Made by a program: the position numbers and the translations under genes
Assembly (NCBI GenBank): GCA_000634115.1
Contig: JFLJ01000156.1
Coordinates: forward strand, 124,001 to 188,000
Length of the DNA: 64,000 nt
DNA from: Prochlorococcus sp. scB241_528O2
GTDB taxonomy: Bacteria; Cyanobacteriota; Cyanobacteriia; PCC-6307; Cyanobiaceae
Reading direction: 5' to 3'
The notes under the pieces: model-generated
Seen by the model: the letters and a program-made list of their open reading frames with translations, nothing else
Told to the model about the DNA's origin: nothing
Database searches by the model: none
Shown here: in pieces, positions 1 through 64,000 of the stretch
Layout: each line of letters begins with the position of its first letter
Numbering within the stretch: the stretch's first letter is position 1

Positions 1-147
1 AACTTTTGTCTATCAAGAATTTTTTCAAATATTGATGACTTAAAATTTCAAGCATTTATAATTTATTTAATTTCAAATAAATACAAAATTTATGACTCTA
101 ATATACAAAAAATTGTTATCAATATAAGAAAGTCTAGAATTAATTAA
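1..147 (+). CDS. 3' end of an unidentified gene (cut by window edge)
   Basis: The frame is open from the first base and ends with TAA at 145-147, giving the last 48 residues of a protein whose start lies outside the window. The visible tail is rich in Ile, Lys and Asn and shows no motif I recognise, so I give no function. Only 3 bases separate its stop from the tyrA start on the same strand, which suggests co-transcription or at least read-through. It could also be a chance open frame, but the tight junction with tyrA is typical of real neighbours in this genome. Confidence 0.5.
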   Translation, partial: NFCLSRIFSNIDDLKFQAFIIYLISNKYKIYDSNIQKIVINIRKSRIN

Positions 148-150
148 TCT

Positions 151-990
151 ATGAAAATTGGAATAGTAGGATTAGGTTTAATTGGTGGATCATTAGGGTT
201 AAAACTCCAAAGGTTAAACCATACAATTTATGGAGTAGCAAATAATAAATTTAATAAAACAAAAGCAGAAGAAAAAAAACTTGCAAATTTTGTTAGCTGT
301 GATCTGAGCTTATTAAAAGAATGTGAGCTCATAATATTGGCATTGCCTATACAAGATTTAATAAATCCATCTGATCTATTAGTAAAATCAATTCCTAAAG
401 AAACGATAGTAACCGATGTAGGCTCTATTAAAGAACCAATAATAAATACATGGGAAAATTTACATCCTTTATTTATTGGATCACATCCAATGGCAGGAAC
501 AGAAAAGCAAGGAGTTAATGCAGGTTTTGAAGGTCTTTTTGAAAATGCAAAATGGATTATTACCCCTACACAAAAAAGTGATTTAAATGCAATTAGCACT
601 CTTTCCGAGCTAATAAAGTCAATGAATTGTGAAATTTGCCATGCTTCACCAAAAGAACATGATGAAGCAGTATCTCTAATCTCTCATTTGCCAATATTTT
701 TAGCTTCAGCCCTCATAGAAACTGTAAGTAACAAAAATAACCAATCTTTATTAGATCTTACACAAAAACTTGCAGCCACAGGATTTGCTGATACATCGAG
801 AGTTGGCGGCGGTAATGCTCAATTAGCCTTAGATTTAGCTATGAATAATCAGATCAATGTTTTAAATGCCATAAATAATTTTAAAAATAATCTGAATCAA
901 TTGGAATCTTATATAAAAGAAAAACATTGGGAGATACTTTATAACAAACTATCTGAAGCTAAAGAAATCAGAGAAAATTTTATAGATTAA
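151..990 (+). CDS. tyrA: Prephenate/arogenate dehydrogenase
   Basis: Oxidative decarboxylation step of tyrosine synthesis, acting on prephenate or arogenate with NAD(P). The 279-residue protein starts with a Rossmann nucleotide-binding motif GLGLIGGSLG at residues 7-16. It continues with the TyrA-type DVGSIK at about 89-94 and GSHPMAGTEKQG at about 110-121, which carries the substrate-region histidine. Length matches cyanobacterial single-domain TyrA; no ACT or chorismate mutase domain is fused. Cyanobacterial enzymes usually prefer arogenate, but the sequence alone does not decide this. The 3' end overlaps the convergent crtD gene by 11 bases. Confidence 0.92.
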   Translation: MKIGIVGLGLIGGSLGLKLQRLNHTIYGVANNKFNKTKAEEKKLANFVSCDLSLLKECELIILALPIQDLINPSDLLVKSIPKETIVTDVGSIKEPIINTWENLHPLFIGSHPMAGTEKQGVNAGFEGLFENAKWIITPTQKSDLNAISTLSELIKSMNCEICHASPKEHDEAVSLISHLPIFLASALIETVSNKNNQSLLDLTQKLAATGFADTSRVGGGNAQLALDLAMNNQINVLNAINNFKNNLNQLESYIKEKHWEILYNKLSEAKEIRENFID

Positions 991-2485
991 AATTATCAAT
1001 GCCTTTTAAAGCTAAAATTTGCCTTGAAACCATTAATGCAGACTGACTCACACCTGCTGTCCCCTCCCCTGGATAGATTGAATCCCCACATAGCCACAAA
1101 CCTTCAAAAGGAGTCCTACTTGATAATCCAAACAAACCAAAAATATCTGGATTTTGGCCAAGTCCGCCTACTATTCCATTAGGTCTATTTGTCCATTTTT
1201 CAAATCCCAAAGGAGTTGCTAATTCCCTATGTAGCCAATTTTCAGAACCAATATCAAAATAACTTTCCAATTCAAGCGATATTTTTTTTAGACAATTTTG
1301 TTTTCTCTTTAAATAATCTTGTTTATCTAAACTAAACCAATCTTTTGTATTAGTAAAAATACTAGCTATTAAAGTAACCTCACCTTTTGGTGCTCTTCCA
1401 TCCCCATCCTCGCTAATTGATACAAATAACGAACCAAATTCATCCGAAACAAATTGATAATGATTGGAATAAGTTTGCTTAATATGTTCTTTTTTTAATG
1501 CTGAATAAAAAACTATAGCTCCACTTGGATCAGGCAAATTTATAAGTCGATTTTTATAACTTTGTTTGCTATTTAAGGGTTCCTTTAAATGCTTTAGCAA
1601 AGACTGAGGGGGGGCAGAATAAATCAAATCTTTTGCCTTGTAAACAAAAGATTTTTTTTTAGATTTAGCAAATATTGTCCAACACATATTTAGGTCATCG
1701 AAATTTATAGAATTAACTTTTTGACCAAAAATTAGATTAACACCAGTTTTACGCAATGAGCTTTCTAATGCTTCACTTAAAGACTGCATAGATTTTTTAA
1801 GATGCCATAGACCATGGGGCTGTTGACACATCTGAAGAACTGTAGAGCCATATAATGCCGCGGTATTATAAACATCCTCTTGCGAATAGAGTTTGAGTTG
1901 AAGATTTAAGAATTTAATCAAGCGATGGTTATTGGATAATCCACATATACGCAATAAATCAAAAACAGTAGATTTAAGTAATATACCTGTGACAAGATTC
2001 GATGGAACTAGTGCTTTAAGAAGCTGAGAAAAATCCCAAAAATTACTGATTGGCAATACTGGATTATTATTGGCAAATATCCAACTACTTTGGTGTATGA
2101 GGTTGCAAAGTTTCCAAAATCTACGACTTCCAGGAAAATGTATTTCTTGTTCTGCGATCCATTTATCTTTTTCATACCAAATAGGTATTGGCATTCCATC
2201 ATCATTTAAATCAACAACGCAAGCAGGGTCCAAAATAGTGGCTTCAGGAGATGGAATATCTAAAAAATCAAAAATTCTTGAATGTATTCCTCCTTTCTCT
2301 AAACCAGCAACTTGAGTTGCACCAACATCAAAAATATAATTTTTTCTTTTAAAAGTCCCTGCACAACCTCCTGATTGAGTATGAGATTCGATTAAAGTCA
2401 CAGATAAGCCTTGTTTTGATAAAATCGCTGCAGAAGTAAGTCCTGCTATACCAGCACCAACAACAACAACTTCAGACTTTCTCAT
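980..2485 (-). CDS. crtD: Carotenoid desaturase of the CrtD/CrtI-like FAD amine-oxidoreductase family
   Basis: FAD-dependent oxidoreductase of 501 residues resembling cyanobacterial C-3',4' carotenoid desaturase and related CrtI/CrtH proteins. The N-terminus has a dinucleotide-binding fold with GAGIAG at residues 10-15 followed by an acidic residue at the end of the second strand (LIESH). The C-terminus has the second FAD-contact segment LWLCGDSIYPGEGTAG. Family membership is clear; the exact reaction (CrtD versus a CrtH-type isomerase) is inferred from overall resemblance. The start codon lies 4 bases from the start of a divergent gene, so its promoter must lie within that neighbour's coding sequence. 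Confidence 0.8.
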   Translation of the reverse strand: MRKSEVVVVGAGIAGLTSAAILSKQGLSVTLIESHTQSGGCAGTFKRKNYIFDVGATQVAGLEKGGIHSRIFDFLDIPSPEATILDPACVVDLNDDGMPIPIWYEKDKWIAEQEIHFPGSRRFWKLCNLIHQSSWIFANNNPVLPISNFWDFSQLLKALVPSNLVTGILLKSTVFDLLRICGLSNNHRLIKFLNLQLKLYSQEDVYNTAALYGSTVLQMCQQPHGLWHLKKSMQSLSEALESSLRKTGVNLIFGQKVNSINFDDLNMCWTIFAKSKKKSFVYKAKDLIYSAPPQSLLKHLKEPLNSKQSYKNRLINLPDPSGAIVFYSALKKEHIKQTYSNHYQFVSDEFGSLFVSISEDGDGRAPKGEVTLIASIFTNTKDWFSLDKQDYLKRKQNCLKKISLELESYFDIGSENWLHRELATPLGFEKWTNRPNGIVGGLGQNPDIFGLFGLSSRTPFEGLWLCGDSIYPGEGTAGVSQSALMVSRQILALKGIDNFNL

Positions 2486-2489
2486 TGAA

Positions 2490-3368
2490 ATGCAAAATTT
2501 ATCCCCTATTGAAGTTAGCGAAATTTGTGATGAATTAGGTGAAGCCTATCCAAAAAGTTTTGAACGTGTTCATGGGGGCGATACTCATAGTGCATGGAAA
2601 CTAGAATTCGCAAACAAGAAATTATTTCTTAAAAGAAACGATAGAAACAAAAAATTTCTTGCATTTGAAAAATATTGTCTTCAAAATTTGAAAAGGTATA
2701 TCAATAAAAAGAACTTAGTTGTTCCTGAAGTTATTGCATATAAAAATATAAAAAATATAGAAATCCTTTTAATTGAATGGATAAATATGCAAAACTGTGA
2801 TCAAAAAAGGCTTGGAAAAGGTTTGGGAGAAATGCACTTAAATTCATCAGAGTCTAACCCAAAATTTTATGGGTATCCAGTTGAGGGTTTTATTGGAATA
2901 ACAGATCAGAAGAAAGGCTGGGAAAATAATTGGATTGATTGTTTTTTAAACTTAAGAATAATACCTCAATTATCAATACTGAAATCAAATGTTTTAGACA
3001 AAGAAATAAGAAATAAAGTTAAAGATAAAATTAAATCAGAATTGCGAAATCACGAACCAAAAAATACTCTTGTTCATGGTGATTTGTGGTCAGGAAATGT
3101 AGGAATAGAAAAAAGCGGTAAAGGAGTTATATTTGACCCTGCATCTTGGTGGGCAGACAATGAGGTAGATATAGCTATGACAAGGTTGTTTGGAGGTTTC
3201 AGAAAAGAATTTTATGAAGAGTATCATAAAATTTTCCCTATAAAAGAAGGGTTAGAAAGGAGAATAATTATTTATAATTTTTACCACATTTTAAATCATG
3301 CCAATATGTTTGGCGGATCATATTTGAATCAAGTCAAAAATTACGTAAAAGAGATAATGAATTTTTAA
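2490..3368 (+). CDS. Fructosamine kinase / ketosamine-3-kinase family protein
   Basis: Protein of 292 residues with an aminoglycoside-phosphotransferase-like kinase fold. An early RVHGGDTHSAW segment precedes the ATP-binding lysine region (LFLKRN). The catalytic loop HGDLWSGN is at residues 196-203 and the metal-binding IFDPASWW at about 214-221. These are the signatures of the fructosamine-kinase family, which phosphorylates sugar groups attached to amines on proteins and so allows deglycation; in bacteria the substrates are often ribulosamines or erythrulosamines. The substrate here is inferred. It is divergent from crtD (4 bases between starts) and ends 7 bases from the convergent CAAD gene. 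Confidence 0.85.
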   Translation: MQNLSPIEVSEICDELGEAYPKSFERVHGGDTHSAWKLEFANKKLFLKRNDRNKKFLAFEKYCLQNLKRYINKKNLVVPEVIAYKNIKNIEILLIEWINMQNCDQKRLGKGLGEMHLNSSESNPKFYGYPVEGFIGITDQKKGWENNWIDCFLNLRIIPQLSILKSNVLDKEIRNKVKDKIKSELRNHEPKNTLVHGDLWSGNVGIEKSGKGVIFDPASWWADNEVDIAMTRLFGGFRKEFYEEYHKIFPIKEGLERRIIIYNFYHILNHANMFGGSYLNQVKNYVKEIMNF

Positions 3369-3375
3369 TTGTAGA

Positions 3376-3741
3376 CTATCCGAGATATGTCTTTTTAAGA
3401 TTTTGTACCTTTTCTAAAACAGCTTCACGATTTTCACTAGTACGAAGATTCTGCCAGCTCCATTGACCAACAACAATTACACCTAGCAATTCTAATAAAC
3501 CTGGGAGAATTGGGAAAAAGTTGATCGTGTCAATAATAACTTTAATTATTATCTGAGCTATTACGACAACAGCAATTATACCTGCCGCTTTGCCATACTT
3601 TCCCATTTGAGTCCAATCAACTTTACCAAGGGTTTCATTGACTTTTCCCATGGCATCAGAGTACTGGTCTGAAAAGCTTTTAGTTTCTGAGCTTGAAGCG
3701 GAGCCGGAGTCTTGATTTGACTCTGGTTTGTTATCACTCAT
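3376..3741 (-). CDS. CAAD-domain (CURT1-like) membrane protein
   Basis: Small thylakoid-type membrane protein. I place the start at the ATG whose product begins MSDNKPES rather than 11 codons upstream, because the acidic, serine-rich N-terminal tail is typical of these proteins and the upstream extension is not; the result is 121 residues. A hydrophilic N-terminus is followed by an amphipathic stretch. Two closely spaced hydrophobic segments follow (around IIAVVVIAQIIIKVII and LPGLLELLGVIVVGQW), then the characteristic WSWQNLRTSENREAV and a short basic C-terminus. The CAAD/CURT1 family anchors fused tRNA synthetases or bends thylakoid membranes; here it stands alone, so membrane shaping is the more likely role. 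Confidence 0.85.
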   Translation of the reverse strand: MSDNKPESNQDSGSASSSETKSFSDQYSDAMGKVNETLGKVDWTQMGKYGKAAGIIAVVVIAQIIIKVIIDTINFFPILPGLLELLGVIVVGQWSWQNLRTSENREAVLEKVQNLKKTYLG

Positions 3742-3864
3742 GAAATCATTAATCAAAATATATTGTCCAGACAATAACGGAAAAATCGTTCCTTTGCTAC
3801 CTTTTTGTGATGTGTAATTCCGAACCGAAACATTTTGTATTTTTTAAATGTATTGATATGCATG

Positions 3865-3913
3865 AATTTTCAATATATTTTGTAAGATTTTTTTTACATA
3901 TAATTTTCAATAT
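3865..3913. repeat. 12-base direct repeat in the intergenic region
   Basis: AATTTTCAATAT occurs at 3865-3876 and again at 3902-3913, 37 bases apart, inside the 284-base gap between the CAAD gene and the MoeB-like gene. The gap is more than 75% A+T by eye, so a chance repeat is quite possible. I see no RNA gene or convincing promoter hexamer pair in the rest of this gap. Confidence 0.4.
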
Positions 3914-4025
3914 TATCTTGTTCTAACAAAAACATTAATAAATCCGACAAATCGCAAACCATAAAAAGGTTAAATTTTTTATTTTAATTATCATAACTTC
4001 ATAAGATTATTTTGCGAAATTAAAA

Positions 4026-5168
4026 ATGACAGTTTCAAAAGATATCAAATTTAATTTCTTAAGCAAAGATGAACTAGAAAGATATCAAAAACATTTAACC
4101 CTCAAAGAGATAGGCTCTGAGGGACAAATTGATCTAAAAAACAGCTCAGTATTATGTATTGGAGCAGGCGGGCTTGGTTCTTCAGTATTGTTATATCTGG
4201 CAGCAACAGGAATTGGAAAAATTGGAATAGTTGATAACGATTATGTTGAGAAGTCTAATCTCCAAAGACAAATAATTCATGAAACAAATACCATTGGGAA
4301 TCTTAAAATTGATTCTGCCCGAGAAAGAATAAAAAAATTGAATCCTAATTCTGAATTATTAACATTTTTTGAGAGAATTAATCCTAATAATGCTCTAGAA
4401 ATAATTCGAGAATTTGATATTATTTGTGATTGCTCAGATAATTTTGGCACTAGATATTTGATAAATGATGCATGTTTAATACTAAATAAACCTCTAGTTT
4501 TTGGAAGTGTACAAGGCTTTGAGGGGCAAATTAGTGTTTTTAACTTAAATAAACAAAGTCCTAATTTAAGAGACTTGCTTCCAGAATCCCCTTCAAAAAA
4601 TGCTGTCCCTAGTTGTGCAGAATATGGAGTAGTGGGTGTTACAACAGGTTTAATAGGAATTCTTCAAGTCAATGAGATTATCAAAATAATTTTAAAAAAA
4701 GGGGAAATTTTAGATGGAAAAATTTTGGTTTTTGATCTGTTGAATATTAATATGAAAAAATTAAATCTAAAAAGTGATCAGTTAAATAAGCGAATAAAAA
4801 ATCTTTCTGAGTTCGCGGACTATTATATTGACGATGAATGTTCTGAGAAAAATATCGTAATCAACAGAATCAATGCTAATGACTTTAATAGCTTATACAA
4901 AGCAAAACCCAACAAAATTCTTTTAATTGATGTTAGGGAAAATGAAGAATTTTCTACTTTTGCAATAGAGGGTTCTATATCAATCCCATTAAGTCATTTG
5001 AACCAAGATTCAGACTTAGAATTTATTCAAAAAGAAAGTTTAATAAAAGATGTTTTCATCATATGTAAATCTGGTAAACGTTCTGAAAAAGCTTCAAAAA
5101 TCTTATCTAAATTCAAAATTAAATCGAGATCAATTGAGGGTGGCATTGAAAAGTTAAAAAAATATTAA
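4026..5168 (+). CDS. moeB: MoeB/ThiF-family sulfur-carrier adenylyltransferase with C-terminal rhodanese domain
   Basis: E1-like enzyme that adenylates, and with its rhodanese domain can thiolate, the C-terminal glycine of a sulfur carrier (MoaD, ThiS or similar). The 380 residues include the ATP-binding GAGGLGSS at 46-53, DNDYVEKSNLQRQ, CSDNF near 136-140 and the catalytic-Cys region PSCAEYG with Cys197. The C-terminal rhodanese domain (about 285-380) has IDVRENEEF and the active loop CKSGKR with Cys347. The two CxxC zinc pairs of canonical MoeB are not present: neither around 180-185 nor near 250 is there a cysteine. Carrier identity is unknown; thiamine, molybdopterin and tRNA thiolation are all possible. 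Confidence 0.85.
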   Translation: MTVSKDIKFNFLSKDELERYQKHLTLKEIGSEGQIDLKNSSVLCIGAGGLGSSVLLYLAATGIGKIGIVDNDYVEKSNLQRQIIHETNTIGNLKIDSARERIKKLNPNSELLTFFERINPNNALEIIREFDIICDCSDNFGTRYLINDACLILNKPLVFGSVQGFEGQISVFNLNKQSPNLRDLLPESPSKNAVPSCAEYGVVGVTTGLIGILQVNEIIKIILKKGEILDGKILVFDLLNINMKKLNLKSDQLNKRIKNLSEFADYYIDDECSEKNIVINRINANDFNSLYKAKPNKILLIDVRENEEFSTFAIEGSISIPLSHLNQDSDLEFIQKESLIKDVFIICKSGKRSEKASKILSKFKIKSRSIEGGIEKLKKY

Positions 5169-5191
5169 TCAATTAGCACTTTAAAAACTAT

Positions 5192-6352
5192 TTAGTAATC
5201 TACGCCTCTTTTCAAATCAACTCCAACATTTGCGTAATGCTTATGACAGACCATTTCAGAGTAAACATCGGCGAGTTCAAAGTATGAGGGTTCATTTTTA
5301 CATCGCCCAGTAATAACAACTTCTGTTTCTGCTGGTTTTTTTAAAAGCGTTTGATGTATTGATTCGACAGGTAGCAGCTCTAAATCAACCGTTGGATTCA
5401 ATTCATCCAAAATAATTGTCTTATACAAACCACTCAAAATAGCAGCTTTAGCAATTTCCCATGCTCTTTCAGCCTCAACATAATCAATTGGTTGTTGTTG
5501 GCCTCGCCACACAATCGCATCTCTTCCTGAACGCAAATGATCTACCAAATGTGGGTAACTTTCTCTCAATGCTTCTATAGCCGCATCTTCGGTATAACCA
5601 TTTCCACCTTTTAACCACTGTAATATTAAAACTCTATGACTTTTATCTTGAGATATTCCTTTACCAATAGCTTGAAGAGCCTTACCGAGTGCACTAGTAG
5701 ATTTACCCTTGCCTTCACCTGTATAAATCTCAATTCCACCAATACATTTAATTTGTCTGGTTTGTTTTGATAAATCTCCTGTTAAACGTGGTCTCATCTC
5801 TGAATGGAGTTGCGATATTCTTACCAAAGAAATAGGTGCTGCTCTCCCGGTAATAATTATTTCCAGTCCATCAGGACGATTTTGAAGAGAATCTACTACT
5901 TCCTTAATATCAAGCATGCCTAAATCAAGAACTGGATTTAACTCATCTAGTACAACAACAGAATAAAGAGAACTAGCAATTGCTCCTTTCGCAATATTCC
6001 AACCTCTTTCAGCCTCACCAATATCAAACTTGGTCACTTGGTCAGCAGTAAAGAAGTCTGATCTTCCTGTTCTTACATGATCAATTAAGTGAGGAAAACC
6101 CCTCTGCAAGGCCTCAATAGCAGAATCTTCATCATATGACCTCTCAGGACCTTTTAAAAATCTTAGAAGTAGAACTCTTGACTGTCTTTTTTCGCATATA
6201 CCCAATCCTATTGTTCTGAGCACAACACCTAAAGCAGCCTGACTTTTACCCTTACCTTCCCCATCATAAATATGTAATTGACCTTTTGATCTCTCTTGAC
6301 TGTCACTTGCAGTAACAATTCCAATTCCTCTATTTCTACTTGTATTCGTCAA
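5192..6352 (-). CDS. cobO: Tandem-domain BtuR/CobA-like corrinoid adenosyltransferase
   Basis: The protein (386 residues) is an internal duplication of the CobA/BtuR/CobO P-loop family, which transfers adenosyl from ATP to Co(I) corrinoids. Copy 1 has GEGKGKS at 31-37 and VVLDELNP at 133-140; copy 2 has GEGKGKS at 212-218 and IILDELNP at 313-320. Each ends with an ITGR segment. Only the second copy ends with the family's usual C-terminal region (HYANVGVDLKRGVDY). Typical members are about 200 residues with a single domain. Marine picocyanobacteria make pseudocobalamin, so the function fits. It stands divergent from the larE-like gene and convergent with the MoeB-like gene. Confidence 0.85.
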   Translation of the reverse strand: MTNTSRNRGIGIVTASDSQERSKGQLHIYDGEGKGKSQAALGVVLRTIGLGICEKRQSRVLLLRFLKGPERSYDEDSAIEALQRGFPHLIDHVRTGRSDFFTADQVTKFDIGEAERGWNIAKGAIASSLYSVVVLDELNPVLDLGMLDIKEVVDSLQNRPDGLEIIITGRAAPISLVRISQLHSEMRPRLTGDLSKQTRQIKCIGGIEIYTGEGKGKSTSALGKALQAIGKGISQDKSHRVLILQWLKGGNGYTEDAAIEALRESYPHLVDHLRSGRDAIVWRGQQQPIDYVEAERAWEIAKAAILSGLYKTIILDELNPTVDLELLPVESIHQTLLKKPAETEVVITGRCKNEPSYFELADVYSEMVCHKHYANVGVDLKRGVDY

Positions 6353-6460
6353 TTGAACAAGGTGAATGAATTTAATCTAAGATATAGTTAAGAATATTAT
6401 TAAAAATTTAATAATAAATTCAACCTATTCATAGGTAATCTGAATTTTAAAGTAATTAGC

Positions 6461-7285
6461 ATGTTCAATCAACTAGAAATTCTCTCTGATGAACAAAGTG
6501 AAAAGCTTTATACAATTAGAAGATACATTAAGAATCTTGATAGTGCTTGTATTGCTTATTCAGGAGGAGTAGACAGTACATTAGTAGCATCAATAGCATT
6601 CGAGCAATTAGGTAGCAAAGCCATCGCAATTACTGGTATTTCTCCTGCTTTAGCCAATAAACTTCGTGAAGAAGCAAGAAGTCAGGCAAAATGGATTGGA
6701 GTTAAACATTTAGAAATTAAAACATCAGAATTAGACCAATCAAGTTACAGTGAGAATCCCAAAGATAGGTGCTTTGCATGTAAAAAAGAGCTTCACAAAC
6801 ATACAACCTACTTTTCTAAAAAACTTAATTACAAGATAGTTTTAGATGGAGTCAATCTGGATGATCTAAAAGATTACAGGCCAGGAATACAGGCGGCAAA
6901 AAAAGCAGGCGTTGTTTCACCCCTCGCAAAATTTAAATTCTCAAAACAAGATATTAGGGATATATCAAAAGCATTAGGTTTTCCATGGTGGGATAAACCT
7001 GCTCAGCCATGCTTATCATCAAGATTTCCTTATGGCCATGAAATAACCAGTGAGAGACTTAAAATGGTTGAGAAAGCAGAAGAATACCTCAGAGAAGGTG
7101 GTTTATCAGAGGTTAGGGTTCGATGCCAAGGCTCAACAGCAAGAATAGAAATTCCCAAAGATGAATTAAAACATTTTTTTAAAAAATATAATTTTAGTGA
7201 TATTGTTCAATACTTTTCTAATTTAGGATTTAATTGCACAAGCTTAGATCTTGAAGGACTAATAAGCGGAAAATTAAATAGATGA
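6461..7285 (+). CDS. larE: LarE-like ATP-dependent sacrificial sulfur transferase family protein
   Basis: PP-loop ATP pyrophosphatase of 274 residues, with SGGVDS at 34-39. LarE proteins activate a carboxylate with AMP and donate sulfur when making the nickel-pincer cofactor of lactate racemase. Family landmarks are VLDGVNLDDL, RPGIQAAKKAGVVSPL and PAQPCLSSRFPYG. The last contains Cys184, in the position of the sacrificial cysteine. A CxxC pair at Cys104/Cys107 gives three cysteines in all, a layout like that described for iron-sulfur-type LarE proteins. No larB or larC lies nearby, so the acceptor of the sulfur is unknown. Ends 10 bases from convergent speD. Confidence 0.82.
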   Translation: MFNQLEILSDEQSEKLYTIRRYIKNLDSACIAYSGGVDSTLVASIAFEQLGSKAIAITGISPALANKLREEARSQAKWIGVKHLEIKTSELDQSSYSENPKDRCFACKKELHKHTTYFSKKLNYKIVLDGVNLDDLKDYRPGIQAAKKAGVVSPLAKFKFSKQDIRDISKALGFPWWDKPAQPCLSSRFPYGHEITSERLKMVEKAEEYLREGGLSEVRVRCQGSTARIEIPKDELKHFFKKYNFSDIVQYFSNLGFNCTSLDLEGLISGKLNR

Positions 7286-7295
7286 ATTTTGCAAG

Positions 7296-7730
7296 TTAAA
7301 CAACCGTTCTAATCTGTTTAAGGACTGCTGCAGGTGGATTGCGATCAATAACACGCAAAGAATGTTCTTCAGCCTTCAAAGCTTCGATTAAATATTTGCT
7401 GGCAAGTTCTGGCAACATATTTTGGCCACATGTAAAGATATCAACTGCAGAATAATTAGATTCAGGCCAAGTATGTATTGAAATATGGGATTCAGCCAGT
7501 AATGCAATTGCTGTAACCCCTTGAGGTTCAAATTTATAACTTATCAAATTCAGAATTTTTGCCTTTGCTAATTTGGCAGCTTTGTTTAATGTACAACGCA
7601 AAAAGGATTCATCATTTAATTTTTCGTAATCACATCTATAAAGTTCCAACAAAAGGTGTTTACTTTGATGACTTACTTTTTGGTCATTATTAAACGAACT
7701 CAAAATTTGATTTTTTTTGGGTACTTCCAT
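7296..7730 (-). CDS. speD: S-adenosylmethionine decarboxylase proenzyme
   Basis: Makes decarboxylated AdoMet, the aminopropyl donor for spermidine. The proenzyme self-cleaves at Glu-Ser to form a pyruvoyl group; here the site is LLAESHISIHTWPE with Glu80-Ser81, and the family's catalytic His86 and Cys101 (FTCG) follow. At 144 residues it is a little longer than the usual bacterial class 1B enzyme because of an N-terminal extension of about 20 residues, so a shorter start cannot be ruled out. It lies 51 bases downstream of recF on the same strand. Confidence 0.93.
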   Translation of the reverse strand: MEVPKKNQILSSFNNDQKVSHQSKHLLLELYRCDYEKLNDESFLRCTLNKAAKLAKAKILNLISYKFEPQGVTAIALLAESHISIHTWPESNYSAVDIFTCGQNMLPELASKYLIEALKAEEHSLRVIDRNPPAAVLKQIRTVV

Positions 7731-7781
7731 TAAAAAAATTTCTACAAATATAAGATTAGCTAAAAATCATTACTTTTAGAA

Positions 7782-8957
7782 TTATAAATGAATCATTTGT
7801 GAAGAGCTCAAAAAAGACTGATTAAATTTATCTAGATGTGTCGCACTTATAAAACATTGACTATCTTTACCAACAGAATTTAGTAACAAATTTTGCCTTG
7901 TTATATCTAGTTCCGCCAAGACATCATCCAATATAAGTATTGGAGGGACATTTAATGTTTTAGTTAATAAATCTAATTCAGCCATCTTTAAAGCTAAGAT
8001 AAAAGTTCTTTGTTGACCAGATGAGCCATATTTTCTAACTGAAATATTATTAATTAGAAACTCAATATCATCACGATGAGGTCCAAAGTTACATTTACCA
8101 GTCAATGCTTCCAATGAACGCTGATTTAATAGTTGATCACATATTTTCTTACAAATAACTTCTTCTTCTTCTTCTTCTGGACTTATATTGTGTATTCCTG
8201 AAAGATAATTAATGCCTATTTGCTCTTTCGATTTACTTAAATGATTATGCCAATATTCAACATAAGGTTTTATTTTTAATAAAGCCCGTCTTCTACGTCT
8301 AAAAATTCTTGTACTTATTATTGACATTTGAATATCAAAGCTTTCAACAATTTCTGAGGATTGGTTATTTAGGAAACTTTTTGAACGCCAAAAATACCTT
8401 CTTTGTTTTAAAAGCCTGTTAAATCTAGTTATCAAGTCTAAATATACTGGTTCAAGCTGATATACAACTTTATCAATCCATGTTCTTCGATAACTTGGTT
8501 CACTTCTAACAATATCTATATCATTAGAACAGAAACATACGCTCCGAATATAGTTTTTTATTTCACTCTGCCTTCTCAAGATTGATTCATTAACATAAAT
8601 TTTTTTAGACCCTTTTCGAAATAAATTTAACTTTAAATCATCTCTAAAATCTATTTGACCTACAACTACAGCCATATCACTATCATTTTCTATTAAATCT
8701 TTATCACTTAATGCTCTATTAGATTTTAATTGACTTAAAAATTCAACAGATTCAAGTAAATTTGACTTGCCAATACCGTTACAACCAAGAACAATTGCTC
8801 TTTGCTCTTTTAGTTCAATTTCAAAACTTTTATGGTTCCGAAAATTTTGAATTTTTAGTTTATTTAAAAAAATTTTTTTTGTGCATTCATTAATTAAATT
8901 AGCTAAGTTTAAAATATTTAGATTTTCTTTTAAAGAAATTGAAAAATTCAAGGGCAT
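7782..8957 (-). CDS. recF: DNA replication and repair protein RecF (start uncertain)
   Basis: SMC/ABC-like ATPase that helps load RecA at gaps. Motifs in order are LNKLKIQNFRNH, Walker A GCNGIGKS at 58-65, the signature region SSGQQRTFILALKMAEL and Walker B PPILILDDVLAELD. From the only ATG the protein is 391 residues, with an unusual extension of about 28 residues before the canonical start region, and that ATG (8955-8957) lies antisense within the first bases of tRNA-Arg. A TTG at 8949-8951 clears the tRNA. The residue aligned with the usual initiator Met is an Ile encoded by ATT at 8871-8873. The true start is therefore between 8873 and 8957; the family call is secure. Confidence 0.9.
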   Translation of the reverse strand: MPLNFSISLKENLNILNLANLINECTKKIFLNKLKIQNFRNHKSFEIELKEQRAIVLGCNGIGKSNLLESVEFLSQLKSNRALSDKDLIENDSDMAVVVGQIDFRDDLKLNLFRKGSKKIYVNESILRRQSEIKNYIRSVCFCSNDIDIVRSEPSYRRTWIDKVVYQLEPVYLDLITRFNRLLKQRRYFWRSKSFLNNQSSEIVESFDIQMSIISTRIFRRRRRALLKIKPYVEYWHNHLSKSKEQIGINYLSGIHNISPEEEEEEVICKKICDQLLNQRSLEALTGKCNFGPHRDDIEFLINNISVRKYGSSGQQRTFILALKMAELDLLTKTLNVPPILILDDVLAELDITRQNLLLNSVGKDSQCFISATHLDKFNQSFLSSSQMIHL

Positions 8958-9025
8958 GTAGCTCAGTTGGATAGAGCATCAGATTCCGGTTCTGAGAGTC
9001 GGGGGTTCGAATCCCTCCATGCTCG
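8952..9025 (+). tRNA. tRNA-Arg (anticodon CCG)
   Basis: A 74-base cloverleaf. The acceptor stem GGGCATG pairs with CATGCTC (one G-U), with discriminator G and no encoded CCA. The D arm is GCTC/GAGC. The anticodon stem TCAGA/TCTGA encloses loop TTCCGGT, giving anticodon CCG for the CGG codon. The T arm GGGGG/CCCTC encloses TTCGAAT. Its 5' end overlaps the longest recF reading frame on the opposite strand by 6 bases. Confidence 0.97.
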
Positions 9026-9036
9026 TAAAATGATTT

Positions 9037-9483
9037 TTAAAGTTTATATCCCATTACTCTTATTCCATTTGGATCAATTATGAATCCACTTTCTTCTAAA
9101 CTATTAAATGAAGATACTGGAGCTTGTACCGAAATACTGCATCCAGGCATTTCTCTATTTATTTTGTCAAGAGTTACTTGAAGCAATACAGAATAGAAAA
9201 GTTTCTGATTATTCCCTGTTAATGCGCTTAAATTCCACAAGTTTGCATTCAAACCCTTATCGGATGTGACCCTTACGAAGCCACATAATTCATTTTTAAA
9301 TTCATTTTGTATACAGAAAAAGAAATTACTTTTCTGGATAGCCTCAGAAAGAGATTTTATTGGGAATGTCTCACACCCACAATTAGTTAAAAGTTTGTTA
9401 ACTTTTTTAGCTAATGGGATCTTGGAAGAGTTAATAAAATAACCTTCAGGAAGAATAAGTTTTTTTTTAGAAAAATATTGCAA
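9037..9483 (-). CDS. Putative GNAT-family N-acetyltransferase
   Basis: Short protein of 148 residues. The middle (CGFVRVTSDKGLNANLWNLSAL) resembles the central strands of a GNAT acetyltransferase. The C-terminal SISVQAPVSSFNSLEESGF resembles the family's last helix-strand unit, where a residue change alters the substrate pocket. I do not see a clear acetyl-CoA pyrophosphate loop of the Q/RxxGxG/A type, so this may be a divergent or inactive member. Substrate unknown. It starts 3 bases after the ppc stop on the same strand and is almost certainly co-transcribed with ppc. Confidence 0.6.
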   Translation of the reverse strand: MQYFSKKKLILPEGYFINSSKIPLAKKVNKLLTNCGCETFPIKSLSEAIQKSNFFFCIQNEFKNELCGFVRVTSDKGLNANLWNLSALTGNNQKLFYSVLLQVTLDKINREMPGCSISVQAPVSSFNSLEESGFIIDPNGIRVMGYKL

Positions 9484-9486
9484 TTA

Positions 9487-12456
9487 TCAACCTGTATTTC
9501 TCATGCCTGCTGCTATCCCATTAATAGTTAAAAGTGCCCCTCTCAATAGTTCACTTCTACTATAAGCTCTTCTAGATTCATCTTTATCAATAAGAAATTC
9601 GCTAATAGGGGGTTGTCTTGTTTGATCCCTAAGTCTTCTTAAAAGTGAAACCTGCAAAAATCCCAATGGAATTATCGTCTTGTTTCTCAAGTTTACTGAT
9701 GATTTTAAGTCTCTGTCAGATTCGAGGAGCTTATTTTTACCAGTAATTTCAAGTATTAAAGATTTTGTAAGATTATATTCTTTAGATATAACTTCAAAAA
9801 TAACATTGAAAGATTCTCTATTTTCTATACTGCCTAGAGTGTCAACATAATATTTGGCAACTTCCAAATCCACCTTAGATAATGTCATTTCCACCTTAGA
9901 TATGAGCATTCTGAAAAATGGCCATCTTTGATGCAGAACTCTTAATAATTCAATTTGTTGCGGGTCAGAATTTAATTCAGACGATAATGCAGTGCCCACT
10001 CCAAACCAACTAGGCAAAAGAAATCTACTTTGTGTCCAACCAAATACCCATGGAATAGCTCTTAAACTGGACAAATCCTTTGCACCTTTTTTTCTTCTCG
10101 CAGGTCTGCTAGATATCTGCAATTTACTGATTTCTTCAATTGGAGTTACCTCTTGAAAAAAGTTTAATAAATCAGGATTCTCATGAACTAATTTTCTATA
10201 GTGAGACCTTGATTTTTCTGCAAGCCTGGACATTAATTCATTCCATTCTGGAGTAGCATCTAGGCTATTATTTACTAAACTATTTTGAATAACAGCTGTA
10301 GTAACAGTTTCTAAGTTATACAAAGCCAGTTCAGGAAGACTATATTTAGAAGCTAAAACTTCACCTTGTTCTGTTATTTTGATTCGCCCTTTTAAGGTGC
10401 CGCTTGGTTGAGCCAATATTGCCTGATAGGCTGGCCCTCCTCCTCTACCTACAGACCCGCCTCTTCCATGAAAAAGTCTTAGCAAAAGGTTATTTTTACT
10501 AGCAAGATTTTGAAGAGCTATTTGGGCTCTATGAATTTCCCAATTACTAGAAACAAATCCTGAATCTTTATTACTATCAGAATACCCAAGCATTAATTCT
10601 TGAAGAGGTTTAAAAGATTCTCCAACTTTTGGCAATAATGATCTGTAAAAATCTAATTTAAATAACTTTTCCATTACTTCTGGCGCTCTTTTAAGATCTT
10701 CAACTGTTTCAAAAAGAGGAACGACTAATAATTTTGAATTTTGTGAATTTTGATCTAGCAGTCCCATTTCTTTTGCCAGTAAGAGAACTTCAAGCAAATC
10801 AGAAGCACTATGACTCATTGAAATTACATAAGAATGACAAATGCGACTTCCAAATTCTTGCTGCAGTCTCTTAACCATTTTAAAAACTGAAAAGGTTTCC
10901 TCTGTAGTTTTTGTCCAGTTGACTTCAGAGGGAATTAAAGGCCTTTTTGTATTTAATTCTTCTATAAGCCATATAATTTTCTCTTCTTCAGACATTTGGT
11001 CGTAAAGCATAGATAAATCAAGATAATTTGTAAGCTCTTGAATAGCGTCACTATGTCTCGTACTTTCTTGACGAATATCTAAACTTGCTAAAGAAAATCC
11101 AAAAATATGAACCTGAGTAAGTAAGTTATTTACTGCCTCGCAAGTTAAATCTGTACTAATCAGGCTATTTTTAATCAGTTCAAGATCATAAGTAAATTCA
11201 TTTACTGATTTGTAATATAAGTTTTCAACTTTATCTATATTTTTAGTATTCATTTCTCCCTCTAAGTCAAATTTCCAGCCACTATCAGCTAATAAATTAT
11301 TCCTTTCTTGCGTTAACCTTAATTTTTCTAAAATATAACTCAATTTCAATCTGTAAGGTTCTGAACGGTATCTTGTAGCCCTAGCTTCATAGATTTCTGG
11401 GAACTTAACCCTATCTGTTTCTAATGACTCCAATAGAGAAGAACTTACTTGACTCCATTGCATAGATACACTTAATTGATCTCTAAGATTAGAAATTGCA
11501 ATAATATATCTTTCCAACATCAACTGTCTTTGATAACAAGCAGTTCTCCATGTTATATCAGGAGTTACAGATGGATTACCATCCCTATCGGAGCCGACCC
11601 AAGAACCGAAATTACAAAAAGATTCAGAGGGCATCTGAACATCTGGATAGTTTTCGGTAAGTGCTTCAGAGATTCTGCCTCTCAATTTAGGCATTGCATT
11701 AAATAAAACTTGCTGAAAATAATGCAATGCATAATCTACTTCGTCTAAAACTGAAGGTTTAAATTGATGCAATTCATCTGTTCTCCACCAAAGTCTTACT
11801 TCCTCTTTTAATTGGGTTTTTAGTGAACTTTTTTCTTCTTTTGTTAAAAATTGCTCAACCTGTATTTTTTTCAACAAATTTGCCACTCTAGTTTGCTTAT
11901 GTCTAATCGTATGTCGTACTATCTCGGTGGGATGTGCTGTAAAAACTAAACGAATATCTATTTCCTGCAATAACGCCTCTAATTTCCCTGGAGGTACATT
12001 TAATTTCCTTAACCTATAAAATAATTCTCTAAAAGTTACTGGAGCATTTTGCCTAGCCAATGCTGGGGCAAAAGGATCAAGATTATCGGGAGATTTTTGA
12101 ACATTCTTATTGGTAAAACTTTGAATATATCTATCTTCTTCAACTCTTTGTTCCAAAATATTCACTAGTTGGAAATATAATGAAAATGCCCTAGCTGCTG
12201 CTATTGATTCTGCCAAATCCATAGAATTTACAATATCAACTATCTCATTTTTAAAAGTTTTTGAAATATCACCATCAATTTGTTTTGAATAACTTAATTC
12301 TTTAAGTTGAATCAATCTATCTGCTTGATCTTCTGGGCATTCTTCTCTGAGTACAGATTCCCATAAATCCTCTATTAAAAGACGATTTTTGTCCAGTGGA
12401 TCATTGTTACTTATAAGATCCACGTTATTATTTTCATCCTGTTGAAAAGATTCCAT
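9487..12456 (-). CDS. ppc: Phosphoenolpyruvate carboxylase
   Basis: Carboxylates PEP with bicarbonate to oxaloacetate, refilling the incomplete cyanobacterial TCA cycle and feeding amino acid synthesis. The 989-residue length is normal for the family. Active-site signatures are FTAHPTE at 172-178 with catalytic His175, [11 protein letters not shown], and the glycine-rich [14 protein letters not shown] loop, ending with the invariant C-terminal MRNTG. Start codon ATG is followed by an acidic, poorly conserved N-terminal tail. It lies in a minus-strand run trpE-gshA-ppc-GNAT with short gaps (53 bases to gshA). Confidence 0.98.
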
Positions 12457-12509
12457 ATATTTATTATGTCACAAGTAAAAATGTTCAGATCAAATGTTTC
12501 TTTAAATAA

Positions 12510-13628
12510 TCAAATACTCTCTTCTTCATTCTTGATCATATCATCGATAGTAATTTTCATGATTTCCTCAATAGAGAGACCTTTTTCATATTGATTTATC
12601 CATTTCATTGATTGATTACCTTCTTTAAGCACTTTATAGATAGGTTGCAAAAGATGTTTCATGTTGAATTTTTCTGCAGTGGGTGATAAGTCTGATAATA
12701 AGTTTTGAATCCATTCTCTACAAATTACTTTCTTGCCATCTTGCCAGCGAACTAACTCTGAATTCAAACTATCTTTAGCAGCATTAATTTCATTTTGATC
12801 GCATATTTCTGATAATTCATCTACAGAAAAAGTACTTGCAGTCAAGGGATCTAAAGTGTTTATATTCTCAAAAAGATTTAAAATCCTTAGTTCTAACATG
12901 GCCGTTATACCTAATAGCAAATCAATATCATGAACGAAATCACAAATTCTTAATTCCAAACGATCAAGAATTAAAGGCCTTTGAGGACCGTTTGGTCGGA
13001 TTGAAGACCAAAAATGCCTAATATTTTGCATGTTTTTACTAGCTATATTTTCCTCGATCCAATCAATATAAGAATTATGATTAATAAAAAAAGGTACTTT
13101 CCTTGGTGTTTTAGGAAACTGAATCCATCTCTGAGAGTGATTTTTCGTAATTTGATTATTTAAGAAAGGTGAGCTAGCACTTATGGATAGATACAACGCA
13201 GCCTCAGATCTTATCAGTCTAATAGCAGCAAAAAGCTTATCTAAATCATCTATGCCTATATTTATATGGACACTTGAAGTTGCAATAGAGATTCCATAGT
13301 TATCTTGTATAAATTGATGATAAACATTATCAATTTCAGATCGGTGAAATTGAATATCATGTTTAAAACAAAGTGTGGATGAAGGAATAATTGTCAATCC
13401 TTTATTTTCTAGCCATTGTCTTAACTCTTTTCTTGGAGTAATTAATTTCTTAAATAAAAACTTATAGTCTTTTTCAGGTGTTGTTATATATTCAACATTT
13501 CTATTATCTGGCTCTTTTACAAAATTAGAAAAATTTTTTTCTATTGCAGCTGAAACACCAATATGAGAATTAAAAGAACCTGTGAAAAGTTCCACTTCAA
13601 AACCCTTATAAAGATTATATTTACTCAT
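12510..13628 (-). CDS. gshA: Glutamate-cysteine ligase, cyanobacterial type
   Basis: First step of glutathione synthesis, joining glutamate and cysteine with ATP. The 372-residue protein belongs to the cyanobacterial GCS2-like group. Its N-terminus KGFEVELFTGSF carries the Glu that aligns with the metal/substrate site. It also has SSVHINIGI, IRPNGPQRPLILDRLELRICD and a C-terminal region lacking the fused GshB domain found elsewhere. Start ATG directly abuts the trpE stop (no base between), indicating translational coupling with trpE. Resemblance to the family is good over the full length. Confidence 0.88.
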   Translation of the reverse strand: MSKYNLYKGFEVELFTGSFNSHIGVSAAIEKNFSNFVKEPDNRNVEYITTPEKDYKFLFKKLITPRKELRQWLENKGLTIIPSSTLCFKHDIQFHRSEIDNVYHQFIQDNYGISIATSSVHINIGIDDLDKLFAAIRLIRSEAALYLSISASSPFLNNQITKNHSQRWIQFPKTPRKVPFFINHNSYIDWIEENIASKNMQNIRHFWSSIRPNGPQRPLILDRLELRICDFVHDIDLLLGITAMLELRILNLFENINTLDPLTASTFSVDELSEICDQNEINAAKDSLNSELVRWQDGKKVICREWIQNLLSDLSPTAEKFNMKHLLQPIYKVLKEGNQSMKWINQYEKGLSIEEIMKITIDDMIKNEEESI

Positions 13629-15149
13629 TTAGTTATCCAAACAGGCTAATGCTTTTAGTATCCCCTTAGCTTTATTAATTGTCTCTTGATATTCATTTTC
13701 AGGAGAAGAATCAGCAACTATTCCAGCGCCTGCTTGAACTGATACATTATATTTCCCATCTTTTGAGGGTTCAACTATCATAGTTCTAATTGTAATTGCA
13801 GTATTTAACGCACCATTAATATCAATCGATCCGTAAACACCAGCATACGGTCCTCTAGCATCTTTCTCAAAGTGATTAATCAATTGCATAGCTCTTATTT
13901 TTGGAGCACCAGTTACTGTTCCAGCGGGGAAACATGCCTTTAACAAATCCCATACATCAGTATTCTTTTTTAAGATTCCCTCAACTTCACTCACTATGTG
14001 CATAACATGTGAATATTTCTCAATAACCATTAAATCTTTAACCTCAACAGTCCCAATCTCACAAACTCTTCCTAGATCATTTCTTCCAAGATCTATTAAC
14101 ATTACATGCTCTGCTATCTCTTTTGGATCCTTTAATAAATCCTTTTCTAATTCTAGATCTTGTTGAGGATCATTACCTCTAGCTCTTGTACCAGCTATTG
14201 GTCTTAAACTTGCAACAATCTGACTGTTTTTATTTTTTTCAGCTTTAACCATAACTTCTGGACTAGAACCTATCAAAAACCATGAACCAAAATCAAAAAA
14301 TGACATATATGGAGATGGATTAACCATCCTTAAACTTCTATATAAATTAAAAGGATCATGATTTACTTGAGTATGAAATCTCTGACTTATAACTATTTGG
14401 AATATATCTCCTTTCCTTATATATTCTTTTGCAGAAAGAACTGCATCCTCAAAATCTTTTTTCTCCCAATTACTTTGAATATCTAAATTCAAATTCTCAT
14501 TTTCATTCCAATCTAAAAACTCTTGTTCTTTCAGGGGAACTTTCATTAGATTTCTAGTTTTATTAATTTTAGAAATTGAGTTTAGATAAACTTCTTCAAT
14601 AGAAGATTCTTTTGAATAAGTTGTATCTGCATATACTACAGAGGTTATACATCTTTTTATTTGATCGAAAACAACTAACTGATCAAAAAACATCCAGGAA
14701 CCATAAGGTATATTTTTTTCTTCTATTTCATTGATTGGAACGCTTGGTTCTATTCGATTAATTAATTCATATCCCCAAGAACCATATAACTGTCCAATTG
14801 ATGGCAAGTCATCAATCACAGATGACTTATATTCTTTTGTCCAAGTTCTTAAAATACTAAAGGGATCCCCGTTAAATATTTCAGTTTTTCCATTATTCCA
14901 AGTTTTAACTATTTCTTTGCCATAACAAACTGCTTCCCAAAGAGGTTTGGTAGCAATAATACTCCACCTCCCCAGATTCTCTCCACCCTCTACAGATTCA
15001 AGAAAAACTCCATGTGAATCTTCTTCGGATAATTTTAACCAAGTAGATAATGGAGTCTCTAAATCAGCTGGCCAAGATTGAGTAATAGGTATAAAATTTT
15101 TACCTTCTTGATGAGCCTTGAAAAAACTATCTTTCTTTGAGCTGATCAT
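13629..15149 (-). CDS. trpE: Anthranilate synthase component I
   Basis: Chorismate-utilising subunit of anthranilate synthase (506 residues), first step of tryptophan synthesis. The N-terminal region has FLESVEGGENLGRWS, with the LES motif near residue 50 that forms the tryptophan feedback site. The C-terminal chorismate-binding domain has LRPIAGTRARG, PAGTVTGAPKIRAM and AGAGIVADSSPENEYQET. The glutaminase partner trpG is not in the window. It is followed without a gap by gshA and preceded by psaD 59 bases upstream, an unusual photosynthesis-amino acid neighbourhood that appears to be simple gene packing. Confidence 0.95.
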   Translation of the reverse strand: MISSKKDSFFKAHQEGKNFIPITQSWPADLETPLSTWLKLSEEDSHGVFLESVEGGENLGRWSIIATKPLWEAVCYGKEIVKTWNNGKTEIFNGDPFSILRTWTKEYKSSVIDDLPSIGQLYGSWGYELINRIEPSVPINEIEEKNIPYGSWMFFDQLVVFDQIKRCITSVVYADTTYSKESSIEEVYLNSISKINKTRNLMKVPLKEQEFLDWNENENLNLDIQSNWEKKDFEDAVLSAKEYIRKGDIFQIVISQRFHTQVNHDPFNLYRSLRMVNPSPYMSFFDFGSWFLIGSSPEVMVKAEKNKNSQIVASLRPIAGTRARGNDPQQDLELEKDLLKDPKEIAEHVMLIDLGRNDLGRVCEIGTVEVKDLMVIEKYSHVMHIVSEVEGILKKNTDVWDLLKACFPAGTVTGAPKIRAMQLINHFEKDARGPYAGVYGSIDINGALNTAITIRTMIVEPSKDGKYNVSVQAGAGIVADSSPENEYQETINKAKGILKALACLDN

Positions 15150-15208
15150 ACTAATAATGTCAACCCAAATTATAATTATATTTTTGCTTTATATCAACTT
15201 TGAGGAAT

Positions 15209-15631
15209 TTAATCAAATGTATTTTTAGTTGTAAATTTCAACCCAGCTGGATTAGGATTCTCACCTATTCTCCTTGGGTTATGGCCGACTTTTTCTCTTC
15301 CTTCATTAACTTTCTCAGGGAAAACACCATCTTTTGGATGTAAGAATTCCACATCACCACCTGGGAAAATTCTATAGATTTTAAATTCCTCAATTCTTGG
15401 TTTGAAACCTCTTAATTGTGTCCCTAGCGCAAGGCATTGTTCTTTTCTTGCAAAGTACATTAAATTATCACCTTCATGCATGATAGCAGCACCACCGGTG
15501 GGCAATTCAAATGCTTGTTCTTTTGAACTTTTCCATACAATTGCATATTTTTCTTCGGTTTCTGCTGAGTTTAATAAACCCCCAGTACTACCTATATGCT
15601 TTGGAAATTGACCAACTAAAGTTTCAGTCAT
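15209..15631 (-). CDS. psaD: Photosystem I subunit II
   Basis: Stromal-side PSI subunit that docks ferredoxin and stabilises PsaC. The 140 residues contain the family segments [55 protein letters not shown] (positions about 75-110) and a C-terminal basic tail [18 protein letters not shown]. Length equals that of other cyanobacterial PsaD proteins. The 111-base upstream gap to the histidine kinase gene holds an inverted repeat, annotated separately, that could serve light regulation. Confidence 0.97.
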
Positions 15632-15706
15632 CCTAAATTTTGAGTTATTTATACTAAGAAATTAGCATTCATATTTTACAAAATTCAAAATTGTTAGGAA
15701 ATTTTC

Positions 15707-15726
15707 TACATTATTTAATAAATGTA
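15707..15726. repeat. Inverted repeat upstream of psaD
   Basis: TACATT, 8 bases, AATGTA: a perfect 6-base inverted repeat lying 76-95 bases upstream of the psaD start codon and 16 bases after the end of the kinase gene. It is AT-rich and has no GC stem or T-run, so it does not look like a terminator. It could be an operator. Its TTTACATT half on the psaD strand resembles one half of the HLR1 sequence bound by RpaB, but the second HLR1 half as a direct repeat is missing. Confidence 0.35.
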
Positions 15727-15742
15727 AAACATATTTCACATT

Positions 15743-17110
15743 TCATTTTGAATCTGAAATTGGAAAAAATACTGTCAAACCTGTATCTCTCCTTTGGGTA
15801 ACATGCCCTCCTAAACTAGCCAACAACTTTTGAGTAGCATTTTGACTTAATTGTAAACTACCTGTTTGAGGGTCCCAATTTAAAACAGGCCCAATATCAG
15901 AACCATTATCTCTTTTGAGAATTTCTTTTTGATTACTATCTAATTTTTGTACTTTTAGTTGAAGTTTGAGTTTCTGACCAGCTGGTCTTAATTCTAGAAT
16001 TAATGTACTACCCTCTCTTAATCCTCTAGTATTTTTATCAATTAATCCCCTCAACATTAATTCTAATTTTTCAGAATCACTCAAAATATGAGGCAGTTGA
16101 TTTGGAATATCAATCTTTAAAGCAATCCCGCGACGAGTTAATTGTTTTTTCCATAGAGGAGAAAGTTTTTTAAAAATTTCCGCTAAATTTATTTTTGCCA
16201 ATTTATTTAATGAAGGAACTTCATTACTTACTAATTCTGCTGCATTAAAAATCAACCCAAACCTATCAATTTGTTCATTACATTCATTATCTATTTGAAT
16301 TAAACGATTTCTAATTGATTGGTCCATATTATATTTCTTTAAAGTAGAACTGATTAGGGTTCTTATTGTTGCTAGAGGAGTTCTTACTTCATGAGAAATT
16401 GCACGTAACAACTTTGCTTCAGTTATTTGTACTTTTTTTTCATCGTTTTTTACAGAATTCTGTATCTTGTGGCTTGGTCCCAACTTTGCTAATTTTGCCG
16501 ATAATATTGGCCAAAAAAAATTCTCAAATTGATTATTAATATTAAGATTACCTAAATTATTAATTGCATTACGAAATTTAACTCCTTCCTCGTAATTCTC
16601 TTGATTTAATTTCGCATGCATTAATTCAATTGAGATTTTTAAGCTTTCTTCATCACATTTCATGAATAGGATTTTCTTATCTTTTTCTCCTGCGATTGAT
16701 AAAATACATTGAAAATTTGGGGTGATTATCATCAAAAAAGGTTCATAACCATCTTTCTGGTTAAGATTTAAGAGTTTATAATTACTAACTAAATCAAAAT
16801 CTTTTTTTATCTTATCTGTATTACTAACTGGCAAGAAACCTGCATTCTCTTTTTGAAAGTATGGAAACCCCTCAGGTGACCAAAGCCATCCATACAATTG
16901 ATTAAAAAATTTTTTATCATTAAGAGCTGGCAAAGGCGAGGCAACCCAAATACCTCCCTGTTTGTAATTCTGAGCAAGAAAATCTTTTTGAATAACTTCT
17001 AAAGATGCCCACCACATTCTTCTAGATGTTTCATCATCTACATGTATAGTTTGAACTCCTTTAATCAAGATTTCTTGAATTTTTTTTATTGTTATTTGAG
17101 AATTCATCAA
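15743..17110 (-). CDS. Histidine-kinase-like protein with degenerate ATP-binding domain
   Basis: Soluble 455-residue protein without membrane segments. Residues 1-210 form a sensor region I do not recognise (contains QGGIWVASPLPAL and GWLWSPEGFPYF). The dimerisation/phosphoacceptor helix has a canonical H-box AISHEVRTPL with His240. The C-terminal region aligns in order with a HATPase domain, but its N-box is weak (LMLRGLIDKNTRG) and I find no DxGxG motif. Where the G2 box should be there is TGSLQLSQNATQKLLASLGG. It may be a non-catalytic kinase homologue that accepts phosphate or acts as a scaffold. The start overlaps the rodA stop by 4 bases (ATGA), so it is coupled to rodA. Confidence 0.75.
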   Translation of the reverse strand: MMNSQITIKKIQEILIKGVQTIHVDDETSRRMWWASLEVIQKDFLAQNYKQGGIWVASPLPALNDKKFFNQLYGWLWSPEGFPYFQKENAGFLPVSNTDKIKKDFDLVSNYKLLNLNQKDGYEPFLMIITPNFQCILSIAGEKDKKILFMKCDEESLKISIELMHAKLNQENYEEGVKFRNAINNLGNLNINNQFENFFWPILSAKLAKLGPSHKIQNSVKNDEKKVQITEAKLLRAISHEVRTPLATIRTLISSTLKKYNMDQSIRNRLIQIDNECNEQIDRFGLIFNAAELVSNEVPSLNKLAKINLAEIFKKLSPLWKKQLTRRGIALKIDIPNQLPHILSDSEKLELMLRGLIDKNTRGLREGSTLILELRPAGQKLKLQLKVQKLDSNQKEILKRDNGSDIGPVLNWDPQTGSLQLSQNATQKLLASLGGHVTQRRDTGLTVFFPISDSK

Positions 17111-18375
17111 CTTCTTAGAGATCTAGAGCGTTTCAAAATAGATAAGACTAATCCAATAGAAATAAAATTAATCATCAAAGATGTTCTACCATAGCTCATA
17201 AACGGAAGAGGTATTCCAGTAACTGGTCCTAAGCCAATTGTCATAAATAAGTTAATAACTATTTGGAACAAAAAAGTTGCAGCAATTCCAATAACAATGA
17301 GAGATTCAAAATCATTTCTAGCACTTTTTGAAATATTAATAAGTTTTTTAATCAACAAAAAGAACAAAAATAAAACTATTGTGCATCCCAAAAAACCTAA
17401 CTCTTCGCCTAAAGCACTGAATATAAAATCAGTATGTTGCTCTGGTATAAATTGCAAATTAGTCAGCTTACCTTGTAACAAACCAGTCCCAAACAAACCT
17501 CCAGAACCAATTGCAATTTTACTCTGTATCAAATGATATCCCCCACCTAATGGATCTCTATTAGGATCTAAAAATAATAGTAATCTATCTTTTTGATATT
17601 CTTTTAGACCATATTGCCACAAAATTGGGGTTAGTTTTGCAACCAATGAATGAAAGAAAACAATAAAAATAGAGAAAATTATTTTCTTTTTCGAAGATCT
17701 ATAAGCAAGATAGCCCATAAATGGAATCCAAAAAATAAGAACAGTTGGTAAAGTTAAATAAAATATAGAGGTAACAAGACAAAAGACTAATATCAAAAGC
17801 CATTCTATGGGCATTTGAGACCAATAGAGCATCACAGATGTCAAAACTAATAAAACCAAAGAGGTGCCTAAGTCCGGTTGAAAAAAAATCAATACCCAAG
17901 GAACAATAACTACTAATAAGGGCAATACTAGATCGCTTATTGTTGAAATTATTTTTTTGTCTAGTACTAAAGCAAGAGTTAATACAGTACTCAATTTAGC
18001 TACTTCTGAAGGCTGAAAGGAAAAAATTCCAAAGTTTAACCATCTTTGAGCTCCAGAAATTGAGATCCCAAAAAAATAAATTAGAAATAAGGATATTAAA
18101 GTGCACAAATAGAATGGTATCAAATACTTTCTAAGCCTCTCCAATGGTATATAAGAAATAAGAAATGCCAAAATATAACCTAAGAGACCAGTTAATATGT
18201 GACTTGAGTAATTAGATACTAATAAATCTCCCTGAATACTTTTTATTAAAGAACCCGAAATAAGAACTAAAAATAGAGGTATCAATAGTATTGGAGAAAG
18301 TAAAAATCCTCTACTAAACTTGTCTTTTTTTTGAATAAACCCTCTCTTATTAAATGAATAAATTCCCCTAGACAT
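17107..18375 (-). CDS. rodA: RodA-type SEDS peptidoglycan glycosyltransferase
   Basis: Polytopic membrane protein of 422 residues with about ten hydrophobic helices, of the RodA/FtsW/SpoVE family that polymerises glycan strands for cell elongation. Recognisable segments are FQPDLGTSLV, LDPNRDPLGGGYH, QSKIAIGSGGLFGTG, LPEQHTDFIFSALGEELG-like (here FIPEQHTDFIF) and IPLPFMSYGRTSLM near the C-terminus. RodA rather than FtsW is favoured by the QGKLT-x-L-x-FIPEQHTDF region and the absence of a long C-terminal tail. It lies between mrp (3-base gap) and the kinase gene (4-base overlap). Confidence 0.92.
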   Translation of the reverse strand: MSRGIYSFNKRGFIQKKDKFSRGFLLSPILLIPLFLVLISGSLIKSIQGDLLVSNYSSHILTGLLGYILAFLISYIPLERLRKYLIPFYLCTLISLFLIYFFGISISGAQRWLNFGIFSFQPSEVAKLSTVLTLALVLDKKIISTISDLVLPLLVVIVPWVLIFFQPDLGTSLVLLVLTSVMLYWSQMPIEWLLILVFCLVTSIFYLTLPTVLIFWIPFMGYLAYRSSKKKIIFSIFIVFFHSLVAKLTPILWQYGLKEYQKDRLLLFLDPNRDPLGGGYHLIQSKIAIGSGGLFGTGLLQGKLTNLQFIPEQHTDFIFSALGEELGFLGCTIVLFLFFLLIKKLINISKSARNDFESLIVIGIAATFLFQIVINLFMTIGLGPVTGIPLPFMSYGRTSLMINFISIGLVLSILKRSRSLRS

Positions 18376-18378
18376 TAA

Positions 18379-19449
18379 TTATCTATTAACAAATTGATTT
18401 TTAATTAATTGAGCTAAGTTACCAAATTCAATAGAACTTTTTTTATTGGGTTGGCTTAGTGAGATTGGTATTCCTTTATTACTTTCATCAACAAGAGGAA
18501 TTTCAATAGGAATTTGAGCTAATAATGGTAAATTATTTTCTTTAGCCAGGGTTTCTCCCCCACCTTTACCAAAAATTTCATATTTTTTACTAGGCATATC
18601 TGGCGGAATAAATACCGACATATTTTCTACAATTCCCAATAAAGGTACGCCAAGTTGTTTAAACATTTGTAATCCCCTCCTCGCATCTTGCAAAGATACT
18701 TGTTGTGGAGTGGTAACGACAATAGCTCCAGAAATAGGGACAGATTGAGAAAGGGATATTTGAGCATCTCCTGTTCCTGGAGGCAAGTCAATAACCAAAA
18801 AATCAAGATTATCCCATTCAACTTGGTACAGAAATTGACGAATAATGCTATTAAGCATTGGTCCTCTCCATATGACTGGCTGACCTTCTTCAATGAGAAA
18901 ACCCATTGATACTAAAGAAATTCCATATTTGTTTATTGGTATTAACCTTTGATCATTACCACTACCGTCAGTAACCTTTGGATTCTGGTCAGCAACTCCC
19001 ATCATTGAGGGAGTATTAGGTCCATAGATATCAGCATCCAGCAAACCAGTTTTTAATCCTAATTTAGCTAAAGAACAAGCAAGATTAACAGCAATTGTAC
19101 TTTTACCAACTCCACCTTTACCACTGCTAACAGCGATGATATGTCGAATACCATCAATATGCTTCAACTCAGGGCCATTAGTTTCAGTTTTAGATTCTGT
19201 TTTGGAAAGATTATTATCTATCTCTATTTGAACATCATCAATATCTTCAAAATCCAAAAGTATTTTGCGAACCTCTTGTACAATTCTATCTCTCTGAGAA
19301 TTTGCGAATGATGGTAATGATAGTGTTACGATTACTCTTGGTATAGTTACTCTTACGTTTTTAATCCAAGCTAATTCAATTACATTTTTCTTTGATCCAG
19401 CATCTAGAATCTTTTGTAAAGCAAAATTCGCATCTTCTATTGTGGTCAT
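18379..19449 (-). CDS. mrp: Mrp/ApbC-family iron-sulfur cluster carrier ATPase
   Basis: Protein of 356 residues with an N-terminal MIP18/DUF59-like domain (about 1-80) and a C-terminal ParA/MinD-like NTPase. The deviant Walker A SGKGGVGKS is at 109-117, followed by LLDADIYGPNTPSMMG and FLVIDLPPGTGDAQISLSQ. The family carries or transfers Fe-S clusters. The CxxC that binds the bridging cluster in E. coli and eukaryotic homologues is absent: the corresponding stretch reads ENMSVFIPPDMPSKKYEIFG. This variant appears typical of cyanobacteria as far as I recall. First gene of an mrp-rodA-kinase run. Confidence 0.92.
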   Translation of the reverse strand: MTTIEDANFALQKILDAGSKKNVIELAWIKNVRVTIPRVIVTLSLPSFANSQRDRIVQEVRKILLDFEDIDDVQIEIDNNLSKTESKTETNGPELKHIDGIRHIIAVSSGKGGVGKSTIAVNLACSLAKLGLKTGLLDADIYGPNTPSMMGVADQNPKVTDGSGNDQRLIPINKYGISLVSMGFLIEEGQPVIWRGPMLNSIIRQFLYQVEWDNLDFLVIDLPPGTGDAQISLSQSVPISGAIVVTTPQQVSLQDARRGLQMFKQLGVPLLGIVENMSVFIPPDMPSKKYEIFGKGGGETLAKENNLPLLAQIPIEIPLVDESNKGIPISLSQPNKKSSIEFGNLAQLIKNQFVNR

Positions 19450-19607
19450 TAAATTTTTAAATATTTTGACAAGACAGTCGACTGTTGAAAAGATTAAGAA
19501 CTATGTCGAACTATCAAATAATAGGAAATAAGTTCCCCTTAAGAGAAATTATAAAGGGAAACTTATAATTAACCAAAAAATTTTTTTCTTCAAGATTTAC
19601 TAAATAA

Positions 19608-20636
19608 ATGTTCAAAGAACCTCCTAAAAACTCGAGAGAAAAAACTAAAAATCTCTTATTAACTCTTCAAGACAAAATTTGTTCAGGCCTTGAAAATGTA
19701 GATGGCAAAGGAAAATTCATTGAAGAATCCTGGCTAAGAGACGAAGGAGGGGGAGGAAGATCAAGAGTATTGAAAAACGGTTCTATTTTTGAGCAAGCAG
19801 GAGTAAATTTCTCTGAAGTATATGGAAAAGAATTACCTCAATCAATAATCTCTCAAAGGCCAGAAGCAAAAGGTCATGAATGGTTTGCTACAGGAACTTC
19901 AATGGTATTGCATCCTAAGAATCCATATATACCTACAGTTCATCTAAATTATCGGTATTTCGAAGCTGGTCCTGTTTGGTGGTTTGGTGGGGGTGCAGAC
20001 TTAACCCCTTTTTATCCTTATCTTTCTGATGTAAGAAATTTTCATAAAGAGCATAAAAAAGCTTGTGAGAAAGTTGATAAGAATTTGCATAAAGTATTCA
20101 AACCATGGTGTGATGAATATTTCTTCTTGAAGCACAGAAATGAATCTAGAGGAATAGGAGGTATTTTTTATGATTATCAAGATGGTTCAGGAAACATTTA
20201 TAAAGGAAATAATCAAAATGGAGAGGCATCAAAAGCGTCACAAAATATTGGTAAATCTAATTTAAATTGGGATGATTTATTTTCTTTAGCAGAAAACTGT
20301 GGGAATGCATTCCTACCTTCATATCTTCCCATTATTGAAAACAGAGCTACTCAAACATATACATCTAAGGAAAGAGAATTCCAGCTATATCGAAGGGGCA
20401 GATATGTCGAATTCAATTTAGTTTGGGATAGAGGGACAATTTTTGGACTGCAAACAAACGGTAGAACTGAATCAATATTAATGTCATTGCCGCCTTTAGC
20501 CAGATGGGAGTATGGATATAGAGCTAAAAAGGGCTCTAGAGAAGAATTTCTCACATCAATTTTTACAAAGCCCCAAGATTGGTTAAATGATAAAGACTTA
20601 GAAAAATTTTGTATGGAGAATAATATCTTTGATTAA
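19608..20636 (+). CDS. hemF: Oxygen-dependent coproporphyrinogen III oxidase
   Basis: Converts coproporphyrinogen III to protoporphyrinogen IX using O2, on the heme and chlorophyll pathway. Family segments across the 342 residues include [33 protein letters not shown] with the catalytic-region His, [25 protein letters not shown] and the C-terminal [32 protein letters not shown] region. Length is normal for cyanobacterial HemF. Upstream lies a 158-base AT-rich gap to the divergent mrp gene that must hold both promoters. Confidence 0.97.
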
Positions 20637-20664
20637 ACATTATCAAAAAACTTTTTAACTTATC

Positions 20665-21222
20665 TTAAATAGGAGTTTTAAATAAAGAACCGTCGCTTTT
20701 CAATTGAAGTTTTTCTCCAAGTTCATTTTCTAAAGAGATTAATTCATCCCTATGCGCTCTTAATCTCATGAAAGTTGAATCATTATCATTTTCATTGATT
20801 AATCTTAATTCAAATTTCTCCTCTCTTGCTGACTTTTTAAAATAAACGATACCAGACAAAGGTCCACCAATTAATCCTAAAAGGATAGGCCACCAACCTA
20901 ATTCAGGATATATTTGAATAATTACTAATCCCAAAGCGCAAGAACCAAAACCGCCAAGAAAACCTAAAAAAATTGCTAAAAATTTACTAGAAACAACTTG
21001 TCCTTTAAATATTAAAATTCTTTGTTCACAATCTCCTCCCGTTTGCTTCCATCCCCTTAAATTAAGCCATTCACATAAACCATTTAAAACTTTAACTGGC
21101 TGTTGGGAAGATGAAATCTCAACAATGGTTGTTCTATCTTTACTTGAAGCTCTAAGAAAAAAAAATAATCCTATAGCGAGAAGAATTGTCAGCAATAATG
21201 TTGAATTTAAGGAATAGGGCAT
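20665..21222 (-). CDS. Cofactor assembly of complex C subunit B (CCB2/CCB4-like) protein
   Basis: Protein of 185 residues with an N-terminal membrane helix (residues 8-24). A short soluble stretch (LNLRGWKQTGGDCEQRILIFKGQV) is followed by a second hydrophobic pair (FLAIFLGFLGGFGSCALGL and WWPILLGLIGGPLSGIVYF), then a soluble C-terminal helix. This layout fits the cyanobacterial/plastid CCB2/CCB4 family that helps attach heme ci covalently to cytochrome b6. Assignment rests on overall resemblance and topology, with no catalytic motif to check. Convergent with hemF (28-base gap). Confidence 0.7.
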   Translation of the reverse strand: MPYSLNSTLLLTILLAIGLFFFLRASSKDRTTIVEISSSQQPVKVLNGLCEWLNLRGWKQTGGDCEQRILIFKGQVVSSKFLAIFLGFLGGFGSCALGLVIIQIYPELGWWPILLGLIGGPLSGIVYFKKSAREEKFELRLINENDNDSTFMRLRAHRDELISLENELGEKLQLKSDGSLFKTPI

Positions 21223-21387
21223 TAAATAAATTTGTTATATTAACTCAAGAATGAAAATTAAAGTTACATCCTATTATAATTTTTTAGATTTATTCTGTAA
21301 AATAAAAATACCAGATAAAAAATTCTTAATTATATAAAACCCTTATTAATACTCCGAATCCTAAATGACTTTAATTACTTATTAAAT

Positions 21388-22023
21388 ATGAATATTGAAA
21401 ATAAAAATATTGATCTCCTTTATAGTGATTTAACAGCAGATTTATATAATCTTTATAAAAAATCATCCTACCTAGCTATTGACACTGAAGCAATGGGGTT
21501 AATCCATGGAAGAGATAGATTGTGTTTAGTACAAATTTGCAATGAATTCCAAAGAACATCCTGCATCAAAATCGAACTTAATACATCTTCTTCTCCTAAT
21601 TTAAAAGATCTTCTTGAGGATGAAAAAATTACTAAAATCTTTCACTATGCAAGATTTGATTTAGCAGCGCTAAAATGCAATCTTGGAATTAATACAAAAA
21701 ATATTTTTTGTACAAAAATCGCTAGTAAGTTGGCAAGAACATATACAAATAAACATGGTTTAAAAGATTTAATTAATGAATTATTAGGAATAGAATTAGA
21801 CAAAAGTTCACAAAGCAGTGATTGGGGTAGGGTAGAAGATTTAACAAAAGATCAATTAGATTATGCAGCAAATGATGTTAAGTATTTAATTCAGGCGATG
21901 CATAAATTAAAAGTTATCTTAGAGAGAGAAAATAGATATGAGTTAGCTCAAAAATGTTTCACAACAGTTGCTGTGCATGCTGATTTAGACATACTCAAAT
22001 TTTCAAATATATTTGAACATTAA
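21388..22023 (+). CDS. RNase D-like DEDD 3'-5' exonuclease
   Basis: A stand-alone 3'-5' exonuclease domain of the DEDD family (211 residues). Exo I is LAIDTEAMGL with Asp32 and Glu34, Exo II is HYARFDLAALK, and Exo III is DYAANDVKYLIQ with the Tyr/Asp pair. KHGLKDLINELLGIELDKSSQSSDW between them is characteristic of RNase D. E. coli RNase D adds two HRDC domains (about 370 residues); these are missing, so it is a minimal form, probably acting on tRNA or other RNA 3' ends. Ends 3 bases from a convergent small gene. Confidence 0.88.
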   Translation: MNIENKNIDLLYSDLTADLYNLYKKSSYLAIDTEAMGLIHGRDRLCLVQICNEFQRTSCIKIELNTSSSPNLKDLLEDEKITKIFHYARFDLAALKCNLGINTKNIFCTKIASKLARTYTNKHGLKDLINELLGIELDKSSQSSDWGRVEDLTKDQLDYAANDVKYLIQAMHKLKVILERENRYELAQKCFTTVAVHADLDILKFSNIFEH

Positions 22024-22026
22024 AAA

Positions 22027-22293
22027 TCAATCTTCAGTTAAAAAATTATCTTCATCATTAATAGTTTCCATAAGCTTATCAAGTATTCTTGAAGAACTTA
22101 ATTTATCCCCTTCATTTTTTTCACAAATTTCTAAGAGATTTTGAGCAACTTTTATTTTTTCTTGAATAGTTTTAGAGCCTTCTTTTGCAATTTGAATTTC
22201 TACTTTTTTCTTAGCCGAGGATAAGCTTATACTCATAATCTTTGCAATCTCTGCGCAAATTTTTAGATATTGCCGATTATTTATTGGATACAT
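22027..22293 (-). CDS. Small conserved-looking helical protein, function unknown
   Basis: An 88-residue, mostly helical, charged protein (Lys/Glu rich, e.g. SSAKKKVEIQIAKEGSKTIQEKIKVAQ) with no signal peptide, membrane segment or motif I recognise. It lies 28 bases downstream of the LpxB-related gene on the same strand and may share its transcript. Codon usage looks like that of its neighbours and the frame fills the gap neatly between two real genes, which supports it being expressed. Confidence 0.65.
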   Translation of the reverse strand: MYPINNRQYLKICAEIAKIMSISLSSAKKKVEIQIAKEGSKTIQEKIKVAQNLLEICEKNEGDKLSSSRILDKLMETINDEDNFLTED

Positions 22294-22321
22294 AAAAAAT
22301 TTAAAACACTATTGCCATTTA

Positions 22322-23581
22322 CTAAGATAACAAATCAGGGTTAATGGAATCTAAAATTTTCTTACTTGCACCAGAATTACCCATTCTTTTTTTTCCAATT
22401 TTCACCTGCTCTAACCGATAAACTTTTTCACTCAAAAGTAAACTCAAACGTTTTAAAAGAATTTTTTTATTCTTGCAAACAAAAACACTACCTCCTAATA
22501 ATCTTGATTGCCTTTTTGCAAATGATTTTGTAAATTGTGGTCCTGATCCTGGAAGAGATAAAGATGGAATTCCAAGGCCAGTAATTTGCTCTGTAGCAGT
22601 TCCTGCATTAGATAAGCCAACTTCTGCCAAACTAGCCCATAAATTGAATTTACCTTTTCCAATCACTACATATTGATCTTTTTTTTTCCAAACTGAATCT
22701 TCATCAATAAAAAAATGAACTTTACTCTGTTTTATAAAACCGTATTTACTTAAATAACTTTGAATTTTAATCCCATTCGCATTAAGACTCAAAGGCAAAA
22801 GTATTACCAAATCGTTAGGTAAATTAAAATCCTGTAAGCAGTCAAGAAAATTATCAAGATTTTTTAATGCTTCTGGGTATCTACTTCCAACTAATAAAAT
22901 AATCCTTTTAAAAGAAATAATATTTGATATCTTCTCATTTTTTGCATTAACAAAATCCATCATTGGATTACCCAAATATTTTGCATGAATCTTTTTTTTA
23001 TTCAAATTAGAAGCTGTGATTTTATCTCTCATAATTAAATTTTTACATCTTGGAGATGTCATTAAAAACATTTCCCATGGATCCCATTCAGAACCTTTCA
23101 ACCTATGATAAAAATCGCTTAAAGCCCAACCTGGGCCACTACTCCAAGTATGGTCACTTTTAGGAGTTCCAATAAAACTGAATTCGCATCCTGAACTCCA
23201 TGCGTAAAGTAATGGCAGAAAATCTCCCACTGCAATGATTTTGCAGTTTTGTTTTGACTTTTGTTTTACAATTAAAAAATTTCTTAAATTATCAATTAAA
23301 AATCCCGCAAACAAATCAAGGAAAAACCCCTTCAGACTTTGATTACTAAAACCTCCGCTAGGCAGCTCTTTTAAATATCCTATTTTACGAAATTTCTTTG
23401 ATTTTATTGAATTAAATACATCTCCATTTCCTACTAAAGGCAAAACTTCAATATTTTTATTTTTTATTTTTTTTAGTAATCTTTTTATAATTTCCGATGT
23501 GATTACATCTTCTCCATGGCCATTGCATATAAATAATAGAGAATGAGTCTCCTTACTGTTAAGATCATAAAAAGATTCCAT
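22322..23581 (-). CDS. LpxB-related glycosyltransferase-like conserved protein
   Basis: Cyanobacterial protein related to lipid-A-disaccharide synthase. I start it at the ATG giving MESFYDLNSKE (419 residues), because a longer frame upstream is only the antisense of tRNA-Cys. Segments that look like a GT-B glycosyltransferase are LLFICNGHGEDVITSEI near the N-terminus, VGSRYPEALKNL at mid-length, and a C-terminal sugar-nucleotide region LAEVGLSNAGTATEQITGLGIPSLSLPG. Most picocyanobacteria lack other genes for standard lipid A synthesis, so the true acceptor is unknown; a role in outer-membrane glycolipid synthesis is an inference. Confidence 0.75.
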   Translation of the reverse strand: MESFYDLNSKETHSLLFICNGHGEDVITSEIIKRLLKKIKNKNIEVLPLVGNGDVFNSIKSKKFRKIGYLKELPSGGFSNQSLKGFFLDLFAGFLIDNLRNFLIVKQKSKQNCKIIAVGDFLPLLYAWSSGCEFSFIGTPKSDHTWSSGPGWALSDFYHRLKGSEWDPWEMFLMTSPRCKNLIMRDKITASNLNKKKIHAKYLGNPMMDFVNAKNEKISNIISFKRIILLVGSRYPEALKNLDNFLDCLQDFNLPNDLVILLPLSLNANGIKIQSYLSKYGFIKQSKVHFFIDEDSVWKKKDQYVVIGKGKFNLWASLAEVGLSNAGTATEQITGLGIPSLSLPGSGPQFTKSFAKRQSRLLGGSVFVCKNKKILLKRLSLLLSEKVYRLEQVKIGKKRMGNSGASKKILDSINPDLLS

Positions 23582-23593
23582 TGAATCTTTTTC

Positions 23594-23664
23594 GGCGGCA
23601 TGGCCAAGTGGTAAGGCAGAGGATTGCAAATCCTTTATCCCCAGTTCGAATCTGGGTGCCGCCT
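23594..23664 (+). tRNA. tRNA-Cys (anticodon GCA)
   Basis: A 71-base cloverleaf. Acceptor GGCGGCA pairs with TGCCGCC, discriminator T as usual for Cys, CCA not encoded. The anticodon stem GAGGA/TCCTT encloses TTGCAAA with anticodon GCA. The T arm CCCAG/CTGGG encloses TTCGAAT. The gene is antisense to, and 13 bases upstream of, the LpxB-related gene, and borders an accessory-looking stretch on its 3' side. Confidence 0.97.
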
Positions 23665-23673
23665 TCTTAATTC

Positions 23674-23697
23674 GGGTTACAAGATTCGCTGTAACCC
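23674..23697. repeat. Inverted repeat (8-base stem) just after tRNA-Cys
   Basis: GGGTTACA at 23674-23681 and TGTAACCC at 23690-23697 form a perfect 8-base stem with an 8-base loop, starting 10 bases after tRNA-Cys. There is no T-run after it (CTTCC follows), so it is a poor match to an intrinsic terminator. It could end or process the tRNA transcript, or be a recombination remnant. Confidence 0.6.
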
Positions 23698-23752
23698 CTT
23701 CCAACACCTTGAGTTTTGAATATCTGTTCTTAAATTTCAAAGTGTTTTTAGC

Positions 23753-23772
23753 GGTAGGTGAGTGGTAGGTGA
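23753..23772. repeat. Tandem 11-base repeat
   Basis: GGTAGGTGA occurs at 23753-23761 and 23764-23772 (period 11). It is one of the more G-rich patches in this AT-rich stretch. No function is evident. Confidence 0.55.
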
Positions 23773-23873
23773 ATCGACCTTTTTCCCTTTTGTAATATTA
23801 TCCCATGAATTCAACTACCAACATTATGTTCAAAGTGAACTAAGAATTTACAATTAAAATGTTAGGTATTTAA

Positions 23874-24056
23874 TCACTCATCTAAAGAATTCGCCCAGAC
23901 CACAAGAGAAAGAATAATATTTATTCCTATTCCCTGAACAATTAAATCACCAAATTCGTACCACAATTCGTGATACTTCCAACCCCAATCATATAAAAAT
24001 ACTTGATTTACAAATGACCAAAAGAGAAGAATTATCCAATATTTATATAAAGATTT
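23874..24056 (-). pseudogene. Startless frame for a small two-helix membrane peptide
   Basis: An open frame of 60 codons runs from just after a TAA (24057-24059) to TGA at 23874-23876. The product would have two hydrophobic helices (YWIILLFWSFVNQVFL near residues 6-21 and LIVQGIGINIILSLVVW near 38-54), separated by an aromatic-rich loop DWGWKYHELWYEF. That composition looks like a genuine small membrane protein rather than random sequence. There is no ATG or GTG in the first half; the only TTG is at codon 31. Either the 5' end has been lost (pseudogene), or a non-standard start such as ATT or ATA is used. Confidence 0.4.
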
Positions 24057-24075
24057 TTAAAATTTAAAATATTTA

Positions 24076-24156
24076 TTAACGTACTTTTGCCCCCTCTGGT
24101 AAAGGTAATTCTATGCAATCATAATTATTTTTATTCCATTTATTAATTATTCTCAT
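24076..24156 (-). CDS. Possible 26-residue small protein
   Basis: Short frame from ATG (24154-24156) to TAA (24076-24078), encoding a hydrophilic peptide that ends CIELPLPEGAKVR. There is no clear Shine-Dalgarno sequence upstream. The Pro/Gly-containing end is not what random AT-rich DNA usually encodes, and the frame lies on the same strand as the genes on either side. It is too short to be supported without conservation evidence. Confidence 0.25.
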   Translation of the reverse strand: MRIINKWNKNNYDCIELPLPEGAKVR

Positions 24157-24186
24157 CAGATTATTTCTATATAAGTTTTAACTATT

Positions 24187-24354
24187 TTAGTAATCATTAT
24201 CTGCTACGCACATTCCTAAACATCTAACACCATTTGATGCAGTCCTTTTGCAATGATTACATAAAATAGTTTCTTTTTTTGAAGGAAAATTAATTTCTGA
24301 ATTATTTCTATCCTTTAAACTTATTAAATCTTGTGTTGAATCAAATAGAGTCAT
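24187..24354 (-). CDS. Small cysteine-rich protein, function unknown
   Basis: A 55-residue frame starting at the ATG for MTLFDSTQDLISLKD; 15 further in-frame codons upstream lie inside the preceding gene and are less likely to be used. The C-terminal half has CNHCKR, then CLGMC after 9 residues, a CxxC...CxxxC arrangement that could bind zinc. The frame overlaps the end of the upstream 214-residue gene by 14 bases, suggesting coupling. I do not recognise the family. Confidence 0.55.
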   Translation of the reverse strand: MTLFDSTQDLISLKDRNNSEINFPSKKETILCNHCKRTASNGVRCLGMCVADNDY

Positions 24355-24985
24355 TCTTAGAGTCATCACTTGAGTCGATACTAACAACAAGTGAAGCATT
24401 TGTGTTGGAAGAGGGTATATCCATAATTTTTACAGTTTCTTTGGGTTCATCAATAATTTTATTTTCTTCAGTACTCTCATCAACTGCGCATGCTTCAAGA
24501 GCCTCTCTAAGTAGTGAATCAAAAGTTGCTCCAGGTAATCTATGTCTAGCAACCTCAAGAAAAGTTCTCGGTAACGATTCAGAAGCAGCATCTCTTAAAG
24601 CAGGATTATTCTTTCTGTGTTCTTGTTCTTCTTCTATGGATTTAATAAACCTCAGTGTGACATCTCTTTTTGTAGAGGCTTTTATCAGCGTATCATTTTC
24701 GGGATTACTAATATTAGAATCATTTTCAAGATCAATAAGCCTTTTTTCAAGACTATTTAATACTTCATTAGCTTCTTTACTAATATGCGCTAATTGACCA
24801 TCGGACAAGTTAGGTAAATCAGCGACAAAAACTTTTCCATGATCTCTTAGTGTCAAAAAAGTAGGTCTTGGACCTTGAGCCTGTCGACCACTCAATTCAG
24901 AATTATTACCTGTTGGTCTTTTTGGAGGTATGGGGCCAGCTGAACTACGTCTACGTGTAATTCTTTGATTATTTGCAAAAGGCAT
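24341..24985 (-). CDS. Conserved-looking cytoplasmic protein of unknown function
   Basis: A 214-residue hydrophilic protein. The basic, low-complexity N-terminus (ITRRRSSAGPIPPKRPTG) is followed by a central helical segment (about 55-160) with LPNLSDGQLAHISKEANEVLNSLEKR and SLPRTFLEVARHRLPGATFDSLLREAL. The C-terminal tail is acidic and serine-rich. There is no membrane segment or known catalytic motif. A basic head plus acidic tail could suit an adaptor or nucleic-acid-associated role, but this is speculation. It has its own 135-base upstream gap to purM and overlaps the small Cys-rich gene at its 3' end. Confidence 0.7.
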   Translation of the reverse strand: MPFANNQRITRRRSSAGPIPPKRPTGNNSELSGRQAQGPRPTFLTLRDHGKVFVADLPNLSDGQLAHISKEANEVLNSLEKRLIDLENDSNISNPENDTLIKASTKRDVTLRFIKSIEEEQEHRKNNPALRDAASESLPRTFLEVARHRLPGATFDSLLREALEACAVDESTEENKIIDEPKETVKIMDIPSSNTNASLVVSIDSSDDSKNDSI

Positions 24986-25120
24986 TGAATAAAAGGTTAA
25001 ATCTTAATACTTAAACTTCCGATATAATTCGGCGGTAATTTTATTATATTACACCTAACTTTTTCATTTGTGTATAAAAAATAATTTTTTAAAAACTCAT
25101 TTGAAAAAGATGAAAAAAAT

Positions 25121-26164
25121 TTAAGTTAAGATTTCTGGCAAAAATTGACTAATTTTTGAATCGTTTTTTCGAACTATCTTTCCAATCTCCCAACTATCTA
25201 CATCATAATCTTTACAGATATTTAATATTGGGTCCTTAAATTGTTTATCAATAATTAAACAAAATCCTACTCCAAGATTGAAAGTATTCCAAAAATCTTT
25301 TTCAGGAATCGTTCCTTTATCTTTTAGGAATTTAAATAATATAGGTATTTCCCAAGAATTGGTATTGATATATGGAATAAAATCAGAAGGAATACATCTT
25401 GGTAGATTTTCTGGAATTCCTCCACCAGTAATATGAGACATTGCTTTAATTTCTATATTTTCAGATAATATTTGGTTAATCAAATTATTGTAAATTTTTG
25501 TAGGTTTCAATAACTCATCATAAAAATTTAAGTGAGAAACTTTTTCAAATTCTTTATCAATTTGATTATTATTTTGAATGATTTTCCTTACTAAACTAAA
25601 GCCATTACTATGGACTCCATTACTTTTTAAAGCAATTATTAAGTCATTTTCAGATACCCTTTGACCATTAATAAGCTTATCCTCATCAACTATTCCCACA
25701 CAGAATCCTGCAAGATCATACTTATTTTTTGAATAAAATCCTGGCATTTCAGCGGTTTCTCCACCTAGTAATGAACAGTTATTTTCTCCACAGCCATATG
25801 AAATACCCCGAACAACCTGCAATAATTGTTTCTTATCAAGCTTACCAGTAGCAATATAATCAAGAAAAAATAACGGTTTTGCACCGCTGGTAATAATATC
25901 ATTCATGCACATAGCAACTAAATCAATACCAACCTCAAAGTGAAAGTTTTTACTTTGGGCTAATTCTAATTTTGTTCCAACACCATCAGTTCCTGAAACA
26001 AGAACTGGTTTTTTAAAACTATCGATAGGAATTCTAAATAAACCTCCGAAGCCTCCAATACCTTCAATCACATTGGATGTATGCGTTCCTTCAACTGCCT
26101 GTTTAATTTCGGAAACAAATTCTCGCCCAGCTTTTATATCGACACCTGATGTTTTGTAATCCAT
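25121..26164 (-). CDS. purM: Phosphoribosylformylglycinamidine cyclo-ligase (AIR synthetase)
   Basis: Fifth step of purine synthesis: closes FGAM to AIR with ATP. The 347-residue protein has YKTSGVDIKAGREFV near the start. It also has SGTDGVGTKL, the CMNDIITSGAKPLFFLDY region, LLGGETAEMPGFY and HITGGGIPENLPR, all diagnostic for PurM. Length is standard. It is divergent from the panC-cmk fusion with a 99-base gap. Confidence 0.97.
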   Translation of the reverse strand: MDYKTSGVDIKAGREFVSEIKQAVEGTHTSNVIEGIGGFGGLFRIPIDSFKKPVLVSGTDGVGTKLELAQSKNFHFEVGIDLVAMCMNDIITSGAKPLFFLDYIATGKLDKKQLLQVVRGISYGCGENNCSLLGGETAEMPGFYSKNKYDLAGFCVGIVDEDKLINGQRVSENDLIIALKSNGVHSNGFSLVRKIIQNNNQIDKEFEKVSHLNFYDELLKPTKIYNNLINQILSENIEIKAMSHITGGGIPENLPRCIPSDFIPYINTNSWEIPILFKFLKDKGTIPEKDFWNTFNLGVGFCLIIDKQFKDPILNICKDYDVDSWEIGKIVRKNDSKISQFLPEILT

Positions 26165-26263
26165 AAAATAAAAAATGATAGACTTTCCCTATATAGATAT
26201 TCCTCCTAAGATTGCTTTTGTCCAGTAATTATTTATCAAATAGATTTATTTTTTAAAAACAAA

Positions 26264-27796
26264 GTGAATAAAGTAATCCTAAGGAAAACTGAAGAAATAG
26301 AAAATTGGAGGAGAAATATAAATAGTGAAATTAACTTCATTCCAACAATGGGTAATCTTCACAATGGTCATATAAAACTAATATCGACAGCAAAAAATGA
26401 GAATTCTAATGTTAATTTAGTAAGTATTTTTGTTAATCCACTCCAATTTGATAACAAGTTAGATTTAGAGAATTACCCTAAAACAATTGACAATGATATT
26501 AAAATCTCCTTTGAAAATGGCGCAGATGCCATCTTCATCCCAAGTACTGAAGACATATATCCACCGAATAATGAAAAAATTACATTACTGAAAGCTTCAA
26601 AAAAATTATCTTCTGCATTATGTGGATTAACTCGAATTGGGCATTTCGATGGCGTATGTACAGTAGTTTATAGATTACTTAATCTCATCAAGCCAAGAAA
26701 TCTTTACTTAGGAGAAAAAGATTGGCAACAACTTTTAATTTTAAAAAATCTTGTCCTAACAAAGAAATTAAATGTCGCTATTAAATCTATTCCTACACAA
26801 AGAGATTTTGATGGAATTCCTTTAAGTTCTCGAAATATAAATTTATCAAAAAACGAAAGAAAATTAATTAGATTTTTTTCAAATGAGTTATTAGTAGCAA
26901 AAGAAAATTTTCAAAAAGAACAAAAGATCCGTTTAAAAGAAATAATTAGAAAGCTGTCAGCAGAAAAAATTTCAATTGAATATTTAGAACATTTACACCC
27001 TCATACCCTCCAAAAAGCAAGAGTTGAGGATAATATTTCGATACTGGCTGGTGCGATAAGATGTGGAGAGACAAGATTAATTGATCACGTTTTTCTAATG
27101 AAAAGAAGGCCTATTATTGCAATTGATGGCCCTGCAGGGTCAGGTAAAAGTACTGTAACAAAATTAATAGCAAAGAAACTTAAACTTTTATATTTAGATA
27201 CTGGTGCAATGTATAGGGCATTGAGTTGGCTCTTAATAAAAGAAGATATTGATTATGAGAAAGAAAACAAATTGCAGAAAATTCTTAAAAATATTTCTAT
27301 TGTTTTCAAGTCAAATGATAATGCTAATCAGGATGTTTTTATTAATAACTACTGTGTTACTGAAGAAATTAGGTCGCAAGAGATAAGTTCCATCGTTTCT
27401 AAAATCTCCTCCATTAAAGAAGTAAGAGAATTCTTAGTAGAAGAACAAAGAAAAATTGGGGAATCAGGCGGACTTGTAGCTGAGGGAAGAGATATAGGAA
27501 CTACTGTTTTTCCTGATGCAGAACTTAAAATATTTTTAACTGCAAGCATCGATGAAAGAGCAAAAAGAAGAAAATCTGACAAAAAAAGTAAAGAATCACA
27601 AGAAATAGATATTCATACATTAAAGGAACTTATAAAGAAAAGAGATTTTGAAGATTCTAATAGGGAAATTTCACCTCTAATAAAAGCGAATGACGCAATA
27701 GAAATTATTACGGATGGATATTCAATTAATGAGGTAGTAGACCAAATCATTAATCTTTATAATTACAAGATTCCCAAAGAGATTCAGATACAATAA
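26264..27796 (+). CDS. panC/cmk: Bifunctional pantothenate synthetase / cytidylate kinase (PanC-Cmk fusion)
   Basis: Two complete enzymes in one 510-residue chain, started by GTG at 26264. Residues 1-275 are PanC (joins pantoate and beta-alanine), with PTMGNLHNGH containing the nucleotide-binding HxGH, then GLTRIGHFDGVCTVV and GEKDWQQL. Residues about 283-505 are cytidylate kinase, with P-loop GPAGSGKS at 290-297, YLDTGAMYRA, GGLVAEGRDIGTTVFPDA and RDFEDSNREISPL. This fusion is a known cyanobacterial arrangement. It is convergent with the phosphatase gene (2-base gap). Confidence 0.96.
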   Translation: MNKVILRKTEEIENWRRNINSEINFIPTMGNLHNGHIKLISTAKNENSNVNLVSIFVNPLQFDNKLDLENYPKTIDNDIKISFENGADAIFIPSTEDIYPPNNEKITLLKASKKLSSALCGLTRIGHFDGVCTVVYRLLNLIKPRNLYLGEKDWQQLLILKNLVLTKKLNVAIKSIPTQRDFDGIPLSSRNINLSKNERKLIRFFSNELLVAKENFQKEQKIRLKEIIRKLSAEKISIEYLEHLHPHTLQKARVEDNISILAGAIRCGETRLIDHVFLMKRRPIIAIDGPAGSGKSTVTKLIAKKLKLLYLDTGAMYRALSWLLIKEDIDYEKENKLQKILKNISIVFKSNDNANQDVFINNYCVTEEIRSQEISSIVSKISSIKEVREFLVEEQRKIGESGGLVAEGRDIGTTVFPDAELKIFLTASIDERAKRRKSDKKSKESQEIDIHTLKELIKKRDFEDSNREISPLIKANDAIEIITDGYSINEVVDQIINLYNYKIPKEIQIQ

Positions 27797-27798
27797 AT

Positions 27799-28272
27799 TT
27801 AAGAAATACTTTCCAAGAAGCCACTCACAGAGTCTTCTAAAATATCAAGTACATGATCAAATCCCTCATCGCCTCCAAAATATGGGTCAGGAACTTCTTG
27901 CTCATTAAAAACTGATCTGAAATTCTGTATTTTTTTAATTGATGCATAATCACTTGAAGATGATCTATTTTTAAGATCTTGTATATTCCGAAAATTCGAA
28001 TCATCCATCGCAAGAATATAGTTAAATTGCTCAAAATCTTTGCTAGTAATTTGACGAGCCCTACTTAAGATATTTATATTTCTTCTTTCTGCAGCAATTC
28101 TCATTCTAGAGTCAGCTTTTTTTCCTATATGCCAACTCCCAGTTCCAGCAGAATCAACAATAAATCCATCGGTTAATCCATTCTTTTCGAGTAAATTGAT
28201 AAAAACAGCTTCTGCAGCAGGAGATCTACAAATGTTTCCCAAACATACAAAAAGAACAGAGATTTTTTTCAT
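27799..28272 (-). CDS. Low-molecular-weight protein tyrosine phosphatase
   Basis: The N-terminal phosphate loop is VCLGNICRSP, matching CX5R with Cys10 and Arg16. The general-acid Asp lies in VPDPYFGG near residue 130. The 157-residue length is normal for the family. In bacteria such enzymes often control tyrosine kinases of polysaccharide export, but none is adjacent here. It lies 31 bases downstream of pebB on the same strand and may share the bilin transcript without functional connection. Confidence 0.92.
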   Translation of the reverse strand: MKKISVLFVCLGNICRSPAAEAVFINLLEKNGLTDGFIVDSAGTGSWHIGKKADSRMRIAAERRNINILSRARQITSKDFEQFNYILAMDDSNFRNIQDLKNRSSSSDYASIKKIQNFRSVFNEQEVPDPYFGGDEGFDHVLDILEDSVSGFLESIS

Positions 28273-28303
28273 ATAATTTCAAATTTATAAAATTATAAGA
28301 CTA

Positions 28304-29065
28304 TTAAGTAGTAAATAATACTTCTGTAATTAAAGATTCAGTAAATTCCCTACCAAATAAACTTGATAACATTGGCCTAGCTGGATCGTTATCTCTTCTA
28401 TATTGCAGATAATTTTTTTGACCATTTATTAATTCTTTTTGTAGATCTATAGTAGCTTCTTGACTTTCGAAAAGAATTTCCAAATACAAAGTTAAGTATT
28501 CTGTGAATGAAGTATAAAGCTGATTGGCAATTAAAAAATCACTACTTTCTTCTTTTGGTAATTTTGACCAAATTAATCCTGGAGAAAAAAATCTAGCTAC
28601 ATCTGCAGACATTTTTTCAGCCAATGGAAGTGATGAATGACAACGTGTTTTAAGGTTTATAAGTTGTTCTAATAACTTATTGCCATATTGATTTTCTATT
28701 TTTAATGAGGGTTGGAAATCTAATACTATTAAATGACTATTGGGTAGAGAAACAAAATCCACCCCAAAAAATGGAACATTGTAAGTAGTATTTGGAATAA
28801 TTAAAAAATTTAAAACAGAATAATTTGGACTATTAATACAAACTGCTCTTGCAAATTGAATTCTTTTTTTATGGGTTACGCCCCAGGTAGAAAGATTCAC
28901 ATTTTTTTTTGATTTTTTTGAACCATACGTTGAATCTTTATAAGAGAATTCAGAGGGTATCACTTTTTCTAAGCAGTTATATTTACTTAAATTATTAATT
29001 ATATATTTTAGAAAATTATTCCACTTCCATTCTGGTCCATAAAAAATAGTATCTTGTATTAACAT
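28304..29065 (-). CDS. pebB: Phycoerythrobilin:ferredoxin oxidoreductase
   Basis: Ferredoxin-dependent bilin reductase of 253 residues that reduces 15,16-dihydrobiliverdin to phycoerythrobilin. Family segments are [41 protein letters not shown] and the C-terminal [21 protein letters not shown]. PebB rather than PebA is inferred from this segment pattern and from its place as second gene directly after pebA. The pebA stop and pebB start abut (TGA ATG), so the two are coupled, consistent with known channelling of the intermediate from PebA to PebB. Confidence 0.92.
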
Positions 29066-29776
29066 TCAAAAAATAATCTCATTATTTAATGTAAAAAGAA
29101 AATTATTAATAAATTTTTTTGTCCATTTTTCTCCAAAAAAAGATCTAAACAATTTATCTGCAGGGTCTTTTTCAAAACTGTACTTATCATATTTAATTTG
29201 ATTAATCTTAATTTGTTCTGTTTTTAAAAATTGATTAACATGATTCAATTTATAGAGTTTCAAATAATTGTTTACAAATGAATAGAATATATTGTTTAAA
29301 TCTCTATCAAGATTTAATTTATTACCTCTACATATAATAACCCAAGGGGAGAAATACTTTTTTGAATCATAGATATTCTTCATTTTATTATTATCAAATG
29401 CAGAATATTTTTTCTTAATAATACCTAAACTTGAACAATATTTTTTGAGATACTCTTTTTCTTGAATTAAGGGTTGATAATCTAGAATTGCTAATAACTT
29501 TTGAGAATTTCCAAACCATAAAATATCAGCTCCTAGTATAGGCAATTCACTATCAAAATTTGGATATGCGACCGTATTAAACACTTGCAGTGTTTTGCCA
29601 CCGTCTAATCTAGTTATTCTCCACCTTCTATATTCAGGAGATGTAAAAAGCCAATTTTTAATAATATATTTTGAATCTTTATTATGATGTTCTTTAAATT
29701 CACTAGATATTTGCACTTCATGACCATTTAATTCATCAATATTGGTTTTAAGGAAATCAACTAATGAATCAAACAT
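29066..29776 (-). CDS. pebA: 15,16-dihydrobiliverdin:ferredoxin oxidoreductase
   Basis: First bilin reductase of phycoerythrobilin synthesis, 236 residues, acting on biliverdin IX-alpha. It contains the shared fold segments [35 protein letters not shown] and the C-terminal [21 protein letters not shown]. The sequence is rich in Lys, Asn and Ile and looks fast-evolving, as expected for Prochlorococcus pebA, but the core Asp/Trp region is retained. It lies between ho1 (5-base gap) and pebB (no gap). Confidence 0.92.
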
Positions 29777-29781
29777 AAATA

Positions 29782-30492
29782 CTAGGTCTCAGTACTTCCC
29801 TTTCTAACTTTTTTTGTTATGTAATTAAATACAATCTTGCCTAAAACAGCAATCAAGTTACCTTCAAGCTCCTTAAACATTTTCATATTGTAGGTAAAAG
29901 CTTTATTGGCTTCATCAATAATTTGATCAGCAATCTTTTGATTTATGGGAAGTTGATTCAAAGTAAGTGAGTATTCTTCCTTGAATTTCTTTTCGTCAGA
30001 AATTAATTCAAATTCATAAAAATTTAAACCATTATTTCCCTGTAAATTTAATGCTTTTTTAGCTATCCTTTTCAAAATTTGACCACCAGATAAATCTCCT
30101 ATATAGCGGGTGTAGTGGTGACCAACCAATAACTCTGGTGATTTTTTTGCAACCTCACGGATTCTTTCAACATATTCTTTTGCTGATTGAGAAATACTAA
30201 TTTCATTCTTCCAATTATCACCAAAATAAAATTTAAGATCATTTTCAAGTGTTTCTTTCCTGAATAATGATTTAAAACCAATAGGTTTTATTACAGGATG
30301 TTCCTCACAAACCAATCTTTCAATTTCTTCTTCCATAGCCTTATAAACAAAATACAAATCACTAATTAATTTTCTATAAGATTTTTTTTCAACAACTCCT
30401 TTTAAAAAACAAGCCACAAAGCCAGTATTTTCTGCCATGGTGTGGGATTTTTTTGTCCCTTCTCTTAGTTGTCCTGCAAGAGCGACTGCCAT
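29782..30492 (-). CDS. ho1: Heme oxygenase (biliverdin-producing)
   Basis: Opens heme to biliverdin IX-alpha with ferredoxin and O2. The 236-residue protein has [16 protein letters not shown] with the proximal heme ligand His17, and the distal-helix region [20 protein letters not shown], which carries the family signature glycines. It supplies biliverdin to PebA and PebB, whose genes follow directly on the same strand, making a compact ho1-pebA-pebB module. Confidence 0.96.
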
Positions 30493-30549
30493 CTGTTTTG
30501 AATTAATTTTATATTTGTTTTTAATCTACAAGGAAAATACATAAAACAG

Positions 30550-30981
30550 CTAATTTTTGTTACCAGCAGATGTTGTAGAGAATAACTTATATAGTTCTTT
30601 ACAAACCAAATAGAGATTATCTTTCTGTTCTTTTTGAGGTAAATGAGTACCAGTCATTTCCCACTCTCCGACAGTAGCTACTCTCCATCTCTCGGAGGGA
30701 ACAATCATCCCTCTCATTATTATTCCTAACAATTTTGGGACTGTGTTATTGTTTTCATTCTCAATTCTCAATTGTAAGAGTATTGCTCTACATTCAATAA
30801 GAGGACTCCAACCTGGGAAATGAAAAGCAAAATCAATAGTATCCTGCATGGATTCATTATTTGAATTTTCCCAAGGACTAAAATTAACGCTGGCATCTGG
30901 AAAATATTTCCGAAACAATGCTGCAGTAGAGGCAATTTTATTAGCTATTTCAACATTTCTTACATTTGAACTCGCATTCAT
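30550..30981 (-). CDS. Conserved-looking protein upstream of ho1, function unknown
   Basis: A 143-residue soluble protein with mixed alpha/beta character and no motif I recognise. Notable stretches are FRKYFPDASVNFSPW, FAFHFPGWSPLIECRAILLQLRI and MRGMIVPSERWRVATVGEWEMTG. It precedes ho1 by 57 bases on the same strand and could be the first gene of the bilin operon, which makes a link to heme or bilin handling possible but unproven. Confidence 0.65.
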   Translation of the reverse strand: MNASSNVRNVEIANKIASTAALFRKYFPDASVNFSPWENSNNESMQDTIDFAFHFPGWSPLIECRAILLQLRIENENNNTVPKLLGIIMRGMIVPSERWRVATVGEWEMTGTHLPQKEQKDNLYLVCKELYKLFSTTSAGNKN

Positions 30982-31195
30982 AAATAGCTAAGTATTTTTT
31001 TGAAAATGACATAATTTCCTTGAACTTGCTTATTAACTACTTTTTCTTTTAATAAAGATGTTGAAATGCTGATCAATAATGTATTTTCTGTTCACATTTG
31101 AATAATAAATTTCTAGCTTTTAGAGAAAAATAACTCATCGCAAATTAAAATACGAAGAACTTCAATGATTTATCTTTTTTATACATTCAATAGCT

Positions 31196-32620
31196 ATGCC
31201 AAAATTTGAAAAATTAAATTTACCTAATGATGGAGAGATAATAACTTTTCATCAAGGCAAGCCGAATGTTCCTAATAATCCAATTGTACCATTTATTAGG
31301 GGTGATGGAACTGGAGTTGATATATGGCCAGCAACACAAATTGTTATTGATGCAGCTATAAAAAAAAGCTATGGAGATGAAAGAAAAATTAATTGGTTTA
31401 AAATCTATGCCGGAGATGAAGCTTGTGAACATTATGGAACATATAACTATCTCCCTCAAGATACTATTGAAGCAATTAAACACTTCGGTGTAGCTATTAA
31501 AGGTCCTTTAACAACGCCAATTGGAGGAGGAATTAGATCTCTTAATGTTGCATTAAGACAAATCTTTGATTTATATAGCTGTGTTAGACCATGCAGATAT
31601 TATTCAGGTACTCCAAGTCCTCACAAAAATCCTCAAAATTTAGACGTTATTGTTTATAGAGAAAATACTGAAGATATCTACATGGGAATTGAATGGGAAG
31701 CCGAGGATAATAATTGTCTTGAATTAATTAATCACTTAAATAACGTTGTAATACCAAATAGTAAAAATTTAAAAAATAGATCAATTCCAAAGGGGTCTGG
31801 AATAGGAATAAAACCAGTTAGTAAATTAGGTAGCCAAAGGCATATTAGAAAGGCTATTGAGCATGCAAAAAGATTATCAGGTGATAAAAGACATGTGACT
31901 CTTGTACATAAAGGCAATATCATGAAATATACGGAAGGTGCTTTTAGAGATTGGGGATATGAATTGGCAGTGAACGAATTTAGAGAAGACTGCATTACGG
32001 AAAGAGAAAGCTGGATTTTAAATAATATTCAAAAAGATCCAGGAATTACAATTGAAAATAATGCACGGAAAATTGAACCAGGTTTTGACAAACTTACTAA
32101 TAACAAAAAGGCATTTATCTGTGAAGAAATTAAAGAGGTTATAAATTCAATATCAAATTCCCATGGAGATGGAAAATGGCAAGAACTTATTCTTGTTGAT
32201 GATCGGATAGCTGATAGTATATTTCAACAAATTCAAACTAGACCTCAAGAATATTCAATTCTTGCGACATTAAATCTTAATGGTGACTATGTTTCTGATG
32301 CAGCCGCAGCAATAGTTGGTGGCCTAGGTATGGCTCCCGGTGCAAATATTGGTGATAACGCGGCAATTTTCGAAGCAACCCATGGTACTGCGCCAAAACA
32401 TGCAGGCTTAAATAAAATTAATCCAGGTTCAGTAATTCTTAGTGGGGTAATGATGCTTGAATATTTTGGTTGGAATGAAGCAGCTAACCTCATTACTAAC
32501 GGTTTAAGTAAGGCAATAGAGCAAAAAAAAGTCACCTATGATCTGGCACGTTTAATGGAACCTAAAGTAGAGCCCTTATCCTGCAGCAGTTTTGCTGAAG
32601 AAATTATCTCAAATTTCTAA
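31196..32620 (+). CDS. icd: NADP-dependent isocitrate dehydrogenase
   Basis: Oxidises isocitrate to 2-oxoglutarate, the carbon skeleton for ammonium assimilation and the nitrogen signal in cyanobacteria. The 474-residue protein has FIRGDGTGVDIWPA, the GIRSLNVALRQIFDLYSCVRP substrate region with the phosphorylation-site-like Ser, YRENTEDIYMGIEW, and the C-terminal ATHGTAPKHAG plus LSGVMMLEYFGW. It is about 55 residues longer than E. coli Icd because of an insertion around residues 270-320, as in other cyanobacterial enzymes. The 214-base upstream gap holds a half-matching NtcA-like palindrome that I did not accept. Confidence 0.96.
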   Translation: MPKFEKLNLPNDGEIITFHQGKPNVPNNPIVPFIRGDGTGVDIWPATQIVIDAAIKKSYGDERKINWFKIYAGDEACEHYGTYNYLPQDTIEAIKHFGVAIKGPLTTPIGGGIRSLNVALRQIFDLYSCVRPCRYYSGTPSPHKNPQNLDVIVYRENTEDIYMGIEWEAEDNNCLELINHLNNVVIPNSKNLKNRSIPKGSGIGIKPVSKLGSQRHIRKAIEHAKRLSGDKRHVTLVHKGNIMKYTEGAFRDWGYELAVNEFREDCITERESWILNNIQKDPGITIENNARKIEPGFDKLTNNKKAFICEEIKEVINSISNSHGDGKWQELILVDDRIADSIFQQIQTRPQEYSILATLNLNGDYVSDAAAAIVGGLGMAPGANIGDNAAIFEATHGTAPKHAGLNKINPGSVILSGVMMLEYFGWNEAANLITNGLSKAIEQKKVTYDLARLMEPKVEPLSCSSFAEEIISNF

Positions 32621-32622
32621 TT

Positions 32623-33972
32623 TTAAAAATTATTATTATTTTCAAAAACTTTCAATATATTAACTAATGAATCTTTAGTGCCAATGTTTCCAGGATGTGT
32701 AACGATAGGAAGCTTTTGATCATTTTGCAGTTTATGAGTTACCACAGAAATGCCTGTTTTTATTTGTCCTTCAAGATAAACATAATCTGCATTAAGTCCA
32801 TTACTGAGAATCGCATTTGTTGTTATTCCTCCTTTTGAAATCAAATATCCTATCTCATATTTCAAATCTGCAACTATTTCAGCAATAAAAAGAGCAAGTG
32901 AATTATAAAAATTAAATTGTTCAGAATACTCCAGGGACATAAATTTTCTTGAAGTAAATAATACAGGAGATTTTCCATTGCTAAAGGAAATTCTAATTTC
33001 TCTCAAAAATTTATTTTTAAACAAATTCCTTGGCTTCTGATTATTCTCTAATGAAGTAATTCTAAAGAATTCATAAACATCTAATTCAATTGGCTGGCAA
33101 ATATTTATCTCTAATAAGTTTTTTAATTGTAATGTTGAAAGTTCCACATAAGATCCAATAATTACCAGTCCAGGAAGAAAACTTTTTTCTTTATTTTCTA
33201 TTCTTAAATTAGAAAAAAATCTATCATCCTGAGGATTACTTTTTTTCTTAGAAATTGCACTAATAAAACTTGCTGCCGTTCGAAAAAGAAATTTTTTTTG
33301 TTTAGTTAATTTTTTTATTGTTAAAGAAAATTTATTAAGTTGAGCATAATTTTCTATATCTACAACTACATGTTTATTATTCTTCAAACTCTTAAGTGAT
33401 TTAAAAACAATATTATTCTCTTCATCATTAAGATTTTCTAGATCTGATAAAAAAAGATTTTGAATATCATCTAAATTTATTTGAGATTTACTCTTCTGAA
33501 ATAAAAGATTTTTGACATTACTTGTCTCGTATCCAAAAATTTTATCTCTTGCAAAAATAGTTTGATTTATAGGGATTGAATCAACAAAGTGTGATCCATT
33601 AACTGTAAATCTTTTACCCTCTATAAAAGCTGGGATGTGAAAAGTTGAATCGAAGGGACCTAAGCAACTATTTATAACACTAGGCTCTAAAAAGTTATGT
33701 CCTCGAAGAGTAGAATCTCCTCTACTAATAAAAATAATTTCTTCTTCATAAGTTTCAGAAGTTATAACGGCCTTAAGATTTCTACAAATTTCTTCTATTG
33801 TTAATTTCGCATCATTTTCCGATAATGACCGTGTATTAGCCAAAATAAAAAATAGATTAGATTCAGATTCAAAACCTTTAACTAAAGTTGAATAGTCCCA
33901 CTTAAGAAGTAATAAGCAATCATGGACCGTTTGAGAGCCTGTTGGATCATCATCTATAACAACAAATTTCAT
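32623..33972 (-). CDS. Four-carbon acid sugar kinase family protein
   Basis: A 449-residue protein of the OtnK/DUF1537 kinase family. The N-terminal VVIDDDPTGSQTVHD has the acidic substrate-site signature. Further family segments are FISRGDSTLRGH, FHIPAFIEGKRFTVNGSHFV and the C-terminal ATP-site glycines in SKGGITTNAIL and HPGNIGTKDSLVNIL. Family members phosphorylate four-carbon sugar acids such as erythronate or threonate. The usual partner genes (PdxA-like dehydrogenase, aldolase) are not next to it, so the substrate is open. It is convergent with icd (2-base gap) and precedes no clear pathway partner. Confidence 0.85.
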   Translation of the reverse strand: MKFVVIDDDPTGSQTVHDCLLLLKWDYSTLVKGFESESNLFFILANTRSLSENDAKLTIEEICRNLKAVITSETYEEEIIFISRGDSTLRGHNFLEPSVINSCLGPFDSTFHIPAFIEGKRFTVNGSHFVDSIPINQTIFARDKIFGYETSNVKNLLFQKSKSQINLDDIQNLFLSDLENLNDEENNIVFKSLKSLKNNKHVVVDIENYAQLNKFSLTIKKLTKQKKFLFRTAASFISAISKKKSNPQDDRFFSNLRIENKEKSFLPGLVIIGSYVELSTLQLKNLLEINICQPIELDVYEFFRITSLENNQKPRNLFKNKFLREIRISFSNGKSPVLFTSRKFMSLEYSEQFNFYNSLALFIAEIVADLKYEIGYLISKGGITTNAILSNGLNADYVYLEGQIKTGISVVTHKLQNDQKLPIVTHPGNIGTKDSLVNILKVFENNNNF

Positions 33973-33985
33973 AATTATTTCAAAA

Positions 33986-34840
33986 TCATTTAAGAGATTT
34001 TATTAGTATTGAAGCATCAAACTTTTGTCTATGATTTGAAGGAATCATAATGTTTCTGAATCCATCAACAAAAGAATTTCGAGGACTAGTCCAAGGTTCA
34101 AGACATATCATTCTTCTAGGAGGTTCACTCCAAATAACGCCGATGTCAAAAGGATATGGATGATTTAACGTTACCTGTCTTTTTAAGAATTTATCTCGAA
34201 AAACACTTTTACCAGAAGTATACATAAGTATATCAACTCCTGAATTAATATTTCTCAATTCATCCAAAGTATTACTTATAAAATTTCTTTTTTGATTCTG
34301 ACAATTAAGTGGATTATCAATAAAATCTAAATTTTTTAAATCTGAAACCTTAAAATAAGGATGAAATCCGAAATTTACAGGCATAATAGTTTCTGTTTTG
34401 TTTAAAATAGTGATTTCAAATTTTAAACAGTTAATCTTTAAGGTAACCTCAATTCTTAACTCGAAATCAAAAGGATAATATTTTTTTGTTGTTTTAGATT
34501 CATTTAAAATTAAACATAAAGATTTTTCACTAGCGCTTAGGTGGTATTGCCAATCCAAATCTCTAGCAAAACCATGCTGCATTAACTGCAAGTAATCTTT
34601 TCCGAATACTGAATTTGAGGTATTTAGATTTCCGCATATTGGAAACAGAATTGGAATGCCTCCTCTAATACTTTTTGTCTTATCCAAAAATCTTTCTGAA
34701 TCTAAATAAAGTATTTCATTACCATCTGAAACCCAATTTGTAATAACTCCACCTCTTTCAGGACAAAATTTAATATAGTTTTTTTGATCTAATTGAAAAA
34801 TATAAATTCCTTGCTCCTTATTAAATAATTTAATTTGCAC
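33986..34840 (-). CDS. Aldose 1-epimerase / glucose-6-phosphate 1-epimerase family protein
   Basis: Beta-sandwich mutarotase-like enzyme of 284 residues that interconverts alpha and beta anomers of sugars or sugar phosphates. Recognisable elements are RGGIPILFPICGN near the N-terminus, QHGFARDLDWQ, a substrate-region His in FGFHPYFKV, and the C-terminal GVIWSEPPRRMICLEPWTSPRNSF with the catalytic Glu context (CLEPW). This cyanobacterial form is closer to the YeaD-like group than to GalM. It lies 9 bases after the alpha/beta hydrolase gene and 13 before the sugar kinase gene, suggesting a co-transcribed group. Confidence 0.85.
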   Translation of the reverse strand: MQIKLFNKEQGIYIFQLDQKNYIKFCPERGGVITNWVSDGNEILYLDSERFLDKTKSIRGGIPILFPICGNLNTSNSVFGKDYLQLMQHGFARDLDWQYHLSASEKSLCLILNESKTTKKYYPFDFELRIEVTLKINCLKFEITILNKTETIMPVNFGFHPYFKVSDLKNLDFIDNPLNCQNQKRNFISNTLDELRNINSGVDILMYTSGKSVFRDKFLKRQVTLNHPYPFDIGVIWSEPPRRMICLEPWTSPRNSFVDGFRNIMIPSNHRQKFDASILIKSLK

Positions 34841-34849
34841 AATTATTAC

Positions 34850-35749
34850 TTAAAGAGAATCAACCCAATCCAAAATATGCTGATTAACTATTTCAGGTAT
34901 TTCATCATGAGGACAATGGCCAGCATCTAGCATAATTTCTTTTGTATCTTTTGGAGTAAATTTTTTATATAAATTTCTTTTTTTTGGGGTATTCATCCAT
35001 GGATCTTTGCCTCCCCAGAGCAGTAATAATGGTGAATCTAGTTTGGCAAATAACTTATCTAAAGGTAATCCCTGAGGACCTGAGGGGTTAAATACACTTC
35101 TAAAAACATTAAATGCTCCATAATCTAGCGAAGGCTTTCTTATAGATTCAACTAAAAAATCATCAACATTTTTCTTATCAACATAAACCTGATTCAACGT
35201 TTTTTTAATATTGTTTGGATTTCTCATATTCTCAAAAATCAAACGTTGAAGAACGACATTTTTCAAAAATATTCCTGCGACTGTTTCAATTGAGGTTTGC
35301 AACATATTTTTCTTAGTAGTTTTTTCTTCACTAAAATATCCAGCAGCATTGAGTAATATGACACCTGCATTAAGTTCATTTAATTCGGCACCAGCTGCCA
35401 ATGATGCGTAGCCACCTAATGAATTTCCAACAACAACTGTAGGTTTTCTTATTTTCTCTTTTACGTAAGCTACAACCTGATCTTTCCATAAAGATCCTGA
35501 GTATTCAACATCTTGAGGCTTAGGACTTTTTCCAAAACCAAGTAGATCTATTGCATGCACTTCATATTTTTCACTCAAAGTAGGGATATTAAATCTCCAA
35601 TGATCCGTAGAAGCTCCAAAACCATGAATTAATAAAATTGCACATTCTTTTGAAATATTTTCTGGCTTTACTGAAACAGTATGTATTGGATAATTTAAGA
35701 AATTCCAATCATAATTAACATCATTATCTATTAAAGCAGACTTTTCCAT
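34850..35749 (-). CDS. Alpha/beta-fold hydrolase
   Basis: A 299-residue hydrolase with oxyanion region LLIHGFGASTDHWRFN, nucleophile elbow GNSLGGYAS (Ser), a catalytic Asp candidate in LLWGGKDPWMN and the C-terminal His in LDAGHCPHDEIP. Its lid region (about 160-220) is helical. Such proteins in cyanobacteria are often compared with pheophytinase or haloalkane-dehalogenase-like enzymes; substrate cannot be read from the sequence. It lies 42 bases downstream of the antiporter gene and 9 bases upstream of the mutarotase gene. Confidence 0.88.
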   Translation of the reverse strand: MEKSALIDNDVNYDWNFLNYPIHTVSVKPENISKECAILLIHGFGASTDHWRFNIPTLSEKYEVHAIDLLGFGKSPKPQDVEYSGSLWKDQVVAYVKEKIRKPTVVVGNSLGGYASLAAGAELNELNAGVILLNAAGYFSEEKTTKKNMLQTSIETVAGIFLKNVVLQRLIFENMRNPNNIKKTLNQVYVDKKNVDDFLVESIRKPSLDYGAFNVFRSVFNPSGPQGLPLDKLFAKLDSPLLLLWGGKDPWMNTPKKRNLYKKFTPKDTKEIMLDAGHCPHDEIPEIVNQHILDWVDSL

Positions 35750-35791
35750 TTAACAAAATTCTATGCTCTTTAATTCTAATAAAATTATTTC

Positions 35792-37159
35792 CTAAAGAAG
35801 ACTTAAAGGATCTGCTGCAACATCATCTGATATTTTATTACCACCACCAGGTGTCTTATCTTTTAAAACGATTCTTAAAAGAACAGGTGCGAGAAATGTG
35901 GTCCCAATAACCATTAATAAAATTGCTGCTTCAAGTGAAGGTGTTAGAAGACCAGCACTTGTTCCTAGTCCAAGAAATATTAAACCAACCTCTCCTCTTG
36001 GCATCATTCCCAAACCTACAACTAATCTATTAGTAGGTTTATCACTTGAAAAGACCCATCCGGCTGCAATTTTTCCAATAATTGCAACAACTAATAAAAA
36101 TCCTGCGACTACAAGAGCTGATCTACTGGTTGGATCAAGTGGATTGATAACTGATAAATCCATTCCGGCTCCTACTAATACGAAAAAAATAGTTGCGAAT
36201 AATGATACTAAAGGTAAAACTGATTGTTGAATTGCATGATTATTTTTAGAACTACTAAGAATCAAACCCGCAGCAAAAGCACCTAAAGCTGCTTCTAATC
36301 CTATAGCTGTTGCGACAAAACAACACAAAACAAGAATCACAAAAGAGGCCACCACCACAGCTCCGGGCGCTTTTAATCTATCTAGTAGCCAATCAAAGCC
36401 TGGTGCTGCTGTTCGACTTAATGCTATAGCGGCAATAACGAATACTACAGCTGCTGCAACTAATTTCACGATAGGTGCGATTTCTAAAGAACCTCCTGCA
36501 GCAAGTGCTACAACAACTGCAAGAATAACAATGCCCAAAATATCGTCTAGTACTGCCGCACCAATAACAATCTGTCCTTCTCTGGTTTTCAAGTATCCTA
36601 ATTCACCGAAAACACTTGCAGTAATTCCTATACTTGTTGCTGTCATAGATGCTCCAGCAAAAACTGCCGGAATTAGATCTACCTGAAAAATAAACATTAA
36701 TCCAAGAGTTCCAAAAGCAAAAGGTAAGATGACTCCGGCCATAGCAACAGTAAAAGCCTGAGCACCAACAGCTACCAATTCCTCCAACTCACTTTCTAAT
36801 CCTGTTAAAAATAAAAGTGCATATAAACCCAGTGTTGCTACTGCTTGGAGTGATGGAAAACTTTCAAAATAAACATCAGGTACTGCTTCAGGCGGAATTG
36901 AAGCTAATGAACTAATAACATTTACAAGTCCTTGATTAAGTTCAGTTCCAGCCGAGGGCGGTATTAACAAGTGGAATCCTGATGCTCCAATTACAACCCC
37001 TGCAAGAAGCTCACCTACGATCGTTGGTAAACTAAGTCTGACTAATACTTCTGCTAATGCTCTTGCAGCTAAAAAGATCAATAGAAATCTTATAACTCCT
37101 ATCAATGTTTCAGCAACTTCTAAATCATGTGCACTTAATTCAGCAACTAAAGGATACAT
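35792..37159 (-). CDS. CPA2-type Na+(K+)/H+ antiporter
   Basis: A 455-residue membrane protein with about 12 hydrophobic helices. It has family segments PTIVGELLAGVVIGASGFHLL, LFLTGLESELEELVAVG and ASMTATSIGITASVFGELG. The ion-binding Asp is in GAAVLDDILGIVILAVV, followed by LVGAGMDLS and MMPRGEVGLIFLGLG. This matches the KefB/NapA-like monovalent cation:proton antiporter-2 family, without a C-terminal nucleotide-binding TrkA domain. Marine cyanobacteria use such transporters to remove sodium; ion specificity is inferred. Confidence 0.92.
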   Translation of the reverse strand: MYPLVAELSAHDLEVAETLIGVIRFLLIFLAARALAEVLVRLSLPTIVGELLAGVVIGASGFHLLIPPSAGTELNQGLVNVISSLASIPPEAVPDVYFESFPSLQAVATLGLYALLFLTGLESELEELVAVGAQAFTVAMAGVILPFAFGTLGLMFIFQVDLIPAVFAGASMTATSIGITASVFGELGYLKTREGQIVIGAAVLDDILGIVILAVVVALAAGGSLEIAPIVKLVAAAVVFVIAAIALSRTAAPGFDWLLDRLKAPGAVVVASFVILVLCCFVATAIGLEAALGAFAAGLILSSSKNNHAIQQSVLPLVSLFATIFFVLVGAGMDLSVINPLDPTSRSALVVAGFLLVVAIIGKIAAGWVFSSDKPTNRLVVGLGMMPRGEVGLIFLGLGTSAGLLTPSLEAAILLMVIGTTFLAPVLLRIVLKDKTPGGGNKISDDVAADPLSLL

Positions 37160-37313
37160 ATGAAATGCTAGAAAAAATAAACTACCTAATTGGAAGATAG
37201 TTTATTAAGGGCCCACTTTAAGAAATATGTAAAAAAAAAGCAAAAATACTCAACAAGTGTGGATCTGAAGTTACAACAAAGAAATTTTCCAAAAAATCGC
37301 TATTGTCTGTTAA

Positions 37314-39860
37314 ATGGCTAAACCAATGAATTCCAACGAACCCTTTGATCTACGCTTACCTACACCAGGTTGCTATTTAGATCCTGAGAAGGCTGGCATG
37401 GATTCAGATGCTGTTTTTCAAGGAATGACAGCCCATCTTTTCTATACCCTCGGAAAGTTAGCGACCTCTGCAAGTCCTCACGACTTATATATGGCATTAA
37501 GTTACGCTGTCAAAGATAGGTTAATGACAAGATATTTAGCTAGCCAAGAAGTGATAAGAAAAAAACCACAAAAAACTGTAGCTTATTTATCAGCAGAATT
37601 TTTAATAGGTCCTCAATTAAGCAATAATCTTCTCAATCTTGGCATAACTCAAGAGGCAGAAGATGCTTTGAAGAGGTTTGGAATCGAATCATTGTCAACA
37701 ATTCTTGAAGTAGAAGAAGAACCTGGACTAGGCAATGGTGGACTCGGCAGACTTGCTGCATGTTATATGGAATCATTAGCATCACTACAAGTTCCAGCAG
37801 TTGGCTATGGAATACGATATGAATTTGGTATTTTTAATCAATTAATTAGAGATGGTTGGCAAGTGGAAGTTACTGATAAATGGTTAAAAGGAGGATGGCC
37901 ATGGGAACTTCCACAGCCTGACGAATCTTGTTTTGTTGGATTTGGAGGTAGAACTGAAAGTTATAGAGATGACAAAGGAAACTACAAATCAAGATGGATA
38001 CCTTCGGAACATGCTATTGGAGTACCTCATGACGTCCCAGTCTTAGGGTATAGAGTAAATACATGTGACAGGCTAAGATTATGGAGAGCCGATGCGACAG
38101 AAAGTTTTGACTTTTATGCCTTCAATATTGGTGATTATTATGGAGCAGTAGAAGAAAAAGTTGCATCTGAAACTCTTTCAAAGGTTCTATATCCTAACGA
38201 TGGCACTGATGAAGGTAGAAGATTAAGACTAAAACAACAGCACTTTTTTGTAAGTTGTTCTCTTCAAGATATGCTGAGAAGCCTTGAAAAAAGATCAATA
38301 CCAATAACAGAATTTGCCCAAAATTGGACAGTCCAATTAAATGATACTCATCCAGCTATTGCAGTTGCAGAATTAATGCGACTTCTTATTGACCAATATC
38401 AAATAGGTTGGGATAAAGCTTGGAATATAACAACCTCTTCAGTTGCTTATACTAACCACACTTTACTTCCAGAAGCCCTAGAAAAATGGGATTTAGGTCT
38501 ATTTAATGATCTTCTTCCAAGACATCTAGAAATTATTTATGAAATTAATTGGCGATTTCTACAACAATTAAGACTACGTTATCCAGGTGATGACAAAATC
38601 CTTCAAAAACTTTCAATAATTGATGAAGATGGCTCTAAATCAGTAAGAATGGCTCACCTAGCTACAATTGGAGCACATCATATAAATGGGGTTGCCGCAC
38701 TCCACTCAGATTTAATAAAAAGACAGCTGCTTCCTGAATTTGCAAAACTCTGGCCTGAAAAATTTACAAATGTTACTAATGGAGTTACTCCCAGAAGATG
38801 GGTTGCTCTCTCAAATCCATCCTTATCTAGCCTTCTAGAAAAAGAAGTTGGTCCTGATTGGATAACCAATATGGAACTTCTGAAAAAATTAGAGGGGAAA
38901 AAAGATGACACCAATTTTTTACGAAAATTTGAGGAAACCAAATTAAATGGCAAAAGAAAATTAGCTAGTTTTATCCATTCAAAAACAGGCATACTTGTTA
39001 ATCCATCAAGTTTATTTGATGTTCAAGTAAAGAGAATTCATCAATATAAGAGACAACATTTAAATGCTTTACAAATTATTGCTCAATATCTAAGAATCAA
39101 AAATGGTACAAACAACCACGAAGTTCCAAGAACAATAATTTTTGGAGGTAAAGCTGCTCCAGGTTACTTTATGGCAAAACTAATGATTCGATTCATTAAT
39201 GGTATTGCTGATGTAGTTAATTCTGATCCAGATATGGATGGGCTATTAAGAGTTGTTTTTTTACCTGACTATAATGTAAAGCTTGGTGAAATAGTTTATC
39301 CCGCAACGGATCTTTCAGAACAAATTTCAACTGCCGGAAAAGAAGCATCTGGAACTGGGAATATGAAGTTTGCCATGAATGGTGCATTGACGATTGGAAC
39401 CTTAGATGGAGCAAATGTGGAATTAAGAGATTTAGTAAAGAAAGAAAATTTCTTTCTTTTTGGAAAAACTGAAAGTGAAATTATGGATTTAAAAAATAAT
39501 AGTTACTCGCCCAAAACTTTTATTGAACAGTGTCCAGAGCTAAAAGAAGTTATACGATTAATTGAAATTGGACACTTTAGCAATGGGGATAAAGAATTAT
39601 TTAAACCTCTATTAAATAGCTTGACTGGTCATGACCCATTCTTTGTTATGGCTGACTTCCAAGACTATTTAAACAAACAAGATGAGGTCAGTAAATGCTG
39701 GAATAATAAAAAATCTTGGAATAAAATGGCATTATTAAATACCGCAAGATCTGGTTATTTTTCATCAGATAGATCTATTAGAGAGTACTGCGAATCAATT
39801 TGGAAAGTCTCTCCAATGCCTGTAGAAATTACATGTGATGTTGAAGAATTAACTAATTAA
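37314..39860 (+). CDS. glgP: Glycogen/alpha-glucan phosphorylase
   Basis: PLP-dependent enzyme of 848 residues that releases glucose 1-phosphate from glycogen, the night-time carbon store. It has the GNGGLGRLAACYMES segment, VQLNDTHPAIAVAELMR, the RIHQYKRQHLN region, and the pyridoxal-phosphate lysine motif EASGTGNMKFAMNGALTIGTLDGANVE (Lys in NMKF). Length is standard. The 154-base gap to the divergent antiporter gene contains both promoters. The 3' end overlaps the next, convergent gene by 8 bases. Confidence 0.98.
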   Translation: MAKPMNSNEPFDLRLPTPGCYLDPEKAGMDSDAVFQGMTAHLFYTLGKLATSASPHDLYMALSYAVKDRLMTRYLASQEVIRKKPQKTVAYLSAEFLIGPQLSNNLLNLGITQEAEDALKRFGIESLSTILEVEEEPGLGNGGLGRLAACYMESLASLQVPAVGYGIRYEFGIFNQLIRDGWQVEVTDKWLKGGWPWELPQPDESCFVGFGGRTESYRDDKGNYKSRWIPSEHAIGVPHDVPVLGYRVNTCDRLRLWRADATESFDFYAFNIGDYYGAVEEKVASETLSKVLYPNDGTDEGRRLRLKQQHFFVSCSLQDMLRSLEKRSIPITEFAQNWTVQLNDTHPAIAVAELMRLLIDQYQIGWDKAWNITTSSVAYTNHTLLPEALEKWDLGLFNDLLPRHLEIIYEINWRFLQQLRLRYPGDDKILQKLSIIDEDGSKSVRMAHLATIGAHHINGVAALHSDLIKRQLLPEFAKLWPEKFTNVTNGVTPRRWVALSNPSLSSLLEKEVGPDWITNMELLKKLEGKKDDTNFLRKFEETKLNGKRKLASFIHSKTGILVNPSSLFDVQVKRIHQYKRQHLNALQIIAQYLRIKNGTNNHEVPRTIIFGGKAAPGYFMAKLMIRFINGIADVVNSDPDMDGLLRVVFLPDYNVKLGEIVYPATDLSEQISTAGKEASGTGNMKFAMNGALTIGTLDGANVELRDLVKKENFFLFGKTESEIMDLKNNSYSPKTFIEQCPELKEVIRLIEIGHFSNGDKELFKPLLNSLTGHDPFFVMADFQDYLNKQDEVSKCWNNKKSWNKMALLNTARSGYFSSDRSIREYCESIWKVSPMPVEITCDVEELTN

Positions 39861-40308
39861 TATTTTTCTTGTCTGGGAAATCTGGAGTTTGATGAAATAA
39901 TCGGTTCAAAATTAATCTATCTATATTTAATGGGTCTGGCGCTAATTCGTTTGCAATTTCTTTAAATTTTGATTCAATATTATTTGAAATTTTTGTATCA
40001 AAAATTCTTTCCATTAATGCCTCAATTGAATACAAATAAGCATTTACACTTTCAAGTTCATCTAAAGCTTCAGTAAGTTCTGCATTAGATATATTTTTTT
40101 CCTCTGAAATCATATCTTCATTAGCTTCTCTTTCAGATAATTTACTTTGCAATTCACTAGTAACCTTACTACAAAGGGTTCTAAAAGATTGAATTGAGGC
40201 CCAATTTAATTCCTGTTGCTGCTTAAAAGTAGGAAATTCTCTAATTAGACGATCATGCTCTCTATAGAATCTCTGACAATCAGGACATTGACAAGGTTGT
40301 TCAGTCAA
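39853..40308 (-). CDS. CxCxxC coiled-coil protein, function unknown
   Basis: A 151-residue protein with an N-terminal CQCPDCQRF motif at residues 6-14 (a possible metal site). It continues with a long charged helical region (about 25-125) likely to form a coiled coil, and a short tail with LAPDPLNIDRLILNRLFHQ. I do not recognise a family. It overlaps the glgP 3' end by 8 bases tail-to-tail and follows another small conserved-looking gene by 28 bases on the same strand. Confidence 0.65.
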   Translation of the reverse strand: MTEQPCQCPDCQRFYREHDRLIREFPTFKQQQELNWASIQSFRTLCSKVTSELQSKLSEREANEDMISEEKNISNAELTEALDELESVNAYLYSIEALMERIFDTKISNNIESKFKEIANELAPDPLNIDRLILNRLFHQTPDFPDKKNIN

Positions 40309-40336
40309 AAGAAAAAATAACTCTTCTTATATCATC

Positions 40337-40672
40337 TCATTGTTTGGGCATAATTGTAGGACCATCCAATAATTCGTCATTTTCATCAAGTGAATCTGGA
40401 CTATCAGGTAAAGGTATCTCAATACTAGTAACCAAGTTAATGACATCTCTTAATCTCATAGAATCAGCAAACCATCCCATTGCCTGTTCGACATCTCCTC
40501 TTTTTTCAGCATCATTTGCCTGGTCTTCATGCGCTTCTGCCAATAAAGCAAGCCAGCATAAGCATCTTGCTTGCACTATTGAAAGATCTAAATCATTAGG
40601 TTGAGATTTAGAAATACGTTCGTGCTCTTGTTGAATTAAGAGTTTTAAACGCATATCATGCAACTTAGCCAT
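40337..40672 (-). CDS. Small acidic helical protein, function unknown
   Basis: A 111-residue protein: helical N-terminus (LHDMRLKLLIQQEHERISKS), a central segment with VQARCLCWLALLAEAHEDQA and DVEQAMGWFADSMRLRDVI that looks like a TPR-type helical pair, and a very acidic Ser/Asp-rich C-terminal tail. There is no catalytic motif. It is probably co-transcribed with the CxCxxC gene downstream. The composition suggests a soluble protein-binding role, but that is inference. Confidence 0.65.
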   Translation of the reverse strand: MAKLHDMRLKLLIQQEHERISKSQPNDLDLSIVQARCLCWLALLAEAHEDQANDAEKRGDVEQAMGWFADSMRLRDVINLVTSIEIPLPDSPDSLDENDELLDGPTIMPKQ

Positions 40673-40750
40673 AAAAGATTTATTACTATCTATACGCTAG
40701 CTAGAGAGTAGCAAGTTTGCACACATACTACATATAGTTTATTACTTTAA

Positions 40751-40824
<74 letters not shown>

Positions 40825-40862
40825 AATAGATGATTTTTGGAGTAATAAGCATTATGCTAAAT

Positions 40863-41238
40863 GAAAGCAGGAGAGGCAATCGCAAAAAAGTTTTATTTTG
40901 TTTCCAAAATAAAACTTTTTTGAGGAAAGTCCGGGCTCCCACGTGGTCAGGCTTGCTGGGTAATTCCCAGTGCGGGCAACCGTGAGGATAGTGCCACAGA
41001 AACATACCGCCTAATACTTTATGTATGGCAAGGGTGCAATGGTGCGGTAAGAGCGCACCAGCAACATTGAGAAGTGTTGGCTAGGTAAACCCCGGCTGGG
41101 AGCAAGGCTTAGTAGATTTATGACCATTACACAATCTACTTCCAAGCGCCGCTTGAGACTGTGAAGTAATTCCAGCCCTAGATAGATGATTGCCCATCTT
41201 TTTAAAGATGAACAGAACCCGGCTTATGACCTGCTTTC
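40863..41238 (+). ncRNA. rnpB: RNase P RNA (type A, cyanobacterial)
   Basis: Catalytic RNA that trims tRNA 5' leaders. The ends pair (GAAAGCAGG at 40863-40871 with CCTGCTTTC at 41230-41238). Conserved core blocks are present in order: GAGGAAAGTCCGGGCTCC (from 40922), CCACAGAAA, GGGTGCAA, GTAAGAGCGCACC, GGTAAACCCCG, GGGAGCAAGG, TAGATAGATGATTGCC and ACAGAACCCGGCTTA near the 3' end. The P3-region hairpin is a perfect 17-base stem (40884-40900 with 40905-40921, plus one flanking C-G pair) around loop TTTC. rnc starts 25 bases after the RNA end. Confidence 0.96.
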
Positions 41239-41263
41239 TAATTGTTGTGATTATTTAAATCAT

Positions 41264-42013
41264 ATGACAAATACAATAAACGAAAAGAGAATTAATCTAA
41301 TAATTACTTTTTTAAAGTCTTTAAAAATTAGATCAAAGAGATTTTATGAAATAGTTAAAACAGAAAATATTTCAGTGATTCAAAATTTTAATCAAGCATT
41401 AATCCATTCTTCAGGTGACAAAATAAGAAATTACGAAAAATTAGAATTCTTTGGAGATGCAGTCCTCAGATTAGCTGCATCCAACTTTATTGAAAAAAAA
41501 TATCCTCAAATGAGCGTAGGCGAGAGATCAGAGCTAAGAGCTCAAATTGTAAGTGATGAATGGTTAACTAAATTAGGGAAAACAATTGGGATAGAAAAAT
41601 TAATAATTAAAGGGCCTAAAGCACTTGGTGATGAAAATTCAAAAAATACAATTATTGGAGAAGCCACAGAAGCTTTAATCGGTGCCCTTTATAAGTGCTT
41701 TAACTCTATTGAGGAAGTAAATCTATGGCTAGATTATATTTGGGAAGAAGATTCAGAAATGTTTTTAAAAGCTCCATATAAATTCAAATCTAAGACAGTC
41801 TTACAAGAATGGTGTCAAAGTAAAGGTTTTGATTTACCAGTCTATAAAATCATCGAAGTTTCTAAAATCAATGGGGATCCTAAAAGATTTTCCTGCGAAA
41901 TATTCATACAAGGAATAAAAGAATCCTCTGCAGTAGGCAAATCTCATAAACAAGCCGAAACAAATGCAGCTAGATTTTTAATAGAAAAATTTATGACTAT
42001 AGGTAAAATTTAA
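41264..42013 (+). CDS. rnc: Ribonuclease III
   Basis: Double-strand-specific RNase for rRNA and other processing, 249 residues. I start it at the ATG for MTNTINEKRIN; the longer frame upstream reads through the 3' end of rnpB and cannot be coding. The RNase III domain has the signature NYEKLEFFGDAVLRLAAS, with catalytic Glu and Asp, and GEATEALIGALY; the C-terminal double-stranded RNA-binding domain (about 175-245) ends GKSHKQAETNAARFLIEKF. It lies 25 bases downstream of rnpB, so the two RNases may share a transcript that is itself processed. Confidence 0.94.
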   Translation: MTNTINEKRINLIITFLKSLKIRSKRFYEIVKTENISVIQNFNQALIHSSGDKIRNYEKLEFFGDAVLRLAASNFIEKKYPQMSVGERSELRAQIVSDEWLTKLGKTIGIEKLIIKGPKALGDENSKNTIIGEATEALIGALYKCFNSIEEVNLWLDYIWEEDSEMFLKAPYKFKSKTVLQEWCQSKGFDLPVYKIIEVSKINGDPKRFSCEIFIQGIKESSAVGKSHKQAETNAARFLIEKFMTIGKI

Positions 42014-42015
42014 TT

Positions 42016-42201
42016 TTATATTATTTCTAAATTAGTTAGCTGGAAAGTTATGAGTTTATCCCAATTACCTCCTTCAAACAGAACAGCTGCTCTTTTTTTT
42101 GTCACTCTCTGTACAAACCCTTTATATCCTCTATATATAGAATTACTATCTTTTACAACTACAAAAGAACCAGGGAGTATGGGTTTTGTCGATAATTCCA
42201 T
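42016..42201 (-). CDS. ndhS: NDH-1 complex subunit NdhS
   Basis: Small SH3-like subunit (61 residues) that forms part of the ferredoxin-docking site of the photosynthetic NDH-1 complex (cyclic electron flow and respiration). The hallmark is the short barrel sequence ILPGSFVVVKD...YKGFVQRVTKKRAAVLFEGGNWDKLITF (two segments of about residues 8-18 and 26-53). It lies tail-to-tail with rnc (2-base gap) and divergent from rimM (25-base gap). Small size means it is easily missed; the match over the GGNWDKL end is strong. Confidence 0.88.
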   Translation of the reverse strand: MELSTKPILPGSFVVVKDSNSIYRGYKGFVQRVTKKRAAVLFEGGNWDKLITFQLTNLEII

Positions 42202-42226
42202 AGAGTATTTTACCTAATACAATAAT

Positions 42227-42766
42227 ATGATAAATAAAAATGAATGGTTGATTGTTGGATTAATAACATCATGTCATGGAATTAACGGCCAAGTAAAGGT
42301 TAAATCTCTAAGTGATTTCGAAGAAAGATTTTTAAAGCCGGGAATAAGATGGTTGCAAAAAGAAAATGAACCCCCTTCAAAAATAGAACTTACCTCTGGC
42401 TACAAACAACCAGGGAAAGAAACCTTCATCATTAAGTTAGAAGGAAGAAATACTAGAAATGATGCAGAGCTGCTTAAAAATTATAAAATTCTTGTAAAAA
42501 CAAATAATCTTCCTAAATTAAAAAAAGAAGAATTTCACTTGTTGGAACTTATAAATTTGCAAGTCAAGACTTTAGAAAATGATGAATTAAAAATAATTGG
42601 AAAAGTTCTTGACTTGGAAAATGAAAAGAATAATTTACTTATTATTGAACTATTGAAAAATCAAAAGAAAGTTCTCATACCCTTTGTTAAAGAAATAGTG
42701 CCAGTAGTTGATATAAAAAATAATTTTCTTATCATCGATCCCCCAAAGGGGCTTCTAGAACTATAA
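42227..42766 (+). CDS. rimM: Ribosome maturation factor RimM
   Basis: Assists maturation of the 30S head by binding S19. The 179-residue protein has the N-terminal RimM domain ([29 protein letters not shown]), [22 protein letters not shown], and a C-terminal PRC-barrel ([20 protein letters not shown]). It ends with DPPKGLLEL, as usual. Length is standard. After it comes a 138-base AT-rich gap and then the restriction-modification cassette, so rimM marks its left border. Confidence 0.94.
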
Positions 42767-42904
42767 ATATCTCGATAAAAAATTAAAATTTTCTATAAAG
42801 TTAAAGTACCAAGACAAATTAAAAGTAAATTTTATATGTTGTTTTTTTATTAGACGTTATATTTAAAACACTTAATTTTTTATGTAAGGTCTAAGCAAAT
42901 AATT

Positions 42905-44113
42905 ATGAAAAGATCGTCAGAAAAACGACCTTCTGTTGTTGGACTATTTTCTGGATGCGGAGGATTAGATTTAGGTTTTAAGAATGCTGGTTTTGATATC
43001 TTATGGGCAAATGATTTTAATGCTGATTCCGTAAAGACTTATGCAAGAAATATTGGCGATCATATAGTTCTAGGGGACATTACAAAAATACCAAGTAAGG
43101 AAATACCATCAAACTTTGACGTACTTTTAGGCGGATTTCCTTGTCAAGGTTTTTCTGTCGCAAATACTAAGAGAAGCATGAAAGATGAGAGAAATTATTT
43201 ATATCTAGAGATGTTAAGAATTCTCAAGGATAAAAAACCAAAGTTTTTTGTTGCGGAGAATGTAAAAGGTCTTCTTTCTTTAGAAAAAGGAAACGTCATT
43301 GAGATGATTTTGAGGGATTTTGAAAATATAGGGTACAAGGTTGACTACAGACTTTTAATGGCGAGTGATTATGGAATTCCCCAACACAGAGAAAGAGTAT
43401 TTATTATTGGTAACAGAATAGGTAAAGAAAATCCCTTTCCTAAATACAGTCATGGCCTTAAGAATGACTTATTTAACCCCATATTGGAACCTTACGTATC
43501 AACAAAAGAAGTACTTGAACACCTAGCGAACGTAAGAACAAGGGACAATCCTTTTAAGTTAGGCAAAAGAACTATTTATAATCATGTCGCAAGAACCAAT
43601 GTAAGCGATAAGTTTTGGGGAAGAAAACATAAAGTAAATCAATTTGATATTTGTGACTACCTAAAAAAGTGGAGAAAAGATAGTGGCTGGTCAACAAAAA
43701 AAATAGACGAATACTTTGGTTATGCTCATACAGCAGGTCATTGGTTTAGAAAAGATAACAACTCTGGTTGTATTCCAAATCCTGATGATTGGAGGGTTTT
43801 AAAAAAATTATTAAAATTCGATGATACATATGATAAACAAGTTACTGAACTAGAAGAAAAAACTATTGTATTTGAACAATCGTTACGTATTAATAATTGG
43901 GAAGAACCAAGCGATACTATTACAGCTACTGGACCAGAAATTCACCCCAATAGAAAAAGAAGAATGAGTGTAAGAGAATGTGCAATCCTCCAAACCTTTC
44001 CTGATGATTTTATTTTTGAGGGCGCTATCGGAAGTATGTACAAACAAATAGGAAACGCAGTGCCAGTAGATTTAGCACGCAAAATTGGTTGTGCTATAAA
44101 GGAGCAATTATAA
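42905..44113 (+). CDS. DNA (cytosine-5-)-methyltransferase, type II, with internal HTH-like segment
   Basis: A 402-residue enzyme with all main C5-MTase motifs: I GLFSGCGGLDLGF (13-25), IV GGFPCQGFS with catalytic Cys80, VI AENV (117-120), VIII QHRER (160-164), IX RECAILQTFP (357-366) and X GNAVP (383-387). It should therefore be active. The target-recognition region (about 180-345) is long and holds residues 248-280 that read like an Xre-type helix-turn-helix (YLKKWRKDSGW, STKKIDEYFGY, HTAGHWFRKD). I recall a similar insert in other DNA methyltransferases. The recognition sequence cannot be read from the protein. Its stop directly abuts the next gene; base composition is not visibly different from neighbours. 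It may protect the host from the partner nuclease and may regulate the operon. Confidence 0.93.
   Translation: MKRSSEKRPSVVGLFSGCGGLDLGFKNAGFDILWANDFNADSVKTYARNIGDHIVLGDITKIPSKEIPSNFDVLLGGFPCQGFSVANTKRSMKDERNYLYLEMLRILKDKKPKFFVAENVKGLLSLEKGNVIEMILRDFENIGYKVDYRLLMASDYGIPQHRERVFIIGNRIGKENPFPKYSHGLKNDLFNPILEPYVSTKEVLEHLANVRTRDNPFKLGKRTIYNHVARTNVSDKFWGRKHKVNQFDICDYLKKWRKDSGWSTKKIDEYFGYAHTAGHWFRKDNNSGCIPNPDDWRVLKKLLKFDDTYDKQVTELEEKTIVFEQSLRINNWEEPSDTITATGPEIHPNRKRRMSVRECAILQTFPDDFIFEGAIGSMYKQIGNAVPVDLARKIGCAIKEQL
44098..44104 (+). promoter_or_regulatory. Shine-Dalgarno site for the putative endonuclease gene
   Basis: AAAGGAG lies inside the last codons of the methyltransferase gene, 9 bases before the ATG at 44114. 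It is a better match to the anti-SD than most starts in this window. It would let ribosomes initiate the second gene independently or by coupling. Confidence 0.6.
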
Positions 44114-45109
44114 ATGGCGAATAAAGAAGTAATAGTGGAGGCAAAGGGACAAGATAATACAATTATTATTGAAAAAAATTCAAACCACGATGTCATTCTA
44201 AATTTAGAAAGATATTATTTTTGTGAACTAGAAAAAATATTCAAATCACAAGATTTCATTGACAATCTTCTGACAATGCAAGAATGGATAACTGTCAATT
44301 ACCCAAACATGGCATCATATGGCAAAGCAAATAAATGTCAGTTAGCTTGCCAACGTTTAATTAATTATGCTGTATTGAAGAATCTTAAAGAGATTACTGG
44401 GGTATACAACTCAGCTATTAGTTCTGATATTGCATATGAAACAAATAATGCAATTGTTAATATTGACTCCAAAACCGTCTCAAGCACTGGAAACAAAAAC
44501 GATTTTGAATCATTATTTTTTGGACCTAATCAATCCAGTTTTAAAAATAAAAATATTGGAGTTTCTGGAAATAACTATCCAGGTCTTCCTGTAAATTTTC
44601 AAATGCCAAGTATAGATATTCTAAATAAAAAACCAGTTTTAACTTTCTTTTTGATGCTCAAGTACACCGATAATGGGGAAAAGTTCGATTGGTATTCCCG
44701 TCAAGATAAACCAAATGCGAGATTTATATGTATACCCAATGGGGAACTATCATATTTATTCAAAAATGAGATCATCTCGAATGTCAAAACATATGAATAT
44801 GGAACGGAGTTAAATAAAAATAACAAAAAAGTTGCCAAAACTCTTCCACTTTCTAAAGACTTCAATGATGGGAACTTTATTCCAATAAAAGTTCAAACAA
44901 AAAAAGGGTTTTATAATCTAATTACCAAAGAAACTTGGTTAGAGACTGATATTAAAGGTGGCAAAATATATAAACAAGCAATAAGCACTCACTCATGCAG
45001 AATAGATTTTTTTACTTTAAAAGATAGATATGATTCAAATCAAACATACTGGAAGGGTGTATCAAGTTGGAATATTTTTGATCAAAACCCTTCTAATAAA
45101 TTTTACTAG
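44114..45109 (+). CDS. Putative type II restriction endonuclease partner (PD-(D/E)xK-like)
   Basis: A 331-residue protein whose family I do not recognise. Evidence for a nuclease: residues 104-120 read SDIAYETNNAIVNIDSK. This gives Asp105 followed by Asp118-x-Lys120 at the end of a hydrophobic strand, the spacing and context of a PD-(D/E)xK active site. Position also supports it: it starts on the base after the methyltransferase stop with its own Shine-Dalgarno sequence, as in many two-gene type II systems. The remainder has no membrane segment or helicase/ATPase motif, so a type I or III subunit is unlikely. Cleavage specificity should match the methyltransferase. Alternatives are an unrelated cassette gene or an inactive remnant. 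Confidence 0.65.
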   Translation: MANKEVIVEAKGQDNTIIIEKNSNHDVILNLERYYFCELEKIFKSQDFIDNLLTMQEWITVNYPNMASYGKANKCQLACQRLINYAVLKNLKEITGVYNSAISSDIAYETNNAIVNIDSKTVSSTGNKNDFESLFFGPNQSSFKNKNIGVSGNNYPGLPVNFQMPSIDILNKKPVLTFFLMLKYTDNGEKFDWYSRQDKPNARFICIPNGELSYLFKNEIISNVKTYEYGTELNKNNKKVAKTLPLSKDFNDGNFIPIKVQTKKGFYNLITKETWLETDIKGGKIYKQAISTHSCRIDFFTLKDRYDSNQTYWKGVSSWNIFDQNPSNKFY

Positions 45110-45151
45110 GGTAAAAGTTAAATTGACTAATGATTTTCCGTTATTTGAATA

Positions 45152-47047
45152 TTATTCTACAGTAACACTTTTAGCTAAATTTCTTGGTTGATCTACATCA
45201 AGTCCTCTATGAGCTGCGATATGGTAACTCAATAATTGCAAAGGAATTATGTTAAGTAAAGGTGAAATCCATTCATTGGAGGAAGGAACTTTCATTAAAT
45301 AATCAAAGATTTCTGTGCCATTACATTCAGGAGCTATCCCAATCAAATATGAATCTCTAGCTTTTGCTTCTTGTGCATTACTAATAACTTTATCAAAAAC
45401 TTCACCAGGAGAAGCTATAGAAATTACAGGTACTTTTTTATCTAACAATGCTATTGGCCCATGTTTCATTTCACCAGCTGGATATCCTGCGGCGTGAATA
45501 TAACTAATTTCTTTTAGTTTTAATGCTCCTTCAAGAGCAATGGGATAATTTATACCTCTTCCTAAAAAAATAACATCTTTAATATTAAAAAAGTCATGTG
45601 CAAGCTTTTCTGAGGATTGATCATGTTTTTCTAGAAGATCATCAAGTAAGGGAGGCAGTTTTATAAGTTCTTTTATTAATTTTTCTATTTCATCAGTACT
45701 TTGACTACCTTTAATCTGCGCAAAGTGTATAGCTAATCCATAAAAAGAAAGTAATTGTGCAAAAAAAGTTTTTGTTGCAGCAACTCCAACTTCTATCCCT
45801 GCACAAATATCGATTATGTTTGAAACTTGCCTTCCTATAGAGCTCTCTCTTCTATTGGTTATTGCAATAAGATTAGGTCTAAATTTTTCATCTTTAATTA
45901 CGGACCTCCGTTTGATTTCCATATCAATAGCTGCAATAGTATCAGCAGTTTCTCCAGATTGAGAAACTCCAATTGTTAATGTATTCGGTAGTAGTGGAGG
46001 TGGTGAGTAACGAAATTCGCTAGCATAAAAAACATTTGTAGGAATGCCTGAGAATTGCTCTAATAAAAAGCTACCCACCATGGCAGCGTGCTTACTTGTT
46101 CCACAAGCAATAATTTCAATTCTCTCGATTGAGTCAAAAAACTTTGTATCAAAGGGGTAGTTGATTTGATATTGACCATTTTCTGAATTTTGTATTAAAT
46201 AATTTTTCAACCAATTTTTTGCAGTTTCCGGCTGATCGTATATCTCTTTTAACATGAAATGTTTGAAATTCATCTTATCAATTATTTGCTCTGAGACTTT
46301 TAAGGAAACAGGATTTCGATATTGTCTTTCGTTGTTTGAGTCATATATTTCTATCCCGAGAGGGGTTAATAAAGCTATTTCCTCATCCTCCATAGGCAAA
46401 ATAATATTTGTAAAGTTTGCAATAGCTGGAGTATCACTTGCACAAATAATTTCTCCTTCACCCAAACCAATAATCAAAGGTGCCTGTTTTCTTGCAACTA
46501 CCAGAGAGGTTGGGGCGCCAGTCCATAAAACTGCCAAAGCATAAGATCCTTCTAAATCAGATATTACATTTCTAACAGCTACTAATAATGTTGAACCGTT
46601 ATTCTCAAGTTTCAATTGACTTAATGTATTTAATTCTTTTTGAATTAAATGAGGAATTACCTCCGTGTCTGTATCAGAATTAAAATTTATACCCTCTTTC
46701 TCTAATTTGATTTTTAAATCTTGAAAATTCTCAATAATACCATTCTGAACAACTGCTATTGCTCCTGAACTATCAGTATGAGGATGGGCATTTTTAACTT
46801 CAGGTTTCCCATGAGTAGCCCAACGAGTATGAGCTATACCAACAGTTCCTGGAATATCCTTTTCATTAAGATTAATTCTTAAATTCTTAAGTTTTCCCTC
46901 TGCTTTGTTACAGGTAATAGAATTTGTTTCGGGATTAATTACAGCAATACCAGCAGAATCATATCCTCTATATTCAAGTTTTTCTAAACCATTCATTAAT
47001 AATGGTAAAGCTTTTTTATAACCAGTTACAGCAACTATTCCACACAT
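45152..47047 (-). CDS. glmS: Glutamine-fructose-6-phosphate aminotransferase (isomerizing)
   Basis: Makes glucosamine 6-phosphate for peptidoglycan and lipopolysaccharide. The start is placed so the product begins MCGIVAVTG: Cys2 must become the N-terminal nucleophile after Met removal, which excludes the frame start 6 codons upstream. The resulting 631 residues contain the glutaminase domain (YRGYDSAGIAV, THGKPE) and two SIS sugar-isomerase domains (ACGTSKHAAM, SQSGETADT, GRGINYPIALEGALKLKE). They end with the family's PRNLAKSVTVE. No glmS ribozyme is expected here or seen. Right border of the restriction-modification cassette. Confidence 0.96.
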   Translation of the reverse strand: MCGIVAVTGYKKALPLLMNGLEKLEYRGYDSAGIAVINPETNSITCNKAEGKLKNLRINLNEKDIPGTVGIAHTRWATHGKPEVKNAHPHTDSSGAIAVVQNGIIENFQDLKIKLEKEGINFNSDTDTEVIPHLIQKELNTLSQLKLENNGSTLLVAVRNVISDLEGSYALAVLWTGAPTSLVVARKQAPLIIGLGEGEIICASDTPAIANFTNIILPMEDEEIALLTPLGIEIYDSNNERQYRNPVSLKVSEQIIDKMNFKHFMLKEIYDQPETAKNWLKNYLIQNSENGQYQINYPFDTKFFDSIERIEIIACGTSKHAAMVGSFLLEQFSGIPTNVFYASEFRYSPPPLLPNTLTIGVSQSGETADTIAAIDMEIKRRSVIKDEKFRPNLIAITNRRESSIGRQVSNIIDICAGIEVGVAATKTFFAQLLSFYGLAIHFAQIKGSQSTDEIEKLIKELIKLPPLLDDLLEKHDQSSEKLAHDFFNIKDVIFLGRGINYPIALEGALKLKEISYIHAAGYPAGEMKHGPIALLDKKVPVISIASPGEVFDKVISNAQEAKARDSYLIGIAPECNGTEIFDYLMKVPSSNEWISPLLNIIPLQLLSYHIAAHRGLDVDQPRNLAKSVTVE

Positions 47048-47127
47048 ACAATAATTTTTTTTCAATTATATTGAAAAAAAAAGAGTATTTATAAAATCAT
47101 GGACTGTCTTAAAACTGCACTATAAAT

Positions 47128-47397
<270 letters not shown>

Positions 47398-47400
47398 TTA

Positions 47401-47406
47401 TATAAT
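47401..47406 (+). promoter_or_regulatory. Possible -10 element in the psaC/acpP divergent gap
   Basis: A perfect TATAAT reads on the plus strand about 100 bases before acpP; the overlapping minus strand reads TATTAT toward psaC, 30-40 bases before its start codon. No -35 hexamer at 16-18 bases is clear on either strand, so this is only a candidate. Confidence 0.3.
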
Positions 47407-47506
47407 ACTATTGTCTTACAAAGAAATTAAAAAAATTAAGATATGCTTCACTCTTGTTAACTCTAGGGCATAAAATCTTATAGATAATTAGTAAATTCCA
47501 TAAACT

Positions 47507-47746
47507 ATGTCACAAGAAATCCTCGAAAAAGTCTGTTCCATTGTTTCAGAGCAATTAAGTGTTGAATCAGGAGAAGTAAAAGCAGATTCAAATTTCCAAA
47601 ATGATTTGGGAGCAGATTCTCTAGATACCGTTGAATTAGTAATGGCTCTAGAAGAAGCATTTGATATTGAAATTCCTGATGAAGCGGCGGAAGGTATCGC
47701 AACAGTTGGCGATGCAGTTAAATTCATCGAAGAAAAAAAAGGTTAA
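47507..47746 (+). CDS. acpP: Acyl carrier protein
   Basis: Carries growing acyl chains for fatty acid synthesis. The 79-residue acidic helical protein has the phosphopantetheine site [18 protein letters not shown], with Ser39 (approximately), and the usual length. It is followed after 6 bases by fabF on the same strand, the common acpP-fabF pair, so both are expected on one transcript. Confidence 0.98.
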
Positions 47747-47752
47747 TCAAGG

Positions 47753-48997
47753 ATGTCAAATTTCCATCGAGTAGTTGTTACTGGTATAGGAGCAGTAACT
47801 CCAATTGGTAACAACATTGATGAATATTTACTAAGTCTTCAAAATGGAGTTAATGGGGTCTCAGATATTACTCTCTTTGATCCTGAGCAACATCCTTGTA
47901 AATTTGCAGCAGAAGTTAAAAATCTTCAATCTGAAAATTTTCTTGAAGCTAAAGAATCAAAAAGGTGGGATCGTTTTTCACAATTTGGAGTTATTGCAGC
48001 AAAGCAAGCCTTTAGTGATTCTGGGCTAGAAATTACTGAAGCTAATGCATCAAGAATTGGAGTAATTATTGGCTCTGGTGTTGGAGGCTTACTAACCATG
48101 GAAAGTCAAGCCCAAATACTTAGTCATAAAGGGCCAAAAAGAGTAAGTCCATTTACAGTCCCAATGATGATTCCAAACATGGCAACTGGACTAGCCGCCA
48201 TAGCTCTAGGTGCAAAAGGGCCAAGTTCCTCTGTTTCCACAGCTTGCGCTGCTGGTTCTAATGCAATTGGTGATTCATTCAGATTACTCCAACTTGGCAA
48301 GGCAGATGCAATGATCTGCGGAGGCGCAGAAGCAAGTATTACTCCTCTTGGAGTAGCTGGTTTTGCCAGTGCAAAAGCTCTTTCTTTCAGAAATGAAAGT
48401 CCCCAAACGGCAAGTAGACCTTTTGATGCAGAAAGAGATGGATTTGTTATTGGAGAGGGATCTGGAATCCTTGTCTTAGAAACTTTAGAAAATGCACAAA
48501 AAAGGGATGCGCGAATTTATGCCGAAATTATTGGATATGGAACAACTTGTGATGCTCATCACATTACTGCTCCCTCTCCAGGCGGGGTTGGAGGCGCAGA
48601 GGCTATCAAACTAGCAATTGAAGACAGCTCTTTGAGTCTTGAAAAAGTTGATTACATTAATGCTCATGGAACGAGTACATCTGCTAATGACAAAAATGAA
48701 ACTTCTGCAATTAAATCAATATTTAGAGACAGATCTTACCTCATTCCTGTAAGCTCTACTAAGTCGATGACTGGTCATCTCTTAGGAGGTTCAGGAGGTA
48801 TAGAAGCTGTAGCTTGTATACTTTCTTTGACACATAATTTTATCCCTCCTACAATTAACTACGTCAATCCAGATCCTGATTGTGATCTTGATTATGTACC
48901 AAATAATGCAAGAGAAACTCAAGTAGGAGTTGCTCTTTCTAATTCCTTCGGATTTGGAGGTCATAATGTTTGCCTTGCTTTCAGCAAAATGAATTAA
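47753..48997 (+). CDS. fabF: 3-oxoacyl-[acyl-carrier-protein] synthase II
   Basis: Condensing enzyme extending acyl-ACP with malonyl-ACP. The 414-residue thiolase-fold protein has the nucleophile Cys in [15 protein letters not shown], the first catalytic His in [15 protein letters not shown], the second in [16 protein letters not shown], and the C-terminal [15 protein letters not shown]. Length and motifs are standard for KAS II. Its own ATG follows acpP by 6 bases. Confidence 0.98.
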
Positions 48998-49040
48998 CGA
49001 CAACCAATTCTGTATTTCCAACTTATCTCGTTTTAAAAAA

Positions 49041-51047
49041 ATGGTCGCGGCATCTGTTTCATTAGAATCACTTTGTGTAAATAGTATAAGAATGCTTGCT
49101 GTAGATGCAGTAAATAAATCTAATAGTGGACATCCTGGTTTACCAATGGGATGTGCTCCAATGGGTTATGCACTATGGCAAAACATACTTAATCACAATC
49201 CCAATAATCCAAAATGGTTTAACAGAGATCGTTTTGTACTATCTGCTGGTCATGGCTGTATGTTGTTATATTCTTTGCTTCATCTGACAGGATACAAATC
49301 AGTTTCCATTGAAGATATTAAAGAATTTAGGCAATGGGGATCAAAAACCCCTGGGCATCCAGAAACTTTCGAAACTGAAGGGGTTGAAGTTACAGCTGGG
49401 CCCCTCGGCGCAGGAATTTCTAATGCAGTTGGTTTAGCAATAGCTGAAACTCACTTAGCAGCTAAATTCAATAAGCCTGATTGCAATATCGTTGATCATT
49501 ACACTTACGTCATAATGGGTGATGGCTGTAATCAAGAAGGTATTGCGTCAGAGGCATGCTCATTAGCTGGACATCTTAAACTCGGAAAGTTAATTGCACT
49601 CTATGATGATAATCAAATTACAATTGATGGCCGTACCGATGTTTCTTTTACTGAAGATGTTTTAAAAAGATATGAAGCTTATGGATGGCATGTTCAACAT
49701 GTAGAAGATGGAAATCATGATGTTAGAGGAATAACTGAAGCTATAGAAAAAGCAAAATTAATTACAGATAAACCCTCAATAATAAAAATTTCTACAACCA
49801 TAGGATATGGATCTCCTAATAAATCAGATACTGCCGGGATTCATGGGGCAGCAGTCGGAGAGGAAGAAGCTTCTCTAACCAGAGAGTTTTTAAATTGGGA
49901 ATATCCTCCATTTGAAATTCCAAATGAAGTATATGAACATTTTAGAAAATCAATAAGTAAAGGTGAAGATTTAGAGAAAAAATGGGATTCTAAATTTGAA
50001 GAATATCAGAAAAAATATCCTTCTGAAGGCGCTGAGTTAAAAAGAATGTTAACAGGCCAATTACCTGAGAATTGGGACTCAGATCTCCCCTCTTATTCGC
50101 CTGATGATAAAGGTTTAGCCACCAGAAAACATTCACAAATATGTTTAGGTGCCCTTGGTCCTAACCTACCTGAATTAATAGGTGGATCAGCAGATTTAAC
50201 TCACTCTAACTACACGGATATCAAAGGAGAAACTGGATCATTCCAAGCATCTAGCCCTGAAAAAAGATATTTACATTTTGGTGTACGAGAGCATGCAATG
50301 GCAGCCGTTCTTAATGGCATTGCCTATCACAATAGTGGTCTCATACCTTATGGTGGAACCTTCCTTGTTTTCGCAGATTATATGAGAGGTTCAATGAGGC
50401 TTTCAGCACTTAGCGAATTAGGAGTTATTTATGTATTAACCCATGATTCAATTGGTGTGGGTGAAGATGGTCCAACACATCAACCTATTGAAACTATCCC
50501 TTCTCTTCGCGCAATGCCTAACATGCTAGTTTTCAGACCTGGAGATGGTAACGAAACTAGCGGAGCTTATAAGCTTGCGATTCAAAATCGAAAAAGACCT
50601 TCTGCTCTTTGTTTAAGTAGACAAGGTATGCCTAATCAAGAAAATACTTCAATTGATAAAGTTGCATTAGGAGGATACATAGTTTCTGATTGCGAAGGAA
50701 CACCAGATTTAATATTTATTGGTACTGGAAGTGAACTAAATCTTTGCATTGAAGCAAGTAAGGAGATTTCAAACTTGGGTAAAAAAACTAGAGTTGTCTC
50801 TATGCCTTGTGTAGAACTATTCGAAGAACAAGAGCAATCTTATAAGGAAAGTGTTTTACCTAGTAGTGTTACTAAAAGGGTTGTAGTAGAAGCTGCCCAT
50901 TCATTTGGTTGGCATAAATATACAGGTTTTGACGGGATTTGTATTACTATGGATAGGTTTGGGGCCTCAGCACCAGGTGGAGAATGTATGAAAAATTTTG
51001 GATTTACAGTCGAAAATGTGGTAAGTAAGACAAAAGAAATTTTATAA
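49041..51047 (+). CDS. tkt: Transketolase
   Basis: Thiamine-diphosphate enzyme of the Calvin cycle and pentose phosphate pathway. The 668-residue protein has [21 protein letters not shown] at the N-terminus, the ThDP motif [34 protein letters not shown] (about 153-186, with GDG and the closing NN-type DDN), and [15 protein letters not shown] with the Glu activator. [19 protein letters not shown] and the C-terminal domain follow. Interesting in context because thiC, the thiamine pyrimidine synthase, lies convergent right beside it (8-base gap), though this may be coincidence. Confidence 0.98.
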
Positions 51048-51055
51048 GTATTAAT

Positions 51056-52435
51056 TTATTGCTGTTGCACTGAGGTATTGCATTCTTCAAGTTTATCTTT
51101 TAGTTGATCGAGAGATTCATCAGAAATTTTTGAATTCATTGGACAATGCTTAGGTCCACACATTGAGCAAAATTCTGCTTTTTTAAATATTTCTTCAGGT
51201 AGTGTCTCATCATGGTATTGCTTTGCCCTTTCTGGATCTAATGAAAGTTCAAATTGTTTATTCCAATCAAAGTTATACCTTGCGTGACTAAGTTCGTCAT
51301 CTCTATCACGAGCTCCAGCTCTATGTCTGGCTATATCAGCAGCATGAGCAGCTATCTTATAAGCAATTAATCCTTCTCGTACATCTTCTGCATTGGGAAG
51401 ACCTAAATGTTCTTTTGGAGTTACATAACATAACATAGAAGTCCCATACCAACCGGCCATAGCGGCTCCAATAGCACTTGAAATATGGTCATAACCAGGG
51501 GATATATCTGTTACTAATGGGCCAAGTACATAAAAAGGAGCTTCAGAGCATTCCTCCATTTGCTTTCTCACATTAAACTCAATTTGATCCATAGGTACAT
51601 GACCAGGGCCTTCAACCATCACTTGAACATTATGTTCCCATGCCCTTCTAGTAAGTTCTCCTAAGGTCTTCAATTCAGCCAACTGAGCATCATCAGAAGC
51701 ATCATGCAAGCAACCAGGTCTAAGTGAATCACCTAAAGAAAAGGTACAATCATATTTCTTAAAAATCTCACAAATATCATCAAACCTTGTATATAGAGGA
51801 TTTTGCTTAAAATGATGCAACATCCATTGAGCTAAAATCCCCCCCCCTCTACTTACAATTCCAGTAATTCTCCCTTTGACTTTTGGCAAATGCTCTATTA
51901 ATAGTCCAGCATGAATTGTTTGATAATCGACGCCTTGCTGACAATGTTTTTCAATAATATGAAGAAAATCATCTTCAGTTAGTCTATCTATTGAGCCATG
52001 TACACTTTCTAAAGCTTGATAAACAGGAACAGTTCCTATGGGAACCGGAGATTCATGAATAATTGCTTGCCTAACTTCATCTAAATTGACTCCCCCGGTT
52101 GAAAGATCCATAACCGTATCAGCCCCATATTTAACGGCTAGCTTAAGCTTCTCTACCTCTTCATTAATATCACTCGCATTAGGGGAAGCACCAATATTTG
52201 CATTTACTTTACATCTAGAAGCAATACCTATTGACATTGGCTCAAGATTCAAATGATTAATATTAGCTGGAATGATTAATCTTCCTCTAGCCACTTCTTC
52301 CATTATTAAAGAGGCAGGAAGATTTTCTTTTTTAGCCACAAAATCCATTTCTTCAGTAATATGTCCGTTTCTTGCAAAATTCATCTGTGTTACATTGCCT
52401 TTTCCAAGACGAGGCTGAATCCAGGAACTTCTCAT
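51056..52435 (-). CDS. thiC: Phosphomethylpyrimidine synthase
   Basis: Radical-SAM enzyme converting AIR to HMP-P, the thiamine pyrimidine. The 459-residue protein has [47 protein letters not shown], and the C-terminal 4Fe-4S motif [11 protein letters not shown] near residue 430. Regulation is visible: a TPP riboswitch precedes it (see next entry). Its substrate AIR is the product of PurM, also encoded in this window. Convergent with tkt, a thiamine-diphosphate user. Confidence 0.98.
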
Positions 52436-52481
52436 AACTTACAAATTGATAAATATGTTATTACTAAAGTTTGATCAAATT

Positions 52482-52564
52482 TCCACTTCCCTGTATCAGG
52501 ATTAATGATTCAGGTTCAAAGGGTATGATCTCAGCCAAGTTAAATTCCCAGCACCCCTAGTATT
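52482..52564 (-). promoter_or_regulatory. TPP riboswitch (THI element) upstream of thiC
   Basis: On the minus strand the leader reads CTAGGGGTGCTG, then GGCTGAGATCATACCC, TTTGAACCTGA, and closes with CAGGGAAGTGG, matching the conserved core of the thiamine pyrophosphate aptamer (GGGGTGC...CTGAGA...ACCCTTTGAACCTGA...AGGGAAG). It lies about 47 bases upstream of the thiC ATG (52435). A short expression platform with no strong terminator stem suggests control of translation start rather than transcription, which is an inference. Confidence 0.93.
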
Positions 52565-52630
52565 TATTTTATTAATAGCTCTTTTATAAAAAATAGTCAT
52601 CAAATATTGCGTAAAAATATATAAAAAATT

Positions 52631-52846
52631 TTATTTATCTTTTTGATAAGACTTTATCTTTTTTAAAATATTTTTTCTATCCAACTTTCTTCTTAAATCT
52701 TTCTCCAACATAATTGAGATGCCCATTAAACCTACAGGTAAATAAAAAATTTTTTTAGTATTGTTCCTAAATATTAAGCCAGCAAGGGATATAAAGATCA
52801 TGAAAGGAGCTACAAAAGACAACATCAATCTTTTATTAATTTTCAT
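52631..52846 (-). CDS. Small membrane protein, function unknown
   Basis: A 71-residue protein with two predicted membrane helices (LMLSFVAPFMIFISLAGLIF at about 7-26 and FYLPVGLMGISIMLEKDL at about 34-50) and a strongly basic C-terminal tail (RRKLDRKNILKKIKSYQKDK). Size and topology recall cyanobacteria-specific DUF3188-type proteins, but I cannot confirm that. Its start overlaps the end of the M20 peptidase gene by 4 bases, so it is translationally coupled to it. Confidence 0.65.
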   Translation of the reverse strand: MKINKRLMLSFVAPFMIFISLAGLIFRNNTKKIFYLPVGLMGISIMLEKDLRRKLDRKNILKKIKSYQKDK

Positions 52847-54027
52847 TTATCAACTGTATTAATCTTTTTATTGTTTAATTTTACTATGGATTCAGTTAAA
52901 ACTTTAATTCCAACAGCAATAGCTCCTTCATCTGGATCAAATTTAGAACTATGTAGCGGAGCACATCCATTTGAACTGGAAACACCTAGTCTAAACATAG
53001 CTCCAGGAATCTCTTTCAAGAACTCAGCGAAATCTTCAGCACCTAATGATGGTTTTTGTAATTCGATAACATTTTCTTGACCCAAAACCTTAATTCCAGA
53101 ATCTCTGAGGACTCTATTAATTTCAAAATTATTATTCACTGGTGGAGTAATTTCTCTAAATAATACTTTTACATCAGCTCCGCAACTAGTCGCTAGAGAA
53201 GAAATATTTTCACTGAGCCAATTACCAATATTATTAAATAATTTAAGATTTGTGCATCTAACTGTACCAATTAAATTAACCTTTTCTGCAAGAACATTAA
53301 ATGCATTGCCACCATTAATTTTACCGAAAGTTATTACTACAGGATCTAAAGGATCTAACTTCCGTGTTATTAATTCTTGAATTCCCGAAATAACTTTAGA
53401 GGCAGCCCAAATAGCATCAACTCCTTCATGAGGTCGAGCACCATGGCCTGATTTTCCTTTAATCTCTATCTTTAGTTCTCCGGCAGCTGCGGTTAGACTT
53501 CCCTCCTTAATTCCAATAGTCCCTACAGATAAATCAGGGTAGACATGAACGCCCAAAATATGGGTTAAGCCATTAGTTGCACCATCCTTAATCATCCATC
53601 TAGCTCCACTCGCAATTTCTTCAGCAGGCTGAAAAATTATCCTAGTCCCAAAATTAAGTTTTAAATCCTTCACAATTTTTGCTACACCCAAACCAATCGA
53701 TATGTGCAAATCATGACCACAAGCATGCATAACACCATCTACTTTTGAAGAAAAACTTAATTTAGTTTCCTCAAATATTGGTAAAGCATCCATATCTACT
53801 CTTATGCCTATAATCCCTTTTTCTGTAGGACCAAAATCAGCTATAACTCCAGTTCTACCTACAGATTCTGTGACAGTCCAACCAATATTTCTTAAATAAC
53901 CACTTATCAAAATTGCTGTTTGATTTTCACGTCCACTTAATTCGGGGTGTGCATGGATATGTCTTCTTAAATTAATTAATTCATCATTCAACGAATCAAT
54001 TTTTTTTAAAAACTGATCTCTATTCAT
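52843..54027 (-). CDS. M20-family amidohydrolase / peptidase
   Basis: Zinc/manganese hydrolase of 394 residues resembling hippurate hydrolase, IAA-amino acid hydrolase and N-acyl-amino-acid deacylases (M20D). It has RRHIHAHPELSGRENQT, the metal-ligand motif VMHACGHDLHISIGLG, PAEEIASGARWMIKDGA with the catalytic Glu, and a C-terminal SLGAEDFAEF. The dimerisation domain (about 185-300) is intact. Substrate is unknown. It sits in a minus-strand run ruvB-TPR-M20-small membrane protein with gaps of -14, 3 and -4 bases. Confidence 0.9.
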   Translation of the reverse strand: MNRDQFLKKIDSLNDELINLRRHIHAHPELSGRENQTAILISGYLRNIGWTVTESVGRTGVIADFGPTEKGIIGIRVDMDALPIFEETKLSFSSKVDGVMHACGHDLHISIGLGVAKIVKDLKLNFGTRIIFQPAEEIASGARWMIKDGATNGLTHILGVHVYPDLSVGTIGIKEGSLTAAAGELKIEIKGKSGHGARPHEGVDAIWAASKVISGIQELITRKLDPLDPVVITFGKINGGNAFNVLAEKVNLIGTVRCTNLKLFNNIGNWLSENISSLATSCGADVKVLFREITPPVNNNFEINRVLRDSGIKVLGQENVIELQKPSLGAEDFAEFLKEIPGAMFRLGVSSSNGCAPLHSSKFDPDEGAIAVGIKVLTESIVKLNNKKINTVDK

Positions 54028-54030
54028 TAC

Positions 54031-54819
54031 TTATTTTAAATCAATAAATTTCATTAAATCTTTAGTTGGTTGTGGAGGCCATCTTCTTACTTTTATTAAC
54101 CACTCCTCATCACTATACCTAGGATCTAATTCAGTTACTGCTAACCAATTACTCTCTGCTTTACCAGATTCACCCTTCGACCAACTCAAAGCTGTTAAAG
54201 CTGCCCTGGCATCTGCGAAAGTTGGATAACGTCTAATTAATTTTTTTAATTCTTTTTCAGATTCATCGATACTTCCTAACTGGTAATCTACTAAAGCCAT
54301 ACTTGACCTTGCCATAGCAAAACCTGGATTATATAAAGCAGCTTTTGAAAATAAATCTCTTGCTTTTTCCCATTGTGAGGTAGAACCTTCAACATTAGCA
54401 AGATTATATAATGCAGAGAAATTTCTACTATCTTGCGAAATAACAAACATATAATCTTTCTTCGCCTGCGACCATAGACCTAATGTTTCCTCTGCTATAC
54501 CTCTATTAATGTAAGGATCTATTTCGCTAGGATTCAGGCTTATTGCATTATTTTGGTCATCTATTGATCCTTCTACATCTCCAATGATAAGTCTTACATT
54601 TCCTCTATTGCTAAACCCTGCAGCATCATCAGGATAGTAATCGAGATAGCTATTCCATTCTTGTAAAGCAAGATTAAATTTACCTGATGAAGCTAAATCT
54701 AATGCTTTCTTAAAAAAATCCTCTCTCGAAGCTAATGAATAGCATGGCGCAATATAAAAAATATTGGCAAAAACAAAAATTAATATCAAACATAGCTTTA
54801 CTTTTTTAAAAGTTATCAT
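54031..54819 (-). CDS. Secreted/lumenal TPR-repeat protein
   Basis: A 262-residue protein starting with a hydrophobic signal-type segment ([20 protein letters not shown], about residues 9-28), followed by tandem tetratricopeptide-like helices. Clear repeats include [28 protein letters not shown] and [25 protein letters not shown] (starting near residues 50 and 85), ending in a Trp/Pro-rich stretch. The protein is probably exported to the thylakoid lumen or periplasm and serves as a protein-binding scaffold. Its start overlaps the 3' end of ruvB by 14 bases. Confidence 0.85.
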
Positions 54820-55864
54820 TTTCTAAATTAATGTACTTTTTCCCTAAATCAGTAAGCAATCTTCCTCGAGGAGTTCTCATGAGGAAACCAATTTTTATGA
54901 GATATGGCTCAACTACAAATTCTAACATTGAGGAATCATCACCCAAGCCAGCTGCAATTGAATCGAGTCCAGTAGGAATATTATTATTTAGATTTAAAAA
55001 CGATAAATATTGTCTATCTAAGGTATCCAATCCTTTTTCATCTATTTGATAAGAATTCAAAGCTTTTTTGACTAAATTTTTGGAGATAAAATTAGTTTTT
55101 ACTACAACTTGAGCATAATCTCTAACTCTTCTTAATAATCTCAAAGCAATTCTTGGAGTCCCTCGAGATATCTTTGCCAAATCATAAGATGCTTCATCCT
55201 CTAAATTAAGGTTTATCAATCGGGCAAAATTAACAATTATTTGTCTTAATTCATCATTTGTATAAAATTCAATTTTCTGAGACATGCCAAATCTATCTCT
55301 TAGGGGGGCACTAATTGAAGCTAATTTAGTTGTCGCTCCAATTAGAGTAAATCTGGGAAGATTAATTGTTCTACAACGTGCTCCTCTATTAGCTCCCATC
55401 GTTAAATCTAGTCTAAAATCCTCCATTGCAGAATATAACAACTCTTCAGTTAACCTATTTAAACGATGTATTTCATCTATAAATAAAACTTCGCCTTCTT
55501 TTAATCCAAGCAGTAATCCTACAATATCTCTAGGCCTTTCAATTGCTGGAGCAGTAGCTATCCTACATTTTGTATTCATTTCACTGGCTATCAAAAAAGC
55601 TAAGGTAGTCTTACCTAACCCAGGCTGACCATATAAAAGAGTATGCTCCAAAGGTTCTTTCCTATAGATAGAAGCATCTATAGCTATTCTTAAAGAAGAC
55701 TTAAGCTGTTCTTGGCCAATAAATTCTTGTAAAGTAAGTGGGCGAGCTAAATTAATATTATTATTTCTTTTTTCTTCTGGAATAATTTTTGAATCAACTA
55801 GCCGAAGCTCTTTTTTACGAAGAGAAAAGTCATCATCGCCTATATTGGAGGAAATTATTGCCAT
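54806..55864 (-). CDS. ruvB: Holliday junction branch migration helicase RuvB
   Basis: AAA+ motor of the RuvAB branch-migration complex. The 352-residue protein begins with a short non-conserved extension (about 35 residues), then [14 protein letters not shown] and Walker A GQPGLGKT. Walker [12 protein letters not shown], sensor 1 [11 protein letters not shown], the arginine finger in PLRDRFGM and the winged-helix C-terminus ([21 protein letters not shown]) follow. Divergent from smpB with a 52-base gap. Confidence 0.97.
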
Positions 55865-55916
55865 AATGAAAGGTTAATTGCAATTGTTCTGAGTAGAAAG
55901 ATTTTTTACAACTAAA

Positions 55917-56411
55917 ATGGCAAAAAATTCAAACAAAGTTAAAAAAAATACTAAAAAAGAAAATATTTTTAAACGGCTAGCAGAGAACAGATATGCAAAA
56001 TTTCAATATGAAATATCTGAAACAATCGAAGCTGGAATTGAACTTTTAGGGACTGAAGTAAAGTCGATTAGAAACGGAAAAGCAAATTTAAGAGATGGGT
56101 ACTGTTCATTCAGAGATGGAGAGATTTTATTATTAAATGTTCACATTTCACCACACAAAAATGTGGGGACTTTTTTTAATCATGATCCATTAAGAAACAG
56201 AAAGTTGCTACTACACAAGCAAGAAATAATAAAACTGAAATCAAATACTGAAAAAAAAGGAATGACTATCGTTCCATTATCTCTTTATTTAAAAGGCTCA
56301 TGGATAAAATTAACTATTGGAGTCGGTAAAGGGAAAAAATTACATGACAAAAGACAAACTGAAAAACATAAAGATATAAAAAGAGAAATCAACTCTGCCT
56401 TAAAAAGATGA
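55917..56411 (+). CDS. smpB: SsrA-binding protein
   Basis: Binds tmRNA and delivers it to stalled ribosomes for trans-translation. The 164-residue protein has an oligonucleotide-binding barrel with [35 protein letters not shown], then NVHISPH and [10 protein letters not shown]. The basic C-terminal tail, [20 protein letters not shown], inserts into the ribosome mRNA channel. A Lys-rich N-terminal extension (first 15 residues) is slightly longer than usual. The tmRNA gene itself is not in the window. Confidence 0.96.
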
Positions 56412-56429
56412 ATTATTTCTAAGTCTTTA

Positions 56430-56675
56430 TTAATCTAAACTAACAGAACTTGGAGGAGGGGAGGGATCTGGATCTGCGATTAGCATATGTTGTAAGACAG
56501 TTTCAGGTCTCTCACTATCTCTCCATCGAATTTTGTAAGCAGGCATTTTTGTGCCCCTGCTAGTAGTTTGCTCTACTGGTTCAATAACCCATCCTCTTCT
56601 AGATCGGCCTTGAGGATTTCTTTTAACTACTGCATCCGCGTGTTTGAAACGGAAACCAACACGTTCACCACTCAT
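56430..56675 (-). CDS. Small conserved-looking basic protein, function unknown
   Basis: An 81-residue protein with a beta-rich core (GFRFKHADAVVKRNPQGRSRRGWVIEPVEQ, AYKIRWRDSERPETVLQHML, at about 7-36 and 46-66) and a Pro/Ser-rich tail. The core has the feel of a small SH3- or KOW-like barrel that could bind RNA or protein, but I do not recognise a named family. GC content is higher than average, suggesting strong constraint. It is convergent with smpB (18-base gap) and 60 bases downstream of lysS. Confidence 0.7.
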   Translation of the reverse strand: MSGERVGFRFKHADAVVKRNPQGRSRRGWVIEPVEQTTSRGTKMPAYKIRWRDSERPETVLQHMLIADPDPSPPPSSVSLD

Positions 56676-56735
56676 TTCAAAATTTCGTATTGGATTAATT
56701 TTATTTATTTTACTCCATTCGAGGGTGATTTTTCA

Positions 56736-58244
56736 TTATTTATTTGAAGTTATTTCTGGTTTTAACAATGGAAATGGAATCACATCTCTAATTGATGGAC
56801 TGTCAGTAATTAGCATAATAAGTCTGTCAATTCCTATGCCTAATCCTCCAGTAGGAGGCATACCAATCTCTAAAGCATTCAAAAAATCTTCATCTATACA
56901 ATGAGCCTCAAGATCTCCTTGATCTCTAAGAGTTTGTTGTAATTGCATTCTTTCTCTTTGATCTACTGGATCTATCAATTCACTAAAAGCATTTGCTAGC
57001 TCACGACCAACAATGAATAATTCGAATCTCTGAACCATTTCTTTATTATCATTATGAGGCCTAGCTAGAGGAGAAATTTCAACAGGATAATCAATAACAA
57101 AAGTAGGTTCCACCAGCTGTGACTCTACTTTTTGCTCGAAGACCTCATTCAAAAGTCTTCCCATGGTATTAACTTTAATAGATAGTTCAACATTGATACT
57201 TTTAACAGCTATTTTTGCTGCTTTAAAGTCTCCACCGAAAGAATCAAAATCAATCCCTGTATATTTCTTGACTATATTTTTCATCGATATTCTGGACCAA
57301 GGTTTAGAAAAATCAATGGTCTTATTTTGATAATTTATCACTAGAGAACCACATGTATTAAATACGATATCTTTTATTAATTCTTCTGTTAAATCCATCA
57401 TATCGACATAATTAGAAAAAGCTTGATAAATTTCAACTGAAGTAAATTCTGGATTATGCTTGGTACTTATTCCCTCATTTCGGAAGATTCTCCCCAATTC
57501 ATAAACTTTCTCAAATCCTCCAACAACCATTCTTTTGAGATGTAATTCTGTAGCTATCCTTAAATAAAGTGGAATATCTAATGTGTTGTGATGAGTAATA
57601 AATGGTCTTGCTTCAGCACCACCTGCTTCGGATTGCAGAATTGGAGTCTCTATCTCTAAAAAATTTCTTTTATCGAGCCATCTTCTTATAAAACTTATGC
57701 ATTGTGCTCTTGTTTTAAATACATTTTTAGAGTGGGGATTAACTATTAAATCAAGATAACGTTGTCGATATCTTTTTTCAATATCAGTCAATCCATGCCA
57801 TTTATCTGGTAAGGGTTGTAAAGATTTAGATAACATTTCCCATTTCTCAACTTTAATTGACAGCTCACCTTTATTAGTTTTTTTAATAGTTCCGCTGACG
57901 CCTATCCAGTCACCAATATCTACTAATTCCTTAATATCTTCAAAAGAAAGCAATTTTTGATTTTCTATATTTAAATCAATAATCCTTTTATCTAAATAAA
58001 GCTGAATCTGACCTTCTTGGTCGTTTATTGTGAAAAAAGCAATTTTACCCATTACCCTTTTTGCCATCACTCTGCCCGCTATAGCAACAATGAATTCTTC
58101 TTCTTGACCATTTTCTAAATAATCAAATTTTTGGATAAGAAATCGTGAGGTATGGGAAATTCTAAAGCTTTCTGCGTAAGAAAAAAATCCTTTACTAACT
58201 AGTGACTTAGCTTTTTGTAAGCGAGCTTCTCTGATTTCAGACAA
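56736..58244 (-). CDS. lysS: Lysyl-tRNA synthetase, class II
   Basis: Charges tRNA-Lys. The 502-residue protein has the N-terminal anticodon-binding OB fold ([27 protein letters not shown]), class II motif 1 ([18 protein letters not shown]), motif 2 ([26 protein letters not shown]) and motif 3 ([19 protein letters not shown]). Length and motif order are standard. It lies 45 bases downstream of rpaB on the same strand. Confidence 0.97.
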
Positions 58245-58289
58245 AATTTAATTTATTTGTTTTATTTAATAAAATTATCAGACTAAGGC

Positions 58290-59036
58290 TTAACTTGCCA
58301 AAGATGTTGCTGTTTCGCCAACTCTCTGAGATGCATAACCAATCCCTCTTACAGTTAATATTAATTCTGGATTTCTGGGATCCGGTTCCAATTTACCCCT
58401 TAGTCTAGCTACATAAACGTCTACAACTCTTAAATCTGCAGCTCTCCGAGGAGGATAACCCCACAACTGTTCTAAAATTTCAGCTCTTGGAACAACTTTA
58501 CCAGGCTCGTCAAATAATAATTCTAGAAGACTAAATTCAGTATAAGTTAAGCTAATTCTTTCACCAGCCCTAGAAACTTGTCTTCTGTTAGTATCAACAA
58601 CTAAACTTCCAAATTTCATAACTCCTTTACCAGATGGTGTCTCTTTCGTTTCAGTAACCGATACGGTAGGGCCCATTCTTCTCAAAATAGTAGCTATCCT
58701 AGCTTCCAACTCTTTTGGGCTAAATGGTTTTGATAAATAATCATCAGCTCCTAGATCTAAACCTGCAACTCTTTCTGAAATAGCTTCTAATGCAGTTAAA
58801 AATATTATTGGCACAACTGATTCAGCCCTAATTCTTCGACAAACTGCAAATCCATCCATTTTTGGGAGCATAACATCAAGAACTATCAAGTCAGGTGAAT
58901 CTCTGTGAAAAGATTCAAGAGCTTCTTCGCCGTTAGTGGCTGAATAAACTTGATATCCAGCTAGTTGAAGTCTTGTAACCAATACCTTCAAAACTGCTGG
59001 TTCATCGTCAACAACTAAAATTCTTGCTTTTGACAT
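58290..59036 (-). CDS. rpaB: OmpR-family response regulator RpaB
   Basis: Master high-light regulator of cyanobacteria, which binds HLR1 sites in front of photosystem and hli genes; partner of the NblS/Hik33 kinase, which is not in this window. The 248-residue protein has a receiver domain (acidic pocket DDE at 10-12, phosphoacceptor Asp54 in LIVLDVMLPKMDG, Lys in DDYLSKPFSPKELEARI). The C-terminal winged helix includes LTYTEFSLLELLFDEPGKVVPR and RVVDVYVARLRGKLEPDPRNP. The near-identity to RpaB in the linker and DNA-binding part favours RpaB over RpaA. A 160-base gap lies upstream before mreD. Confidence 0.94.
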   Translation of the reverse strand: MSKARILVVDDEPAVLKVLVTRLQLAGYQVYSATNGEEALESFHRDSPDLIVLDVMLPKMDGFAVCRRIRAESVVPIIFLTALEAISERVAGLDLGADDYLSKPFSPKELEARIATILRRMGPTVSVTETKETPSGKGVMKFGSLVVDTNRRQVSRAGERISLTYTEFSLLELLFDEPGKVVPRAEILEQLWGYPPRRAADLRVVDVYVARLRGKLEPDPRNPELILTVRGIGYASQRVGETATSLAS

Positions 59037-59196
59037 AGTTAAAAAAGATTTCCAGATATTTCAAAGCAAAGATTTCTTGCATTGAATTTTCATTCTAACA
59101 ATTAAAAATATAACATTACGAAGTCTAAAAGAGATATTCCCAAGATTTACTAATAACTTTCAATAATCTAAAAATATGAATTATGCGAATACTTTT

Positions 59197-59736
59197 TTAC
59201 TTTTTTGCGAAATTTATTAATGTTCTTTTTTCCTTAGAATATTTAAAAAGTCTCAAAAGTTGGGAGCAAATTAAAGGAGCAAAAAAACCTGTAAGAAAAA
59301 CTTCAGCTAAAATATTGTGAAAACTTGGGATAAAAAGTAAAAAAGTACCATTTGAAAAATTTTTAAACAAAATCTGCATAAAATACAAGGTTCCACATAA
59401 AAAACTTCCAAAACAACAGATTAAACCATACCTAAAATGTCCCACGAAAATATCACTATTAATTTTAATTCTCCCAAACCATATTCCGCATACAATTAAA
59501 CCTGGTATTTGGGTAAAACTACTATCCAGGGTTACAGAATCTAATATAAGGCCTAAAAAAAAACCAAATATGAGTCCATTGATTGATCCATTAATCATTG
59601 ACCATGGCAACAACCAAAATAAAGGCCAATATGGCTGAATACCTAAAAATCCAAGCCAATTTGGATGCCATAAGAAAATAATTGGGATAAAAATAAAACA
59701 TATTATGGGTAATTTTATTGTGAAAAATTTATTCAT
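59197..59736 (-). CDS. mreD: Rod shape-determining protein MreD
   Basis: Integral membrane protein of about 179 residues with five hydrophobic helices (for example IKLPIICFIFIPIIFLW and MINGSINGLIFGFFLGLILDSV), part of the elongasome. I choose the ATG at 59734-59736, because it overlaps the mreC stop in a TAATG arrangement, over a start 10 codons upstream inside mreC. Identity rests on topology and on its place after mreB and mreC, since MreD sequence is poorly conserved. Confidence 0.85.
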   Translation of the reverse strand: MNKFFTIKLPIICFIFIPIIFLWHPNWLGFLGIQPYWPLFWLLPWSMINGSINGLIFGFFLGLILDSVTLDSSFTQIPGLIVCGIWFGRIKINSDIFVGHFRYGLICCFGSFLCGTLYFMQILFKNFSNGTFLLFIPSFHNILAEVFLTGFFAPLICSQLLRLFKYSKEKRTLINFAKK

Positions 59737-60485
59737 TAGATTTTTACTTTTAAAATTTGCACCCAATCTATTAAGTGAGGTTTAGCCAAAAGTAATATTT
59801 TTGCCGTTTTTTTTGCTTTAAATGTCTCGTCTATACTTTGAACAATTCCAATAGGTATATTTGGGGGTAATAAAGTACTAGCAGGAGAAGATGACACAAA
59901 ATCTCCGACTTTTATATCAGCATCTTTTGAATAAAGTATTAAATTAGGATTATCATCTCCTGAACCAATAAGTAGTCCATTAATTTGAATTCTATCCACC
60001 CATACTCCTACTTTACTTTCTGGGGAGGTTAATAATGTTACCGACGAAGTAAAAAAAGAAGTACTATTTACTCTTCCTAATAATCCACCCGGACCCATAA
60101 CAGTACTTCCAATTTCCACCCCATCTTTTGAACCTTTATTTAATATAATTTGTCTCCACCAACTACCTGTTTTTCTAGAAATAACTGCTGCTGAAATAGT
60201 ATTACTATTAGATGAATTTTGAAGATTTAGAATTTCTCGCAATCTTAAATTATCCTCTTTGAGAAGATTTAGTTTTATCAGAGATTCTTGGTCTGAGCTA
60301 TTAAGAATAACTTCTTTTTGAAATTGACCTGGCCAAAAAGGCTTTGAAATAAAATAATAAAGATCCTTATAAATAGCACCTTTTGATATTCTTATAAAAA
60401 CCAAAAATAAACAAATTGCAAACAATATCCAATTTTTCTTTTTATGCCACCAACGACTAGTAGAGATTCGTCGGATATCTAACAT
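59736..60485 (-). CDS. mreC: Rod shape-determining protein MreC
   Basis: A 249-residue membrane-anchored elongasome scaffold: one N-terminal membrane helix (WILFAICLFLVFIRISKGAI), a coiled-coil stretch (LIKLNLLKEDNLRLREILNLQ), then the conserved beta domain AAVISRKTGSWWRQIILNKGSKDGVEIGSTVMGPGGLLGRV (about 97-137). It lies 4 bases after mreB and overlaps mreD in TAATG. Length is at the short end of the family. Confidence 0.94.
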   Translation of the reverse strand: MLDIRRISTSRWWHKKKNWILFAICLFLVFIRISKGAIYKDLYYFISKPFWPGQFQKEVILNSSDQESLIKLNLLKEDNLRLREILNLQNSSNSNTISAAVISRKTGSWWRQIILNKGSKDGVEIGSTVMGPGGLLGRVNSTSFFTSSVTLLTSPESKVGVWVDRIQINGLLIGSGDDNPNLILYSKDADIKVGDFVSSSPASTLLPPNIPIGIVQSIDETFKAKKTAKILLLAKPHLIDWVQILKVKI

Positions 60486-60489
60486 AGTA

Positions 60490-61542
60490 TTAATTTCTTA
60501 TCGAGTCCTTTACAAAATCTGGAATATCAACGACTCTTTTAAGTTTTTTAAAATCATCCAACACCTCTCCACAACCATTAACTACGCACAGTAGTGGTTT
60601 TTCTGCAATGTGAGTAAAAATTCCCGTTTCAGCGCTCACCAAATCATTAATTCCTCTGACTAAAGCTCCACCCCCTGCAAGCATAATACCTCTTTCAACA
60701 ATATCTGCGGCTAATTCAGGAGGTGTTCTCTCAAGAGTTCTCTTTATAGCTTCAACTATTTGATTTAGTGGATCTGCCATTGCTTCTCTAATTTCTCCAG
60801 ATGTTAAGGTTATAGATCTTGGCAGCCCAGATAAAAGATGTAAACCTCTGACCTCTAATGTAGCTTTATCAAAATGATCATCCTGAAACGCAGATCCAAT
60901 TTTGATTTTAATCTCTTCTGAAGTTCTTTCTCCAACAACTAAATTGTGAACTTTTTTAAGATATAGAGCAATTGATTCATTGATTTCATCACCTGCTATT
61001 CGAAGAGATTCACTTACAACTGTGCCCCCAAGACTTAATACTGCAACCTCTGTAGTACCACCACCAATATCAACGATCATAGCCCCAACTGGCTCAGTTA
61101 CAGGTAATGATGCCCCTATTGCCGCTGCCACAGGTTCATCTATCAAATAAACTTCTCTAGCTCCAGCCAATCCAGCTTCTCTAACTGCTCTTCGCTCAAC
61201 ACTAGTAATACCACTTGGAACGCCAATAACTATTCTAGGAGCTAATAGGCCTTTACCTTCACTAGATTTTTGAATAAATGTTTGTATCATTTTTTCCGCA
61301 GCATCAAAATCAGCAATAACTCCATCCCTCAATGGTCTTACAGCCTTGATATTTCCAGGAGTTCTTCCTAACATTAGTTTTGCTTCTTCACCAACTGCCA
61401 AAGGAATCCCCTCTTCTAAATCCATAGCAACTACAGAAGGCTCTTGTAAAACAACCCCTTTCCCTGATACATGTATCAGAGTATTAGCAGTGCCTAAATC
61501 AATACCTATATCTCTAGAAAATTTAAGTCTGTTGAAAATCAC
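60490..61542 (-). CDS. mreB: Rod shape-determining protein MreB
   Basis: Bacterial actin that organises lateral wall synthesis. The 350-residue protein has phosphate-1 [18 protein letters not shown], the [18 protein letters not shown] segment, [15 protein letters not shown], phosphate-2 [20 protein letters not shown] and the adenosine motif [14 protein letters not shown]. First gene of mreBCD and divergent from ssb with a 131-base gap. Confidence 0.98.
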
Positions 61543-61673
61543 AATAAAAACTCTTTTTAAATAATATATATCTATTTTTTGTTAAGCTCTCACAATTCTC
61601 TACTTTAGTTATGAATAGCACGTAAAACTTTGAGCAAAAAATGAAAATATGAGTATTATTAAAAAAAAAATTT

Positions 61674-62045
61674 ATGGAAATTAACACTATTAACCTTGTT
61701 GGCAGAGCAGGGAGAGAACCAGATGTAAGATATTTTGAATCTGGAAGCATCGTTGCTAATTTCACTTTGGCAGTGAACAGAAGAAGTAGAGATGAAGAGC
61801 CTGACTGGTTTAATTTAGAGATATGGGGCAAACAAGCACAAATAGCCGCAGATTACGTTAAAAAAGGATCTTTAATTGGAATTACAGGAAGCTTTAAAAT
61901 TGATAGTTGGAAAGATAAAAATACTGGTGAAGACAGATATAAACCAGTTGTTAGAGTTGATAGATTAAATTTGCTCAGCTCAAGAAAAGAGTCTGAAAAT
62001 AACCAATATTCTAACAGCAGTAACTCTAGTGATATTCCATTTTAG
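61674..62045 (+). CDS. ssb: Single-stranded DNA-binding protein
   Basis: OB-fold protein of 123 residues with INTINLVGRAGREPDVRYF, VANFTLAVNRRSRDEEPDWFNLEIWGKQAQIAADYVKKG (about 28-66) and an acidic-to-hydrophobic C-terminal tip SSDIPF that recruits partner proteins. The linker is short, as in streamlined cyanobacteria. The 3' end overlaps the convergent DedA gene by 4 bases. Confidence 0.96.
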   Translation: MEINTINLVGRAGREPDVRYFESGSIVANFTLAVNRRSRDEEPDWFNLEIWGKQAQIAADYVKKGSLIGITGSFKIDSWKDKNTGEDRYKPVVRVDRLNLLSSRKESENNQYSNSSNSSDIPF

Positions 62046-62701
62046 GATCTATTTTTTTTTATAACTCTAATAATTAGTTTTATAAAAAAATATAAAAAAA
62101 TTAAAATTAAAACTGGCTTCAAAACATATTTAATTTGATCTAAATAAGTTTCAATGATTTGATAATTTTCACCAAATAAGTACCCTGCGTATGTTAGAAG
62201 TGCTACCCATATGAGGCTACCAAATGTAGTCCAAATCAAAAATTTTCTTAATGGCATAAGTTCTATGCCAGCAGGAACTGAAATTAATGTTCTTATACCT
62301 GGTACTAATCGGCCCCAAAAAACTAAAGGAACGCCATATCTCTCAAACCACCTTTTACTTTTAGTTAAATCATTAGAAGAAATTCCTAAATATTTTCCTT
62401 TTTTTTCTAGAAAATTTGCAAGTTTTTTTTCATTTACTAATCTGCCTAAGTAATACCAAGGCAATGATCCTAAGATCGTTCCAAATAACCCCCAAAAAAC
62501 TAAAATATAGAAATTTAATTTTTGTTGGTAAACAAAAAAGCCTCCCAATGGCATTATTATTTCCGAAGGAATTGGAGGTATTATATTTTCTAAAAACATA
62601 GCCAAACAAATAGTAAGGTATGCAATTACAGAATTCTTTTCAACAGCCAAACTTATATAGTCTGGAATTGAGGTAAGAAAATTTACAAAAATTAAACTCA
62701 A
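62042..62701 (-). CDS. DedA-family membrane protein
   Basis: A 219-residue polytopic protein of the DedA/VTT (SNARE-associated) family, linked in bacteria to lipid carrier flipping and envelope homeostasis. Signatures are LENIIPPIPSEIIMPLGGFFV, the GRLVPGIRTLISVPAGIELMPLRKF motif (about 130-155) with the conserved Arg and Pro, and a re-entrant-loop pattern. It starts 2 bases after the ahcY stop on the same strand and is probably co-transcribed with it. Confidence 0.92.
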   Translation of the reverse strand: MSLIFVNFLTSIPDYISLAVEKNSVIAYLTICLAMFLENIIPPIPSEIIMPLGGFFVYQQKLNFYILVFWGLFGTILGSLPWYYLGRLVNEKKLANFLEKKGKYLGISSNDLTKSKRWFERYGVPLVFWGRLVPGIRTLISVPAGIELMPLRKFLIWTTFGSLIWVALLTYAGYLFGENYQIIETYLDQIKYVLKPVLILIFLYFFIKLIIRVIKKNRS

Positions 62702-62703
62702 AC

Positions 62704-64000
62704 TTAATATCTATAAAGTTCTGGTTTATAAGGTCCATCTACAGAAACATTAATGTAATCTGCTTGTTCTTTGGTTAATTGCGTTAGTTTTGCACCAATT
62801 TTATCTAAATGTAATCTAGCTACCATTTCATCTAAATGTTTTGGTAAAACATAAACTTCTTTATTATATTGCTCTGACTTATTGAAAAGTTCAATCTGAG
62901 CTAATACTTGGTTAGTAAAAGAATTACTCATAACAAAACTTGGGTGTCCAGTAGCACAGCCTAAGTTGACTAATCTACCTTCAGCTAAAAGAATAATTTT
63001 GTTTCCACTCGGTAAAGTTATGTGATCAACCTGTGGCTTAATATTTTCCCACGAATAATTTTTTAATGAAGCGACATCAATTTCATTATCGAAATGTCCA
63101 ATATTACAAACTATTGCCTCATTCTTCATCTTGACAAGATTTTCATGGGTAATTACCTGATAATTACCAGTTGCCGTAACGAATATATCTATATCTTCAA
63201 CAACATCATCTAAGGTAACAACGCTATAACCTTCCATTGCTGCTTGAAGAGCACAAATTGGATCGATTTCAGCAACTTTTACAACTGCACCAAGTCCTCT
63301 TAATGACTGTGCTGAACCTTTACCTACATCACCAAAACCTATTACTAATGCGACTTTTCCAGCAATCATCACATCAGTGGCACGCTTAATACTATCAACT
63401 AAAGATTCTCGGCAACCATATAAATTATCAAATTTACTTTTAGTTACTGAATCATTTACATTTATAGCGGGAAAAGGTAGAGCATTTTGCTTTTGCAGTT
63501 GATAAAGTCTTGCGACTCCTGTGGTAGTTTCTTCAGTAACACCAATAATATTACTTTTAATTCTAGAATAGAAGCTACCATCAGCTTGCAATTTAGATTT
63601 AATAGATTTGAATAAAGCAATTTCTTCTTCATTACTAGGATTATCTAAAACGGACAAATCTTTTTCTGCCTTACTACCAAGTATCAATAAACCAGTTGCG
63701 TCACCTCCATCATCAAGAATCATATTCGGAGAGTCTGAACCCCAATCAAGGATGTAATGGGTGTACTGCCAATATTCATCAAGAGTCTCACCTTTTTTAG
63801 CATATACAGAAATTCCTTTATCTGCAATAGCTGCAGCCGCATGATCTTGGGTTGAAAAAATATTGCATGAAGCCCATTTAACTTTTGCACCAAGCTCGAC
63901 AAGAGTTTCTATTAATACAGCTGTCTGAATTGTCATATGAAGACTTCCAGCTATCTTTGCACCTTTAAGTGGCTTTTCAGCTTGATATTTATTTCTAAGT
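62704..64000 (-). CDS. ahcY: Adenosylhomocysteinase, 5' part outside the window
   Basis: NAD-dependent enzyme that hydrolyses S-adenosylhomocysteine, relieving product inhibition of methyltransferases. The open frame continues to the right edge: upstream of an internal Met the codons still read [19 protein letters not shown], then [12 protein letters not shown], the conserved N-terminal region. The true start therefore lies beyond base 64000. Other landmarks are [39 protein letters not shown] (about residue 174 onward of the visible internal frame), [11 protein letters not shown] and the C-terminal [11 protein letters not shown]. The visible part is about 432 residues. Confidence 0.97.

Follow-up and report, generated by a model that had tools for sequence, protein, structure and literature searches.

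A predicted type II restriction-modification locus of Prochlorococcus with a shared cytosine methyltransferase and a probably exchanged nuclease

Type II restriction-modification (RM) pairs are usually viewed as co-inherited units in which the specificities of the two enzymes must match. A two-gene locus of Prochlorococcus sp. scB241_528O2, which lies in the 64,000-nucleotide stretch of DNA analyzed here (the window), raises the question of whether both genes of such a pair necessarily share one history. A preliminary description of the window read this locus as a type II RM cassette in which a motif-complete C5-cytosine methyltransferase (MTase) is followed without a gap by an unrecognized protein with a plausible PD-(D/E)xK motif, the pair being situated between rimM and glmS. 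The gene order and boundaries are as described, and the features are as follows (coordinates are those of the window):

42227–42766, + strand: rimM, the left flank
42767–42904, + strand: leader between rimM and the MTase, similar in carrier genomes G002 and G173 (below), absent from empty sites and counted as inserted DNA
42905–44113, + strand: P0001, C5-cytosine DNA MTase, 402 amino acids, the constant component
43637–43846, + strand: module within the MTase (about residues 245–314, limits drawn by eye), TKKIDEYFGYxHTAGHWFRKD...DWxxLKxxLxFDD
44099–44104, + strand: AAGGAG, Shine-Dalgarno-like, in the final MTase codons, 9 nt upstream of the nuclease ATG
44114–45109, + strand: P0002, predicted restriction endonuclease with a putative BglI/SfiI-fold PD-(D/E)xK core, 331 amino acids, the probably exchanged component
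44426–44473, + strand: predicted active site D105 ... D118-x-K120
45110–45151, strand not applicable: spacer from the nuclease stop to the glmS stop, variable in sequence among alleles
45152–47065, − strand: glmS, the right flank

The P0002 ATG directly abuts the MTase stop codon (gap = 0), the MTase-beside-nuclease arrangement of type II systems, and the pair looks like a two-gene type II RM system. The AAGGAG in the last MTase codons, which is absent from the G002 allele, may couple translation of the two genes. As the preliminary description had said of its composition, the pair (28–35% GC in 500-base windows) does not differ from the neighboring DNA, and a repeat search of 42700–45260 (minimum 14 nt), made with a target-site duplication in mind, found no terminal repeats.

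P0001 exceeds the cut-offs of both Pfam PF00145 (E = 6.8e-86; 289.1 bits, cut-off 22) and NCBIfam dcm (TIGR00675; E = 1.6e-77; 261.4 bits, cut-off 100.65), and its nearest solved structure is M.HaeIII (E = 3.2e-56). Its sequence contains FSGCGG, GFPCQG, AENVKG, QHRERV and GNAVP, which we take to be the C5 MTase landmark motifs, and from its family it is predicted to methylate cytosine at some site. The internal module is also present in an N4/N6-type MTase paired with the same nuclease family, and a Picrophilus plasmid MTase matches it with a BLASTP E value of 5e-19.

P0002 is indeed unrecognized by ordinary family searches: neither Pfam, with PF14562 (Endonuc_BglI) included, nor NCBIfam matches it even when E values as high as 1 are allowed. 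P0006, P0007, P0008 and P0013 likewise have none to PF14562, whereas P0003 (26.7 bits) and P0005 (36.1 bits) pass its gathering cut-off of 25. P0002 weakly matches the PADLOC type II restriction endonuclease profile (REase_II) PDLC03522 over residues 102–145 (E = 2.7e-5), and no PADLOC nuclease match was found for P0003, P0005, P0006 or P0013. Sequence profiles compared with the PDB gave no match when built from 6 sequences and BglI only at E = 0.14 when built from 29; the fold assignment comes from structural searches. The P0002 model (mean pLDDT 62.6, with the C-terminal part from about residue 247 mostly below 50) superimposes on SfiI with Z = 15.5 (205 residues, rmsd 3.8) and on BglI with Z = 14.4 (198 residues, rmsd 3.6), and Foldseek finds 1dmu (E = 3.3e-6) and 2ezv (E = 5.1e-5) with the following match at 0.14. 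The next structural match after SfiI and BglI is R.SwaI, with Z = 8.3, and EcoRV follows with a best Z of 7.5; both were set aside as fold relatives and read as reflecting the common nuclease core. In the family alignment D118 and K120 are present in all 38 members and D105 in 37, and the core signature R81, D118-x-K120, N127, N139-Q140, S142 and P208 is found in 37 or 38 of the 38. P0002 is predicted to be a nuclease with the BglI/SfiI fold; the modeled fold, the conserved putative catalytic residues and the PDLC03522 match place it with restriction nucleases and not with a non-nuclease family.

How is this pair distributed? Comparison of the rimM–glmS interval across Prochlorococcus, a check that the preliminary description had proposed, shows that the MTase is present in four of 266 genus genomes (E ≤ 1e-50) and in one of the 87 that are at least 90% complete, and that each of the 20 non-carriers sampled has only 28–42 bp between rimM and glmS. 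The locus is accessory, inserted DNA and not core, in keeping with the RM cassette reading. All four carriers are draft genomes (window genome 87.9%, G002 99%, G173 72% and G195 61% complete), and the G195 contig begins within the MTase (partial, 315 amino acids), so its left junction lies outside the contig. Among 99 relatives the only P0002 match is the window genome itself, and Pfam BglI matches one of 386 cyanobacterial genomes, a non-carrier, and none of 14 controls. The further suggestion that Prochlorococcus is poor in RM systems stands in part: 21 of 71 genus genomes have a C5-MTase match of some kind (E ≤ 0.001), while one study gives typically zero to one RM system per genome and none in many (PMC8262939).

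The four carriers share one MTase and differ in the gene behind it. Their MTases are 96% (G002), 95% (G173) and 94% (G195) identical to P0001, yet close relatives have a different gene in the same position: three deeply different nuclease types, of 267–270, 331 and 372 amino acids, that are 24–34% identical between types (0.24–0.34 by alignment, 0.26–0.36 pairwise, and 26% over 195 columns by BLASTP). All three have the DxK signature in common and their cores can be aligned. For comparison, nuclease identity never falls below 0.38 in the 253 comparisons among 23 ordinary systems with the G002-type (P0003-type) nuclease; these are L022 and 22 of 36 genome loci, leaving aside L043, L048, L052, L061, L062 and L063 (short ORFs), L023, and eight loci without a C5 MTase ORF (L054, L057, L060 and L065–L069), and the z values of this comparison are descriptive only, the pairs being non-independent. 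In the alignment of window and G002 DNA, similarity ends at the end of the MTase and resumes at the 3′ end of glmS; the spacer also varies among alleles, which puts the right-hand breakpoint within or near it.

The trees of the two genes disagree. In the MTase tree the four carriers form one clade (98/96) with the window and G002 as sisters (98/91). In the nuclease tree, from which 5 of the 36 loci were left out (short ORFs) and in which the divergent nucleases join at a meeting point of long branches, the window groups with three IMG/VR contigs (L071, L151 and L152; 100/100) and G002 and G173 group with SAR86 locus L036 (97/98). The AU test rejects a single nuclease clade of all four carriers (p-AU = 8.75e-5) and also one of the window, G002 and G173 (p-AU = 0.0011); for a clade of G195, G002 and G173 the value is 0.041.

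Synonymous divergence of the MTase is roughly like that of the flanks. Between the window and G002, dS is 0.29 for glmS and 0.33 for the MTase; over all carrier pairs it is 0.28–0.36 for glmS and 0.33–0.63 for the MTase, which is somewhat higher in 6 of 6 pairs. Of the other flanking genes, acpP is lower still (0.08–0.31), while rnc reaches 0.57 and psaC 0.61. Since MTase dS exceeds that of glmS in every pair and acpP dS is low, these values do not establish that the MTase and its flanks descended strictly together, but the MTase appears to have diverged roughly like its flanks, whereas the nuclease differs between carriers. The preliminary description had offered long residence and arrival from another AT-rich genome as alternatives for the cassette as a whole; the answer appears to differ by gene. 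We consider it probable that the locus is a type II RM system in which the MTase is resident, having diverged roughly like its flanks, and the nuclease has been replaced.

Where else do these nucleases occur? Across phyla, P0001-family MTases are usually paired with a nuclease of the G002 type: of 36 genome loci that encode this nuclease type, 28 have a P0001-type MTase ORF or fragment (two of these 28 being Prochlorococcus), 6 have an N4/N6-type MTase instead and 2 have neither. The window lineage, in the searches made here, was found outside the window genome only in IMG/VR contigs. P0002 alone as query found no relative in IMG/VR or in genome contigs, nor, with E values up to 1 admitted, among phages or plasmids; the lineage was reached with an MTase alignment as bait in IMG/VR, which gave L071, and then with an alignment of P0002 and P0013. 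IMG/VR yielded no relative when scanned with P0006, with P0003 alone or with an alignment of six sequences, the P0006 scan of plasmids matched two P0003-type nucleases only, and PHROGs gave no match below E = 0.006. In L071 a window-type nuclease adjoins a P0001-family MTase that is sister (100/100) to the MTase of L050, a locus with a P0003-type nuclease; L071 and L050 are 0.73 identical in the MTase and 0.31 in the nuclease. L151 and L152 are short, T4-like cyanophage-like contigs in which the nuclease gene is flanked by gp44 and by the gene of a Dam-like MTase (L152 ORFs presumably include gp62, RegA and Hsp20). Their nuclease is of the same lineage as P0002 (40% identity over 252 aligned residues) and differs from it in lacking a C5 MTase partner and in having P-H-R in place of P-N-G; it had no match among 50,697 phage records at E up to 0.1. 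A further contig, L070, has an MTase 86% identical to P0001 with no recognizable nuclease beside it.

Could the three nuclease types cut different sites, all of them covered by one shorter MTase site? We regard this as possible but doubtful. BglI/SfiI enzymes are expected to have interrupted sites that contain GGC, and BglI has an interrupted site. For SfiI the interrupted site is GGCCN5GGCC (PMC4081073). Several such sites could be protected by one short-site MTase, and the types are unequal in length (above), but the core signature in 37 or 38 of 38 family members favors similar geometry. Such a change of specificity is a sub-case of nuclease exchange, in which the restricted DNA changes and self-protection stays constant. 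Interrupted palindromes were counted in 341 kb of two carriers and, for comparison, in 380 kb drawn from 20 non-carriers. Differences appeared in many motifs without any relation to one another, none of them a conspicuous BglI/SfiI-like site; with gene content as the dominant influence and with control regions that are mutually orthologous, this comparison was set aside.

An epigenetic or anti-restriction role of P0001, with nuclease genes behind it that are decaying or no longer functional, is improbable. The solitary MTase of L070 would fit such a reading, as would the Helicobacter pylori gene iceA1 beside hpyIM, mostly mutated according to PMC13340068; against it, all four carriers have an open nuclease frame that keeps the D...DxK residues, and a dN/dS of about 0.37 between the G002 and G173 nucleases indicates that they are under constraint. 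Slightly less credible still is the idea that no exchange occurred and one ancestral nuclease diverged very fast within Prochlorococcus while the MTase was conserved. The nuclease does change faster in protein sequence between G002 and G173 (dN 0.137 and dS 0.373, compared with 0.021 and 0.443 for the MTase), but dS between nuclease types is about 1.5–1.7, near saturation, against 0.33–0.63 for the MTase, and the window nuclease groups with L071, L151 and L152 and the G002/G173 nucleases with SAR86, with a clade of all four and one of the window, G002 and G173 both rejected (above). Least likely of all are chimeric joins in single-cell or draft genomes, a concern since the window genome is in 231 contigs and completeness is low in G173 (72%) and G195 (61%), because the order MTase–nuclease–glmS recurs in four separate assemblies (contigs of 189, 152, 48 and 27 kb), a chimera would require a pair of joins at nearly the same positions and the chance choice of a related nuclease, and a window-type nuclease adjoins the same MTase family in the unrelated contig L071.

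Replacement of the nuclease behind a resident MTase can be compared with known systems. The MTase partners of BglI and SfiI are N4-type; the window pair resembles those systems in its predicted nuclease fold, D...DxK active site and adjoining MTase, and differs in having a C5 partner closest in the PDB to M.HaeIII. It has the same MTase family as the C5 MTase and P0003-type pairs of Vagococcus lutrae plasmid pAT03-a, SAR86 (L036), Brachyspira (L046) and a Helicobacter cetorum MAG (L042), and P0001 is 57–83% identical at best segment to MTases of P0003-type loci outside Prochlorococcus (64% for pAT03-a); the window nuclease, unlike theirs, is of another lineage, 21–28% identical to P0003-type members by alignment. 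To our knowledge the H. pylori substitutes hrgA and iceA2 are not restriction nucleases, a pattern that the window locus does not follow. In the hpyIIIR/hrgA and iceA1/iceA2 loci a constant MTase has alternative genes in the nuclease position, and these are precedents for a changing gene beside a constant MTase; the available parts of the two sources do not describe hrgA or iceA2 as a restriction nuclease (PMC4687069, PMC13340068), whereas here three nucleases of one family interchange. Among the matches listed from one open-access library, judged by title and start of abstract, none but these Helicobacter iceA/hrgA cases concerned nuclease exchange behind a constant MTase.

The following series of events would account for the locus. 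The MTase, most probably with the common P0003-type nuclease, would have entered a closed rimM–glmS junction in an ancestor of the four sampled Prochlorococcus species. Deeply divergent homologues would then have taken the place of this nuclease, in the simplest case on two occasions, giving the window type, which is related to nucleases of IMG/VR contigs (cyanophage ones included), and the G195 type, with exchange breakpoints close to the stop codons of the MTase and of glmS. Exchange may be possible without killing the cell because the resident MTase would already protect every site; it would be the constant partner beside which one nuclease can be exchanged for another, and an incoming nuclease of the same or nested specificity could displace the old one. 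Judging from its fold, conserved residues and partner, the BglI/SfiI-fold nuclease may cut DNA, for example that of phages, that is unmethylated at the P0001 site. Exchange has two candidate benefits: phage inhibitors directed at one nuclease would be evaded, or the geometry of the cut would change.

The MTase and nuclease halves of such pairs thus appear separable in nature, with relatives keeping the MTase and differing in the nuclease, and the carriers offer natural experiments that bear on the entry of a new nuclease into a protected genome, on whether its site has to agree with that of its predecessor and on what favors exchange in the small genomes of Prochlorococcus. One nuclease lineage connects the gene pools of host and cyanophage, and the locus indicates a possible barrier to transforming such strains along with the methylase that would protect against it. 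We suggest, tentatively, that restriction may evolve as a module of two parts: a methyltransferase that stays fixed would license many interchangeable nucleases, deeply diverged from one another and partly carried by phages, so that the cutter is renewed while the methylome stays unchanged. If so, renewal could, for example, evade phage proteins that inhibit one particular nuclease, and phages may answer by carrying only the methyltransferase (L070) or acquire only the nuclease (L151 and L152).

The junction under study and the region near it hold the following features:

40751-40824 (- strand), tRNA-Arg, adjoining the RNase P RNA
40863-41242 (+ strand), RNase P RNA (Rfam RF00010, 253.5 bits); its region is the site of a high-GC patch and holds an 18-nt perfect inverted repeat
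42227-42766 (+ strand), rimM
42905-44113 (+ strand), C5-cytosine methyltransferase (MTase), 402 aa, P0001
44114-45109 (+ strand), predicted nuclease, 331 aa, P0002
45152-47065 (- strand), glmS

P0001-type MTases (E ≤ 1e-50) are present in four of 266 Prochlorococcus genomes (the window genome, G002, G173 and G195), and in one of the 87 that are at least 90% complete; many of the genomes are incomplete, and single absences mean little. An even draw of 251 family genomes, in which the other three carriers do not show, gave the window as its only match. A rimM match was found in 202 of 259 genomes, from which 20 non-carriers were picked whose rimM is highly identical and whose contigs extend far enough. 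In all 20 the rimM-glmS gap is 28–42 bp, versus ~2.4 kb in the window; the pair is therefore inserted into a junction that is otherwise closed, and the possibility raised in the preliminary description, that the cassette is core to all related strains, does not hold. Other cytosine MTases do occur in Prochlorococcus: a search of 71 genomes of the genus gave one or more C5-MTase matches (E ≤ 0.001) in 21, and outside the window and G002 the best of these share ~34–48% identity with P0001.

Both open reading frames described at 42905-45109 were found there, and comparisons with Pfam, NCBIfam and the PDB bear out the first as a C5-cytosine MTase. P0002 has no Pfam or NCBIfam match, and its residues 102-145 weakly match a type II nuclease in PADLOC. 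An AlphaFold model built on an alignment of 29 family members has a mean pLDDT of 62.6, with 67–90 in most ten-residue blocks from residue 21 to 240 (minimum 54) and mostly <50 beyond ~247. Foldseek matched this model to BglI (E 3.3e-6) and SfiI (E 5.1e-5), with nothing further below E 0.14, and VIA-align gave Z values of 15.5 for SfiI, 14.4 for BglI and then 8.3 for R.SwaI. The predicted fold is thus BglI/SfiI-like. Across 38 aligned members the residues of the putative active site D105...D118-x-K120 are conserved: D118 and K120 occur in all 38 and D105 in 37, which agrees with the earlier reading of a PD-(D/E)xK protein. By inference the nuclease would cut at unmethylated sites and the MTase would protect them; motif avoidance analysis pointed to no recognition site. 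An HTAGHWF-type module (window 43637-43846; L023:4722-6017) is common to C5 and N4/N6-type MTases paired with the same nuclease family, which suggests that it serves target recognition in enzymes of both chemistries.

The four carriers share the MTase and differ in the nuclease. The G002 MTase is 96% identical to that of the window, and is followed by a 267-aa nuclease (P0003) with just 26% identity to P0002 across 195 aligned columns. The G173 nuclease (270 aa) is 78–79% identical to P0003, and that of G195 (P0006, 372 aa) is a third type; the G195 contig begins within the MTase and its left junction lies outside the data. Between nuclease types in these carriers MTase identity is 0.94–0.96 and nuclease identity 0.24–0.34. 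Window and G002 DNA align with high identity from the rimM end across the leader and the MTase; the similarity breaks off where the MTase ends and resumes at the glmS 3' end. The window-G002 dS of the MTase is 0.33 (rnc 0.40, rimM 0.21, glmS 0.29, psaC 0.24, acpP 0.13, fabF 0.29). MTase dS (0.33–0.63) exceeds glmS dS (0.28–0.36) in all six carrier pairs, and in some of them rnc rises to 0.57 and psaC to 0.61; the MTase thus looks roughly like an old resident, and strict co-descent with its flanks falls short of proof. Even within one type the nuclease changes faster (G002 versus G173: nuclease dN 0.137, dS 0.373; MTase dN 0.021, dS 0.443).

The carriers group in a single clade of the MTase tree (27 rows; support 98/96), within which the window and G002 pair up as sisters (98/91); viral contig L070 and SAR86 locus L036 branch outside it. 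The nuclease tree (38 rows) places P0002 with nucleases of the IMG/VR contigs L071, L151 and L152 (100/100), and G002 and G173 with SAR86 (97/98). A single clade of all four carrier nucleases was rejected (p-AU 8.75e-5), as was one of the window, G002 and G173 (p-AU 0.0011); a G195, G002 and G173 clade is only marginal (p-AU 0.041), and the program flags long branches. Judged by these trees, the nuclease histories in the four carriers are incongruent with that of the MTase.

P0003-type nucleases are the usual partners of this MTase family. Scanning genome_contigs for patterns from an alignment of P0003-type nucleases, a method that misses relatives lacking them, gave 36 loci across many phyla: 28 have a P0001-type C5 MTase open reading frame or fragment (two are the Prochlorococcus loci), six an N4/N6-type MTase and two neither kind, one of these (L060) with an MTase remnant. 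Vagococcus plasmid pAT03-a carries this MTase and nuclease combination in convergent orientation. We compared 26 complete pairs, namely 23 ordinary systems (MTase plus P0003-type nuclease), the window, G195 and L071. In the 253 comparisons among ordinary systems nuclease identity is at least 0.38 and its correlation with MTase identity is 0.50. MTase and nuclease similarities also disagree among L049, L056 and L058: L049/L058 have MTase 0.90 with nuclease 0.55, but L056/L058 have MTase 0.83 with nuclease 0.88, so re-pairing may be common. Because of the outgroup partners, the P0003 type is likely to be ancestral at the rimM-glmS locus, and two nuclease replacements there would then be the simplest count.

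The window nuclease lineage was found on IMG/VR contigs. On L071 the gene of a 347-aa nuclease (36% identical to P0002 over 212 columns, E 6e-36) lies convergent to an MTase gene of the P0001 family (63%). In the tree the MTases of L071 and Christensenella locus L050 are sisters (100/100; identity 0.73), yet L050 has a nuclease of the P0003 type, 0.31 identical to that of L071; the same exchange seems to have happened here a second time, independently. The L071 MTase (2718-4196) carries a Cro/C1 HTH domain at its N-terminus (Pfam HTH_26, E 9.2e-17), and the gene adjoining the nuclease (5250-5903) has a product that is DNA glycosylase-like by eye. The MTase of L070 (4926-6215) shares 86% identity with P0001 and has no recognisable nuclease near it; by eye, its first ~26 residues resemble the beginning of an N4/N6 MTase, ending at the SP of an SPPYW-like motif, joined to the C5 MTase. 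The lineage also occurs at:

L151:3887-4741, nuclease with gp44 on one side and a Dam-like MTase gene on the other
L152:462-1316, nuclease with the same two neighbours as in L151

Neither of these short contigs has a C5 MTase. By blastn L151 matched 464 phage records, Synechococcus phages best, with about two thirds of its length covered in the best 10 of the 464; L152 was judged cyanophage-like from its gene order and a nuclease 97% identical to that of L151. The L151/L152 nuclease had no match in 50,697 phage records.

Cases of isoschizomers that arose by divergence and lateral movement of one ancestral enzyme are well known (PMC4081073). Alternative genes beside an MTase occur in Helicobacter pylori (hpyIIIR/hrgA and iceA1/iceA2), according to PMC4687069 and PMC13340068. 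What differs from the Helicobacter loci is the exchange of nuclease for nuclease within one family, with relatives in cyanophage-like contigs, an exchange that a resident MTase would make safe.
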